Origin: Patescibacteria group bacterium
GTDB lineage: Bacteria > Patescibacteriota > Patescibacteriia > UBA1558 > UBA10009
NCBI GenBank assembly: GCA_018818425.1
Contig: JAHISB010000005.1
Location: 1-52,766, forward strand
Direction: 5' to 3'
DNA: 52,766 nucleotides
The notes beneath the pieces were generated by a model. That model made no database searches. It was not told where the DNA came from and saw only the letters and a list, made by a program, of their open reading frames with translations. The stretch's first letter is position 1. Every line of letters begins with the position of its first letter. A program made the position numbers and the translations under genes. This document shows, one piece after another, positions 1 to 52,766 of this stretch.

Positions 1-2
1 GT

Positions 3-107
3 CGATACTTTAACCTCTACAACACCAGACGGCTGCATGCCTCGCTTAATTACCAAACTCCGGAACAAGTCTATTTTTCAAAGGTCGAAAATGTCTCACA
101 TAATTAA
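3..107 (+). mobile_element. C-terminal fragment of IS3/IS481-like integrase-catalytic transposase (5'-truncated by window edge)
   Basis: Frame 3 reads RYFNLYNTRRLHASLNYQTPEQVYFSKVENVSHN*, matching the typical rve transposase tail (YN..R.H..L.Y.TPE..Y). Confidence 0.8.
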
Positions 108-1279
108 CGATTTACTGTCTGAATAACGGGGGGAAGTTTATTGTAACCGCGCGTGATGAGTTTGTAATTGATTATGATAAAAACAATCTCCTGAATCGTA
201 TCAAGGATTTCTGTTATCCAATCAACTCCGATGATTATATCCGTAGCAAATATTTTAGTAGTAAGAAAAGTGGAAAATATTTATCTGGCGATACGCGGGG
301 TTGGAAGTTATCAGATGCACGTATTAAAATAAAGGATGAAAATCACGCCGAGATTATTAAAGATATATTGTATCGTCCATTCGATATCCGATCAATTTAT
401 TATCACCCAAAGATGGTTGATTGGGGGAGAGAAAATGTTATGGCTCATTTTTTGAAAAAAGATAATCTCGGACTTGTTACGTGCAGACAATCTAGTTCGG
501 ATACTTGGATGCATTCTTTTATTACAAATAAAATTGTAGATGACTCAATGGTATCTAATAAAACGAAAGAACGTGGATACTGTTTCCCTCTTTACCTTTA
601 CTCTAATTCCACACAACCAAATCTTCTTATTCAAGAAACAAGAAAGTCGAATATTCCCAAGGATTTTATTATAATATTTTCAAGAACAATTTTGCTCAAG
701 TTTGTTCCTGAAGGTATCGGCGATTTAGAAAAAACTTTTGGCCCGGAATCAGTGTTCTATTATGCTTACGCGATTTTTCACTCACCAACTTATCGTTTAC
801 GCTACGCTGAACAACTTAAAATTGATTTTCCGCGCTTGCCATTAACTTCGGATAAGGAGTTGTTTAAAAAATTAGTTGCCAAAGGTAATGAGTTAGTGAA
901 TTTACATTTGCTTGGTGAAAATCCATTTGATAAATCAAAAACAATATTTGATGACTATAAAGAATGGCACACGCAAGCCGTGACCGAAAAAAGACAAGAA
1001 ATTGATTGGAAAGTTATTGATGTTCGTTATGATGAAAAAAATAGGCGTGTTTATATAAACGAAGGTCAATATTTTACCGGTATTGATAAGGAGGTTTGGC
1101 AATTTTTGATCGGCGGTTATCAGGTCTGTGAAAAGTGGCTTAAAGATCGCAAAAAAGCCGAGCGTTCGCTTTCAGCTGATGATTTAAAACATTATATGAA
1201 AATTATTGTAGCTATCAGGGAAACAATAAGGATAATGAAAGAAATTGATAAATTAATAACCAAGTGGCCTGTGGAATAA
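104..1279 (+). pseudogene. Type ISP restriction-modification enzyme, C-terminal part, 5' truncated at IS junction
   Basis: Open frame through GGKFIVTARDEFVIDYDKNNL...RPFDIRSIYYHPKMVDWGRENVM..., characteristic of Type ISP / N6-adenine helicase-methylase C-terminal regions; no start or helicase/MTase domains upstream. Confidence 0.8.
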
Positions 1280-1291
1280 TAAATAAATTTT

Positions 1292-2812
1292 GTGCAAAAT
1301 CACATTACATCGGCAAAATTATATAATCATTGTTTATGTCCGCACCGAGTTTGGCGTGATGAACATTCTGATTTAGAAGAAAAAGATTCCGAGAATGAGT
1401 TTTTGCAATTATTATGGGAGAAAGGTACGCAATTTGAACAAAAGACCATTGCTGAATTGGGCGATTTTTTAAATTTATCACATGGTGAGCTTGATGAACG
1501 AAATAAAAAAACCATGGAGGCGATAAAAGCAAGCGTTAAGATGATTTATCAAGGTGTAATTAAATTTGATAATTTATTAGGCATTCCCGATGTTTTAGAA
1601 CTGCAAGCAAATGGTACTTATGTGCCGATAGAAATTAAAGCCGGGCGTGGTTTAGATGCTGATGATGATTTTGAAGTTGGAAAGCCAAAAGAAAAGTATG
1701 CTATGCAGTTGGCAGTATATATAGAAATATTAGTAGGGTTAAATTTGATGAAAGAAAAAATCGCTTATGTTTATGATATTGAAGGCAACAAGGTAATGTA
1801 TGACTTAAATAGATCATTAAATACCAAAACAAAAGAGACATTTTGGGATAGGTATTTAAAAAGAAAACAGGAGGTTCTTAGTTTAATAAATAATTTTATA
1901 AAAACAAAGCCGGCAATTGGAAGTTCGTGTAAAATGTGTCATTGGCTCACTTCTTGTAAGGAAGAATGTATTAAAAATGACGATTTAAGTCGTATTTTTT
2001 ATTTAGGTCGTGTTGATAGGGATAAAATTACCGAAGATTTACACATTGAATCAATGAAAGAATTGGCAGAACAAAATGTTGATGAAATTTTATTATTAAA
2101 GAACCAAAAGAAAAAGCAAGGTGATAAGCAGTTCTTATTTGGTATTGGTGAAAAAGATTTTACAAAATATATTCGACGAGCAAAATTATATCAAACCAAC
2201 ACAGACAAACCTGTTATTTTAGAAAATTTTGTTTTTCCTGATAAAAAATATGAATTATTTTTTGATATTGAGGATGATCCAACTCAAGATATAGTATATT
2301 TGCACGGCATCTTGGAGCGCGTTAATGGAAAGTTAAAATATATTCCATTTGTTGCTAAAGATAATTCTTTGGAAGCCGAGCGTTTGGCTTGGGTTGAATT
2401 TTGGAATTATATTAAGACTTTGCCATTAGATAATTATGTTGTTTATTATTATAGTTCCCATGAATCTTCTATTTATCAGCGTTTGTTTAATAAGCATCCG
2501 GGTGTAATCGATATTAGTTTGTTAGAACAATTTTTTAATAAAGAAAATGGAGCAGCTGTAGATTTATATTATGATATCATTTTTAGTAAGACTGAATGGC
2601 CTTTATATAGTTACTCTGTAAAATCAATTGCCCAGTTTTTGGGGTTTAAATGGCGTGATAAAAACCCTTCCGGAGCTGCATCTATTGAATGGTATAATAA
2701 TTGGTTAAATAATAAAGACTCAAAAAAATTACAAAGAATTTTGGATTATAATGAGGATGATTGTCGTGCTACTTTATTTTTAAAGGATAAGTTAGTAAGT
2801 TATTTAAGATAA
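1292..2812 (+). CDS. TM0106-family RecB-like putative nuclease
   Basis: 506 aa; PDVLE..G.YVPIEIKAGRG nuclease motif, SSCKMCHWLTSC Cys cluster, C-terminal YELFFDIEDDPTQDIVYLHG RNase H-like region. Confidence 0.8.
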   Translation: MQNHITSAKLYNHCLCPHRVWRDEHSDLEEKDSENEFLQLLWEKGTQFEQKTIAELGDFLNLSHGELDERNKKTMEAIKASVKMIYQGVIKFDNLLGIPDVLELQANGTYVPIEIKAGRGLDADDDFEVGKPKEKYAMQLAVYIEILVGLNLMKEKIAYVYDIEGNKVMYDLNRSLNTKTKETFWDRYLKRKQEVLSLINNFIKTKPAIGSSCKMCHWLTSCKEECIKNDDLSRIFYLGRVDRDKITEDLHIESMKELAEQNVDEILLLKNQKKKQGDKQFLFGIGEKDFTKYIRRAKLYQTNTDKPVILENFVFPDKKYELFFDIEDDPTQDIVYLHGILERVNGKLKYIPFVAKDNSLEAERLAWVEFWNYIKTLPLDNYVVYYYSSHESSIYQRLFNKHPGVIDISLLEQFFNKENGAAVDLYYDIIFSKTEWPLYSYSVKSIAQFLGFKWRDKNPSGAASIEWYNNWLNNKDSKKLQRILDYNEDDCRATLFLKDKLVSYLR

Positions 2813-2994
2813 CTTGATAATAATTTTCTTTTCCTTTAACACCAACTTGCTTTTCATACACCCCAATAGCCTTAGGTGGTAAAAATTATTGAGGAGATAT
2901 GCTGTGGATAACTTTTTATATAAAAACAAGAAAACTCTAACAATACTTTAAAATACTATGTTTTAGGGTATTTCCTACAATATTTTGTAGGTTA

Positions 2995-3023
2995 TTGACA
3001 TATAAGTATTATTTTGCTAACAT
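2995..3023 (+). promoter_or_regulatory. sigma70-type promoter TTGACA-N17-TAACAT overlapped by 12-bp direct repeats
   Basis: TTGACA at 2995-3000, TAACAT at 3018-3023; ACATATAAGTAT at 2998-3009 and 3020-3031. Confidence 0.7.
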
Positions 3024-3045
3024 ATAAGTATAAAACAATAAATAT

Positions 3046-4260
3046 ATGATCCATTCATTTTCGAGCAAAAACTTTTATTCTTTTAACGATCTTACGACCG
3101 TTAGTTTTGCTGTGAACGATAAGGCTCCGGTTAATAACGGCTATTTTACAGCTCCCTCGGGTAACCGCCTGTCTAAGATTGAAACAGTTGTTGGATCCAA
3201 TGCTTCCGGTAAAACAAATCTTTTAAAGGTTTTGCCGTTCTTAAAATGGCTTATTACAAATTCGTTTAATATCAATCCATCTGCTCCATTGCCGGTAAAG
3301 CCGTTTATGTTTGGTGAACAAAAAAATAAACCGACTGAGCTTTCAGCGGATTTTGAAATTAATGGTGATATTTATACCTATGCTTTTATTCTTGATGAAA
3401 AGAAAATTATATCAGAGGAACTAAAGATAAAAAATAAAACAAATCAAAAAGAAACAAGCAAAAAAGTTTTTTCTCGTCAATGGAACAATGAAAGCGGAAA
3501 ATACGAATTAGATGATAAGCGTTTTAATCTCCCAAAGGAATTTGAAAATTCCATGCGTCTTAACGCCAGCATAGTAAGTGTTGCTGTGCGGTTTAACCAT
3601 AAAGAAAGTCAGGAAATATTTAATTATTGGCAAAAGGTTGAAACTAATGTCGTAGAAGCCGGCTGGGTTGGCGATCATCTTTTGCCAAACGCCAATCAGC
3701 AATTACTTGAAGCTCTAGACTTTTATAGCGAGAGTGGTAATGAAACAATAAAGAAAGAGGCAGAAAAACTTTTATCACGTTTTGATCTTGGTTTAGATTC
3801 ATTTGAAATTAACAAGAAAAAAAAAGAAAATAGCTTTTTGATAGATGTAAAAGTTGCACATTCTTTTGGCGGTCAAAAAGAATTCCTGCCAATGCAGTAT
3901 GAATCGTCCGGCACTAAACAACTCTTTGTCTTGTTAAAAACTATCCTACTAGTATTAACCAAAGGCGGAGTTGCTGTTCTTGATGAATTTGATGTAAATC
4001 TACATCCTGAAATGGTTTTATCATTGTTTGAATTGTTTATCCAACCGGAAACCAATTTGAATAATGCTCAATTACTATTCAGTAGCCATAGTCATCGAGT
4101 TTTAAGTAAATTGGATAAATACCAGATAATTCTTACTGAAAAGAACGAAAAGGGCGAAAGCGAATCGTGGCGGTTAGATGATGTATCCGGTGTCCGTGCT
4201 GACGATAATTATTACACAAAATATATTGCCGGTGCTTATGGAGCTGTTCCTAAGTTGTAA
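3046..4260 (+). CDS. AAA15-family ATPase (RloA/AbiLi-like)
   Basis: Walker A GSNASGKTN, Walker B-like AVLDEFD, SSHSHRVL; followed by RloB gene. Confidence 0.85.
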   Translation: MIHSFSSKNFYSFNDLTTVSFAVNDKAPVNNGYFTAPSGNRLSKIETVVGSNASGKTNLLKVLPFLKWLITNSFNINPSAPLPVKPFMFGEQKNKPTELSADFEINGDIYTYAFILDEKKIISEELKIKNKTNQKETSKKVFSRQWNNESGKYELDDKRFNLPKEFENSMRLNASIVSVAVRFNHKESQEIFNYWQKVETNVVEAGWVGDHLLPNANQQLLEALDFYSESGNETIKKEAEKLLSRFDLGLDSFEINKKKKENSFLIDVKVAHSFGGQKEFLPMQYESSGTKQLFVLLKTILLVLTKGGVAVLDEFDVNLHPEMVLSLFELFIQPETNLNNAQLLFSSHSHRVLSKLDKYQIILTEKNEKGESESWRLDDVSGVRADDNYYTKYIAGAYGAVPKL

Positions 4261-4274
4261 CCATTAAAACAAAT

Positions 4275-4805
4275 ATGTCACGAACTAATCCATATAAGAA
4301 AAAAAGACGCCAGGCAAGCAAAACCCTTCTAGTATTTGGAGAGGGTTTTAGCGAGGAGATGTTCCTAAAGCACTTGAAAAGTTTATATTCTTACAAAAGC
4401 AATGTTGCGATAACTGTTAAAAAGGGCAAGGGCGGAGACGCACAAAGTATTGTTATTGACGCGGATAGGACACCGGGCGCATTTGATAGAAAAATAGTCA
4501 TTCTTGATAACGATAAAACTAAGACGGAAATGACTTTGGCCAGGCAAGAAGCTAAAAATAGATGCATTGAACTTGTTGAAAATACCCCTTGCTTGGAATT
4601 CCTACTCATATCAATTCTTGATAAAAAACCGAGTGGAAAAAATTCTAATTGGTGTAAAGGCGAATTTGAGTCAAAGTATCTTGATAAGAAAAAACGAGGA
4701 GAGCCGAGTGAGTATGTAAAATTATTTCCGAAAAAATTATTGGATGCTCAAAGGATAAAAATATCGGAATTGAATAAGTTGGTTTTAATTATGGAAGGCA
4801 AATAG
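4275..4805 (+). CDS. RloB-family TOPRIM-like protein (AbiLii-like)
   Basis: LLVFGEGFSEEMFL acidic motif and IVILDNDK (DxD) as in RloB/TOPRIM; 14-nt gap from ATPase gene. Confidence 0.8.
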   Translation: MSRTNPYKKKRRQASKTLLVFGEGFSEEMFLKHLKSLYSYKSNVAITVKKGKGGDAQSIVIDADRTPGAFDRKIVILDNDKTKTEMTLARQEAKNRCIELVENTPCLEFLLISILDKKPSGKNSNWCKGEFESKYLDKKKRGEPSEYVKLFPKKLLDAQRIKISELNKLVLIMEGK

Positions 4806-4816
4806 TACTTGTATTT

Positions 4817-5141
4817 GTGGATACCTCCTTCTTACTACTTACTTGTTGTTATTGTGTAGTTCTGGGACTTGCTACTTAAGTAGCAACAGGGAGGTAGTCG
4901 AACCTTGGAAAAAAAGTTTATAAACGTATGAAAAATACTTATAAACCTGGCGAAACAGCTCCTCGATCAGGTCAGTACGAAAAGATTGGCCCACGAGGTG
5001 GTGAGACTGGTGAAGAAATCACTGCGGTAAAAGGAAAAACCTTTCCACCAAGTGAAAAGGCCGGCATCACTTACAAGTTAGTTGATCCAACAAAACACTA
5101 ACTTATAGTTGTTTGAGGTTATAGTTTGAGGAGGTATCCAC
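4817..5141. repeat. 13-bp perfect inverted repeat flanking the YjzC-like gene
   Basis: GTGGATACCTCCT at 4817-4829 and AGGAGGTATCCAC at 5129-5141. Confidence 0.8.
4928..5101 (+). CDS. YjzC-like small protein (57 aa)
   Basis: MKNTYKPGETAPRSGQYEKIGPRGGETGEEITAVKGKTFPPSEKAGITYKLVDPTKH*, resembles YjzC family; absent from the supplied ORF track (<60 aa). Confidence 0.75.
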   Translation: MKNTYKPGETAPRSGQYEKIGPRGGETGEEITAVKGKTFPPSEKAGITYKLVDPTKH

Positions 5142-5282
5142 TAATATGGATATTATAACATAATTTATGAAAGTTTTAAAACTGTTGATTAAAAAATAGA
5201 CATAAAGCGGCGCGCGCCTGAAGGGCGCAACGAAAAATCTTTGGCTTTTTGAAGAAAACTTTTAAATAAATTTTAAAAGGGC

Positions 5283-5325
5283 GGGCGGGGCGGAATTCCC
5301 CCCAAACCCCCCTTCCGCCCCGCCC
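5283..5325. repeat. GC-rich 13-bp perfect hairpin with C-tract loop
   Basis: GGGCGGGGCGGAA (5283-5295) / TTCCGCCCCGCCC (5313-5325), loop TTCCCCCCAAACCCCCC. Confidence 0.75.
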
Positions 5326-5419
5326 TGAAAAATCGGAAACTGCTAGCAGTTTCTTTCAAAATAAGTTCGCGCTTCGTCTAATAACTGCGACCAATTAAAA
5401 CCTGATAGAAAAGCGATTT

Positions 5420-5563
5420 ATGTATTATCTTTATTTTTTAAAAAGTAACAAAAACAAAAAGATTTATACAGGTTTAACCAGTAAGGATCCGAAAATAAGA
5501 TTAGATGAACACAATCAAGGATGTAATAACTGGTCAAAGTCAATATCACTACGATTGCCATAA
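5420..5563 (+). pseudogene. GIY-YIG endonuclease N-terminal remnant
   Basis: MYYLYFLKSNKNKKIYTGLTSKDPKIRLDEHNQGCNNWSKS... then early stop. Confidence 0.65.
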
Positions 5564-5568
5564 TAGAT

Positions 5569-5781
5569 TTGTTTAAAGCAACAATACCGTCATCGCAAGT
5601 CAGAAAAATAATTGTGGAAAAAATATACAAAGACCCTGACTTGGAAAAAATTGCCTATATCACTTCTTCTATTGTTGTTAGAACTGTAAATAGGTTTTTA
5701 ATTAAAGCCAGCGGTATTAGCGGTGATAAAACAAAGATGTTCGCCACCGAAGAAGAAGCTCTAAAGTGGCTTCGCGCTTAG
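5569..5781 (+). CDS. small STAS/SpoIIAA-like protein fragment
   Basis: MFKATIPSSQVRKIIVEKIYKDPDLEKIAYITSSIVVRTVNRFL...MFATEEEALKWLRA; possible remnant fused downstream of the GIY-YIG fragment. Confidence 0.45.
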   Translation: MFKATIPSSQVRKIIVEKIYKDPDLEKIAYITSSIVVRTVNRFLIKASGISGDKTKMFATEEEALKWLRA

Positions 5782-6439
5782 CGCGATAATTGACACGCTT
5801 AGCATGACTGAAAGAATAATAGGGTTAAGATATGGCCGGTTTAATCAAGCATTATCTCATTCAAAATTTTCTACCATATTCCAAAAACTTGGCAAAATTT
5901 TTCTACTATTGATAACAAAACAATCTGTGATAATTTATCCATAAAAAAATACCCCGTAATTTTAGAAGGTATTATCCCGCCCCACAGATGGGATTTGGTG
6001 AAAAAGGAATTTGAGTTAATCTCTAAAAATTTAAAGTAGGCAGCTACTCTTATGGAGCGTCTCTGATTATTTAAGGCGGATTTTAAATATTCGTCTTTTT
6101 TAAAATCGCTGACTGCGCAGACTTACGCGAACCGTGAACTTTATTTGTCAGCGGTTTGTGATTGTTCGCGTGGTCAGCGTTAGCCTGTATCTTTTTAAAT
6201 TGAAAATTGTTTGTTGGTAATTAAATTTAGGAGGATAGGAAGTGAGAAGGTTAGGAATTTAAGAGGACAGAAGAAACGATATTCAATATTATTAACGAAC
6301 TTCAAATCTCCTAAGCTCCTAATCTCCTCTTCTCCTAATCTTCTAAATTCAAAAGCCCCCCAAAATGGCAGAATTGGAAGTTCCTTATTGCCAATCGAGC
6401 CATTCATGAATTATCAGATATTCGAGAAAAACTCTAAAT

Positions 6440-6560
6440 AACTAGCAATTCACGATTTTCGGCCGCTGGGTATTCTCTACCATAGCCCACGAGCTATAGT
6501 AATATGAACTCCCTTTTCACTGAAGATTGTAGAGCTCCAATTTGCCTCTTGGCAGGGCTT
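6440..6560 (-). ncRNA. candidate structured transcript downstream of a strong promoter (unassigned)
   Basis: minus-strand TTGACA-N16-TACAAT at 6594-6567; downstream hairpins TGCC-AAGA-GGCA and TACTATAGC..GCTATGGTA; no convincing ORF. Confidence 0.3.
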
Positions 6561-6566
6561 ACTTTA

Positions 6567-6594
6567 ATTGTAACATGGGCCAAAAGGTTGTCAA
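6567..6594 (-). promoter_or_regulatory. sigma70-type promoter, minus strand
   Basis: TTGACA (6594-6589), 16-bp spacer, TACAAT (6572-6567), TGT extended -10. Confidence 0.6.
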
Positions 6595-6635
6595 GAGCCA
6601 ATTTTCACAGGTCAATTTTATAAAAATGGCTGAAT

Positions 6636-6672
6636 AAAAAAAGTCGCTCTCAAATTACTCTGAAAGCGACGA
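6636..6672 (-). terminator. intrinsic terminator of the small-ORF unit
   Basis: minus strand GTCGCTTTC-AGAGTAATTT-GAGAGCGAC followed by TTTTTTT. Confidence 0.75.
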
Positions 6673-6776
6673 ATCGGAGTTGAATGCACCGATTTCTGAG
6701 CCCTTTAGGTACTCGCGTGAAAAAACTCCAATGGGAAACCGGTTTGAACATTAGGCGTCCCGCTGATGTCTTGAGG

Positions 6777-6875
6777 TTAAATATCCGGTTTGGTAGCGCG
6801 AGGCGGCTGACTGATCGGGCTTTGCAATTCCGATCCCTGATCAGGTTCTTGAACTCCCTTACTTGCATCAACCAT
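6777..6875 (-). CDS. small hypothetical ORF (32 aa)
   Basis: MVDASKGVQEPDQGSELQSPISQPPRATKPDI*, preceded by AGAAGGGAG. Confidence 0.45.
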   Translation of the reverse strand: MVDASKGVQEPDQGSELQSPISQPPRATKPDI

Positions 6876-6903
6876 AACGAACTCCCTTCTTAATTGATTT
6901 TCT

Positions 6904-7155
6904 TTATTTACATTTTGAACGACAACAATCCGGGATGGGCAAATGATAAATCTGGGTGGCTGTTGTCCAGGCGCTATTCCAGACAAATGTAGGCGAGTTA
7001 AGAATTCTCTGTAACAATTTTTGAGCATCGGTTTCTGGCGGAATTTCTGTAGGCGTAGGTTCTTCTATTTGTTCAGGTTCACAGATAACCGAAGGTTCAT
7101 AAACCTCTGGATCAGTTGGAAAACCAACGACTAACATTCTTCCTGTACATGTCAT
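6904..7155 (-). CDS. small hypothetical protein (83 aa), CCRSKC C-terminus
   Basis: MTCTGRMLVVGFPTDPEVYEPSVICEPEQ..., start preceded by AGGAGG at 7160-7165. Confidence 0.55.
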   Translation of the reverse strand: MTCTGRMLVVGFPTDPEVYEPSVICEPEQIEEPTPTEIPPETDAQKLLQRILNSPTFVWNSAWTTATQIYHLPIPDCCRSKCK

Positions 7156-7248
7156 AATGCCTCCTAAAGGTATTTTTTTATTGAACAGCAAAAGGCTTTA
7201 AACAGTTACTCAAAGAGTTTCTGATGTCCAAAAAGTTTTTGGTAATTA

Positions 7249-7275
7249 AAGAGCGCCGGCTTGGCAGCCAGCGCC
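7249..7275 (-). terminator. terminator-like hairpin in leader of the 83-aa ORF
   Basis: minus strand GCGCTGGCT-GCCA-AGCCGGCGC followed by TCTTTAATT (weak U tract). Confidence 0.5.
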
Positions 7276-7306
7276 TATCTTTAAAATATTTTTAAAAATT
7301 AACTGA

Positions 7307-7390
7307 CTACCTTGCCAACGCAATATAAATAATAATCCAAATAATGGCTGGGTTAACGGAAAATAACTGATTTTTTATTATGGTAGTCAT
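7307..7390 (-). CDS. putative leader peptide (27 aa)
   Basis: MTTIIKNQLFSVNPAIIWIIIYIALAR*, just downstream of a consensus promoter and upstream of a terminator-like hairpin. Confidence 0.45.
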   Translation of the reverse strand: MTTIIKNQLFSVNPAIIWIIIYIALAR

Positions 7391-7401
7391 ACTTAAGAAT
7401 G

Positions 7402-7429
7402 ATTATAGCAAAACTAAACAAGCTGTCAA
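7402..7429 (-). promoter_or_regulatory. consensus sigma70 promoter TTGACA-N16-TATAAT, minus strand
   Basis: TTGACA (7429-7424), GCTTGTTTAGTTTTGC, TATAAT (7407-7402). Confidence 0.8.
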
Positions 7430-7452
7430 ATTTAGTTTTGGGGATAAAAAAA

Positions 7453-7472
7453 GGGAAGCAGAGTTGCTTCCC
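7453..7472 (-). terminator. intrinsic terminator after 159-aa ORF
   Basis: GGGAAGCA/TGCTTCCC stem then T-rich tract on minus strand. Confidence 0.85.
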
Positions 7473-7495
7473 TGAATTTTTGGCAGAACCTTAGT

Positions 7496-7975
7496 TTATT
7501 GTTTTAAAATTTTTGTCAACTCTTTAATCAGTTCAGAACTGCCTCTTGCGCCTGCCAATCCTTCAAGGATAGACGCGTAAAGCGGTTCCTGAAGTTCGAT
7601 TTCCGTCCTGCCCAACTCGGTTTCTCCATCAAACAGCAATATTCTCACCACGTTACTGGTTTTGCGCAGATCATCAATCCAGAAACTTTCCCCGCATTCA
7701 TCATGCTTCCACATTCTATTTTTCTTGCTCCGCCTTAACCAGAATTCACGGTCAAGGCCTAGGATTTTTCCTTCTCGCATAATCTCATATCTTTTGCACC
7801 CGCACGGGAGCGCAAGAATATGATGGGGAACGGCAAGGTATTTACCCTGCATTTTTTTGGCTGATTCTGCCAGTAACCAGATTAGTAAGTTTTGTCTATC
7901 GGTTAATGGCCTTGTTAAGATTGCCCTTAATGGCGATGGCGGGTCGGGGGCGAAATTCTTCTTGCACCAGAACAT
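7496..7975 (-). CDS. hypothetical protein (159 aa) in operon with RlmN-like protein
   Basis: SD AAAAGGAGG before ATG; 18-nt gap from rSAM gene; CGC...HDEC cysteines. Confidence 0.7.
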   Translation of the reverse strand: MFWCKKNFAPDPPSPLRAILTRPLTDRQNLLIWLLAESAKKMQGKYLAVPHHILALPCGCKRYEIMREGKILGLDREFWLRRSKKNRMWKHDECGESFWIDDLRKTSNVVRILLFDGETELGRTEIELQEPLYASILEGLAGARGSSELIKELTKILKQ

Positions 7976-7993
7976 TATATCCTCCTTTTCTAT

Positions 7994-8896
7994 TTATCTG
8001 AACTTTTGTGTTGTTGTTAAATCGGCAGCTAACTGAGGGCAAGTTACTATACCACACCCATTATTGCCGACATCATTAGTGCCTAAAGGAGCATGGTAAG
8101 CAACCTCGAACCCTTTTTGCTTTAAAGCTATAAACCATTTCCTAACCAAATCGCTTGAGGGAGGGCTAAACCCGGGCGCATTGCCGAATTTTGAGCCGAT
8201 ATTCACGGAGATGTGGAAATATTCGGCGGGAGTAAATATCTTCCCCAGCTCCTCTTCTCCCAGGCCGATTTTCCCGCGATGCTCCGGCTTAACCAGAAGG
8301 TCAAGATATAATTTTCTTCCGGTTATTGAATGAAATTCCCGCCCAATTTCAGCGATCCGACTCAAGGTGATAAGTTTGATGTTGCTTTTTACACTCGCCA
8401 TTCTCTCTTTGTCAGTAAATCCCAGCAAAGAGAATTGCAGGCCTAAATTATGTCTTGAAGCCGCTTGTAACAGCAGACTTATGCTTTGCCGGCAATTAAC
8501 CCCTGCCGAGGAAATTATCATTCTCACTGCCGGCCAGTTTTTTTCTAATAAAGCCATGGCTGATAAAACCTCGTTGATATTCAAAGTTGGTTCGCCGATC
8601 CCTAAAAAAGAAACGGCGAAAAACTCTGAATTATCAGGGCTGATACCCTGCCTGCCTACAGCCAGTTCAACCAGATTAAGCATTTCCCTGCTTAAAAGGG
8701 AGCGCTTAAAATCAATCTGGTTTGAACCGCACATATAGCAACGAACCCCGCAGCCTATTTGCGTTGGGATGCAAACAACCCAATGCTTATCCCGCAAGCT
8801 TCTGGTATTGTCGCTAAACTCAACGACATTGCCATCGCCTAATCTAACAACATACCTTTCATATTCGTTGCCATGTATTAGCTTGATTATCTGCAT
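7994..8896 (-). CDS. RlmN/Cfr-like radical SAM protein lacking the N-terminal accessory domain
   Basis: CIPTQIGCGVRCYMCG (CX3CX2C plus upstream Cys), FLGIGEPTLN, NDVGNNGCG C-terminal Cys; start placed at Met with SD GGAGGTAAGGAGG. Confidence 0.8.
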   Translation of the reverse strand: MQIIKLIHGNEYERYVVRLGDGNVVEFSDNTRSLRDKHWVVCIPTQIGCGVRCYMCGSNQIDFKRSLLSREMLNLVELAVGRQGISPDNSEFFAVSFLGIGEPTLNINEVLSAMALLEKNWPAVRMIISSAGVNCRQSISLLLQAASRHNLGLQFSLLGFTDKERMASVKSNIKLITLSRIAEIGREFHSITGRKLYLDLLVKPEHRGKIGLGEEELGKIFTPAEYFHISVNIGSKFGNAPGFSPPSSDLVRKWFIALKQKGFEVAYHAPLGTNDVGNNGCGIVTCPQLAADLTTTQKFR

Positions 8897-9128
8897 TGGA
8901 TGCCTCCTTACCTCCCGATTTATATTATGTATCTCATGTATCATTGACAAAGAACAAAAATTTTGATATCAATACAAAAAGCGGTGTGAGCGCAATAACT
9001 CAATCTGTCCTTGCCGGGATTTATTGAATAAAAGCTTATGCCGCTTTTTGTATATTTTAAACTTGCTGATTTGTAAAGGTAGGGAGGAGCTTTAAAAAAG
9101 TTCTCAAAGCTCGTCCCTTGTATCATTG

Positions 9129-9293
9129 TTACCAATGAACTCGCATTACTTGTTCATAATGTTCGCCATAATCGACAACAACTGGCTCTCTTTTTCCCTC
9201 TGGAGTGATAGCAGTCTCGATAGGACTCTGGTCTCCATTTGTAGAACCTTCTGGTTGATCGTTTTTTTCGGCGTCCTCTGCTTCATGACACAT
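9129..9293 (-). CDS. small acidic hypothetical protein (54 aa)
   Basis: MCHEAEDAEKNDQPEGSTNGDQSPIETAITPEGKREPVVVDYGEHYEQVMRVHW*, SD AAGGAGG. Confidence 0.6.
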   Translation of the reverse strand: MCHEAEDAEKNDQPEGSTNGDQSPIETAITPEGKREPVVVDYGEHYEQVMRVHW

Positions 9294-9449
9294 TATGATT
9301 CCTCCTTGAATTTTGATTTTTTATTTGTCCAGAAATTTTTATCTCCAATTAATTTAGAAATAAACATTTTTGGATAAATATAATTTTATTGAATCTTCCT
9401 TAATTAACGATACACGATATACGATTTGCGAAAGCGATCAGCGACAATC

Positions 9450-9471
9450 AAAAAAGCCACCTATCTGGTGG
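9450..9471 (-). terminator. attenuator terminator hairpin
   Basis: minus strand CCACC-AGATA-GGTGG-C-TTTTTT; CCACCAGAT also complementary to upstream ATCTGGTGG (9529-9521). Confidence 0.65.
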
Positions 9472-9532
9472 TCTATCTATGATTATATTTTATATACTTA
9501 ATCGAGTCTGACTCGATAAACCACCAGATTAG

Positions 9533-9613
9533 CTAGCTAAAAAAGTAAAAAAACCAAAAAGCTTGATTTTGGATGATAATCTGACTCTGAATGTTGATTT
9601 CTTGACTAATCAT
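9533..9613 (-). CDS. putative aromatic-rich leader peptide (26 aa)
   Basis: MISQEINIQSQIIIQNQAFWFFYFFS* immediately upstream of attenuator segments. Confidence 0.65.
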   Translation of the reverse strand: MISQEINIQSQIIIQNQAFWFFYFFS

Positions 9614-9636
9614 AGTGGTTTTTTGAGATTGATATC

Positions 9637-9665
9637 ATCTTAGCAAATACTAAAATTGTTGTCAA
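9637..9665 (-). promoter_or_regulatory. sigma70 promoter TTGACA-N17-TAAGAT, minus strand
   Basis: TTGACA (9665-9660), TAAGAT (9642-9637), TGC extended -10. Confidence 0.75.
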
Positions 9666-9703
9666 ATTTTAGATTTGTGGATAAAACTATTATTGAAAAA
9701 AAC

Positions 9704-9731
9704 GGCTCCGGTTCCTGAAAGGAGCCAGAGC
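9704..9731 (-). terminator. intrinsic terminator of ndk
   Basis: GGCTCTGGCTCC...GGAACCGGAGCC then T-rich tract on minus strand. Confidence 0.8.
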
Positions 9732-9774
9732 CATTATATATCCTGTATTCTACTTTTATTATAACTCCCTTCTG

Positions 9775-10374
9775 TTACTCAAACATAATATTTTCATCAG
9801 CTCGTTTATAATCATGAATTTCGTTTTGGCGGAACCAGAGCTGTTCTTCAAACTCAGCTTCTTTTATTGAACCAGAGGCATGGATCATATTCTTGACTGT
9901 GCGTTTACTCATATTGGCTAAAATCGGGGAATCTAAAGAATAATCGCCGCGAATAGTGCCGGGGTCGGCAAAGCGGGGCAGAGTGTTGCCAATCATCATC
10001 CTCACTGCGTCAACCGCATGTATGCCTTGTAATAGTACCGCTACCACCGGACCGGAACTTAAAAAATCCATATTCCACTTGCGAACAAATTGGCCAATTT
10101 TGTAAGGACTTTTTGTTCCAAGTTCCTCGCGTGGATCCTTCCCATATTCCTCGTAAGTTTTTAAGGTCTTATGGCCAATGGCAATTAAATAATCCTTATC
10201 ATTAGGATAATGCCTGGCCACCAGTTTTTTATCGACCCAAACCATCTTTAAAGCTATAATTTTAAAGCCAACTTTCTCAAAACGGGATAAAATTTCTCCA
10301 ATCAACCCGCGTTTAATTGTATCGGGTTTTAATAAAATAACAGTTTTTTCTTTTTTTGGATCTGTCTTCTTCAT
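9775..10374 (-). CDS. ndk: nucleoside-diphosphate kinase (with insertion)
   Basis: KTVILLKPDTIKRGLIGEILSRFEKVGFKI; NMIHASGS active site; about 60 aa longer than the usual form. Confidence 0.9.
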   Translation of the reverse strand: MKKTDPKKEKTVILLKPDTIKRGLIGEILSRFEKVGFKIIALKMVWVDKKLVARHYPNDKDYLIAIGHKTLKTYEEYGKDPREELGTKSPYKIGQFVRKWNMDFLSSGPVVAVLLQGIHAVDAVRMMIGNTLPRFADPGTIRGDYSLDSPILANMSKRTVKNMIHASGSIKEAEFEEQLWFRQNEIHDYKRADENIMFE

Positions 10375-10506
10375 AATGCTATAAATTAATTATACTATAG
10401 AACTTATCAAACTTATTAACCTTAGATGGTCGCCATCCGGAGATGGCTCCAAACGGAGAGTGACCTAATTACCTGATCGCCTGATCGCCTAATTAACTCA
10501 ATTAAC

Positions 10507-10887
10507 CTACTTAAGATACTCTTTTACTTTTTCAACAACTTGAGCAGGAGTCATATTGGCTTTGACTAAATAACCCACTGCGCCCAGGGCTTTGCCTTTT
10601 TTAATATCTTCGTCCTGGCCCAGGTTGGTTAAAAGAACTACGGGCACGTCTTTAAGCTTGCTGTCTTCCTTTAATTTGCTCAAAACCGAAAAGCCGTCCA
10701 GTTTAGGCATAATAATGTCTAAAAGGATTATGTCCGGCTTGTCTTCCGTGGCCATTTTTAGGCCGGTTTCTCCGTCGAAAGCAACGCTAATATTATAGCC
10801 CCCGTTTTTAAACTTTGTTTCGTACATCGTGACCAGGGCCTCTTCATCTTCGATTAAAAGAATTTTATGGTTTTTAGTGTCAGTCAT
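10507..10887 (-). CDS. CheY-like response regulator (receiver only)
   Basis: KILLIEDEEALVTMY...DIILLDIIMPKLDG...PVVLLTNLGQ...GYLVKAN. Confidence 0.95.
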   Translation of the reverse strand: MTDTKNHKILLIEDEEALVTMYETKFKNGGYNISVAFDGETGLKMATEDKPDIILLDIIMPKLDGFSVLSKLKEDSKLKDVPVVLLTNLGQDEDIKKGKALGAVGYLVKANMTPAQVVEKVKEYLK

Positions 10888-10990
10888 ATTGTTCTTTTGA
10901 TAAATAGCCCCACAAGCGGGGTTGAATTTATTGTTGAATTTATTATAGAAAAGGTGGATTAAAAAATCAAGGCCTGGCCGCTGTTAATAA

Positions 10991-11113
10991 ATCCCGCACC
11001 ACGGCCTAACCCAGCACCATTTGGTGCTTGGACTAATAGCCGTGATAGGTATATTTTGTCTACAGACTTTTTTCTAACCATAAGCTTATGCTTATGGTTT
11101 TGTGGTGCGGGAT
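10991..11113. repeat. REPIN/MITE-like nested inverted repeat
   Basis: ATCCCGCACCAC (10991-11002) / GTGGTGCGGGAT (11102-11113); internal hairpins AGCACCATTTGGTGCT and AACCATAAGC-TTAT-GCTTATGGTT. Confidence 0.7.
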
Positions 11114-11952
11114 AAAATCTCCTGGCCATCGCTTTCTAATAGAATATCCCCGTTTAAATCGTTGCGAAAAATTTTAGCGCTATATCTTTCCAGTTTGAAT
11201 AAAGTGCGCAGCGAAGGATGGCCGAACTTATTGCCTTCTCCCACCTGAATTATAGCATATTCCGGCAAAACCTGCTGGAGAAAATTTTCCGAAGATGAAG
11301 TATTGCTGCCATGATGACCGACTTTAATTACATTGGATTGTAGATCGAAGATTGAAGATCGAAGAATTTCCTCTTCGCCCTCTTCTTCTAAATCGCCGGT
11401 AAACAAAACTTTGATGTCATTATAAATCAATTGAACTACAACCGAGGTATTATTTAGATTATCGACCTTAACATTGGTAAAATCCTCAAATGGGAAAATA
11501 ACCTTTAACTTAACTTCGGCAAAAACAAATTCCTGGCCGGCCAAGGCGATTTTTACGGGAATTTCTTTTTCTTTGATAAGGCCTAGCCACTCCTCGTAGG
11601 CATCGGTTGAGTGAAGTACGCCGCTATAAAGAATTTGCTTGACCTGGTATCTTTTAAGAACTTCGACCAGGCCGAAAAGATGGTCGTCGTGCGGATGAGT
11701 TAAAATCATTAAATCGATTGTTTTATCGTAAAAAGGCAGAGTCTGTCCCAGTTTGGTGATAAAGGCATTATCCGGACCGCCGTCTATAACTATATTTTGA
11801 TGACTGGGCGTACGGATTAAAATACCATCGCCCTGGCCAACATCAAAAAAATATATCTTTAAATCCCCTTCTGTGCCTGATTGATAGGTAACAAATAAAA
11901 GGATGGCTAAAACAATCAGCAGTCCGAGGGAAATTTTTAGGAGTTTTTTCAT
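11092..11952 (-). CDS. ComEC-type metallo-beta-lactamase-fold hydrolase
   Basis: FFDVGQGDGILIRTPSHQNIVIDGG..LTHPHDDHLFGL..VGHHGSNTSS. Confidence 0.9.
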   Translation of the reverse strand: MKKLLKISLGLLIVLAILLFVTYQSGTEGDLKIYFFDVGQGDGILIRTPSHQNIVIDGGPDNAFITKLGQTLPFYDKTIDLMILTHPHDDHLFGLVEVLKRYQVKQILYSGVLHSTDAYEEWLGLIKEKEIPVKIALAGQEFVFAEVKLKVIFPFEDFTNVKVDNLNNTSVVVQLIYNDIKVLFTGDLEEEGEEEILRSSIFDLQSNVIKVGHHGSNTSSSENFLQQVLPEYAIIQVGEGNKFGHPSLRTLFKLERYSAKIFRNDLNGDILLESDGQEILSRTTKP

Positions 11953-11982
11953 AAAAATTAAAAATCTCAAATCAAAAGAGAC

Positions 11983-12398
11983 AAGAACCAAACAAATTAA
12001 AAATCGCAAATCAAAAATCTCTTAACTGTTAAATTTACTAATTATCGATGTGAATATATAAATAAATTCTTTAGCTTCTTTTATCAAACTATTCATTTCG
12101 GGGCCAAAGGGCTGGTTATTGCTGTTTAATAAATTTAACCAATAAATTGTCTCTTTTGCTTCTTTCCTAGATATTTTCAACCTATATACAAAATCTTTTT
12201 TACCTAGTGCTTCATTTGCTTCTCTATAATTCGCGCCTATAGAAGTTGCTGATCTAATTAGTTGTTTTTTTATTTCAATATTTTGAATATTGTTAGAAAT
12301 TCTATTAATCATATCTATTACGTTAGTAGCAAAAGTTAATGTTCTTTCTTCTAAATCAAATTTTTGATTTTTTTGATTTTGGTTCTTGTTTGGTTCTT
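11983..12398. repeat. 13-bp inverted repeats around the S23 gene
   Basis: AAGAACCAAACAA 11983-11995 and TTGTTTGGTTCTT 12386-12398. Confidence 0.75.
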
Positions 12399-12429
12399 TT
12401 CTATTTGGTACTTGGTTATTTTCTTGCAT
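12022..12429 (-). CDS. four-helix-bundle protein (23S rRNA intervening-sequence / S23 family)
   Basis: IKKQLIRSATSIGANYREANEALGKKDFVYRLKISRKEAKETIYWL. Confidence 0.9.
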   Translation of the reverse strand: MQENNQVPNRKEPNKNQNQKNQKFDLEERTLTFATNVIDMINRISNNIQNIEIKKQLIRSATSIGANYREANEALGKKDFVYRLKISRKEAKETIYWLNLLNSNNQPFGPEMNSLIKEAKEFIYIFTSIISKFNS

Positions 12430-13951
12430 AATTTTTTTGATTAACTTTATTAATTTGTTGATTCTTAAATACTAAAAATCCGATTATAATGTACCCTCCG
12501 ACCATAAAAACCCAATGAAAATTTGGAACAGGAACTGACGCCCATGATAGATTTCCAAGAATCTCTGCCAGCTTCAAAACATAAGTGAGAATCACCCACG
12601 ATACATAACCAATGGCCTGGCCCAAAGGTACCCAGATTAAACCAAAAACCACCGCTAAAAATCCGACTGCCATATTTATGGGAATCAAGGGCAAAATTAA
12701 CAAATTGGCAAACGGCGCTAAAAACGAAAATCTGCCGAACTGGAATAAAATCAGCGGGGTGGTGAGAACTATGGCCGATAAAGTGGTAGTCATTGATTCT
12801 CTGATTTCAAAAAAGGCCGGCAGCCACTTGGTGTATTCTTTCAGAACCGGAACAAAATAAATCAGGCCGATGGTGGCTAAAAACGAAAGCTGAAAGCCGG
12901 CGTCCCAGATTAAAACTTTAGGATTAAATAAAAGCATCAGCAGACAGACGATGGCTAAAGTATTATGCATCTTGGCAGCCCGGCCGACTGTGGTAGCAAC
13001 CAAAGCCACAACTCCCATAACGCCCGCTCTGATGATGGAAGCCGGCGAACCGGTGATTATCACAAAAAAAACAATGCCCAAGACAATCAAAAAGAATGCT
13101 TTTTTTCTGGAAAGTCCAAAACTGATAAAAAGATTGGAAAGCATGACTGCGATTATGGTGATGTTATAGCCCGATACGGCGATGATATGAGTGACGCCAG
13201 TGCGATTAAAATTTTCTAAAATATTCTGCGGCATGCCTTTTTTAGCTCCCCATAATAAACCGCCCAAAAACGATGCCTGCGGTTCGGGTAAAATTTGGCT
13301 GACTGCGGCTACTACTTTGGCTTTGATTTTAAAAACTGCGGCTTTAAAAAAATTACCCTGGCCCGAATCAATTAATTCAATCTGGCCGTGATAGCAGATT
13401 GAATAGATGCTGGAATTAGCAAGATACTTATCGTACCTAAAATCTTCTATGGGTTCCGGCTCTGTTAAAGCACAGGTAATTTCCAACACATCGCCATATT
13501 GATATTGAGGAAACAATCCTGCCCTGACTAATACATTTCCATGAATTTTTTTCCATTGACTTTCCGACAGGCCTTGAGTCTGGCGAGAAACGACTTTATA
13601 TTTCACATGATCCTTTCTCACATCCGGCTCGTCAACAATAATTCCTTGGAAGGTGATTGACTGGCGTTCAGAAAATTCTGCTTCGGCCGGATTGTTATAA
13701 TAAGCAATGTGATTTTCGCTGATGATTGGAGTTGATAATTGATATCTGATAATTCCCAAACACAAAAAAACCAGGCACCAGCCAATGGCTCTGATTAAAG
13801 TTCGTTTTTTGGTAATAATAGTTATCGCGACTCCGCTGATGATGCCGAGGTATAAAAATAAATACGGCAAGGCAAAAAATGAGGCTATGGCCGCGCCAAT
13901 GATAAAAGATAAACAAACATAAAAAATTATTTGTGATTTTCTAATTTTCAT
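12416..13951 (-). CDS. comEC: ComEC/Rec2-family competence membrane protein (no MBL domain)
   Basis: FLGGLLWGAKKGMPQNILENFNRTGVTHIIAVSGYNITI...; Competence domain core. Confidence 0.9.
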   Translation of the reverse strand: MKIRKSQIIFYVCLSFIIGAAIASFFALPYLFLYLGIISGVAITIITKKRTLIRAIGWCLVFLCLGIIRYQLSTPIISENHIAYYNNPAEAEFSERQSITFQGIIVDEPDVRKDHVKYKVVSRQTQGLSESQWKKIHGNVLVRAGLFPQYQYGDVLEITCALTEPEPIEDFRYDKYLANSSIYSICYHGQIELIDSGQGNFFKAAVFKIKAKVVAAVSQILPEPQASFLGGLLWGAKKGMPQNILENFNRTGVTHIIAVSGYNITIIAVMLSNLFISFGLSRKKAFFLIVLGIVFFVIITGSPASIIRAGVMGVVALVATTVGRAAKMHNTLAIVCLLMLLFNPKVLIWDAGFQLSFLATIGLIYFVPVLKEYTKWLPAFFEIRESMTTTLSAIVLTTPLILFQFGRFSFLAPFANLLILPLIPINMAVGFLAVVFGLIWVPLGQAIGYVSWVILTYVLKLAEILGNLSWASVPVPNFHWVFMVGGYIIIGFLVFKNQQINKVNQKNYARK

Positions 13952-14483
13952 TATTATTATTCCTATCTAATTCCCACCTCAATGGATTATTTTTAATGTA
14001 TTTTCGAATTCGATACAATGAACCATCATTTTGAATAATATGATCATAAAATGAACGTTGCCATCTAAATACCGAATCAAAATTTACTTCATTTATTCTT
14101 CTTGATGAAAATGATTTAAATCCCCTAATCATTTCTGATAATGAATATTTTTTATTAATTAATGTACGGGCAGATTCTAAATCCGTACGGGCAGGTTTCA
14201 AACCTGCCCCTTCGCGATTATTATTAATTTCGACGATCCCATGGACATGATTCGGCATGATAATAAATTCATCTAATCTGCAATTTCCATAATGATTTAT
14301 TAAATCATACCAACAATATTCGACGATTTTCCCGAATTTATTTATAATCATTTGGCCATTCTTAATTGACCCAAAATATTCAATTTTATTTTTTAGGCAA
14401 ATCGTAACAAAATAAAAACCATTTTGGGAATAATCATAACCTCTCATTCTATTTAATTTTCTATTTGGATAATCTTTATACAT
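13941..14483 (-). CDS. REP-associated tyrosine transposase (RAYT, Y1_Tnp)
   Basis: GYDYSQNGFYFVTICLKNK..FIIMPNHVHGIVEI..FRWQRSFYDHIIQND. Confidence 0.9.
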   Translation of the reverse strand: MYKDYPNRKLNRMRGYDYSQNGFYFVTICLKNKIEYFGSIKNGQMIINKFGKIVEYCWYDLINHYGNCRLDEFIIMPNHVHGIVEINNNREGAGLKPARTDLESARTLINKKYSLSEMIRGFKSFSSRRINEVNFDSVFRWQRSFYDHIIQNDGSLYRIRKYIKNNPLRWELDRNNNNEN

Positions 14484-14574
14484 AATTTTTGTACTAAAAA
14501 AGCCAATCGGCAATACGCCGAATTGACCCTATGTTTGAATCTACCTTATAACAACAATTAAATTCTGTCAAACG

Positions 14575-15975
14575 CTATTCTACTTCATATCCCCCATCAG
14601 CTTTATCATTAATCTTAATCCCTTGCTTTTCTAATTTATGACGAAGCTCATCGGCTTTTTTAAAATCCTTTTCCTGACGCGCCTGTTGACGTTCATCAAT
14701 CAATTTTTGAACTTCAGGACTCAATGCTTTTTCTTTTTTATATTGATTTAAATTTAAACCTAAGACTTTATCGAACTGGATGATTGTCTGGCGTTTGGCC
14801 GACGATGGACTGTCCGATTTAACAAGCGACCTAAGCACGGCCAGAGCTTCCGGCATATTCAAATCATCATTAATGGCTTTAATAAATTTTTCTTCGAATT
14901 TTGGAAGACTGCCTGATTCTTTACCTCCCCGCCGAAGCTTTAGCGAAGGCGGGTCAAGATTGGAAATATCTCTGATTAAATTATCATAACCGGTTTGGGC
15001 TGCCTCCAACGCTTCCCAGCTAAAATTTAATTTAGTGCGATAGTGCGCCTGCAGTAAAAAATAACGGTAAGCCAACGGACTGATGCCTTTGTCTTTAAGT
15101 GTTTGGATAGTAATAAAATTGCCTTCTGATTTCCCCATTCTGTCTTTGTTGATTAACAAAAACTCGCCGTGCAGCCAAAATTTGACTGATTCATCTTTAC
15201 CGGTTGTGCCCCAGTTTTGCGCCCGTTCGTTGGTATGATGAACAGGTATGTGGTCCACACCCCCGCAGTGAATATCGAACTCTTTGCCTAAATGCTTAAT
15301 GCTCATAGCGCTGCATTCCAAATGCCAACCAGGAAAGCCGGTTCCCCAAGGGCTTTTCCATTCCATTTGACGTCGCGAAGCGCTAAATTTCCACAAAGCA
15401 AAATCTGTGGGATTCTTTTTTTCTTGATTGACTTCCACGCGCACCCCTTCTTTTTGGCCTTCTAAATTTAACTTGGCCAGCTTGGCATAATCAGGATATT
15501 TAGAAGTATTAAAATAAACACCGTCCGATGTTTTATAGGTCAAGCCCTTCTTTTCCAGTTTCTTGACGAATTTAATTTGTTCTTTGATGTAATCGGTGGC
15601 TTTGCACCAGATATGCGGTTCCTGAATATTTAAATCCTTAAAATTTTCTTTAAAAACTTTGGTATAGAATTCGGCAATTTCCCAGACAGTTTTATTTTCC
15701 CGTTTAGCTCCTTTTTCCAGCTTATCTTCGCCGGAATCGGCATCCGAAGTTAAATGGCCGACATCGGTAATGTTCATCACCTGTTTGACTTTATAGCCGT
15801 TATATTCCAATGTTCGGCGTAAAACATCTTCAAAAATATAAGTTCTTAAATTGCCGACATGGGCAAAATCATAAACCGTCGGACCGCAGGTGTACAGGCC
15901 CGCCTTGCCTGATTTTAACGGCTTAAATTCTTGCTTTTTTCTATTCAGAGTATTATATAATAATATTTTATTCAT
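14575..15975 (-). CDS. cysS: cysteine--tRNA ligase
   Basis: [51 protein letters not shown]-like DRMGKSEGN. Confidence 0.97.
14927..14953. repeat. palindromic REP-like element in frame within cysS
   Basis: CCCCGCCGAAGCTTTAGCGAAGGCGGG, encoding [11 protein letters not shown]. Confidence 0.7.
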
Positions 15976-16017
15976 GGGTCTATTTTACAATATTACCGAC
16001 TAATAGACAAATGAATA

Positions 16018-16042
16018 AAAGCGGAGCGCCTTGCTCCGCTTT
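16018..16042 (-). terminator. intrinsic terminator
   Basis: AGCGGAGC-GCCTT-GCTCCGCT, T-rich on minus strand. Confidence 0.75.
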
Positions 16043-16083
16043 CAACTTGGCTTTAAATTTTTACTTAACCTGACCTAACAAAT

Positions 16084-16524
16084 CTATTCCGGCTTGCCCT
16101 GAAACGGTCCATAAACAGTAGCCCTTTGATTGCCTGGGAAATCTCTGATCCAGTACTGATTCTCGCCGGGGCAGTAATAAGAAATCCTGGACGGGCCGGC
16201 CGGATATAAACCGCTGGCATCGGGCTCCGGGAAAATAGTGCTAACTTCAGCCGGCTCATTGTTTTTACTGCATTTGTACTGTTGAGCTGACTGGTCATAG
16301 TAAAAAGGATTGCTGCTGCTGTAAACGTCATAGTTTTCCGGTTCGCTGTATTTATATTGTTCAGCGATAGGCCCGGCCGTTAAGCTTTGGTAACTAACTG
16401 CAAAGCTTTTTACCGCTGGTATTTTATCAACTTCAGTCTGATCAACCTTAGTCGGGATTATCTGACAACCGGAAAGAGCCGCCGAAAAAACAACTAAGGC
16501 AAGGATTGTAGAAATTTTTTTCAT
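16084..16524 (-). CDS. hypothetical lipoprotein
   Basis: MKKISTILALVVFSAALSGCQ lipobox. Confidence 0.7.
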   Translation of the reverse strand: MKKISTILALVVFSAALSGCQIIPTKVDQTEVDKIPAVKSFAVSYQSLTAGPIAEQYKYSEPENYDVYSSSNPFYYDQSAQQYKCSKNNEPAEVSTIFPEPDASGLYPAGPSRISYYCPGENQYWIRDFPGNQRATVYGPFQGKPE

Positions 16525-16543
16525 AATGTTTTTTATTGATTAA

Positions 16544-17005
16544 TTATTTAAACTTTTCAATTTTTTTAATCCAAAAATCTTTACTTTCTTTTGAGACAAA
16601 TTCTCCGGTAAGCGCTGCCTGATCGCCGTTCTGAAAACCGGTTATATCAACTGCCGGCCAAATTTTATTGCCCTGGCCATCGGTCATTGAATCATACCAG
16701 GCATTAAGGATGGCTCCATTCTCAATCAGCCGAAAACAAGTGCAGTCAAGCATATCAAAATCAGCAATTTCTCCGTAAACTTTTATTTCGGCATTGTATT
16801 GCGGATTAGCCAAGAGCTGGCTGACGCTAATCAATTCCTGACCAGCGCTGCTTGGGCCGCTATTTTGATTAATATTATTCACGGCATTATTAACTAATCC
16901 CTGATTATTGGCCATATTAGTCTGACTGTCTTGTTCAACATTTTGCCCGCAGCCTGCCAGCAATAAACTAATTAAGATAAAAACTGGGAATATGACCTTT
17001 TTCAT
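16544..17005 (-). CDS. hypothetical lipoprotein
   Basis: MKKVIFPVFILISLLLAGCGQ lipobox. Confidence 0.7.
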   Translation of the reverse strand: MKKVIFPVFILISLLLAGCGQNVEQDSQTNMANNQGLVNNAVNNINQNSGPSSAGQELISVSQLLANPQYNAEIKVYGEIADFDMLDCTCFRLIENGAILNAWYDSMTDGQGNKIWPAVDITGFQNGDQAALTGEFVSKESKDFWIKKIEKFK

Positions 17006-17020
17006 AATTATACTTTTTTA

Positions 17021-18622
17021 TTATTGTTCTTCAATAAATAAAGGATGATAAGCTTTAAGATTCAAGCTAATCTGGCCATTATTCAATTCGCCATAAGTAA
17101 CCTCGCGATTTCCAGAAAAATCAGTAATTGCATCGGTTATCTTCACCCTATCTCCGTTAATCCCGCTAAGAGTTGAAGTAATGGAAGTACCTTCCTTATA
17201 TCCGTCCCACCAAACGACATAGGTGGATTTATTGGTTGACAGATTGAGAAAGCGGTAAGCGTAAACATTATCCTTCAATACCTTCATTTCCTGATAGCGC
17301 AGACCCTCCAGCTTTTCCGCCATAACCTGAAAGGAGTAGTAGCCGATCTTTTTTACGTTCATGCCGCGGTCATATGGGTCAGTATTGCCATCGCCGTCTT
17401 CGCCGTCAAAAATAAGCCCGGTATGGTCAAAGTAATCATCGCCGGGGATAATACTAAAACCCTCTCTAAGCCACCAAGCGCCGAAAATTACCGGCACCTT
17501 GACGCTAATGCCATGCACCCATCTTTTAACGTAATCGCCTGCCTGCTGAACTTCGGACTGGTAATCCCAGTCCTTTGGCTGGCCGCTGTAAGAGCCCATT
17601 TCCGTGGTCCAAATCGGCACATCCTGCCAGCCGCGGCTGTCTAATAAATTGCGGATAATTTTTACCCGGTCTTCATAAATTCTGTAATCGCCCCTGGCAT
17701 TGCCATAATAATGAAGGTCAAAAATATCAAAATAACGTTCCGGCTTATAGGTGTCCATAATATCTTCAAAAAATTTCGCGCTACGTTGACTTATATTGAT
17801 AAAACTGTTGTCAATGCCAATGCCGCCGCTAAGCACCTTGGCTTCGGGGTCGGCCTCTTTAATGGCTTGGTAGGTGATTTTTAACAAATGGGCATAGGAA
17901 TAGCCGTCGCCGACAGTATCGGCTTCCAAATCCGGCTCATTATCTATCTGCCAGTATTTTACCGGATAGATTAAGCCGGGCATGTCATTATAACCGTCGC
18001 CGTCATACCGTTCCACCCCGTATTTAACCCACTCAATATAATCATCAACAAGCTTATCGGGCGGAGACCATTGCTCATAGCCGCGGTTATTAGTAAAGAT
18101 ATTATAAACATAGTTGGGAATGCCTGCCGATATGCTGCTTAAAAGAACTTTATCTGTCTTTTCAAAATCATAATCTATATCTTTAAGGCCTTCAAAACTA
18201 CCTAAACTGCCGCGATTCCACTTTAAACCCATTTGCGCTCCTTCTACAAAAGAAGGAGGGATGCCGGTCTCTCTCATTGCGGAATACATAACTTCTGCCC
18301 CCAGCGCGCCGAATGGCGATAAATAGCCGTCATCCAAAGGCGGTTTTGGCTTTAGGGGCAATTGACTTGCATCTTCATTTAAAGGCGGTTTTTTATATTT
18401 TACTTGAGCATCTTCTTGAGAAAATAAAACTGGCCAGAGAATAAAATAAAAAAGTACAGCCAAAACTATAACTATGGCTGCCACCACCGCAAGAGTAATA
18501 ACTTTTGAATGATTTTTAACTGCTACTTCGGTTTCCAAGTCGGACTTGGTTTCTTTTTGATTGTTATCGCTACTATCCATATCCATATTATCTGTATTTT
18601 CATCTTTTATTTCTTTGGGCAT
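17021..18622 (-). CDS. membrane-anchored glycoside hydrolase-like TIM-barrel protein (clan GH-A-like)
   Basis: YWQIDNEPD acid/base motif, PIWTTEMGS putative nucleophile region, single N-terminal TM. Confidence 0.7.
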   Translation of the reverse strand: MPKEIKDENTDNMDMDSSDNNQKETKSDLETEVAVKNHSKVITLAVVAAIVIVLAVLFYFILWPVLFSQEDAQVKYKKPPLNEDASQLPLKPKPPLDDGYLSPFGALGAEVMYSAMRETGIPPSFVEGAQMGLKWNRGSLGSFEGLKDIDYDFEKTDKVLLSSISAGIPNYVYNIFTNNRGYEQWSPPDKLVDDYIEWVKYGVERYDGDGYNDMPGLIYPVKYWQIDNEPDLEADTVGDGYSYAHLLKITYQAIKEADPEAKVLSGGIGIDNSFINISQRSAKFFEDIMDTYKPERYFDIFDLHYYGNARGDYRIYEDRVKIIRNLLDSRGWQDVPIWTTEMGSYSGQPKDWDYQSEVQQAGDYVKRWVHGISVKVPVIFGAWWLREGFSIIPGDDYFDHTGLIFDGEDGDGNTDPYDRGMNVKKIGYYSFQVMAEKLEGLRYQEMKVLKDNVYAYRFLNLSTNKSTYVVWWDGYKEGTSITSTLSGINGDRVKITDAITDFSGNREVTYGELNNGQISLNLKAYHPLFIEEQ

Positions 18623-18808
18623 AAAATTTTGTTAATTTATTAAAAAATTTGCAAATATCGCCAATGCTGATGGCAATATGCCTTATAATAATACAACTTA
18701 TTTAAGAAAATATTTCAAATGGTGGTTGGTGAGAAGTGTTGTTATAAATTAACAACTCAATTTTCTTTTGGCTTTTCGTTGAAAATCCATAACTTAAGCG
18801 AACTTGCA

Positions 18809-20224
18809 TCAATCATAAACATTGCCAAAAAAATTGCTCTGCTTTTTTAGTACTGGGCTGCGCACGGGGTCATTGATAAGATCGCAATCTAAATAGTCTC
18901 GTAAAAAAATATACGGACTCATGTTGGCTATTTCATTCCCTGTTTTTACCTCTCCAGTTTTAACAAAAACCAATCTTTGATACTCTGGATTAAATTGTGT
19001 CTCTAAACCAAAAACCAGAGCCATTGAACTCATGCCCCGCGCTTCCCCTTTTTTTGGGTGTTTCTTCAGATATTCAATTATATCATCAAGGTAAAAAAGC
19101 AGTCTCTCTTTAAAGGCCGCTTCTACCTCTAGTGTAAACGCTTTCCGAATGTCAGCCGCAGTTTTTAATTCTGGGCTGGCAAATTCTTTCATCAAAGGAT
19201 TGTTTCTAATCTCTCGTTCTTGTTTCGCTTGGGCTTCCTTAGAATCTTTAGCTGACTGAGCCGTTTCGGGTTGACTTGTGTTATGGTTTGGTGATTTTTC
19301 AACATTTTGTGCTCCCGCCGCTTCTACAGCTTGGCCAGCAGGTTCTTTTACACCGCCTTTTTCTAAATTTTCCAGTTTAGCTTTAATCGCGTCTCTTATT
19401 AACGAAAGGCGATAGAACAGAATGTTAGCATATTCTAACTTCTCTTTGCCGTCTTCTGAAAGAGGATCAGGTTCCCCATAGCCATCGTCAGGACGATTGT
19501 CTAATTCTTTCCGTAATCTTTGATGCATATTTGTTCCAAAATCATTCATATTGTATTCCAGGTCTCGTAATGTTTGTTTAAGACCTTCTATGTTAATTTT
19601 TTCTATCAGCCCGCCAGTTAAACCAGTGCCTCTTGTGATATCAGCAAAAATTTTAGAGGTAGTTGATTCTAATTCACCATTAATTTTTTTCAGTTCACGG
19701 GAAATATGCATTAAAAATAACTTATTTGATTCCGGAGAATCGGCCAGATATTGTTCAGGCATTACATCTACTTCTCCGCCAAACAAAATTTTTCCTGCCT
19801 CTCTAAAAAGTCTTTCGACCGTTTCTGCCTGTTCTTCGTATTTTGATGTTTCAGGATCATCAGGAGAATTTTCTTTCCAATGACCCGCAACGCTTCTTGA
19901 ACTAATTAGCTGACTGGCTAAATATGATACTGCCGGAGCGGATTCCAGAGGATTTACTCTATCTGGTTTTTTTTCCGCATAAAGAAACAGTTCGGAAAGC
20001 CGTTCGCCCATTTCACGCAATCTTAATTCTTGTTCTGTCTTCAGCATTGCATTTACTCGTTCATCTAGATGAAGTTCACTTTCGTCAGCCCGGTGCTCCT
20101 CGATTCGTAAATTAAAAAACTTCATCGCCTGCGAAGTTAAGGATGGGGATTCTTGCCTTTTTTCCGGTTCTTCAACCGGTGGCTCGATTTCATTTTTTGG
20201 CATAGGCATTTCAAAGTTTGGCAT
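18809..20224 (-). CDS. hypothetical protein with MPNFEMPMPK N-terminal tag
   Basis: 471 aa ORF; N-terminus shared with neighbouring ORF. Confidence 0.7.
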   Translation of the reverse strand: MPNFEMPMPKNEIEPPVEEPEKRQESPSLTSQAMKFFNLRIEEHRADESELHLDERVNAMLKTEQELRLREMGERLSELFLYAEKKPDRVNPLESAPAVSYLASQLISSRSVAGHWKENSPDDPETSKYEEQAETVERLFREAGKILFGGEVDVMPEQYLADSPESNKLFLMHISRELKKINGELESTTSKIFADITRGTGLTGGLIEKINIEGLKQTLRDLEYNMNDFGTNMHQRLRKELDNRPDDGYGEPDPLSEDGKEKLEYANILFYRLSLIRDAIKAKLENLEKGGVKEPAGQAVEAAGAQNVEKSPNHNTSQPETAQSAKDSKEAQAKQEREIRNNPLMKEFASPELKTAADIRKAFTLEVEAAFKERLLFYLDDIIEYLKKHPKKGEARGMSSMALVFGLETQFNPEYQRLVFVKTGEVKTGNEIANMSPYIFLRDYLDCDLINDPVRSPVLKKQSNFFGNVYD

Positions 20225-20382
20225 AATTATTTAATTAAAAATATTATTTAAAAATTATCGCTTATACTATTCATCATTTTCCCTTTTCTTTCTATCCATT
20301 GCTGCCAAATATTCCTCATACAATCCCGTTGGAATGTCCCAACTTAAAGATTTAAAAAAATTTTCAAACGCTTTCCAGACGG

Positions 20383-21351
20383 TTAATACTGTTTTACTTT
20401 ATAAACACGATCTTCGTGAAATCCCGGCTCTTTCCCTGCTGTTTGCAGGTAAATTCTTCCGCCGTTTGGCTCGGCGTCCCAAACTTCATAAGGAGGCCTC
20501 AGTGAATCTCCATAACCTTGGGACTTTTCCCAGTCGCCTGGGTCTTCCAAAAACCTTTTTTTCATCACTTCTTCCACGATTTGGCGCATGGCGGCCGGGT
20601 CGCGTTTAAGTATTTGCTCAAGCTCTTTGGCGGCTGACTCCGGCAAAACAATTTCAACGACCATCATTTGGCCCTGCCTGCCTGAATAGTCTCTCCATTC
20701 GGTTTGAGGAATGTAATAAGTAAACCGCACCACCGGTTCATTCTTCCCGCCGCTCACAATTTCACTGTGAAGTATTGATTCATAACGGCCAGTAGCCTTT
20801 CTTTCAGTGCGATCTGGCATTTTTCCGAAGCCAAGTACTCCTTTTTTGCCGGGAACAGTTACCGTTTCATAGGTTGGTCTAACTTCAGGACGGATATCAA
20901 TAATCTCTTTAATATCGCGATCATTCAATGCATTATCTAGTCGTATATTTCGCATAAATTCATCTCGTGATAAAAATTGCATTGTTATTTCTTCTATCAC
21001 AACATTTGGTTGACGGTGGTCTTGAATTCGTGTTTCAAGATTTTGAAATCCATCAGATCCATATGGGCTTAAAGACAAACTTTTTGCTACTGACATATGT
21101 ACTCTTACGCCTCCGTCTTCTAATACAATCTCGGCCGCTCTTTCGCGTGATTTTTCACGTTCAGTTAAATTTTCGGATGATCCCCCAGTTTCAACCTGTG
21201 TATTTATTGATGAACTATTTCTTCCCCTTGGCCTATATTCAACCGCTCTTGAGTAATCTGGCGATCCATCGGGATTCTCTCTTACGCCGGCCAAAACAGG
21301 AGGTTCTGCTCCGGTTTCACTTTTTGGCATAGGCATTTCAAAGTTTGGCAT
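20383..21351 (-). CDS. hypothetical protein with MPNFEMPMPK N-terminal tag
   Basis: 322 aa ORF; N-terminus and 5'UTR near-identical to the 18809..20224 gene. Confidence 0.7.
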   Translation of the reverse strand: MPNFEMPMPKSETGAEPPVLAGVRENPDGSPDYSRAVEYRPRGRNSSSINTQVETGGSSENLTEREKSRERAAEIVLEDGGVRVHMSVAKSLSLSPYGSDGFQNLETRIQDHRQPNVVIEEITMQFLSRDEFMRNIRLDNALNDRDIKEIIDIRPEVRPTYETVTVPGKKGVLGFGKMPDRTERKATGRYESILHSEIVSGGKNEPVVRFTYYIPQTEWRDYSGRQGQMMVVEIVLPESAAKELEQILKRDPAAMRQIVEEVMKKRFLEDPGDWEKSQGYGDSLRPPYEVWDAEPNGGRIYLQTAGKEPGFHEDRVYKVKQY

Positions 21352-21385
21352 GATTGTTTAATTAAAAATGTTATTTTAACTATGC

Positions 21386-22372
21386 TTACGATTTTTTTAT
21401 CTCAAAAATACCACTAATCACTTTTGCGATTCTTTTATACTCACCGTCCGTCTGTATCGAATAGTTTTTTATTTCTTCAATCAACGCCTCAGTATCTTCA
21501 TTCGTTTTTTTATATCTACTTTTTAGTATTGTTGATCCGCTTTTATCAGCATCTTCGTAAGCATTATAGTAAAATTTTCCAAGAGACTCCTCACAACTGT
21601 GTCTAAAATCGAATACCTTACTTGTAATATTCCGAAGCTCAAGGTATAAATCATCTCTCTTTTTTCTTAGCAATTCTTTAATTTCAGCAACTCTTGCTTC
21701 ACGCTTTTCCCTTCCTATGAAAAAGGTGGAATTTTGTTTTCTGGTTAATTCACTTTTTAAATCTTCTATCGCTGAAATAAGACTGCTACTGTTTAACTTA
21801 TTTTCAAATTGACCCAATTTTTCATCTGTATGTTGTTTTAATTCACTAAATTCATTCTTAGCTTGTTCACAGACACCTTGGTGACCTTCCAGGTTTTTGA
21901 TGGCTTCATTAATTATAACATTTTGCTTTGTTGCTTCTTCATGCATAGCGCCTACAACCTCTGGTACTTCAATTTCTTTAATCTGTTCGTCAATCTGTTC
22001 AAGATCTGCTTTAAGAGATGCGATTAATCTTTCTATTTCACTTCTTTGAGCTTCAAACACCTCTCTATCTCCATCACCTAATCCATTCAATAATTCTCTG
22101 GATTCTAAAATTAATAAATCCAGATTTTTTTGCGCCTGCTCTAATGATTCAACCTTTTCTCCACCTTGTTTTATCAAATTCTCACGGTTATTAAGTTTTT
22201 TGGCAACTTCTGTTCTTATCTGTTCTTGAATTTGAGCTTTTCTTTCACGTAATTCGTTAAGAACGGTTGTAGTTTTATTAAGGATTTCTTGAGGATCAAC
22301 CGCCTTACTACCTTTTGTTTCTTCTTGTTCTTCGTTAGAAGTGTTTGGTTGTTCTAGATGATTTTTAGACAT
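21386..22372 (-). CDS. hypothetical coiled-coil protein
   Basis: 328 aa, Glu/Lys-rich heptad-like sequence. Confidence 0.65.
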   Translation of the reverse strand: MSKNHLEQPNTSNEEQEETKGSKAVDPQEILNKTTTVLNELRERKAQIQEQIRTEVAKKLNNRENLIKQGGEKVESLEQAQKNLDLLILESRELLNGLGDGDREVFEAQRSEIERLIASLKADLEQIDEQIKEIEVPEVVGAMHEEATKQNVIINEAIKNLEGHQGVCEQAKNEFSELKQHTDEKLGQFENKLNSSSLISAIEDLKSELTRKQNSTFFIGREKREARVAEIKELLRKKRDDLYLELRNITSKVFDFRHSCEESLGKFYYNAYEDADKSGSTILKSRYKKTNEDTEALIEEIKNYSIQTDGEYKRIAKVISGIFEIKKS

Positions 22373-22741
22373 ATTTTTAGTATTATTTCTTAATTATTTT
22401 AATTGATTAAATTAAAGTTGAGTAATAGTAATGTAATCTTATTATAGCATATTTAATTTATTTTGTAAATGGCTTGAATTCCTCAAGAATTAGCTAAAAT
22501 CTTAATTAAAACTATTCTAACATCTTATTAAAACTAATAAGGTTTAATTTTGCTTTAAACTTTCCTCGCTGAAAATCTTCATTTTACCCAATGATTACTT
22601 GCTAAAAACGCTTTCTGCTGTTCCAACTTGTTAAGATTACTAAAATAATTGAAAATTGGCTAATCTAATCAAAATTTACCTATATTTAGAGTAATTTCTA
22701 GCTAAAGTTAGCCAAATTCATTATTTATGATGAAAAAATCC

Positions 22742-22770
22742 TTGACAAAATTTTCTAGATATGCTATAAT
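22742..22770 (+). promoter_or_regulatory. perfect consensus sigma70 promoter TTGACA-N17-TATAAT with TGC extension
   Basis: TTGACA 22742-22747, TATAAT 22765-22770. Confidence 0.85.
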
Positions 22771-22814
22771 AAAATATAAATTTAAACGCACATTACATTC
22801 AAATAGGAGGCGTC

Positions 22815-23258
22815 ATGGAAAACGTTTTCAAAACAATGAGTAAAGTGCCCATGTGGGCAAGGATCGTAATTGTGATTGTGGTAGGAAGTTGTTGCTGGGT
22901 GGCAGGATGGAACATCTATCAGAACGATTTGGCTGCTTCAAATTTTGATGCTGTCACTTCGGATCTGATCGACCTGTCTGCTCGGGCGCAACAGTACTAC
23001 CGCCATTCTGTAGAAATGGATGGTGGAGGAGGTAGCTTTACTCTCCTAAACATATATCACATCGCAGAACCCACGGCTGTAATGGAGGGGGCTCTGCGTA
23101 ACGAGAATGGATCATATACTATCCTAAAAGGAGGAACAAAAAATTCCGTCACCATTCAAGGCATTGGCTATGAAGACAGCGATGGCGATGGAACACCCTG
23201 CACCGCACAGGTGCAGGTCTGGAAGGACAGCTTGTCGGTAACCCCCATCAATAGATGA
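22815..23258 (+). CDS. pilin/pseudopilin-like surface protein
   Basis: N-terminal TM helix; AQQYYRHSVEMDGGGGSF motif as in AQ.YYR...GGG..SF pilin-like proteins; SD AGGAGG. Confidence 0.6.
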   Translation: MENVFKTMSKVPMWARIVIVIVVGSCCWVAGWNIYQNDLAASNFDAVTSDLIDLSARAQQYYRHSVEMDGGGGSFTLLNIYHIAEPTAVMEGALRNENGSYTILKGGTKNSVTIQGIGYEDSDGDGTPCTAQVQVWKDSLSVTPINR

Positions 23259-23273
23259 CGAGGGTTACAGACG

Positions 23274-23301
23274 AAGGGAGCACAAAACAGCTCCCTTTTT
23301 T
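23274..23301 (+). terminator. intrinsic terminator
   Basis: AAGGGAGC-acaaaaca-GCTCCCTTTTTT. Confidence 0.9.
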
Positions 23302-23303
23302 AT

Positions 23304-24011
23304 TTATTTGAATTTATATCTGATGAGTTTATTATCTTTTATCTGGTCGTAGATCGCCTTTTTTTTATTGTAAAATATAGCCCAGTCTTTGGCGCCGTAA
23401 GAAAAATGCCACCATTCGCTGGGCAGGTTATAAAAATTTTCTCTGGCCATTTCCTTAAATAATATCTGCCTGTTGGCCAGAGCCAAAGGCGATAAACAAG
23501 GATAAAGAGAATATGATTTAACCGATGAATCGCCAATTCGGCTGCCCAGCCACAGCTCCCTGTTGGTTTTTTGATTAACCAAAGTTACATCCACTGCCCC
23601 GCCGGTCGGATGAAACGCGGTTTGGGGGCTGGCCACAAAAATATCGGCCAGGCGCTCTATTTCGCGCTTAGATAATCGGGGGCGCTTTCTTTTTTGTAAT
23701 TTGATTTCTTGCTCCCAGTATAACTGCTGGGTTTTTTGAAACCTGTAACCGTCAACAATTTTTAGCTTTAGCCCCTGTTTATTAAGGCGCCCGGCAATCT
23801 TTTTAAGCTTATGGGCAACTGCCTGGCGGACAAAGATGGTTTTACAGCCATTACATAGAACATCTGGCTTGGAAGCTAAAACAAATAATGGCAAGATTTC
23901 CTGTAAATCCACCAACGGTTCGCCGTTATCTGCCACAGGAAATTTTATTAGCTTCTCCCTGCTGATAAAGCTTTTCTCCAGCTGCTGGGCAATAATCTGG
24001 TTTTTGGTCAT
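23304..24011 (-). CDS. D-alanyl-D-alanine dipeptidase (VanX/M15D-like)
   Basis: IVDGYRFQKTQQ; AFHPTGGAVDVTL; PSEWWHFSYG. Confidence 0.85.
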   Translation of the reverse strand: MTKNQIIAQQLEKSFISREKLIKFPVADNGEPLVDLQEILPLFVLASKPDVLCNGCKTIFVRQAVAHKLKKIAGRLNKQGLKLKIVDGYRFQKTQQLYWEQEIKLQKRKRPRLSKREIERLADIFVASPQTAFHPTGGAVDVTLVNQKTNRELWLGSRIGDSSVKSYSLYPCLSPLALANRQILFKEMARENFYNLPSEWWHFSYGAKDWAIFYNKKKAIYDQIKDNKLIRYKFK

Positions 24012-24067
24012 ATCTAAAATAATTGAGATTAAGCAGCGCTGTCTTCTTTGGCTGACTAACCGCCAGG

Positions 24068-25162
24068 TTATTTAATCTGACTTCTTAAATAAGCTTCAAT
24101 AAATCCATCAAGCTCGCCGTCCAGAACTTTTTCCGGATTTGTTTCTTCGTAATCGGTGCGGTGGTCTTTGACCATTTTATATGGGTGAAGCACATAAGAG
24201 CGGATCTGGTTGCCCCAAGCCGCTTCGGTAAATTCGCCGCGCAGGCGCTGGCGTTCTTCATCAAGTTTGGCCTCGTTATATTTTACCAGCTTTCCTTTTA
24301 AATACTTTAAGGCAGTTTCTTTATTTTGATGCTGGGAGCGTTCGTTTTGGCAGGTGGCTTTAATGCCTGTTGGCAAATGGGTGATTCTGACGGCTGAATC
24401 GGTAGTGTTGACGCTTTGACCGCCATGGCCCGAAGCGCGAAAAACATCAATCCGCAAATCATCGTCTTTGATTTCTAATTCCGACTCCTGCTCTATTTCG
24501 GGAATGACTTCCGCCATGGCAAACGAGGTGTGCCGGGCGTGGTCGGCATCAAAAGGCGAAATTCTGACCAAACGGTGGACGCCGCTCTCGGCTTTTAAAT
24601 AGCCGTGAGAATAATATCCTTTAACTTCCAACGTTACTGATTTTATTCCCGCTTCGGCGCCTTTGGATTGATCGATGATTGTTGCTTTCCAGCCACGACT
24701 TTCGAAGAACCTCAGATACATGCGTAATAACATCTCAGCCCAGTCCTGCGCATCCACTCCGCCGGCGCCGGCATAAATAGAAAGAATGGCATTGCTGGAA
24801 TCGTATTTATTATTGAGGACCGTTAACAATTCCAGTTGTTCAAATTTTTTACTTAACTGGCTTAATTGATCTTCTATTTCTTCGTTCAAATTGACTGACT
24901 GGTCTTTATCATCTTCTTTAGCCAAAGCTAACAGCTCGCTGACTTGGTTTTCTAGAACTTCCCATTCTTTTATTTCTTCTTTTAAATCAGCGACCTTTTT
25001 GGATATCCAGGCAGCTCGCTCCTGATTATCCCAAAAACCTTCCTGGTTCATTTCTGATTCCAGATTTTTTATTTCAGAATTTTTTGATTCAAGATTAATT
25101 TTTGATTTTAAATCCTTAATCCTAAATCCTAAATCCTCAATTTTATCTACGAGTTCTTTCAT
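24068..25162 (-). CDS. prfB: peptide chain release factor 2
   Basis: GAGGVDAQDWAEMLLRMY; ASGHGGQSVNTTDSAVRITH; SQHQNKETAL. Confidence 0.95.
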   Translation of the reverse strand: MKELVDKIEDLGFRIKDLKSKINLESKNSEIKNLESEMNQEGFWDNQERAAWISKKVADLKEEIKEWEVLENQVSELLALAKEDDKDQSVNLNEEIEDQLSQLSKKFEQLELLTVLNNKYDSSNAILSIYAGAGGVDAQDWAEMLLRMYLRFFESRGWKATIIDQSKGAEAGIKSVTLEVKGYYSHGYLKAESGVHRLVRISPFDADHARHTSFAMAEVIPEIEQESELEIKDDDLRIDVFRASGHGGQSVNTTDSAVRITHLPTGIKATCQNERSQHQNKETALKYLKGKLVKYNEAKLDEERQRLRGEFTEAAWGNQIRSYVLHPYKMVKDHRTDYEETNPEKVLDGELDGFIEAYLRSQIK

Positions 25163-25320
25163 ATGATACATGATACACGATACGTGACACGTGATTATTC
25201 TAGCAAATCTGACGATTTTCAGCAATTCAAAAAGCCCCGCTTGAGTTCAGGCAGGGCTTTGTTTTAATGATTATTTGACTTATAGTCCTTAATCCTCAGT
25301 CCTCAGTCCTTAGTCCTCAA

Positions 25321-26268
25321 TCACACCGCTTTATTCGTCTCCGCCCATTCATCATGAACTTCTTGAACCACCTTAAGGGCAACTTCTGGATTTATCTGGC
25401 TCCGGCCGTTTCTGATTAACTGCAAGCTGACCTTGGCCGCGGCTTCGTCCATTAAGTCTATGGCTTTATCCGGATACATCCTGCCTTTAATGTCGCTGGC
25501 CAGTTCAACGATATCATCAATAATTTCGTTAGGAATCCTAACTTTATGATACTCTTCGTATTTTTGTTTAATGCCCATCAAGATATCAATGGTTTCTTCT
25601 TTAGTCGGCTCATCAACTATAATCGGATGGAAGCGGCGCTCTAAAGTAACATCGGGCTCAATGTATTTTTTAAATTCGCTGATGGTGGTGGCGCCAACAA
25701 CCTGCAATTCTCCCCGGGCCAGCGCTGGCTTTAAAATATCCACGGCATTGATGGCGCCGGTGGCTTCGCCGGCTCCGGAAATAGAATGAATTTCGTCAAT
25801 AAACAAAATAATTTCTCTTTCCCGAAAAATTATCTCGTTAACAATTTTTTTCAACCTCTCCTCAAATTCGCCCCGATACTTGGTGCCGGCAACAATGCCG
25901 CTTAAATCCAAAGCTAAAACTTTTTTATTTAAAATAACTTCCGGCACTTTCTTTTTAATAATGGCGTCTGCCAAACCCTCCACAATCGCTGTTTTGCCAA
26001 CGCCGGCTTCACCCAACAAAACCGGATTGTTTTTTGTTCGGCGTGATAAAACCTGGATGACTTTGGTGATTTCTTCTTCTCTGCCAATAACCGGGTCCAG
26101 CTTGCCTTCCTGAGCCAGCTTGGTTAAATCCCTGGCATAAAGCATTAAAATAGAACCTCCTTGGCCGGCGGATTTGCTAAGCAGTTTAAATAAACCTTTA
26201 TTTCTGCTTAAATAAAACAGAAAGGCCAAAGCTACAATTACAATAATGCCGATTGTCCAATAATTCAT
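25321..26268 (-). CDS. membrane-anchored single-NBD ClpC/ClpB-like AAA+ ATPase
   Basis: N-terminal [46 protein letters not shown]; ends after the NBD1 lid. Confidence 0.85.
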
Positions 26269-26297
26269 ATTTTTTATAAAAGTAAATTAAGACTGTA

Positions 26298-29054
26298 TTA
26301 AAAACCTATTTCTGTTCCTGCATTTGGTGCCACAGAAGGTATAGGCGTTAAAAAACATTGAGGAAGATATTGTAAAGTAAATACTTGAACTCGATGATTC
26401 GTTGTATCCATAACATATAGCTTATTCTCAGCATAATCCACTCCTGTAACTCCAAGGAACTGGCCGGGCTCGGAACCATAAGAACTCAGTGTGGATACAT
26501 GATTCCAATCAGTATCAAACACTTGAACTCGTTTACTTAAATAATTATTATCTGTAATAAATATTCTATCATTATTTACGGCAATACCATTTGGCTGAAA
26601 AAACTGACCTGTGCCATAACCATAAGAGCCGAAAGTAGTTATAAAATTACCCTCTAAATCAAATGTTTGAATGCGGTCATTTCCCCGATCAGTCACATAT
26701 ATTTTCCCACCACTTACAGATATATCATAAGGTGTATCAAATTGTCCATTACCAGGGCCCGAAGAACCGAAAGTATTTATAAAATTGCCATCTAAATCAA
26801 ATGTTTGAATGCGGTCGCTACTTCTGTCAGTAACATATATTATATTATCAAACACATCAATCCCATAAGCAGAGACGAACTGACCATTTCCTGTGCCACA
26901 AGAACCGAAAGTATTTATAAAATTGCCATCTAAATCAAATGTTTGAATACGGCAGTTTACAAAATCCGCTACATAAATAATATCTTCGTATATTTCAATA
27001 CCTTCGGGAGATCTAAGTTGTCCATTCCCATACCCCCAGGTACCAAATTGGTCCAAATAATTTCCATCAAGATCAAAAATCTGTACATTATTAAGATCGG
27101 AATCAGTAACATAAATTCTATCATTTTCTACGGCAACGTGATTTGGCCAATCAAATTGCCCATATCCACTACCAGATGAACCAAAAGCTAATAAAAATTC
27201 ATATGATTCAACTGTTTCTTCTAAGAAATCCCGGTGATTATTACAACAAGTTCCTTGAATAGGATATTCCCCAGCATTATCTCCACAGCAAGAAACCTGG
27301 CCAAATGTTGTGTAATCACCAAATGGCACAACTTCACCACTAAAAAGCATTGGATAACTACCACAAACATAATCCTCTGGACAAGTTCCAATAATATCAT
27401 TGGCATCATCACAATCGGGCTCTTCTTCGCCCAAACAAGAAACAGGGCAATCAGCCGGTTTATCTGGAGTTATGCCCCACCAACAGTAGCCATCACTATC
27501 AACGTCAGTACAGACAATTGAATATGGAGGCTCATTTACGGGTGGGTAAAGCGGTGTATTAACTAAATAAGCATCAGTATCATTAGCGAAATCTTCACTG
27601 GGTATTACAAACTTACCATAGCCATTTTCACCCCAATAATTACCCCAGCTATTTTTAAATATATAATAAATAGTTCCTATTAAAGGATCGTTTTCTAGAA
27701 TTTCGAAACTAAGTCCAACTACTTCACCGCTATAATATGTGTCAGATACTACTTCACCAAAACCAACTAGAGTCATAACATGCCACCAAGGGTCATAGGT
27801 AATTCCTTGAGGGCCATTTTCTAATAAAGCAGCTTTAATTTCAAACTCTTTATTTAATTCCATAACAGGGTAAGTAGTCCGCCAAAGCCTGTCTTGCCAA
27901 TCAGTGCACCTGTTAGCACAAGGATCATTTTGCCCAGTATAAGGAAAACAGTCTTCATCAACTACTCCTGTCAATGAAATGGTGGCTAAGGCACTTTCCG
28001 GATCACCTCCTGTACTACAACTTGTTGAGCCACTACTACAAGAAACTAAATCTTGTTCCGAAAGATCAATATCTAAGTGCTGGTTATAGTTAAGATTTAT
28101 TACAGATTCAACAGCACCAACTGTACCAAAAGCCCAACAACTAGCGCAAGAAAGCTGATTCGTAACTGGTGTCATCCAGTCTTGGCCATGCCTATCGCGC
28201 CAATCAAAGATAAAAGGATTTTCTGGATCAAAGTCCAAATTTGATTTCTCTCCTTTAAATGAATCTGCACTTTCACAGAAAGGAAAATAACCTGCTTTGT
28301 AATATAAAAATCCACAAGTATTAGGCAAATTGCCTTTGAACAGTTTTTCTTTTTCTGTAAATGAAAGTTTAGAGACTCCGGTATCTCCTGCAATCCAATT
28401 AAATTCTTGTTCTTTAATTCTTTGATTTAATCTATTGATTTTAGCAGTGTGTTGTTCATCTTTTATCTGCTCTTTTGTTTTAGTTAAAGTTTTATCTGCT
28501 GTTAGGTATTTGACTTGATTGATAGTCAGTTTTGCTTCTTTAATTTGAATTTCTAATGATGCTGGGTTTAATGGATCTAAATGGCAAGTTTCTTCGCAGA
28601 TATCTGAAAAGTTTAAGTTATTATCTTTTAAAAGTTCATCCGTATTAAAAACAAGGTGTCTGTTACCTTGTGAATCTTTTAAAATGATTCTGGCGTAACT
28701 GTTACGGTTATTGAGTTCTACGCTACCAGAGACTGAAAAGGCAATAATGTTTTTATTGATATCTAAAACTATCTTTTGGTCTTCGCTGAAATATTTATTG
28801 ACTGACAAAACTCCCATGATATCTTCTGTTGGTACAGAAAAAGCTGGTCTGGTTTCGTTTGATACCCGGGCCGTGGCTGGTAAAACTTCTTGTGAATTTT
28901 CTTTATTTACTAAGCTCTCAAAACTTTTTACTCCTATTAAAGCAAAATTAAAAAACATCACAGCGCCTACTATACAAATAGTGCCTAATAGTAAAGCTTG
29001 AGATAAGTTTATCTTGGTTTTAGTGATAGTTGTTTGTTCAACATTATTTAACAT
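26298..29054 (-). CDS. C1A papain-like cysteine peptidase fused to NHL-repeat propeller
   Basis: QLSCASCWAFG, WWHVMTLVGFG, FKNSWGNYWGENGYG; then about six NHL blades (FGSSGxGxGQFxxPxGIxV...IYVTDxxNxRIQ). Confidence 0.9.
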   Translation of the reverse strand: MLNNVEQTTITKTKINLSQALLLGTICIVGAVMFFNFALIGVKSFESLVNKENSQEVLPATARVSNETRPAFSVPTEDIMGVLSVNKYFSEDQKIVLDINKNIIAFSVSGSVELNNRNSYARIILKDSQGNRHLVFNTDELLKDNNLNFSDICEETCHLDPLNPASLEIQIKEAKLTINQVKYLTADKTLTKTKEQIKDEQHTAKINRLNQRIKEQEFNWIAGDTGVSKLSFTEKEKLFKGNLPNTCGFLYYKAGYFPFCESADSFKGEKSNLDFDPENPFIFDWRDRHGQDWMTPVTNQLSCASCWAFGTVGAVESVINLNYNQHLDIDLSEQDLVSCSSGSTSCSTGGDPESALATISLTGVVDEDCFPYTGQNDPCANRCTDWQDRLWRTTYPVMELNKEFEIKAALLENGPQGITYDPWWHVMTLVGFGEVVSDTYYSGEVVGLSFEILENDPLIGTIYYIFKNSWGNYWGENGYGKFVIPSEDFANDTDAYLVNTPLYPPVNEPPYSIVCTDVDSDGYCWWGITPDKPADCPVSCLGEEEPDCDDANDIIGTCPEDYVCGSYPMLFSGEVVPFGDYTTFGQVSCCGDNAGEYPIQGTCCNNHRDFLEETVESYEFLLAFGSSGSGYGQFDWPNHVAVENDRIYVTDSDLNNVQIFDLDGNYLDQFGTWGYGNGQLRSPEGIEIYEDIIYVADFVNCRIQTFDLDGNFINTFGSCGTGNGQFVSAYGIDVFDNIIYVTDRSSDRIQTFDLDGNFINTFGSSGPGNGQFDTPYDISVSGGKIYVTDRGNDRIQTFDLEGNFITTFGSYGYGTGQFFQPNGIAVNNDRIFITDNNYLSKRVQVFDTDWNHVSTLSSYGSEPGQFLGVTGVDYAENKLYVMDTTNHRVQVFTLQYLPQCFLTPIPSVAPNAGTEIGF

Positions 29055-29212
29055 AAAAAATGGGTAATTTTAAACTGCTTTACTACTTGATATTACTAAA
29101 ATTATTGATTTTTGGCAATATAAAAACTATCTCTTACTTATCCCCAATTCCTTATTTGCTAATACTCAAATCTTTAACTAAAATATGGATATTATTTTTA
29201 ATTCTTTGTTTT

Positions 29213-30529
29213 ATGAATTTAGAACAAATCGAAGACCTTATTAAGCAAGACGGGATCAAGACAATTATCCTGCAATTTTCCGATTTAACCGGCAGGGTTA
29301 AAGTGGTGGAAACGGAAGCTAACCGCTTTAAAGATATTGTAACGGCCGGGGCCTGGTACGACGGCTCGTCAGTTGAGGGCCACGCCCGCATTTACGAAAG
29401 CGACATGTTATTAAAGCCGGACCTTGATACTTTTGCCGTTCTGCCTTGGACCAATACCGACTTTAAATCGGCCAGGGTAATTTGCGATATTTTTACTACC
29501 GATGGACAGCCCTTTAGCGGCGACCCCAGGTACATTCTTAAAAGGGTCCTTAACGAAGCCAGGGAGATGGGCTTTGAATATTTTACCGCCGCTGAACTGG
29601 AATTCTTTTTGTTTGAAAGAAGCCAATTGCCCAAATTAACCCCTCATGACCGTAAAGGTTATTTTGATTACACGCCGGTCAGCCGGGCTTCCAGAATCTG
29701 CAGAAGGGTAATGGATTCTCTTAAAGCTTTCGGCATCAAGGGAGAAAGCTATCATCACGAAGTGGCCGAAGGCCAGCACGAAATTGATATTCGCTATGAT
29801 AAGGCTTTAAAAAGCGCTGACAATGTTTTAACCGTTAAAGCCGCTCTCAAGGCCTATGCCAACGACGAAACTTTAAAAATTACCTTTATGCCCAAGCCCC
29901 TGCAGGGAGTGAATGGCTCGGGCATGCATATTCATCAAAGTTTGTTTAAGAATGATCAAAATACTTTTTATGATTCTGGCGATGAATATCAGCTTTCATC
30001 AGCCGCTTATAACTTTTTGGCCGGACAGTTATACCACGCTCGGGCTTTAGCCGCCATTACTTCGCCGACCATCAATTCCTACAAGCGCCTGGTGCCGGGC
30101 TACGAAGCGCCGGTAAATATCTGCTGGGGGCGGATCAACCGTTCAGCTTTAATTAGAATCCCCCAGGTCAGCCAAGGCAAAGAACAGTCCACCAGAATGG
30201 AATTAAGGTGCCCCGACCCTTCGGCTAATCCATATCTGGCTTTTGCCGCTATGTTGGCCTGCGGGCTTGACGGCCTTAAAAATAACTTAAGGCCCTCTGA
30301 ACCGGTGGAAGAAAACGTTTATTTGCTAAACAACAACGAAAGGTTAAAAAGAGGAATTAAAACTCTGCCGGCCAACCTAGCCGTGGCCATAGAAGAATTA
30401 AGCCGCGATGAGGTTTTAAAAAATTTATTAGGACAGCATGCCTATGCCGCCATTATCCAAGCCGCTAAAAAAGATATTGACGAAGCCAGGCTAGAAGTAA
30501 CGCCTTGGGAAGTGAATAGATATCTTTAA
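29213..30529 (+). CDS. glnA: glutamine synthetase
   Basis: MNLEQIEDLIKQDGIKTIILQFSDLTGRVK; GSGMHIHQSL; NPYLAFAAML. Confidence 0.93.
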   Translation: MNLEQIEDLIKQDGIKTIILQFSDLTGRVKVVETEANRFKDIVTAGAWYDGSSVEGHARIYESDMLLKPDLDTFAVLPWTNTDFKSARVICDIFTTDGQPFSGDPRYILKRVLNEAREMGFEYFTAAELEFFLFERSQLPKLTPHDRKGYFDYTPVSRASRICRRVMDSLKAFGIKGESYHHEVAEGQHEIDIRYDKALKSADNVLTVKAALKAYANDETLKITFMPKPLQGVNGSGMHIHQSLFKNDQNTFYDSGDEYQLSSAAYNFLAGQLYHARALAAITSPTINSYKRLVPGYEAPVNICWGRINRSALIRIPQVSQGKEQSTRMELRCPDPSANPYLAFAAMLACGLDGLKNNLRPSEPVEENVYLLNNNERLKRGIKTLPANLAVAIEELSRDEVLKNLLGQHAYAAIIQAAKKDIDEARLEVTPWEVNRYL

Positions 30530-30553
30530 AAAAATTCCAAGAACTAAAATAAA

Positions 30554-30626
30554 AAGAACCAAACAAATCAGAATAACCAAAATTAAAATTATTATTATTA
30601 TTAATTTTGAATATTGTTTGGTTCTT
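30554..30626. repeat. inverted pair of AAGAACCAAACAA
   Basis: AAGAACCAAACAA 30554-30566; TTGTTTGGTTCTT 30614-30626. Confidence 0.8.
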
Positions 30627-30656
30627 TTTAGTTTAGATTCTTGATGATTTTTCTGA

Positions 30657-31949
30657 TTATTCCTCAAACTCTGCTAATTCCACATTGACTGCTTTCTCTT
30701 TCCCGTCGTGCCAAATTTTAAGAGTAATAACATCGCCCGGCTGGTATTTAGCTATTTCTTTAGACAAAGGATTGTCAGCATTTAGCTTGACGCCGTTTAA
30801 TTCTAAAATAATATCATTTTCTTCCAAGCCGGCAATGTCTGCCGGGCTGCCGGGCATTACCGCCAGTTCTGATGCGGTACTGCCTCTGGCTAATAAAGCG
30901 CCATAGTCAACGGCTATCTGATTTTCTTCGGCGATCTGTTCATTAAGCATAGCATACCTTACGCCCAAAAACGGCCTGACGATTTTGCCGTTTTCAATGA
31001 CGCTGGCAATTAACGTCTTGGCGCTGTTAATGGGAATGGCAAAACCGATTAATTGTCCCTGCTGATTAACGGCTGTATTGATGCCGATTACCTGTCCTTG
31101 GAGGTTAATTAACGGTCCGCCGGAATTGCCGGGATTAATGGCCGCATCGGTTTGAATTACGCCCTGTAATTCTTCTGATTGGCCGCCGCCGCCGGCCACA
31201 ATATCCCGGCCCATGCCCGAAACAATGCCTTTGGTTACGCTGTTGGAATATTCGCCCAAAGCATAGCCGATGGCAATGACCGTTTGGCCTATCTCGATTT
31301 TATCGGAATCGCCCAGCTCAATAACCGGCAGATTATCGGCTTCTATTTTTAAGAAAGCGATATCGTTAAAAGGGTCGCGACCCACTACGCTAGCATCATA
31401 GCGTGAACCATCGGTCAGAATAACCGAATACTCCGCTTCGGTATCGCTGACTACGTGCTTATTAGTTAAGATCAAGCCGTCGGAATTAATGATAAAACCG
31501 GTGCCGCCGCCGACCTCTGTTTTTTCTTTAGGGCCGGGGATTGGTTGCTGCGGCGCTTTAAAATTAAAATCAAACGGGAAACTGAAAATATCTCCAAAAG
31601 GAAAGCCCGGGCCGCTGAAATTATAATACTGCTGAAGCTCTTTAGTCACGATGATGCTGACCACGGCCGGCGTAACTTTCTGCACCGCTTGAGTGGTTAA
31701 ATTTTCCTCTTCCATAATAACCGCCTGGCCGCCGGAGAGCTGCTGATTAATGTTCTGATTACTCTCGGTCGGATTAATAATCTTAGTGATGCCCAAAGGG
31801 TTAGTTAACCAGTTGGTAAAAGAACTGGGGAAAATACTGCTGGTTAAAAAACCGGCTACACCGCCGGTTATTCCGCCGACAATTAAACTTATAACTACAA
31901 CGGTAATCAAATATCCTTGAGGATATTTTTTTTCTTTATTGTTCTTCAT
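30657..31949 (-). CDS. HtrA/DegP-like S1C serine protease with PDZ domain
   Basis: GTGFIINSDGLILTNKHVV; DAAINPGNSGGPL; C-terminal PDZ. Confidence 0.93.
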   Translation of the reverse strand: MKNNKEKKYPQGYLITVVVISLIVGGITGGVAGFLTSSIFPSSFTNWLTNPLGITKIINPTESNQNINQQLSGGQAVIMEEENLTTQAVQKVTPAVVSIIVTKELQQYYNFSGPGFPFGDIFSFPFDFNFKAPQQPIPGPKEKTEVGGGTGFIINSDGLILTNKHVVSDTEAEYSVILTDGSRYDASVVGRDPFNDIAFLKIEADNLPVIELGDSDKIEIGQTVIAIGYALGEYSNSVTKGIVSGMGRDIVAGGGGQSEELQGVIQTDAAINPGNSGGPLINLQGQVIGINTAVNQQGQLIGFAIPINSAKTLIASVIENGKIVRPFLGVRYAMLNEQIAEENQIAVDYGALLARGSTASELAVMPGSPADIAGLEENDIILELNGVKLNADNPLSKEIAKYQPGDVITLKIWHDGKEKAVNVELAEFEE

Positions 31950-32012
31950 AAAAATAATGTTTAGGTTTAATAATTATCTGATTTTTATAACTTTAATGAT
32001 TCTATTATTTTG

Positions 32013-32064
32013 TTTAGATATAAAGTAGGTGCGCGCTATGGCGCGCACCTACTTTATATCTAAA
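32013..32064. repeat. 24-bp perfect hairpin with 4-nt loop
   Basis: TTTAGATATAAAGTAGGTGCGCGC-TATG-GCGCGCACCTACTTTATATCTAAA. Confidence 0.9.
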
Positions 32065-32093
32065 ACAGTCCATGGCCGGCTAAAAAATAATTT

Positions 32094-32420
32094 CTATTGA
32101 TCTTGTTGAAAATCTAAAATGTTTTTATAAGTTTCCATTAAACCTCCACCCTCTATCAGCCCTTCTAAATCAGTTGATTGGTCTAAATTAGCTGGTAAAA
32201 AATTATTAATAGCGCCTTTTAAAATACTGGGCAGATAGATGAGGCCTAAAATTATCGGCGCCACTATTAAAATAATGTAAATAAAACTTATAATCCGGCC
32301 AAGCAAAATATAACGCTGAATCTTTTTCATCATCGTATAAATCTCTTTGGAGTAGGCAAGATTTTTTTCTAAAAGAATTTTGACCTGCTCTTCTAGAGGC
32401 GCTCCTTGATAATTAACCAT
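32094..32420 (-). CDS. small membrane protein
   Basis: 108 aa with central hydrophobic segment. Confidence 0.6.
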   Translation of the reverse strand: MVNYQGAPLEEQVKILLEKNLAYSKEIYTMMKKIQRYILLGRIISFIYIILIVAPIILGLIYLPSILKGAINNFLPANLDQSTDLEGLIEGGGLMETYKNILDFQQDQ

Positions 32421-32430
32421 AAAAATTTAA

Positions 32431-32913
32431 TTAATCTGGCGGCTGTAATTTAATATATTTTAATTCGACAATATCGCCCGATTTCAGCTTAATTTTATTA
32501 AGGTCATCGACCTGTAAATTATTATCCAGCCAAACCAGCCACTCTTTATTATTAGGCAGCGACTGATAACCGTTAATGCTTAACGCTGATATGCCGCCGG
32601 TCAGAGAATCCTCCTGATAATGGATGTCCAATTTATTGTTCTCTAATCTATCCGCCGCTTCTATTAATTTGAGGATTGAATCGCCGTAATTTAATTTCAT
32701 TTCCGGATAAACTTTTATCTGGCCGCCGCCATAATCTAGCATTAGATTGACTTTAATGATTTTAGTCTGGTTAATAATGCCTCTGATGCCGCCCTCGGGA
32801 CTAAGAATCAAAACCGTTTGTTCCTGGCCGATAACAATGCCGGAAATCCAAATCAGAATCGCTACGGCAATGCCCAGGATGACTTTAGTGGTTTTATTAA
32901 ATTTTTCCATCAT
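32431..32913 (-). CDS. DUF4430-like secreted protein
   Basis: N-terminal TM then VNLMLDYGGGQIKVY...GDSILKLIEAAD...WLVWLDN. Confidence 0.55.
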   Translation of the reverse strand: MMEKFNKTTKVILGIAVAILIWISGIVIGQEQTVLILSPEGGIRGIINQTKIIKVNLMLDYGGGQIKVYPEMKLNYGDSILKLIEAADRLENNKLDIHYQEDSLTGGISALSINGYQSLPNNKEWLVWLDNNLQVDDLNKIKLKSGDIVELKYIKLQPPD

Positions 32914-32914
32914 T

Positions 32915-33430
32915 TTATTTTTTTCTTAACGGCTTCCGCCCTGCTTCTCTTAAATTACGAGGTGTAGTTTTTTGCTTCTTCAGCTTGAGTAAATTATTTA
33001 ACTCCCGCTGGAAAGTTTTAACATCCTCAAAGGCACGGTAAACCGAGGCAAAGCGAATATAGGCCACTTTATCAAAACTCCTCAATCGCCTCATCACCAG
33101 TTCGCCGATTTGCTGACTGGTGATCTCTTCCTTTTTTCTTTTTTGAATATCCCTCTCGATTTGATAAATTAACCCCTTAAACCGATCGAGAGTATAGGAG
33201 CGCTTCTGTAAAGCTTTTTTAAGACCGCTGATTAACTTTTCTCTCTGGTAGGATTCCCTGCTGCCGTCGCGTTTGGTGACTACAAGATTTAAAATTTCGA
33301 TCTGCTCATAAGTAGAGAATCTAAAACCGCATTTCTGACATAAGCGGCGGCGCCTGATAGCAAAACCCTCTTCCGTCAGGCGTGAATCGCTAACCTTGGT
33401 ATTTAGAGACAAACAAACTGGACACTTCAT
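32915..33430 (-). CDS. nrdR: transcriptional repressor NrdR
   Basis: MKCPVCLSLNTKVSDSRLTEEGFAIRRRRLCQKCGFRFSTYEQIE plus ATP-cone. Confidence 0.95.
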   Translation of the reverse strand: MKCPVCLSLNTKVSDSRLTEEGFAIRRRRLCQKCGFRFSTYEQIEILNLVVTKRDGSRESYQREKLISGLKKALQKRSYTLDRFKGLIYQIERDIQKRKKEEITSQQIGELVMRRLRSFDKVAYIRFASVYRAFEDVKTFQRELNNLLKLKKQKTTPRNLREAGRKPLRKK

Positions 33431-33569
33431 AAATAAAATTCCAAATAGCAAATTACAAATTCCAAATAAATCACAATGACCAAAATTCCAATAACTAAAA
33501 TATTTGGGATTTGGTATTTAGAATTTAGCGCTTGTTTGTAATTTGGTGCTTGTAATTTGGGATTTCTAA

Positions 33570-34781
33570 TTACTTGTCTCCCATTTTCTTACGAATAAAA
33601 GCGGGAATTTCTAATTCTTCTTCTTCTTTAGTTTTGGGCGGCAATTCTACTCTATTATCTTCGGCGGCTTTAGCGGATCTTTTAGAAAACAAACTTTTAG
33701 TCATGGCTTTTTGTTTATCTTCTATTTTAACAAAGGGGGAGGAAGCGTAGCCGGATTTTTCTTCCATTGACTGTTCTCGGGTTGAGCTTGATTCGGGCTC
33801 TCTTTCCGATCTTTGGGTGTTAAAGCCGGTAGCAATGACCGTTATTTTTACCTCGTCGCCTAAAGCTTCGTCAATAACCGCGCCAAAAATTACTTTGGCG
33901 TTGCTGTCAATTGAAGAGGTGATAACCTCGGCCGCTTCATTGACTTCGTGCATAGAAAGGTCTTGGCCGCCGGAAACAGTAAAAAGAACGCCTTTGGCTC
34001 CCTTGATGGAAAGCTCTAAAAGAGGGCTGTCGATAGCATTGCGAGCCGCCACCACGGCTCTGTCTTCGCCGCTGGCTCTGCCAATGCCCATTAGAGCAGA
34101 ACCGGCGTCTTTCATGATGGCTTTGATGTCGGCAAAATCTACATTAATTAAGCCCGGCACGGTAATTACATCGGAAATGCCCTGAACGCCCTGCTTTAAG
34201 ACTTCATCCACAATAGCAAAGGCATCTAACAAAGAGGTTTTTTTATCAATCACCTGAAGCAAGCGGTCATTGGGAATAGTGATAATAGTATCTACTTTGT
34301 CAATTAAATTGTCCAGGCCCCGTTCGGCAATGTTTTTTCTTTGAGCGCCTTCGAAAGCAAAGGGCTTGGTTACCACCGCCACGGTCAGCGCTCCCAATTC
34401 TTTGGCAATATCGGCAATAATAGGCGCCGCGCCGGTGCCGGTGCCTCCGCCCAAACCACAGGTGATAAAAACCATATCAGCTTCGTCTAAAACCGCTTTA
34501 AGGTCTTCTTCATTTTCTTCTGCGGACTGGGCGCCAAGTTCCGGGTCCATGCCGGCGCCCAAACCCCTGGTGGTTTCTCTGCCGATATGTATTCTGGAGG
34601 CAGACTCGTTGCTGCTTAAAGCTTGGGCGTCGGTATTAACGGCTATAAATTCAACACCCTTAATCTTTGATTTAATCATTCTATTAATTGCCGAGCCGCC
34701 GCCGCCGCCAACGCCCACCACTTTTATTTTGGCAAAGGTTTCTATATCCGGTTTAATTTCAATTGATTTAGTTTTAGCCAT
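33570..34781 (-). CDS. ftsZ: cell division protein FtsZ
   Basis: [23 protein letters not shown]. Confidence 0.97.
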
Positions 34782-34826
34782 GTTTAATTTAATATTAATG
34801 TTAATTTGATATCAAAAAAAATTCCT

Positions 34827-36074
34827 TTACGGCAACAGCGATTTAAACCAGTCCTTCATCTTATTCATTACCTGATCAACCGAAGAAAAGCTGGGCAAAT
34901 TAATTCTCGCTGATTTAGTTTCGCTCTGGCTGCCCCATAAAGCCAAGCCCACGGCCGTAGTATAGCTTGGGTCATTAACTTTATCTATGGCGCTGTCTTC
35001 TACGCCCAAAGGCAGGCCTAAAAACACCGGCAATTTAAACTTTTCCTTAGCCAGCTCTATCAAATCGGGCAACTTAGCTCCGCCGCCGGTCAAAATTACT
35101 CCTCCCGGCAGCAGGCCAGAACGATTTATTTTTTTTAACTCTTTATCTATTAAGCCAAAAATTTCTTCACAGCGCGCTTGGGTAATTTCGGCAATGTGTT
35201 TTTCGGAAACCATAGTTCTTTCTTTTTCGGTGGTTGAATATTTAGCCAGATCGATTTCGTTGCGCTTGTTCACCTTGCCTGCCTTGGCCTGGGCCACCTC
35301 TGTTTTAATGGCTTCGGCCGTTTCTACCGAAGTCCTAAGGCCGATAGCAATGTCCGAGGTGATATGATTTGAACCAATGGGCAAAACCGCGGAATGCAAA
35401 ACATCGCCCTCTTCAAAAACCACTAAACTGGTGGTATGGCTGCCAAGGTTAACTAAAGCCACACCCAGCTCTTTCTGTTTTTTAGTTAAGGTGCTTTCAG
35501 CGCAAGCTAAAATCCCAAAAACCAGATCAGCTATATCAACGCCTGTTCGGTAAATGCACTTAGTTAAATTTTTAATTTGCGAAGACAAGGCCATAATAAT
35601 CTGGGTCTGCACCTCTAGTCTTACGCCGGTCATGCCTACAGGGTCTTTGATGCCCGTTTGATTATCAACTGTAAAATCTTTAGGAATAACATGTAGGATT
35701 TCGTAATTAGGAGGGGTGGCTACTGCCTGGGCTGCTTCGATAGCCCTTTCTACATCTTCTTCCATAATCTCTTTATCAGCTTTAGCCACGGCTATGACGC
35801 CGGTGCTTTCTAAAGTGGTGATATAAGTTCCGGAGATTCCTACCACCGCTGTTTCTATGGGCAAACCGGTCATTCTTTCGGCTTGTTCTAAAACTTCGGA
35901 AATAGATGAAACAGCATCCTCGATATTGGTAATCATGCCTTTAGCCACGCCTTCGCTGATTTTTTCTGATGCTCCAATAATCTCCAGACTGCCGTCGTCT
36001 TTCCTGCGCAAAGCCACTAAGCGAATAATGCTTGAACCGATGTCTAGGCCGGTTATAATATTAGGTTGAGCCAT
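34827..36074 (-). CDS. ftsA: cell division protein FtsA
   Basis: GLDIGSSIIRLVAL; LTGGGAKLPDLIELAKEKF. Confidence 0.96.
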   Translation of the reverse strand: MAQPNIITGLDIGSSIIRLVALRRKDDGSLEIIGASEKISEGVAKGMITNIEDAVSSISEVLEQAERMTGLPIETAVVGISGTYITTLESTGVIAVAKADKEIMEEDVERAIEAAQAVATPPNYEILHVIPKDFTVDNQTGIKDPVGMTGVRLEVQTQIIMALSSQIKNLTKCIYRTGVDIADLVFGILACAESTLTKKQKELGVALVNLGSHTTSLVVFEEGDVLHSAVLPIGSNHITSDIAIGLRTSVETAEAIKTEVAQAKAGKVNKRNEIDLAKYSTTEKERTMVSEKHIAEITQARCEEIFGLIDKELKKINRSGLLPGGVILTGGGAKLPDLIELAKEKFKLPVFLGLPLGVEDSAIDKVNDPSYTTAVGLALWGSQSETKSARINLPSFSSVDQVMNKMKDWFKSLLP

Positions 36075-36316
36075 ATTATTTAATAAGTTGAATTAGGTTA
36101 ATTAGTTGATTAGGTTAATTAGGTTGAATAGGTTAATAAATCCGTGATTGATTCGTTTCGTGAAGTAGATTAAATTAAACCAAATTGGCAAATTCGCAAT
36201 CTACCTAATTACCTAATCACCTGAATACCTAGATAACTAATATATATTATAATAAAAAAAAGCAATTTTCTCAAGGAAAAAACTTTTCCACACTATGAAC
36301 AAATTTTGTGCTCAAA

Positions 36317-36715
36317 TCATATTTCCTCAAGCGCGCCCGCTTCCAGTTTTCTTATAATCTTTTCGCGGCTCTTGGTTCTGTGATGATAACCTAATAAATG
36401 AAGCAGGCCATGGCAAAAAAGCCAGGCCAACTGCTCCTGCTGGCTTTGCTTCCGCTCTTTGGCTTGAAAAACTGCCCGCTGATAACAAATCAAAATCTCA
36501 TTGAGTTCTGGAAAAGAAAGAACATCTGTTACTTTATTCTGGCCGCGATACCTCTGGTTTAACCGTTTAATTACTTGCTGGCTAACTAAGGCCACCGAGA
36601 CCGGGAGTAATTTTTTAATTTTTAATTTTCGGCTGATTGATACGGCGACTTTATTAAAAAGCGTCTCTAATTTTAGAGGCACTTTTACTTGATAGTTTAT
36701 TTCAACCTTTATCAT
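36317..36715 (-). CDS. ybeY: endoribonuclease YbeY
   Basis: NQKYRGQNKVTDVLSFP-like (QRYRGQNKVTDVLSFP) and HGLLHLLGYHH. Confidence 0.92.
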   Translation of the reverse strand: MIKVEINYQVKVPLKLETLFNKVAVSISRKLKIKKLLPVSVALVSQQVIKRLNQRYRGQNKVTDVLSFPELNEILICYQRAVFQAKERKQSQQEQLAWLFCHGLLHLLGYHHRTKSREKIIRKLEAGALEEI

Positions 36716-36742
36716 TGAATTATACTTTTAGTTCGCTGATAG

Positions 36743-36841
36743 TCACTGAAAACGCTGACAGTTCACAGATTACTCACCGATAACTCACAGACATCAGTGA
36801 AATATTCGCGCAAATCAGTGAGCTGTCAGCGTTTTCAGTGA
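36743..36841. repeat. 19-bp perfect inverted repeat with internal TCAGTGA repeats
   Basis: TCACTGAAAACGCTGACAG 36743-36761; CTGTCAGCGTTTTCAGTGA 36823-36841. Confidence 0.85.
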
Positions 36842-36903
36842 TTCATCTGTCTGGCACGCTGGTGAGTCAAATAAACAATTCTTAATTTTCTTAACGATTT
36901 CAT

Positions 36904-38238
36904 TTATTCTTCCGGTTCTGGCTCCGCCTCTGGCGCAATAAACATAAAACTCTTCAAAAAAAGCTGGTAAGTAGTCTGAAAATTCATCTGATTGCCGGTG
37001 CCTATATTATAAGTAATGGCGTAAATTTTTGTTCCCGCCGCTAAATAAGAAGTCAGGCCGTCGGGTGTTTGAATAGCCGGCAAACCATCGATAATCAAAC
37101 TGTTAATCTCCGAAATGTCAACTCCGGGGTTAAGGTTGGAATACCAGTTATAAGCAGAAAGGGTCAGAGGATTTTCCTGAACAATAATTTCCACAAACTC
37201 GCCGGTTGAGGAGGTAAAAATTATTTCTTTGTTGTCAACGGTCAAACTTCTGGCCACCCAGGCCTTGGGATAAAGCAAGGAGTAGTTAAAAACCGGATTT
37301 TGATACACTTCTATCAGCCCTGAATCCATTAATCTTCCTCCGGCGACAGTGGGATCATAAAAATTAAGAATCTCGGCGGCATCGGTATAACCATCGCCGT
37401 CAGTATCGGCCAGGGCTGAATCAGTCTGGTAAATATTCTCCTCAATATCTGTTAATTGGTCGCCGTCGCTGTCTAAACCCATTGTTGGCTGAACTATTTT
37501 CCCGGGGATAGCGGGAATGCTGGGCAAACTATTAATATTTTGATTCTGATTAAGGTTAGAATTAAGATTGGCGTTTTGCTGTTCGGCGAATTCATCCTGG
37601 GTTATTAATTGACTGCTGCTGACAATGTATTCGCCGGCCGAAAGTTTTACCGAGCCCAAAACCCCGCCTGTCTCCAGTTCAAACTTCAGGTGATAATCTA
37701 ACTGATCATTGGCTGACTCGTATTCATAATCTTGGCCGCCGGGCGCAGGGTTAAGCGGCATTTCGATTAAGTAATCGCCCACTAAAGTTTCTAAAGAATT
37801 GGGATAAACATTTTGTTCAGAAAAATATAGAGAAAGGGCGGTTTTGATGCTGATAATATCTTCTAAGCGCTGGAGGTCTCTTTTTTGCGGATTATCTAAA
37901 TTTTGATTGGTATTTGAATTATCATTAACAGAGGCCTGATTGACCAAAGGTTGCTGCGCCAGCGGCGGCAAGGGCTGGGGCGCGGACTGTCTGCTTAAAA
38001 AAACTACCGCCACAGCAATAACGCCGCCCAAAACAACAAAAGTTAAAATACCCAAAACTAAAAAGCTTATTTTCCTCTCCTTTTTAGGGGCTCTCGCCGG
38101 CTTTAAAAACTTATCCGGCATAGTATGAATATCTGCTTCCAAAATTTCTGCCGGCTCTTCGTTATTAGACATCTCGGAGGTAGTTTGAAGATTAGTTTCT
38201 TCTTCATTCGCCGCTATATTGTTTTGAGGATTAAACAT
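36904..38238 (-). CDS. membrane-anchored protein with TSP3-like calcium repeats
   Basis: TM segment; DSDGDQLTDIEENIYQTDSALADTDGDGYTDAAEI. Confidence 0.75.
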   Translation of the reverse strand: MFNPQNNIAANEEETNLQTTSEMSNNEEPAEILEADIHTMPDKFLKPARAPKKERKISFLVLGILTFVVLGGVIAVAVVFLSRQSAPQPLPPLAQQPLVNQASVNDNSNTNQNLDNPQKRDLQRLEDIISIKTALSLYFSEQNVYPNSLETLVGDYLIEMPLNPAPGGQDYEYESANDQLDYHLKFELETGGVLGSVKLSAGEYIVSSSQLITQDEFAEQQNANLNSNLNQNQNINSLPSIPAIPGKIVQPTMGLDSDGDQLTDIEENIYQTDSALADTDGDGYTDAAEILNFYDPTVAGGRLMDSGLIEVYQNPVFNYSLLYPKAWVARSLTVDNKEIIFTSSTGEFVEIIVQENPLTLSAYNWYSNLNPGVDISEINSLIIDGLPAIQTPDGLTSYLAAGTKIYAITYNIGTGNQMNFQTTYQLFLKSFMFIAPEAEPEPEE

Positions 38239-38270
38239 ATTTATTTAAACAATTTAGTATAATTAAAACT

Positions 38271-39107
38271 CTACTCAAAATTAGCTTCTAACAATTTGCC
38301 AGGTCCGTCGGGGTTATAGCCGGCCGTAACTTCAGCGCCATCTAAATAGCCGTCTTGATCGGAATCCGGGTCCAAGGGATTGGTTTTATAAACTTTTACC
38401 TCCTCTTTGTCGAACAAGCCGTCGCCATCGCTATCGGGCTCGGCCGGGTCGGTTCCATAAGTTTCTTCTTCCAAATCAGTTAAGCCGTCTTTATCGGAAT
38501 CTAGGGTTATAGCTTTCTCGGCTGCCTCCGGAGCTGGTTGATTAACCGGGACTTGATTAATGTTTTGGCTGGAATTTACATTAATTATATCATTATTAGT
38601 GTCCTGATTCAAAACTTCCGGATCAATTTGATTTAAATTTAACTGGGGGACTTTAAAATCGTTAGAGGCAAAAAATTTACCATAAAAGATATAGCCGCCA
38701 TAACCAACCACGGCCACCACGGCCACGGCTAAACCCAGGGCTAAAAACCTTTTGCCCCCGCTCTTTTCTTCTTCAACATCATCGGGTAATTTGGTTAACG
38801 GCTCTGGCGGCCCGGCCGGTGTTGGGCGAGCTGGCATTTTAGGGGCCAGAGGCGGCTTCTCCGAAGGCGGTTGAGCCATTTTATCAGTTTCGGCAAAAAT
38901 GTCTTCGGTGCCCGGCATGGTCCCGGCCGGCCTAGCCGTTGCTGATGGCTGCCCGGCCGGCTTTTGATTATTAAATGTCGTTGACTTGAATCCGGCGGTA
39001 TCATCTAAGGATGGCGGCATAGACTGGACCGGCGTTTTTTTGTCTACATCATCAGACGTAGTTGGGTTAGTTTTATTAGACGAGATAGATTGATTTTGAT
39101 CGAACAT
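38271..39107 (-). CDS. membrane-anchored TSP3-repeat protein
   Basis: DSDKDGLTDLEEETYGTDPAEPDSDGDGLFDKEE...DSDQDGYLDGAE. Confidence 0.8.
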   Translation of the reverse strand: MFDQNQSISSNKTNPTTSDDVDKKTPVQSMPPSLDDTAGFKSTTFNNQKPAGQPSATARPAGTMPGTEDIFAETDKMAQPPSEKPPLAPKMPARPTPAGPPEPLTKLPDDVEEEKSGGKRFLALGLAVAVVAVVGYGGYIFYGKFFASNDFKVPQLNLNQIDPEVLNQDTNNDIINVNSSQNINQVPVNQPAPEAAEKAITLDSDKDGLTDLEEETYGTDPAEPDSDGDGLFDKEEVKVYKTNPLDPDSDQDGYLDGAEVTAGYNPDGPGKLLEANFE

Positions 39108-39150
39108 ACTTTTTTTAGTTAAGGTTTATATATAACATTGCTATTTAAAA

Positions 39151-42100
39151 TTACTGCTGCGAATCATAAACCTGAAATAAATCGTAACGAAAAGTAGTGT
39201 TGGCCCAATTGCCTAAACCGACCTGGCCAGCGCTAAGAATTTTGTCAGAACTGTCATCAACCGCCTCGATATTCCAAATAGTTGGCATTACTGTTCCGTA
39301 CAGCCACCAGCGGGTTTTTATACTAACCTGACCGTTAATAGTCTTGATATCAAACAGAACCCACCATTTACTACAATTAATGGCATTATCCCAACCTAAA
39401 TCATCACCCTCTATGCCTTTTTCGCCAATATTGGTCCTTCTGATTTGTGTCTGTGTTGGTTCACTGCCACTATATCCTGGACAAGTAACAGGATAGGTGG
39501 GAGATCCAGCGCCAAGATAAAAATCATTCCACCAAGCATAATATTCTTGATCTTCACTGCTAAAATTAGGATTGCGTCTGGCTAAAACCATAGCATCCCA
39601 ATTATCAAAAGCACCTGGTTCTCCTGGCGTATTGCCAAAATCAATCAAAGTTAAAATAGAAACATTGGCTTGATTAACATAAGTAGTTTTCACCCTATAA
39701 TCCCTAATATACCAGCCACTGCCTGTATCCACGCTCTCTAGCACCATATTATTTGGGTCATCTGGGTCCAGCACGTTCTGCCAGGTGACCGAACCATCGT
39801 CTCCTGAACCTGCATACCCTATCTCCCAATGTTCATCAGTAAAAGTCTGATCTTCAAAATCATCAGTAAAAATAGGTGTACCCAATCCTTCAATGGCCGT
39901 ACAGTCGGCATTGCAAAAGCCTACCTGGCCATTATATATGCCATCATCGCAAACTTCGCCAGGATTGATAACGCCATCGCCGCAGATGCTATTTATTTCA
40001 CAGATATCATCAGTTACGGAACAAATCTGCTCATAATCAGGATAAGAAGAACTGGAACAATGATAGCCGTCATCGCAATGAATTTCACAACTTCCTGAAT
40101 TACAAACCGGGGCGCCATGGCCGCCGGCATAGTTGCAAACCTGGCCGCCGGCGCCGTAACAGCCGCCACAGTTAAAGATATTAATATCGGGATTAACTTC
40201 ACAGCCGTCGCCGGAGTTGGCATTGCAGTCCAGCCATCCCGTTTCGCAAATAAAGCTACTGCAGTCTGGGTGACAATTTGTATGAGGTGGTGTGCTAGTA
40301 CCATCGCAAACTTCAGCACAACTGGCTGTGCCTTCTGTGATATTATTGCCGCATTGGCCTTGATAAGGACACCCGCTATCACATATCCTTTCACAAGCAA
40401 ATAATTGCGGAGTGGATCCACATTGTATTGGTCCGTAGTTTTGGCTAGTACAGCTCCACCCTAATAAACCAGTGTTGCCATCACAGTCTTCATAATTAGC
40501 TTGAATGATTTGGTCCCCGCACCAGCCGCCAGTATCCTGGCAGGAAGCGGCGCACTGATACTGTTCCTCTTCAGTTGAATCGCTTGGCAAGCCATGGGCC
40601 CAGCCCGCGCCGCTAACGGCGCCTTTATCGCACTCTTCGCCATAAGGAGTTTGCATAGTAGTATCGCCGCACCAGCCGCCAATATCCTGGCAGGAAGCGG
40701 CGCCGCTGTTGGGAGCGCCGCAGGCATACTGATCATAACTGGCAGCGCCTCCGCCAAAGCCCTGGTTGCCGGACGGCGCGGAAATATCACAACCTTCCCA
40801 AGGAGTATTCAAACTGCCGTTGCCGCACCAGCCGCCGGATTCTTGGCAGTTGCCAGAGCAAAAATACTGGCTGCCGGCGCTGCTGTACTGCGGCTGGCCA
40901 TTGGCAAAGCCGCTATTAGGAGCTTGCGCATTATAGTCGCATTCTTCATCAACAGAAACATTATATAAAGAAGAAGTATTTAAAACCCCGTCGCCGCAAT
41001 AGCCGCCGCAACACTGGTTAATGGTCATGCCGCTACAACCAGGAGCGTTGGCAAAGCTTAACCACTGGCAGGAAAGCTGGTCGCAGCCCACCGCTCCCGG
41101 ATTATACCAATTGTGACCGGGAGCGCAGTAAGCGTAACTCATGCCGATTTCGCACTGCTCGGGCGGAAAAACAAAGCCATCGCCGCACACTCCGGCTAAA
41201 ACTTGAGAGGTGCAAACAGCCACATTGGTTAGTGATAAATCTATATGGGAATCAATATATTCAATAGAAGCCATATTGGCCGGCAGCCAGTTGATGGTCT
41301 CTTCCATTTTGGCAGATAATTGATAGTCAAAAGAAGCTAGATTCTGATAAGCGTAGAAGTAAGAACCCTCATCGCAGGCAAAACCGCCCTGGCCGCCATT
41401 GGCTTCCGGGTTCCAGCAGGTTTCGGGGTCGTAACCGCAGTTGCCGCCAGCAGTCTGCAGCACCGCCTCATCAACATAAAAAGCTGCCTGGCCGGTAAAG
41501 GAATGTAAATAGATTCTAACAACAGGAGCGGGCTCTATATTCTCTGATGGGGTGATTAAACGATTCTTTAATTGAAACCAGCCGGTAAAATCTGGCGGAG
41601 TAAACCACTGGTTGCCATAGTTATCGCCATAATTTGCATTTGCAAAAGTTAACTTAGCTCTATTGGGCGCTTCTAGGTAAACCCAAGCGCTCAATTCGTA
41701 AGTGGTGTTAGGAATTAAGGAAACAACATCGCTATAAATTCCCGCATCTAAAGCAGGGGCGGACACCAAAGCTGATTGATTTCCCTCGTGAATAAACTGG
41801 GGCTCGGTGTTAATAACTGCTGTGACGCTGGCTTCTGCTGTCCAGCCGGTTAAGGGAGCCGCTTCTTCGAATCCTCCGTTAATCAAAGTCGGCTCCTGGC
41901 ACTCAATACAGCTATTAAAAATATTAAGGGGGTCTGCGGGCATGCCTATGCCCAGTTCCGGCGCCAAAGCTTGATTCCAAGAGGGCCACTTGCTGGTAGA
42001 CATGCCCGGCACAAAAGTGCCGGCCAGCAAAGCTGGATAGCTGCCGCTATGGTTAGCTTGATAATTATCCAGAGCATTGGCCACAGCGGAAAGCGCTACT

Positions 42101-45100
42101 AATCTATTCATATCTCTGATAACTTTTTGTTTGTCTTGGCTGTTATTGATATCAGTGTTAAACTCCCAGCTTTCTAAAAGTTGGTTGATAATTTCCATAG
42201 TCTCCGGCGCAGTGTTCTGATTATAGGATAAAAGATAAATATTAGTGTAATAATGATCGTCGCCAAAAATACAGTCGCCGCAATCAGGTGGCGAGTAGGT
42301 TTGGGTGCAGGTGTAACTTTGACTAAGGTTTGTACAATAGCCAATATCATCAGGAATGCCATTGGCCGCTCCCACATAAGTTGTCCGGCCGTCTTGAATG
42401 GCAGGGTAGCCATCTATGGTTTGAGTAAAAGGACTGCCTTGATTCTCAATGTTTTGCTGATACCAACTTAAGGGGGTAAGATGAAAGGCGTTTTCATAAA
42501 TTCTTAAACCAATAACATCGCCGGTGGTTGGCACGGGGATTAAATATTCTCTCAATAATTCATCGGCCAAGGGATTATTAGAAAGATAACTACTGATAAA
42601 CTCGCCTTCAATAAATTGGCTTTCATCCAATGCTGGCAAATCATCGCTGACGCCTGAACCGCCGGCGTCGCGGCAGTATCTTAAAGCAAAACTATAATCG
42701 TCATCAATATATTTTGGCGCTTCAATATTGCCTAATTCTCTTTCGGGCCAGGGGTTTTCGCATAAATCAACAATGGCTTTGCCGTCAGCAGTAAGATTAT
42801 TAGTCTGATAAACCGATAAAAATTCAGCCGTCAAAGTAATAGCGGTTTCGCCGGAATTATTTTGCGCTCCCACTATGGAATAACTCTGTTCATTATCATT
42901 ATATAAAATACCGGCAATAGCTGGATCGGCCGAAGTCCACGACCAGCTCCAATAATAACCAGCGGGAGGCAGGCCGGCTACCCGAGCCAGCTCCTGGCCA
43001 TCGCTGTTATAGCCATGGGCATAATAAACTTTATCGCTATCGTAGACAGAATCAAAATTACTATTGCCAGGCTCGGTAACATTATCTGTTTCATCGTCTT
43101 CGGGAGTTAAAAAGAGCCACTCATCGGATAAACCAAAATCATCGGTAGCCACCGTAACAAAATCCAGCTCGCAATAAGCGCTGCCGGTTTCAAAGGAATA
43201 AACAAAATCATCGCCCTCGTTAGAATTTTCCAAAGGCCAGCCCGCGGCAGATTTAATGCCGGCCGCCCCGCCTTTAACTTTAACCTGAACAGGAGAATCT
43301 GCCGGCAGAAACTGGTTTAAATTAAACTTAACCGTGCTGTAAAGAGGACCATTCTCCATTGCCCACTCGCCATATTCATCTAAGGGGCACCAGTAACCGG
43401 TATAAACCGGCTGGGCCTGGGCTCTGGGCCAGACAAAGTTATAAATGGAATTGAATAACTGGCCAGCAAAGCTATTAATAAATCTGGCTAATAAAGCATC
43501 AAAGATGAAATTCTTTTTCTGATTATTATTCTTATTATAGTTATAAGCAACGGCGGAACAATTGGCCACTTTAGGTAAATTATCAGCGCCCCAAGTTGGA
43601 AAACTAACAAATTCCATATCATGGCCATAGGAAGATGAATCAGTTGCTACTGTCCCTTGTCCATCATCCAGCTCCCAAAGCCCCGCGGCATAGCTTGATA
43701 AATCAGGAGAAACAGAGTTGGGGTAGCGGTAATTAAAATCAATCAAATCTTCAATATTAGCAGGCAGAGCGTTAACGCCAAATTTGTAAAAACGGACCGC
43801 GGCTATAGAGCCGGCAAAACTGCCTTCGGCAACTTCGCCGCGTCCAATCTTGGCATCGTAGTCATTAACTATGCCTTCCAGACCAGCCAAATTGGCTGAT
43901 TCAGCATCTAATTCTCCATCAAGATATAGTTTAAAAGTATCATCTTTATCTGCCACCGCTACCAGATGATGCCACTCGTTAAGGGATAAATCGCTTCCTG
44001 TTTGACTTACCCCATCACCGCCATCGGCTAAACTAAAATAAAGTTTACCCGTAACCGACCGCTTGAGCCGCCAGCCACTTTCTGAATTAGCATAGCCCTT
44101 TTTGCCAATAATAACTCTTTCGCCCAAGCCAGTAATTTTCACCCAGGCCTCGACCATAAAATCTTCCAGGCCGGGATTCAAATTGGCAGAACCAGCCGCT
44201 GCTATCATCAAATAATCATTAGTGCCGTCAAAAGTAAGAATATTATCCTCCTCGCTAAAGGGATCTGGAGTATTATAGTTGACGGTAAAGGTATCGCTGC
44301 TGACTGTTTGCTCATCTAAATGTTTATTGAATTTAACGCTGAGCAAAGAGTTGAGACAAATGTTCTGACTGCCGTCAACCGGTTCGGTCTGGATAACCGA
44401 GGGGCCTTTGAGTTTCGGCTCAACTGTTAACTGCGCCGGGGTACTGGTAACATGCTCTTGAATAACTTCGCCTTGACTCATAACCTCATTAATAGTGGCG
44501 GTGATATCTGTGGCTACGGTAGTGGTGCCATAAACAGTCCTGGGAATAGCCCCGACCGCATAGCGAAAACGGTCATTATTATAAGGCGGGCTGGTATAAG
44601 CGGTTAAATTGGCCACCTCGGGCTTTTCCGCCTGCCAGTCATCCATCTCGTTGGATAAGGGGTTGCTATTGGCAGCATAAGCCGTGGCTTGCCAGCCCAC
44701 TGTTTCGTCTTCAAAAATAACGGCCTGGGAAGAGGTGGGAATATCTAAAACATTGATATAAATATTTTCTACCGCGCAAAGTTCAGCGCCGGTATTAAAG
44801 CTCCAATAGCACTGCTCGCTAGCTGCCGACCAGGATAATCCAGAATTTACACATTCATTCTGACCCAGATGCTTACTGCCGTAAACAGACTCTATGCCGC
44901 CAGAGCCGCCTTTAACATAGGCCTGATAGGCAGAGTTAGCCGTTAAATAATCATTGGGTATAAATTCGTATCTTGATCCTCCGCCGCTGACAATCCATTG
45001 GCCGCTAACCAAAGCGCCGCTGCCAGCTTCGGTCACCGCATCGGGAAACTGCGGCGGATCGTTGACTCCCGCCTTGATTGATTCGCTGAAATCAATTTTA

Positions 45101-48100
45101 ATTATGGCATTTAAACAAACAGGCGGCGGGCTCTGCGGCTGATGATCGGTGATAAGCAAAGGTTCTAAGGGGCCGCCTGAATCGGTAACCACTTCCACCA
45201 GGCCGCTGCCAATATAGCTGTTGGAGCCAATGAGAGCGGCGGCATTAATATTGGTTTGGCCATCGCCTGCCGAAGTTACTGTTTCATACTGATTAATAGA
45301 GCCGGCAATTAAAGCCACGCTGGGATCGGCCGAAGACCAGCTCCAATTATTAACGGGCAGACTTAATAAAATACACTGCTCGCCTGCTAAATTAGCAATA
45401 TAATTTTCGGCCTCGGGAATAATAACAAACTTTTTGTAAGCGGGGAAAATCTGAAGAGAAGATACTTCATCGCAAACTTCATCTCCTGTTTCAAAAGACC
45501 AGCTGTTAGGACCGGCCAAGGGCATCTGTTCTAAACTGTAAACATTATTTAAGGTGACTGTATATGCTGAATCGGCCGCCAAATATAAAACGGGATTGGG
45601 AGTAAAGGTAAAGCCGTTTAAATTAGCGGTTAGCTGGCCCAAAACCTGATTAGAATCTTGGTCTTCAACAATAATATTGGCATCAGTTAAAGTGGTGATA
45701 TCCATATCTATGGGCAGGCCCTGGTTATTAACAAAGCGGGCCTGAATAATGGCGTTGCGGCAAACATTGGTTGAGCCGGAATAAGGATTAGGCGAAGGAT
45801 AAAGCGGCACACTTTCATCACAGCTATTATCAAACTCAATATACGGACTGGGCGGCACAATGTTTAATTCGGCTGTGCCGACTAAAGGCGTAAGCAGGGG
45901 CTCAAATTGAGGCGGGTTGCCCGTTTGGTAATGAGTAATTTCGGCTGTTAATGAGCCGAGGTCCGGAAACCTAAGTAAATCATCTGCTGTAATATAGGCG
46001 TACCTGTCATCATCAACTGGCGCTGTAATAAGGGTGTATTTTGTGGCCGGCGACTGGGACGAGCCATTAATGGTTTCTTCTGATTGCCAGTCCCATAAAA
46101 AGGTATCCGGACAAATAGCGCAAACGCCGCTGTCCTGGCAGCTGCCTGAGTAATTAACCTGGTCATCTCGTTCTATCGGATCAGGTGTATCAGGCCAAGG
46201 AGGATTTTCCAGCCTGTAACGCGGATTGACTAATACAGTGTCTGGAGTACAGGCTTCCTCTGTAAGCCTGGTTCTAAAATGCCATTCAAAGGAATCATTC
46301 ATTGATCCGCCAAAATAATTAAAATTCAAATTATTCTCCATAGGATAGCCCTCGGCCTCGCTGATTAAGCCGTTGGTTAAAATAACCCTGTACCAAAAGC
46401 CCGGCAGAAAATCGTTTTGGGGCCTGACCTCTACATACTCCTGTGAATTATTGTCATAAAAAGGATAACCAGCAGCATGATTACCTGATGCCAGAGGACC
46501 GCAGACAGCTTCGACAAAAGGTAGATTTTCTTGGGTAGAGTCGCCATTGCACCGCTGGATAATATAGGTAGGGTTAGGACTGCCAATATAGTTATAGGCA
46601 AAGCTGGTATCTGCCATATCAGTATTAAACCTGACCCCTAAAACCTGGTTAACATAAGCGGCATTATAGCCCAGTAAAGGTTCCGGGGGCGGTGTCGGCG
46701 AAGCTTGCTGATTATTGCAGTTGCCGTTTTCCAAAACCTGGGGCACATAGCAGTCGGCGCAGGTTTCGAACTGCCACTGGTAATAGCCAAAATTGCCGGT
46801 AAAGGTCAGTTCGCCTTCTTTAACTATAAAGGACCAGGAGCCTGAAGCAATGGGCTGGCAGGTTCCCTGGGTCAGACCTCCTGGTATTAGGCAGTAAAGA
46901 TTCTGCTGACATTGATTGTTATTAATACAGGGATCGCCAGCGCCTCCAGTATAGTTTCTTTGAACTAAAACCTCTCCGGTGCTGGCGCCAACAGGAACAG
47001 TGAGCTCAAAAATATCAGCTTCACCCACTCCGCCTAGATTGATATTAGTATAAAAGCTTGGATTATTTAAAAATTGTGTTGAAAAATTCACCCAGGAATC
47101 TTCAAAATATTCACCAACGATTTCCACAGGATCGCCTTCATAGCCTTCCTGGGGATACAGGCTGCAGATGCCGGGGAATAAAGGAGCATTAGGATCATAG
47201 TTAAAATCATCGCTAGAGGTGGCTCTTTCGCCGTCTTCTCTGATTACGGTAATAGGGCCAATAGTCATTAATTGGTCATCCGGAACCTTAACTACAATAA
47301 AGTTATCATGCCAAAAGTCAGTACCGCACTCTGCCGGGAAGTCATCAAAGTCAACTGGGATGTTATTGAACTCCACTGAACTTTGACCTGCTATATAGGT
47401 GCCAAAATTGCCGCCGTAAATAGTAACATACTGGCCGGCCGGACCGCTGGCAGGTATAAAATTAGTAATAAACGGCTGGCCGCCATAACCAGACGGCTGA
47501 ACCGCAAAAACCAGAGGGTTGCTCTCTAAACTATTGACAATAACCAAAACAGGGACCTGGCCTTGGCTAAGATTAGGCACGGTTCCTTGGGCCTGAATAC
47601 CGCTTAAGAAATTTTGATTATTAGCGGGGATATTATTGGGCGGCGAACCAAATTCAATAGATTGAGGCAGTCCGATATTAAGATTATTGCCGTCAAGAAC
47701 AAAACCGTCTTCAAACTGGCCAATGGCCGGGGTAACCAAACATAAGCCGGGCCGCTGCAGGCCGCTTTGAGTAAAAGTCAGAACCGGGCCGTAGTTATTA
47801 TTGGTAGTTTCGGTTAAATAAGCAGGCGGAGCATAAGGATTAACCGCTCCTAATTCAATATAGTAGCCATTTGTGTTTTGAGAAATATTAGGCACCACCA
47901 CAATCACTTGAGTATCTTTCCAATTATCGCTGCAGGCAGGGTTGACTGAATCAGGAAGTTGAGCTGGATAAGAAAGCCCCCCTGGATCCTTATCGACAAA
48001 ATAAACCTCGCCCGGCGTAGCGCCAAAACCCTGGCCGCTGATGGTGACAAAATTACCCGGCGCTCCGTCGAGCGGGCTGATATCTTGAATAAGGGGCAGA

Positions 48101-49632
48101 GGGTAGCAAGTGCATTCCTCCGGCTGATTGGCCGGGATACAAACATTGGAAACACAAACAGTATTTTCGGGCAGGCACATATCGGGGTCTGCGGAACAGC
48201 TTTCGCCGGCACAGGCCGGGCAGCTGCCGCCGCAATCTGCCGGCTTGGCAGGATCGGTTGTACAACTTTCATCTTCGTTGCAAATATTATCGAAACAATG
48301 ACCCGGGTATAAAGTAACCTGTTTAACGGACTGGGCTGCGTTATTAGCATAGTCAGTAACTTCTGAACCCAGATGATAAACTTCGCCGGACTGGTAACCA
48401 ACCGTTGACCAAGGAGAATCCGATTCTCCCGCAAATTGCCCAGCGCCGCCGGGCTGGACTAAAGCGCCCAGGTAAAAGCCGCCTTCTTGTTCAAAAAAAT
48501 CAATGGTAGCCAGGCCCACGTCATCGCTGGCCAAAGATCTTAAAACAAACTCATCATCATCTGATAAATTAATATTATTACCGGTCCAGGGATAAAGGTT
48601 GAACAATGAATCTTCAGCTTCAGTTAAATCAACCGTCGGAGGCAATAAATCAATTAAAGGACCAACTTTAAATTCAAAAGTGCAAGGCGCGCCTAAAGAA
48701 CAGTCAACCGTATTGCCATTTTGGTCTTGAAAAGAATAAGCTGAATCAGATTCAACAGTTACCTGATACCAATTATTATCATCTATAACGCTGTCATAAG
48801 GAAAGCAGGCCAGTTCAGGGTATTGGCCGGGCGGATAACCGGGGCATTCGTATTGAGGATAAGAATTATCCGGCTTGATTTCTGCCCAGGCTAAATTGGA
48901 ACTATGAGCGCCGACTAAAAATATTTCGTTAGCCGGATCATAAACGCCGTTTTGCCGTTGAATAATAGTAACGCCGTTTACATTGGGCGGGGGCGGGATT
49001 AAATTAAGATCGGTTACCTGATGATTAAATTCCAGCTTAACCACCACATTCCTGATGGGCAGCTGCTGGTCGGGAGATGGCGCGCTGCTTGCTAAAATAA
49101 AATTATCGCCAAGGGTATAGTCGCAACCGGGCGGCTGCAGAGGATAAAGAATATTACAACTGCCCCACTGGCCGTTGGCGCACTCTCTTCTTAAATCGCA
49201 ATTTCCCTGGCTGCCGCAAACTTCTACTTGACCATTAACACAAGCAGCGCCGGGCATAGTAGCATCACCCAAAGCTTTAACTAAAAAATTAACAATGGCA
49301 AAGGCCGAAAGAATAATTATCAGACCAATCGCGCCGTTAATCAGAATCTTTTTGGCTTTTTCAATTTTATCCGGACTGCCGCCGGCCGTCATCCAGGTAA
49401 AACCGCCGTAAAGACAAATCAGCACTGCCACCACGCCTAAAAAGCCCAGCACAACATTGACAATGGCCGCAATAATATCCCGCAAGTCCCGGCTGCCTAA
49501 ATTTAAAGCCGAGCCATACTCAATGCCTAAAGAAAGGTCCTGGGCCGAAACAAAACTGGGAACTAAAAAAATGCCCAAAACCAACAAAAGGGCTACGAGG
49601 AAAAAAAATTTCTTTTGCTGATGAAAAATCAT
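39151..49632 (-). CDS. giant (~3.5k aa) surface protein: TrbC/VirB2-like N-terminus, IPT/TIG, Big_5-like, LamG-like, CBM-like, DUF4215-like domains
   Basis: N-term LGFLGVVAVLICLYGGFTWMTAGGSPDKIEKAKKILINGAIGLIIIL; LTFDGTNDYLMIAAAG..WHHLVAVADKDDTFKLYLDG; CGDGVINPGEVCDDG. Confidence 0.85.
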   Translation of the reverse strand: MIFHQQKKFFFLVALLLVLGIFLVPSFVSAQDLSLGIEYGSALNLGSRDLRDIIAAIVNVVLGFLGVVAVLICLYGGFTWMTAGGSPDKIEKAKKILINGAIGLIIILSAFAIVNFLVKALGDATMPGAACVNGQVEVCGSQGNCDLRRECANGQWGSCNILYPLQPPGCDYTLGDNFILASSAPSPDQQLPIRNVVVKLEFNHQVTDLNLIPPPPNVNGVTIIQRQNGVYDPANEIFLVGAHSSNLAWAEIKPDNSYPQYECPGYPPGQYPELACFPYDSVIDDNNWYQVTVESDSAYSFQDQNGNTVDCSLGAPCTFEFKVGPLIDLLPPTVDLTEAEDSLFNLYPWTGNNINLSDDDEFVLRSLASDDVGLATIDFFEQEGGFYLGALVQPGGAGQFAGESDSPWSTVGYQSGEVYHLGSEVTDYANNAAQSVKQVTLYPGHCFDNICNEDESCTTDPAKPADCGGSCPACAGESCSADPDMCLPENTVCVSNVCIPANQPEECTCYPLPLIQDISPLDGAPGNFVTISGQGFGATPGEVYFVDKDPGGLSYPAQLPDSVNPACSDNWKDTQVIVVVPNISQNTNGYYIELGAVNPYAPPAYLTETTNNNYGPVLTFTQSGLQRPGLCLVTPAIGQFEDGFVLDGNNLNIGLPQSIEFGSPPNNIPANNQNFLSGIQAQGTVPNLSQGQVPVLVIVNSLESNPLVFAVQPSGYGGQPFITNFIPASGPAGQYVTIYGGNFGTYIAGQSSVEFNNIPVDFDDFPAECGTDFWHDNFIVVKVPDDQLMTIGPITVIREDGERATSSDDFNYDPNAPLFPGICSLYPQEGYEGDPVEIVGEYFEDSWVNFSTQFLNNPSFYTNINLGGVGEADIFELTVPVGASTGEVLVQRNYTGGAGDPCINNNQCQQNLYCLIPGGLTQGTCQPIASGSWSFIVKEGELTFTGNFGYYQWQFETCADCYVPQVLENGNCNNQQASPTPPPEPLLGYNAAYVNQVLGVRFNTDMADTSFAYNYIGSPNPTYIIQRCNGDSTQENLPFVEAVCGPLASGNHAAGYPFYDNNSQEYVEVRPQNDFLPGFWYRVILTNGLISEAEGYPMENNLNFNYFGGSMNDSFEWHFRTRLTEEACTPDTVLVNPRYRLENPPWPDTPDPIERDDQVNYSGSCQDSGVCAICPDTFLWDWQSEETINGSSQSPATKYTLITAPVDDDRYAYITADDLLRFPDLGSLTAEITHYQTGNPPQFEPLLTPLVGTAELNIVPPSPYIEFDNSCDESVPLYPSPNPYSGSTNVCRNAIIQARFVNNQGLPIDMDITTLTDANIIVEDQDSNQVLGQLTANLNGFTFTPNPVLYLAADSAYTVTLNNVYSLEQMPLAGPNSWSFETGDEVCDEVSSLQIFPAYKKFVIIPEAENYIANLAGEQCILLSLPVNNWSWSSADPSVALIAGSINQYETVTSAGDGQTNINAAALIGSNSYIGSGLVEVVTDSGGPLEPLLITDHQPQSPPPVCLNAIIKIDFSESIKAGVNDPPQFPDAVTEAGSGALVSGQWIVSGGGSRYEFIPNDYLTANSAYQAYVKGGSGGIESVYGSKHLGQNECVNSGLSWSAASEQCYWSFNTGAELCAVENIYINVLDIPTSSQAVIFEDETVGWQATAYAANSNPLSNEMDDWQAEKPEVANLTAYTSPPYNNDRFRYAVGAIPRTVYGTTTVATDITATINEVMSQGEVIQEHVTSTPAQLTVEPKLKGPSVIQTEPVDGSQNICLNSLLSVKFNKHLDEQTVSSDTFTVNYNTPDPFSEEDNILTFDGTNDYLMIAAAGSANLNPGLEDFMVEAWVKITGLGERVIIGKKGYANSESGWRLKRSVTGKLYFSLADGGDGVSQTGSDLSLNEWHHLVAVADKDDTFKLYLDGELDAESANLAGLEGIVNDYDAKIGRGEVAEGSFAGSIAAVRFYKFGVNALPANIEDLIDFNYRYPNSVSPDLSSYAAGLWELDDGQGTVATDSSSYGHDMEFVSFPTWGADNLPKVANCSAVAYNYNKNNNQKKNFIFDALLARFINSFAGQLFNSIYNFVWPRAQAQPVYTGYWCPLDEYGEWAMENGPLYSTVKFNLNQFLPADSPVQVKVKGGAAGIKSAAGWPLENSNEGDDFVYSFETGSAYCELDFVTVATDDFGLSDEWLFLTPEDDETDNVTEPGNSNFDSVYDSDKVYYAHGYNSDGQELARVAGLPPAGYYWSWSWTSADPAIAGILYNDNEQSYSIVGAQNNSGETAITLTAEFLSVYQTNNLTADGKAIVDLCENPWPERELGNIEAPKYIDDDYSFALRYCRDAGGSGVSDDLPALDESQFIEGEFISSYLSNNPLADELLREYLIPVPTTGDVIGLRIYENAFHLTPLSWYQQNIENQGSPFTQTIDGYPAIQDGRTTYVGAANGIPDDIGYCTNLSQSYTCTQTYSPPDCGDCIFGDDHYYTNIYLLSYNQNTAPETMEIINQLLESWEFNTDINNSQDKQKVIRDMNRLVALSAVANALDNYQANHSGSYPALLAGTFVPGMSTSKWPSWNQALAPELGIGMPADPLNIFNSCIECQEPTLINGGFEEAAPLTGWTAEASVTAVINTEPQFIHEGNQSALVSAPALDAGIYSDVVSLIPNTTYELSAWVYLEAPNRAKLTFANANYGDNYGNQWFTPPDFTGWFQLKNRLITPSENIEPAPVVRIYLHSFTGQAAFYVDEAVLQTAGGNCGYDPETCWNPEANGGQGGFACDEGSYFYAYQNLASFDYQLSAKMEETINWLPANMASIEYIDSHIDLSLTNVAVCTSQVLAGVCGDGFVFPPEQCEIGMSYAYCAPGHNWYNPGAVGCDQLSCQWLSFANAPGCSGMTINQCCGGYCGDGVLNTSSLYNVSVDEECDYNAQAPNSGFANGQPQYSSAGSQYFCSGNCQESGGWCGNGSLNTPWEGCDISAPSGNQGFGGGAASYDQYACGAPNSGAASCQDIGGWCGDTTMQTPYGEECDKGAVSGAGWAHGLPSDSTEEEQYQCAASCQDTGGWCGDQIIQANYEDCDGNTGLLGWSCTSQNYGPIQCGSTPQLFACERICDSGCPYQGQCGNNITEGTASCAEVCDGTSTPPHTNCHPDCSSFICETGWLDCNANSGDGCEVNPDINIFNCGGCYGAGGQVCNYAGGHGAPVCNSGSCEIHCDDGYHCSSSSYPDYEQICSVTDDICEINSICGDGVINPGEVCDDGIYNGQVGFCNADCTAIEGLGTPIFTDDFEDQTFTDEHWEIGYAGSGDDGSVTWQNVLDPDDPNNMVLESVDTGSGWYIRDYRVKTTYVNQANVSILTLIDFGNTPGEPGAFDNWDAMVLARRNPNFSSEDQEYYAWWNDFYLGAGSPTYPVTCPGYSGSEPTQTQIRRTNIGEKGIEGDDLGWDNAINCSKWWVLFDIKTINGQVSIKTRWWLYGTVMPTIWNIEAVDDSSDKILSAGQVGLGNWANTTFRYDLFQVYDSQQ

Positions 49633-49660
49633 TCGTTTATTTAAATGCTGAAATGATGAA

Positions 49661-51685
49661 TTACGGCCCCACCGGATAGCCGACCGAGGGATCAAAAAAG
49701 CAGTTCTGATACATATCCTTGACATCAGAAGTAATGCGGGGGTTATACCTTTCTAAACCGTCTAAATATGGGCTATAGGTATTTAATGTGGCTTTGGTTA
49801 CCTCTTCTAAAGTTCCAACAGGATTGATTGTTTGCAGGGTTGAATAGTTATTCTTAGAGATGGTAAAGCCGCCTCTGGGGTAAATACAACTGTGCTCAAT
49901 ACTGTAATCGCAGCCAGAAACCTCATCTGGCCAGTCATCAGAATCTATCATAGTATCACACTCATCTGAGCCCCAGTAAAAATCACAAAGAGTTTCATTA
50001 AATATCTTAAAGTTAGTGGTATTTAATGTTGAGCTCATGATATATTCATCAAAGATGGCTTTAATGGTTTTATTTCTGGGCACTAAGACTGATTCATCAT
50101 CAGGGCTTAGTGATTCCTGAATCTCTAAAGCGCCCTGCTCTATCCAGACCGTAATAACCTCCGGCGGGTCTAAGTCCATCTGATTATTGGTATTAAACCG
50201 CCACCAGTAGTTATCGTTAAACGTAGAAGTATTAAACTGATCACTCAAGGTAGCTGAATCTGGAGGACGGCCATCTGCCTGGCCGTTTAAATTACAGGTC
50301 AGCTCAAGATTAACTTCGCAGAAAGGATCCTGGGCATCATTGGTGTTGCCTATACCGCCGTCTAAAGAGTTGGCCGCGGCATCATTGATTCCGGAAAGCG
50401 GATTAGTAACTTCGTGGCTGGTGTTAACCAGAGCTGCTTTGATTAAAGCTGTTATAGTAGCATCGCCCGGCAGACAGTAAGGGGTCAGGCCGCAGGAATT
50501 AATTACCAAATTGCCAAATTCATCCAGGCACTGCTCACTGCTGACAAACTCAACGGTCTTAAATAAGTTGCTGATAATTGAGGTCCCGGTTATGACCGGA
50601 CCAGCGCCAAGGGAAACGCCTGTATCATCAGTTAAAACAATGTTTCCCGGCAGCCCGGCAGCTACTACATTTATGGCTTCATTAAAGTTAATCTGCACGA
50701 TGGTATTCTTAAAGACTGTCTGTCCGGGCTCAGTCACGGGAATAACATCGGTGATAAAGGGCGGGGTTAAATCCAAGATATTGCTGACCTGGAAGGTCCA
50801 GGTATAACCTCCGGCCATAAAAGCACTGAATCCGTTAGCCCTCATAATGGCATCTGACAGATTAACAGAGTAATAAGTATAGCTGTTGGCATTGCCTAAA
50901 TATTCAATGGGGTCAAAAACGTAGTTTTTATGATCGCTTGAAGCTGTAACTATTACCTGATTATATGCTAAAGAATCGCTGCCTTCGGTTTGATTAACTA
51001 TCTTGACATTAGGATCTTGGGAATCACCAGCTAAATAGCCGCAAGGCACAGTTATGCCTGAACATTGAGGCGGGTTGCTGCCCGGTTTAATTATGGTATC
51101 AATATCCATGGCTTCGTTAAACATCACCATAATCATGGTGTTTCTGGGGATGTTGGTGGCGCCCGGCTCCGGATAAACTGCTTCCAATACGCCGCCGCCC
51201 AAAGCGCCGCCGCTGATAGTATAACCAGGTTGCTGGCCAGCGCCCGGCGGACCCATCGTAACCGGCGCCAATTTATTGACAATAAAAGTTACTATGCCAA
51301 AAGCCGCTAAAATAATCAGCAGGCCAATAGCGCCGTTAATCAGAATTTTTTTGGCTTTCTCTATTTTGCTCTCATCGCCTCCCGAAGTCATATAAAGATA
51401 GCCGCCGTAAAGGATAATCAAGATAGCCGCCACGCCTAAAAAGCCCAGCAGAACATTGATAATGGAAACGACAATTTCTCGCACATCCCTGGTGGCTAAA
51501 GACAGCGCTGAACCGTATTCAATGCCCAAGCTAAGCTGTTGAGCTAAAACAACCTGGACTTCTAAACCAAAAACAGCTATTAAAGCAATAAAAAATATAA
51601 CTCTTATAGCTGTTTTAAAAAACTTGTCAAACCGCTTGGTTGATTTAACTCGAACTTTTTGATTTTGTTGTTTTAATAACTGCAT
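49661..51685 (-). CDS. TrbC/VirB2-like domain fused to Ig-like (Big_5) ectodomain
   Basis: LSLGIEYGSALSLATRDVREIVVSIINVLLGFLGVAAILIILYGGYLYMTSGGDESKIEKAKKILINGAIGLLIIL; NIPRNTMIMVMFNEAMD. Confidence 0.85.
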   Translation of the reverse strand: MQLLKQQNQKVRVKSTKRFDKFFKTAIRVIFFIALIAVFGLEVQVVLAQQLSLGIEYGSALSLATRDVREIVVSIINVLLGFLGVAAILIILYGGYLYMTSGGDESKIEKAKKILINGAIGLLIILAAFGIVTFIVNKLAPVTMGPPGAGQQPGYTISGGALGGGVLEAVYPEPGATNIPRNTMIMVMFNEAMDIDTIIKPGSNPPQCSGITVPCGYLAGDSQDPNVKIVNQTEGSDSLAYNQVIVTASSDHKNYVFDPIEYLGNANSYTYYSVNLSDAIMRANGFSAFMAGGYTWTFQVSNILDLTPPFITDVIPVTEPGQTVFKNTIVQINFNEAINVVAAGLPGNIVLTDDTGVSLGAGPVITGTSIISNLFKTVEFVSSEQCLDEFGNLVINSCGLTPYCLPGDATITALIKAALVNTSHEVTNPLSGINDAAANSLDGGIGNTNDAQDPFCEVNLELTCNLNGQADGRPPDSATLSDQFNTSTFNDNYWWRFNTNNQMDLDPPEVITVWIEQGALEIQESLSPDDESVLVPRNKTIKAIFDEYIMSSTLNTTNFKIFNETLCDFYWGSDECDTMIDSDDWPDEVSGCDYSIEHSCIYPRGGFTISKNNYSTLQTINPVGTLEEVTKATLNTYSPYLDGLERYNPRITSDVKDMYQNCFFDPSVGYPVGP

Positions 51686-51697
51686 GGGGGCTCTTTT

Positions 51698-51739
51698 ATC
51701 CCGCACCTTCCCCGAATACCCCGCAGGAAGGTGCGGGAT
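51698..51739. repeat. 14-bp perfect inverted repeat sharing ATCCCGCACC core
   Basis: ATCCCGCACCTTCC 51698-51711; GGAAGGTGCGGGAT 51726-51739. Confidence 0.85.
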
Positions 51740-51783
51740 TTATTTGAGAATTAACAACCAAAAATTAAATAAAATTAAGAGCT

Positions 51784-52233
51784 TTAGAGCGAAAGCTGGT
51801 CTTTTAATAATTTACTCACTAAGCTGCCTTCGGCGCGTCCCGCTAACTTAGCCATCACTTTCTTCATAGCAAGCCCAAAACTCTCGGGGCCGGCTAAATT
51901 ACCCTCGCTGATTACTGATTGAATAACTTTAACAATCTCTTCTTCCGTTAATTCCTTTGGCAATAGCTCTTTAATAAGCTCGGCCTCGGCCAGCTCTTGG
52001 TTGGCTGACTCGGGCTTATGGCCCTGCTGAAAAGCCACAGAGGCCTCGTGGCGTTTTTTTAATTCTCGACGTAAAACTTTAAGCAAATCGGCCTCGGTAA
52101 ACTCTTTTCCTAATCTGATTCTTTCATTTTTAATGGCTGCTTTAAGCAATCTATAAGTACCCTTAGCCAGTTCATTTCTGGCCCTTAGGGCCTCTGTTAA
52201 TTTTTGCTCAATTTGTTCTTCGAGTTTTAACAT
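51784..52233 (-). CDS. GatB/YqeY domain protein
   Basis: LTEALRARNELAKGTYRLLKAAIKNERIRLGKE...LLPKELTEEEI. Confidence 0.92.
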   Translation of the reverse strand: MLKLEEQIEQKLTEALRARNELAKGTYRLLKAAIKNERIRLGKEFTEADLLKVLRRELKKRHEASVAFQQGHKPESANQELAEAELIKELLPKELTEEEIVKVIQSVISEGNLAGPESFGLAMKKVMAKLAGRAEGSLVSKLLKDQLSL

Positions 52234-52234
52234 T

Positions 52235-52495
52235 TTAATTTTTTCTGGCGCCTCTGCCCTTTTTTTTATTTTGCATCCATTCTTCCAGCTTGCCGACTTT
52301 CCTTAAGTATTCGCGATAACCCTTTACCTCCTCGCGCTTCTTAGCTTTCTCTTTTTGAGATAAGCTGCTTAAGGGCTTTTTATAAAACATTATCTTTTTG
52401 GCCTGGATTAGCTTGCCGCTTTGCAAAGTTTTTTTGCTAAAACGCCTTATTAAGCCTTCAAAACTCTCCCCGTCTTTGCGTTTTACTTCTAACAC
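52235..52495 (-). CDS. rpsU: 30S ribosomal protein bS21
   Basis: MLEVKRKDGESFEGLIRRFSKKTLQSG; GTG start, SD-like AAGGAAGGTG. Confidence 0.85.
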   Translation of the reverse strand: MLEVKRKDGESFEGLIRRFSKKTLQSGKLIQAKKIMFYKKPLSSLSQKEKAKKREEVKGYREYLRKVGKLEEWMQNKKKGRGARKN

Positions 52496-52673
52496 AAATT
52501 CACCTTCCTTTCTAGAAATTATTTAAATTAAAAATTAAATTAGTTTTAAATACCTTAAGTGGATAAAAAAACACTATTTCTAGTATAGTGATAACATATT
52601 TTATAAAAATAGTCAAATAAATTCAACTTGAGTTCAAGAAACTAGCGCAAATACCCTGATCAGCCTATATTCT

Positions 52674-52766
52674 ATGAATATGACTAAAAAATATTGCCGT
52701 TTAACCTTTACTGAAAGGGAAGAAATCAGCAAGGGGATATTTGCTAAAGAAAGCTTTTCGGAAATA
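52674..52766 (+). mobile_element. IS30-family-like transposase N-terminus (truncated by window end)
   Basis: MNMTKKYCRLTFTEREEISKGIFAKESFSEI, IS30-type HTH start. Confidence 0.7.

Follow-up and report, generated by a model that had tools for sequence, protein, structure and literature searches.

The minus strand of the window (that is, the whole stretch of 52,766 nucleotides analysed here, from an ultra-small bacterium of the Patescibacteria) carries, between positions 9665 and 9450, what is very probably a leader-peptide transcription attenuator sensing charged tRNA-Phe, a reading drawn from sequence comparison and computed RNA folds. The mechanism is a known one, found here in a new phylum and before unusual targets that do not make phenylalanine. 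Gene regulation in Patescibacteria has been little studied, and a search of the open full-text literature for leader-peptide attenuation in the Candidate Phyla Radiation, or for transcription attenuation in Patescibacteria, found no paper. A trp/phe-type attenuator layout with an aromatic leader had been proposed in an initial annotation of this DNA, and it is borne out by conservation, covariation, ribosome-edge folding and a positive control with Escherichia coli pheL. The leader recurs in G003 and G001, each from another genus of the same family (Komeilibacteria-type Patescibacteria). Its elements are:

9637 to 9665, minus strand: promoter TTGACA-N17-TAAGAT with an extended -10 TG, read from the sequence and kept in G003 and G001
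9605 to 9621, minus strand: segment 1, the start-codon region, which pairs with segment 2 before segment 3 exists (partial-transcript fold)
9533 to 9613, minus strand: leader ORF MISQEINIQSQIIIQNQAFWFFYFFS*, 26 codons, with homologous peptides in G003 and G001
9539 to 9559, minus strand: control codons TTT TGG TTT TTT TAC TTT TTT (F W F F Y F F), codons 19-25, read from the sequence
9515 to 9529, minus strand: segment 2, antiterminator 5' arm AUCUGGUGGUUUAUC, beginning 3 nt past the stop codon (folding)
9463 to 9477, minus strand: segment 3, antiterminator 3' arm GAUAGACCACCAGAU, overlapping the terminator 5' arm (covariation)
9450 to 9471, minus strand: intrinsic terminator CCACC-AGATA-GGTGG-C-TTTTTT, read from the sequence

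The promoter sits downstream of ndk and the ndk terminator, and the leader ORF, which ends in FWFFYFFS, has no Shine-Dalgarno sequence. Promoter, ORF and terminator lie where the initial annotation had placed them, as do the motifs CAGATTA (9583-9577), TAATCTG (9531-9525) and CCACCAGAT (9471-9463). The antiterminator that it had described between segments 2 and 3 is present and longer than claimed, forming a helix of 15 bp (9529-9515 with 9477-9463, one G-U pair); the terminator stem has 5 bp only, and its 5' arm is common to both structures. The pairing of CAGATTA with TAATCTG also exists in the window, but it is kept in neither G003 nor G001, and the start-codon region pairs better. CAGATTA was consequently rejected as segment 1: in a partial transcript without segment 3, the best partners are 9621-9605 and 9533-9518 (16 pairs), an arrangement found in G003 too and not in G001. 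Right after the terminator, a stretch of about 30 bases (9431-9401, CGCAAATCGTATATCGTGTATCGTTAATT-like) is repeated in the same genome (G000:C20, C38 and C42).

In the proposed mechanism, the transcript would start near 9630 and a ribosome would enter the 26-codon leader. Under scarcity of Phe-tRNA, the ribosome would stall in FWFFYFF (codons 19-25) and leave segment 2 free, whereupon 2:3 pairing would block the terminator and the polymerase would read into the genes for a 54-aa orphan, an RlmN-like protein and a 159-aa orphan. With plentiful Phe-tRNA, the ribosome at the stop codon would cover segment 2, and segment 3 would form the terminator. Actual termination, phenylalanine as the signal, the co-transcription of the three genes and the biological role are what we infer from this arrangement.

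A trp/phe-type, translation-dependent switch is supported by modelled folds of the isolated RNA at equilibrium, in which the ribosome edge was set 13 nt downstream of where the A-site codon begins and the RNA on its 3' side was folded. Antiterminator and terminator come out as mutually exclusive in these computations, and the position of the ribosome sets which one forms. With the ribosome stalled on Phe codons within codons 19-25 the probability of the antiterminator is 0.87-0.99, while at the stop codon that of the terminator is 0.98, and E. coli pheL, folded as a control, switches in the same way. Untranslated RNA at equilibrium sets the two apart, since that of the window prefers the antiterminator (probability 0.95) whereas that of pheL folds to the terminator. 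The off state in the window would thus depend on translation or on kinetic trapping by the 1:2 hairpin, which loses to 2:3 at equilibrium and might give kinetic termination without translation.

The arrangement is rare by chance. A scanner looking for a promoter, a short ORF with one dominant amino acid, a terminator and an overlapping antiterminator found the window leader as the only strong match in 322 kb of its own genome (window included), with an antiterminator score of 35 and the next at 20; in 3.6 Mb of simulated sequence no score was 25 or higher. The leader RNA folds at -49.3 kcal/mol, compared with -31.0 ± 3.8 for dinucleotide shuffles (z = -4.9). A plain DNA search, blind to structure, matched the leader in G003:C46 (71% over 231 query positions, E 1.5e-21) and in G001:C5 (72%, E 3.8e-17).

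The homologous peptides, MISQETNNQKQYFPQSKNFGFFFFFSP in G003 and MISQETKNQIFSQINNFGFFFYFT in G001, follow the pattern MISQE…F[WG]FF[YF]F (also given as MISQE...NF-G-FFF-Y/F-F), the Trp of the window being replaced by Gly in both. Common to all three sequences are the promoter hexamers, the TG, the start region, the peptide, the position of the stop codon, the antiterminator and the terminator; the spacer between the antiterminator arms is not conserved. The arms co-vary, with short ORF and complementarity maintained in both homologous loci: antiterminator pairs changed on both sides from A-U to G-C, from U-A to C-G and from C-G to U-A. Over seven model-fitted sequences, 89% of the antiterminator cells pair against 76% when shuffled, 12 double-sided changes compare with 3.8 after shuffling, and the pairing is lost when the partner strand is slid along. 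The three sequences are the cleaner covariation evidence, because they were found by DNA similarity and the seven-sequence alignment leans to structure. The Rfam model RF01859 (Phe_leader) aligns weakly over its full length (positions 1-125) with the window (26 bits) and G001 (28.9 bits), and with E values of 0.35-0.42 and scores below the gathering score of 55 they are not members by that test.

Similar leaders occur across the phylum. Covariance models run on 381 genomes of the class and 380 of the phylum, followed by inspection, gave 22 leaders (the first three included) with a clear peptide, a terminator and an overlapping antiterminator, for example MKHMQKNFFFFFFTPQDSVACL, MQQYNWKNFFFFIQQEGRLFCSA, MNYRINKINSWFFFFTDTEVG and the Leu-type MKQANNKNLLLSLLLLLPDRVACFDS. 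Model matches in which inspection revealed no convincing leader were left uncounted (e.g., L023, L024, L027-L033, L088, L092, L095, L097-L100, L105 and L113-L116). With the ribosome at the stop codon the terminator folds in all 22, and with the ribosome stalled the antiterminator dominates in most, being weak or failing in L025, L094 and L107; the folds of the wider set are not independent evidence, because the search model already held the stem and the tract. Promoter enrichment gives largely independent support, as most of the promoter falls outside the model: a promoter with at least 10 of 12 matching positions stands within 55 nt upstream of 15 of the 22 leaders, compared with 2.3% of shuffled upstreams. 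Shine-Dalgarno sequences are absent from 20 of the 21 leaders other than that of the window, and in about half only 7-10 nt lie between the end of the -10 hexamer and the leader ATG (such short gaps were noted in L022, L025, L026, L086, L087, L107 and L109-L111). With the -10 so close to the ATG, the leader mRNAs may be nearly leaderless, which suggests that leader peptides in this phylum are translated by leaderless initiation.

Phenylalanine is the residue common to the tracts of the Phe-type leaders; related leaders carry plain runs of F4-F7, and the window tract mixes Phe with Trp and Tyr. A Phe-codon run as the constant feature is as expected of a Phe-tRNA sensor and not of an antibiotic arrest peptide. 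Several leaders precede genes of the pathway, namely DAHP synthase (L106 and L107), prephenate dehydratase after a small ORF (L103 and the Leu-type L096) and chorismate mutase after an orphan (L026). Such genes are what a Phe sensor would be expected to control, and they speak for phenylalanine as the signal; for L103 the short ORF was seen, this leader being outside the set folded with the ribosome edge. The assembly of the window's genome amounts to 1.23 Mb and is 94.5% complete. Prephenate dehydratase, detected in 14 of 14 control genomes, was undetected in this not quite complete genome, and no such leader was found at its own pheST. For these two reasons the most likely role of the switch is to control accessory genes in response to scavenged phenylalanine, and it probably does not serve phenylalanine synthesis. 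An importing cell could in this way gauge its phenylalanine supply and turn on accessory genes during scarcity. Elsewhere in the phylum, Phe-type or mixed hydrophobic leaders (L022 and L101, G162:C10; L087, G147:C13) stand before GCS2-type (glutamate-cysteine ligase family) proteins and a PGM1_C-domain, ATP-grasp-looking protein, whose genes are possible amino-acid ligase genes under attenuation.

The genes past the attenuator in the window are:

9129 to 9293, minus strand: 54-aa charged orphan, the first gene, with the Shine-Dalgarno sequence AAGGAGGA
7994 to 8896, minus strand: RlmN/Cfr-like radical SAM protein of 300 aa (profile match and alignment)
7496 to 7975, minus strand: 159-aa orphan, the final gene before a terminator at 7473-7452

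The first of them, the 54-aa orphan, lies about 156 nt past the T-run and has no Pfam, PHROGs or PADLOC match. The natural start of the RlmN-like protein is probably the ATG at 8896 behind AGGAGG and not the TTG at 8950, and the gene may have its own promoter, a weak one at 8950-8922 (9/12). In an alignment with 15 RlmN proteins of the class it keeps the CX3CX2C cluster, the upstream Cys (C118-like) and the C-terminal Cys (C355-like). Its profile score of 57.9 bits compares with an equivalog cut-off of 290, the model match begins at position 82, and profile match and alignment agree that the N-terminal accessory domain is missing; a separate canonical RlmN is encoded elsewhere in the genome. 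No close relative of the RlmN-like protein turned up among 372 genomes of the class, nor among GTDB or viral contigs, and its single-sequence structure (mean pLDDT 41.6) was too poor for a fold search. PHROGs and PADLOC gave the downstream genes no phage or defence link but a weak phrog of unknown function for the RlmN-like protein.

The leader is followed first by a gene for a small Cys-rich protein with conserved CGE-I-W...G-C-NGC in G003, in G001 and in the more remote G087; in the window the 54-aa orphan and the RlmN-like gene take its place. A search of the genomes of G003 and G001 gave no match to the RlmN-like protein. The RlmN-like gene was thus rejected as the constant target of the leader. 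Of the suggestion in the initial annotation that antibiotic- or starvation-induced stalling induces an rRNA-modifying enzyme, the starvation half survives, and the antibiotic and rRNA-modification parts are unsupported because both related genera have the Cys-rich protein instead.

The aromatic tract might alternatively belong to a nascent-peptide arrest attenuator, in which a drug or metabolite would stall the ribosome on it and so induce the RlmN-like rRNA methyl synthase. Drug-inducible leaders of the erm/cfr type depend on drug-dependent arrest and, as here, place a short ORF before the gene for an enzyme of the 23S rRNA modification type; the protein downstream retains all catalytic cysteines, and the aromatic residues at the C-terminal end of the leader peptide, close to the stop codon, could contact the exit tunnel. 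Such arrest is nevertheless very unlikely, given that the leader is kept in relatives devoid of the RlmN-like gene, that the protein lacks the N-terminal domain of RlmN, and that a separate canonical RlmN is encoded elsewhere. The window differs from erm/cfr-type systems in its unconserved target and its amino-acid-specific codon run; the tract varies by F/W/G/Y swaps, and the related F4-F7 runs in some cases precede Phe-pathway genes. It is also unlikely, if less strikingly so, that any slowing over the W/Y/F tract, or uncoupled translation, gives read-through and makes the leader a general sensor of aromatic amino acids or translation rate: Trp and Tyr in the window tract and the equilibrium preference of the untranslated RNA would fit this, yet the Phe-type leaders share Phe, and the Trp is Gly in both relatives. 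Finally, the terminator could simply end stray transcription between ndk and the downstream genes, the ORF and the complementarity having arisen by chance; AT-rich intergenic DNA makes Phe-rich ORFs and hairpins common, and the locus was picked from a long sequence. This is scarcely credible for the sole strong case in 322 kb, unmatched in 3.6 Mb of simulated sequence, with promoter, peptide and compensatory pairs conserved in other genera.

Close counterparts of the window leader are known in E. coli. Like pheL, the leader of pheA, the window leader has a Phe-rich short ORF, an antiterminator 5' arm 2-3 nt past the stop codon, an arm shared by antiterminator and terminator, and the same ribosome-edge folding; pheA serves phenylalanine biosynthesis, unlike the genes downstream in the window. 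In pheM, the pheST leader, which controls PheRS, the aromatic peptide probably has a tract very similar to that of the window; pheST in the window's genome is without such a leader.

A second, Ile-type attenuator lies 2 kb downstream of the Phe-type one:

7402 to 7429, minus strand: consensus promoter TTGACA-N16-TATAAT, read from the sequence
7307 to 7390, minus strand: Ile-rich leader ORF MTTIIKNQLFSVNPAIIWIIIYIALAR*, with the homologue MKTTTKNTAFFAKLNNSAIIGIIIIIALVMVVS in G004
7252 to 7311, minus strand: Ile-type attenuator, antiterminator GGTAGTCAG (7311-7303) with CTGGCTGCC (7271-7263), terminator stem 7275-7252
6904 to 7155, minus strand: 83-aa orphan (MTCTGRMLVVGF...) downstream of this attenuator

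Its antiterminator arms are also given as GGUAGUCAG/CUGGCUGCC, and its terminator has a 10-bp stem with a poor U-run. In G004, a fourth genus, the homologue (L084 640-440, minus strand) has changed arms that still pair and a proper U-run, and it precedes another Cys-rich small protein. Ribosome-edge folding predicts the same switch in both. Since the Ile-type attenuator is conserved and folds as a switch, amino-acid attenuators before orphan genes appear to be recurrent at this locus. A broader proposal, which we put forward tentatively and at slightly less than even odds, is that amino-acid-auxotrophic Patescibacteria keep or repurpose Phe, Ile and Leu attenuators as gauges of scavenged or host-derived amino acids. 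These would switch on lineage-specific accessory genes instead of biosynthesis (small Cys-rich or charged proteins, an RlmN-like RNA methyl synthase without its usual N-terminal domain, GCS2-type ligases), and one such hub would be the pair of Phe and Ile attenuators that lie in tandem between ndk and a conserved structured RNA. A conserved Phe switch before non-biosynthetic genes of a probable phenylalanine auxotroph would show what dependent cells sense, and, by showing which orphan genes starvation turns on, it would hint at the functions of genes without homologues. According to a 2024 review, inducible expression for Patescibacteria is still to be developed (PMC11665869). The attenuator would be a natural regulatory part for the phylum.

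Two further elements were noted around these loci. In G004, a short ORF MNFLQQQIISTKSFWSNSCLLL is followed by a hairpin with a T-run and then by two small charged orphans (L084 1310-760, minus strand), an element that may be a third attenuator type, judging by its layout. The conserved structured RNA, about 210 nt long (GATTGGAGCTCTACAA...ACCCAGC...GGAACTTCCAATC) and with its own promoter, lies on the minus strand at about 6558-6345 of the window, 1040-830 of L006 and 1000-770 of L007; it has no Rfam match, is 6S RNA-like by eye, and shows both-sided changes in 14 of its 59 predicted pairs.
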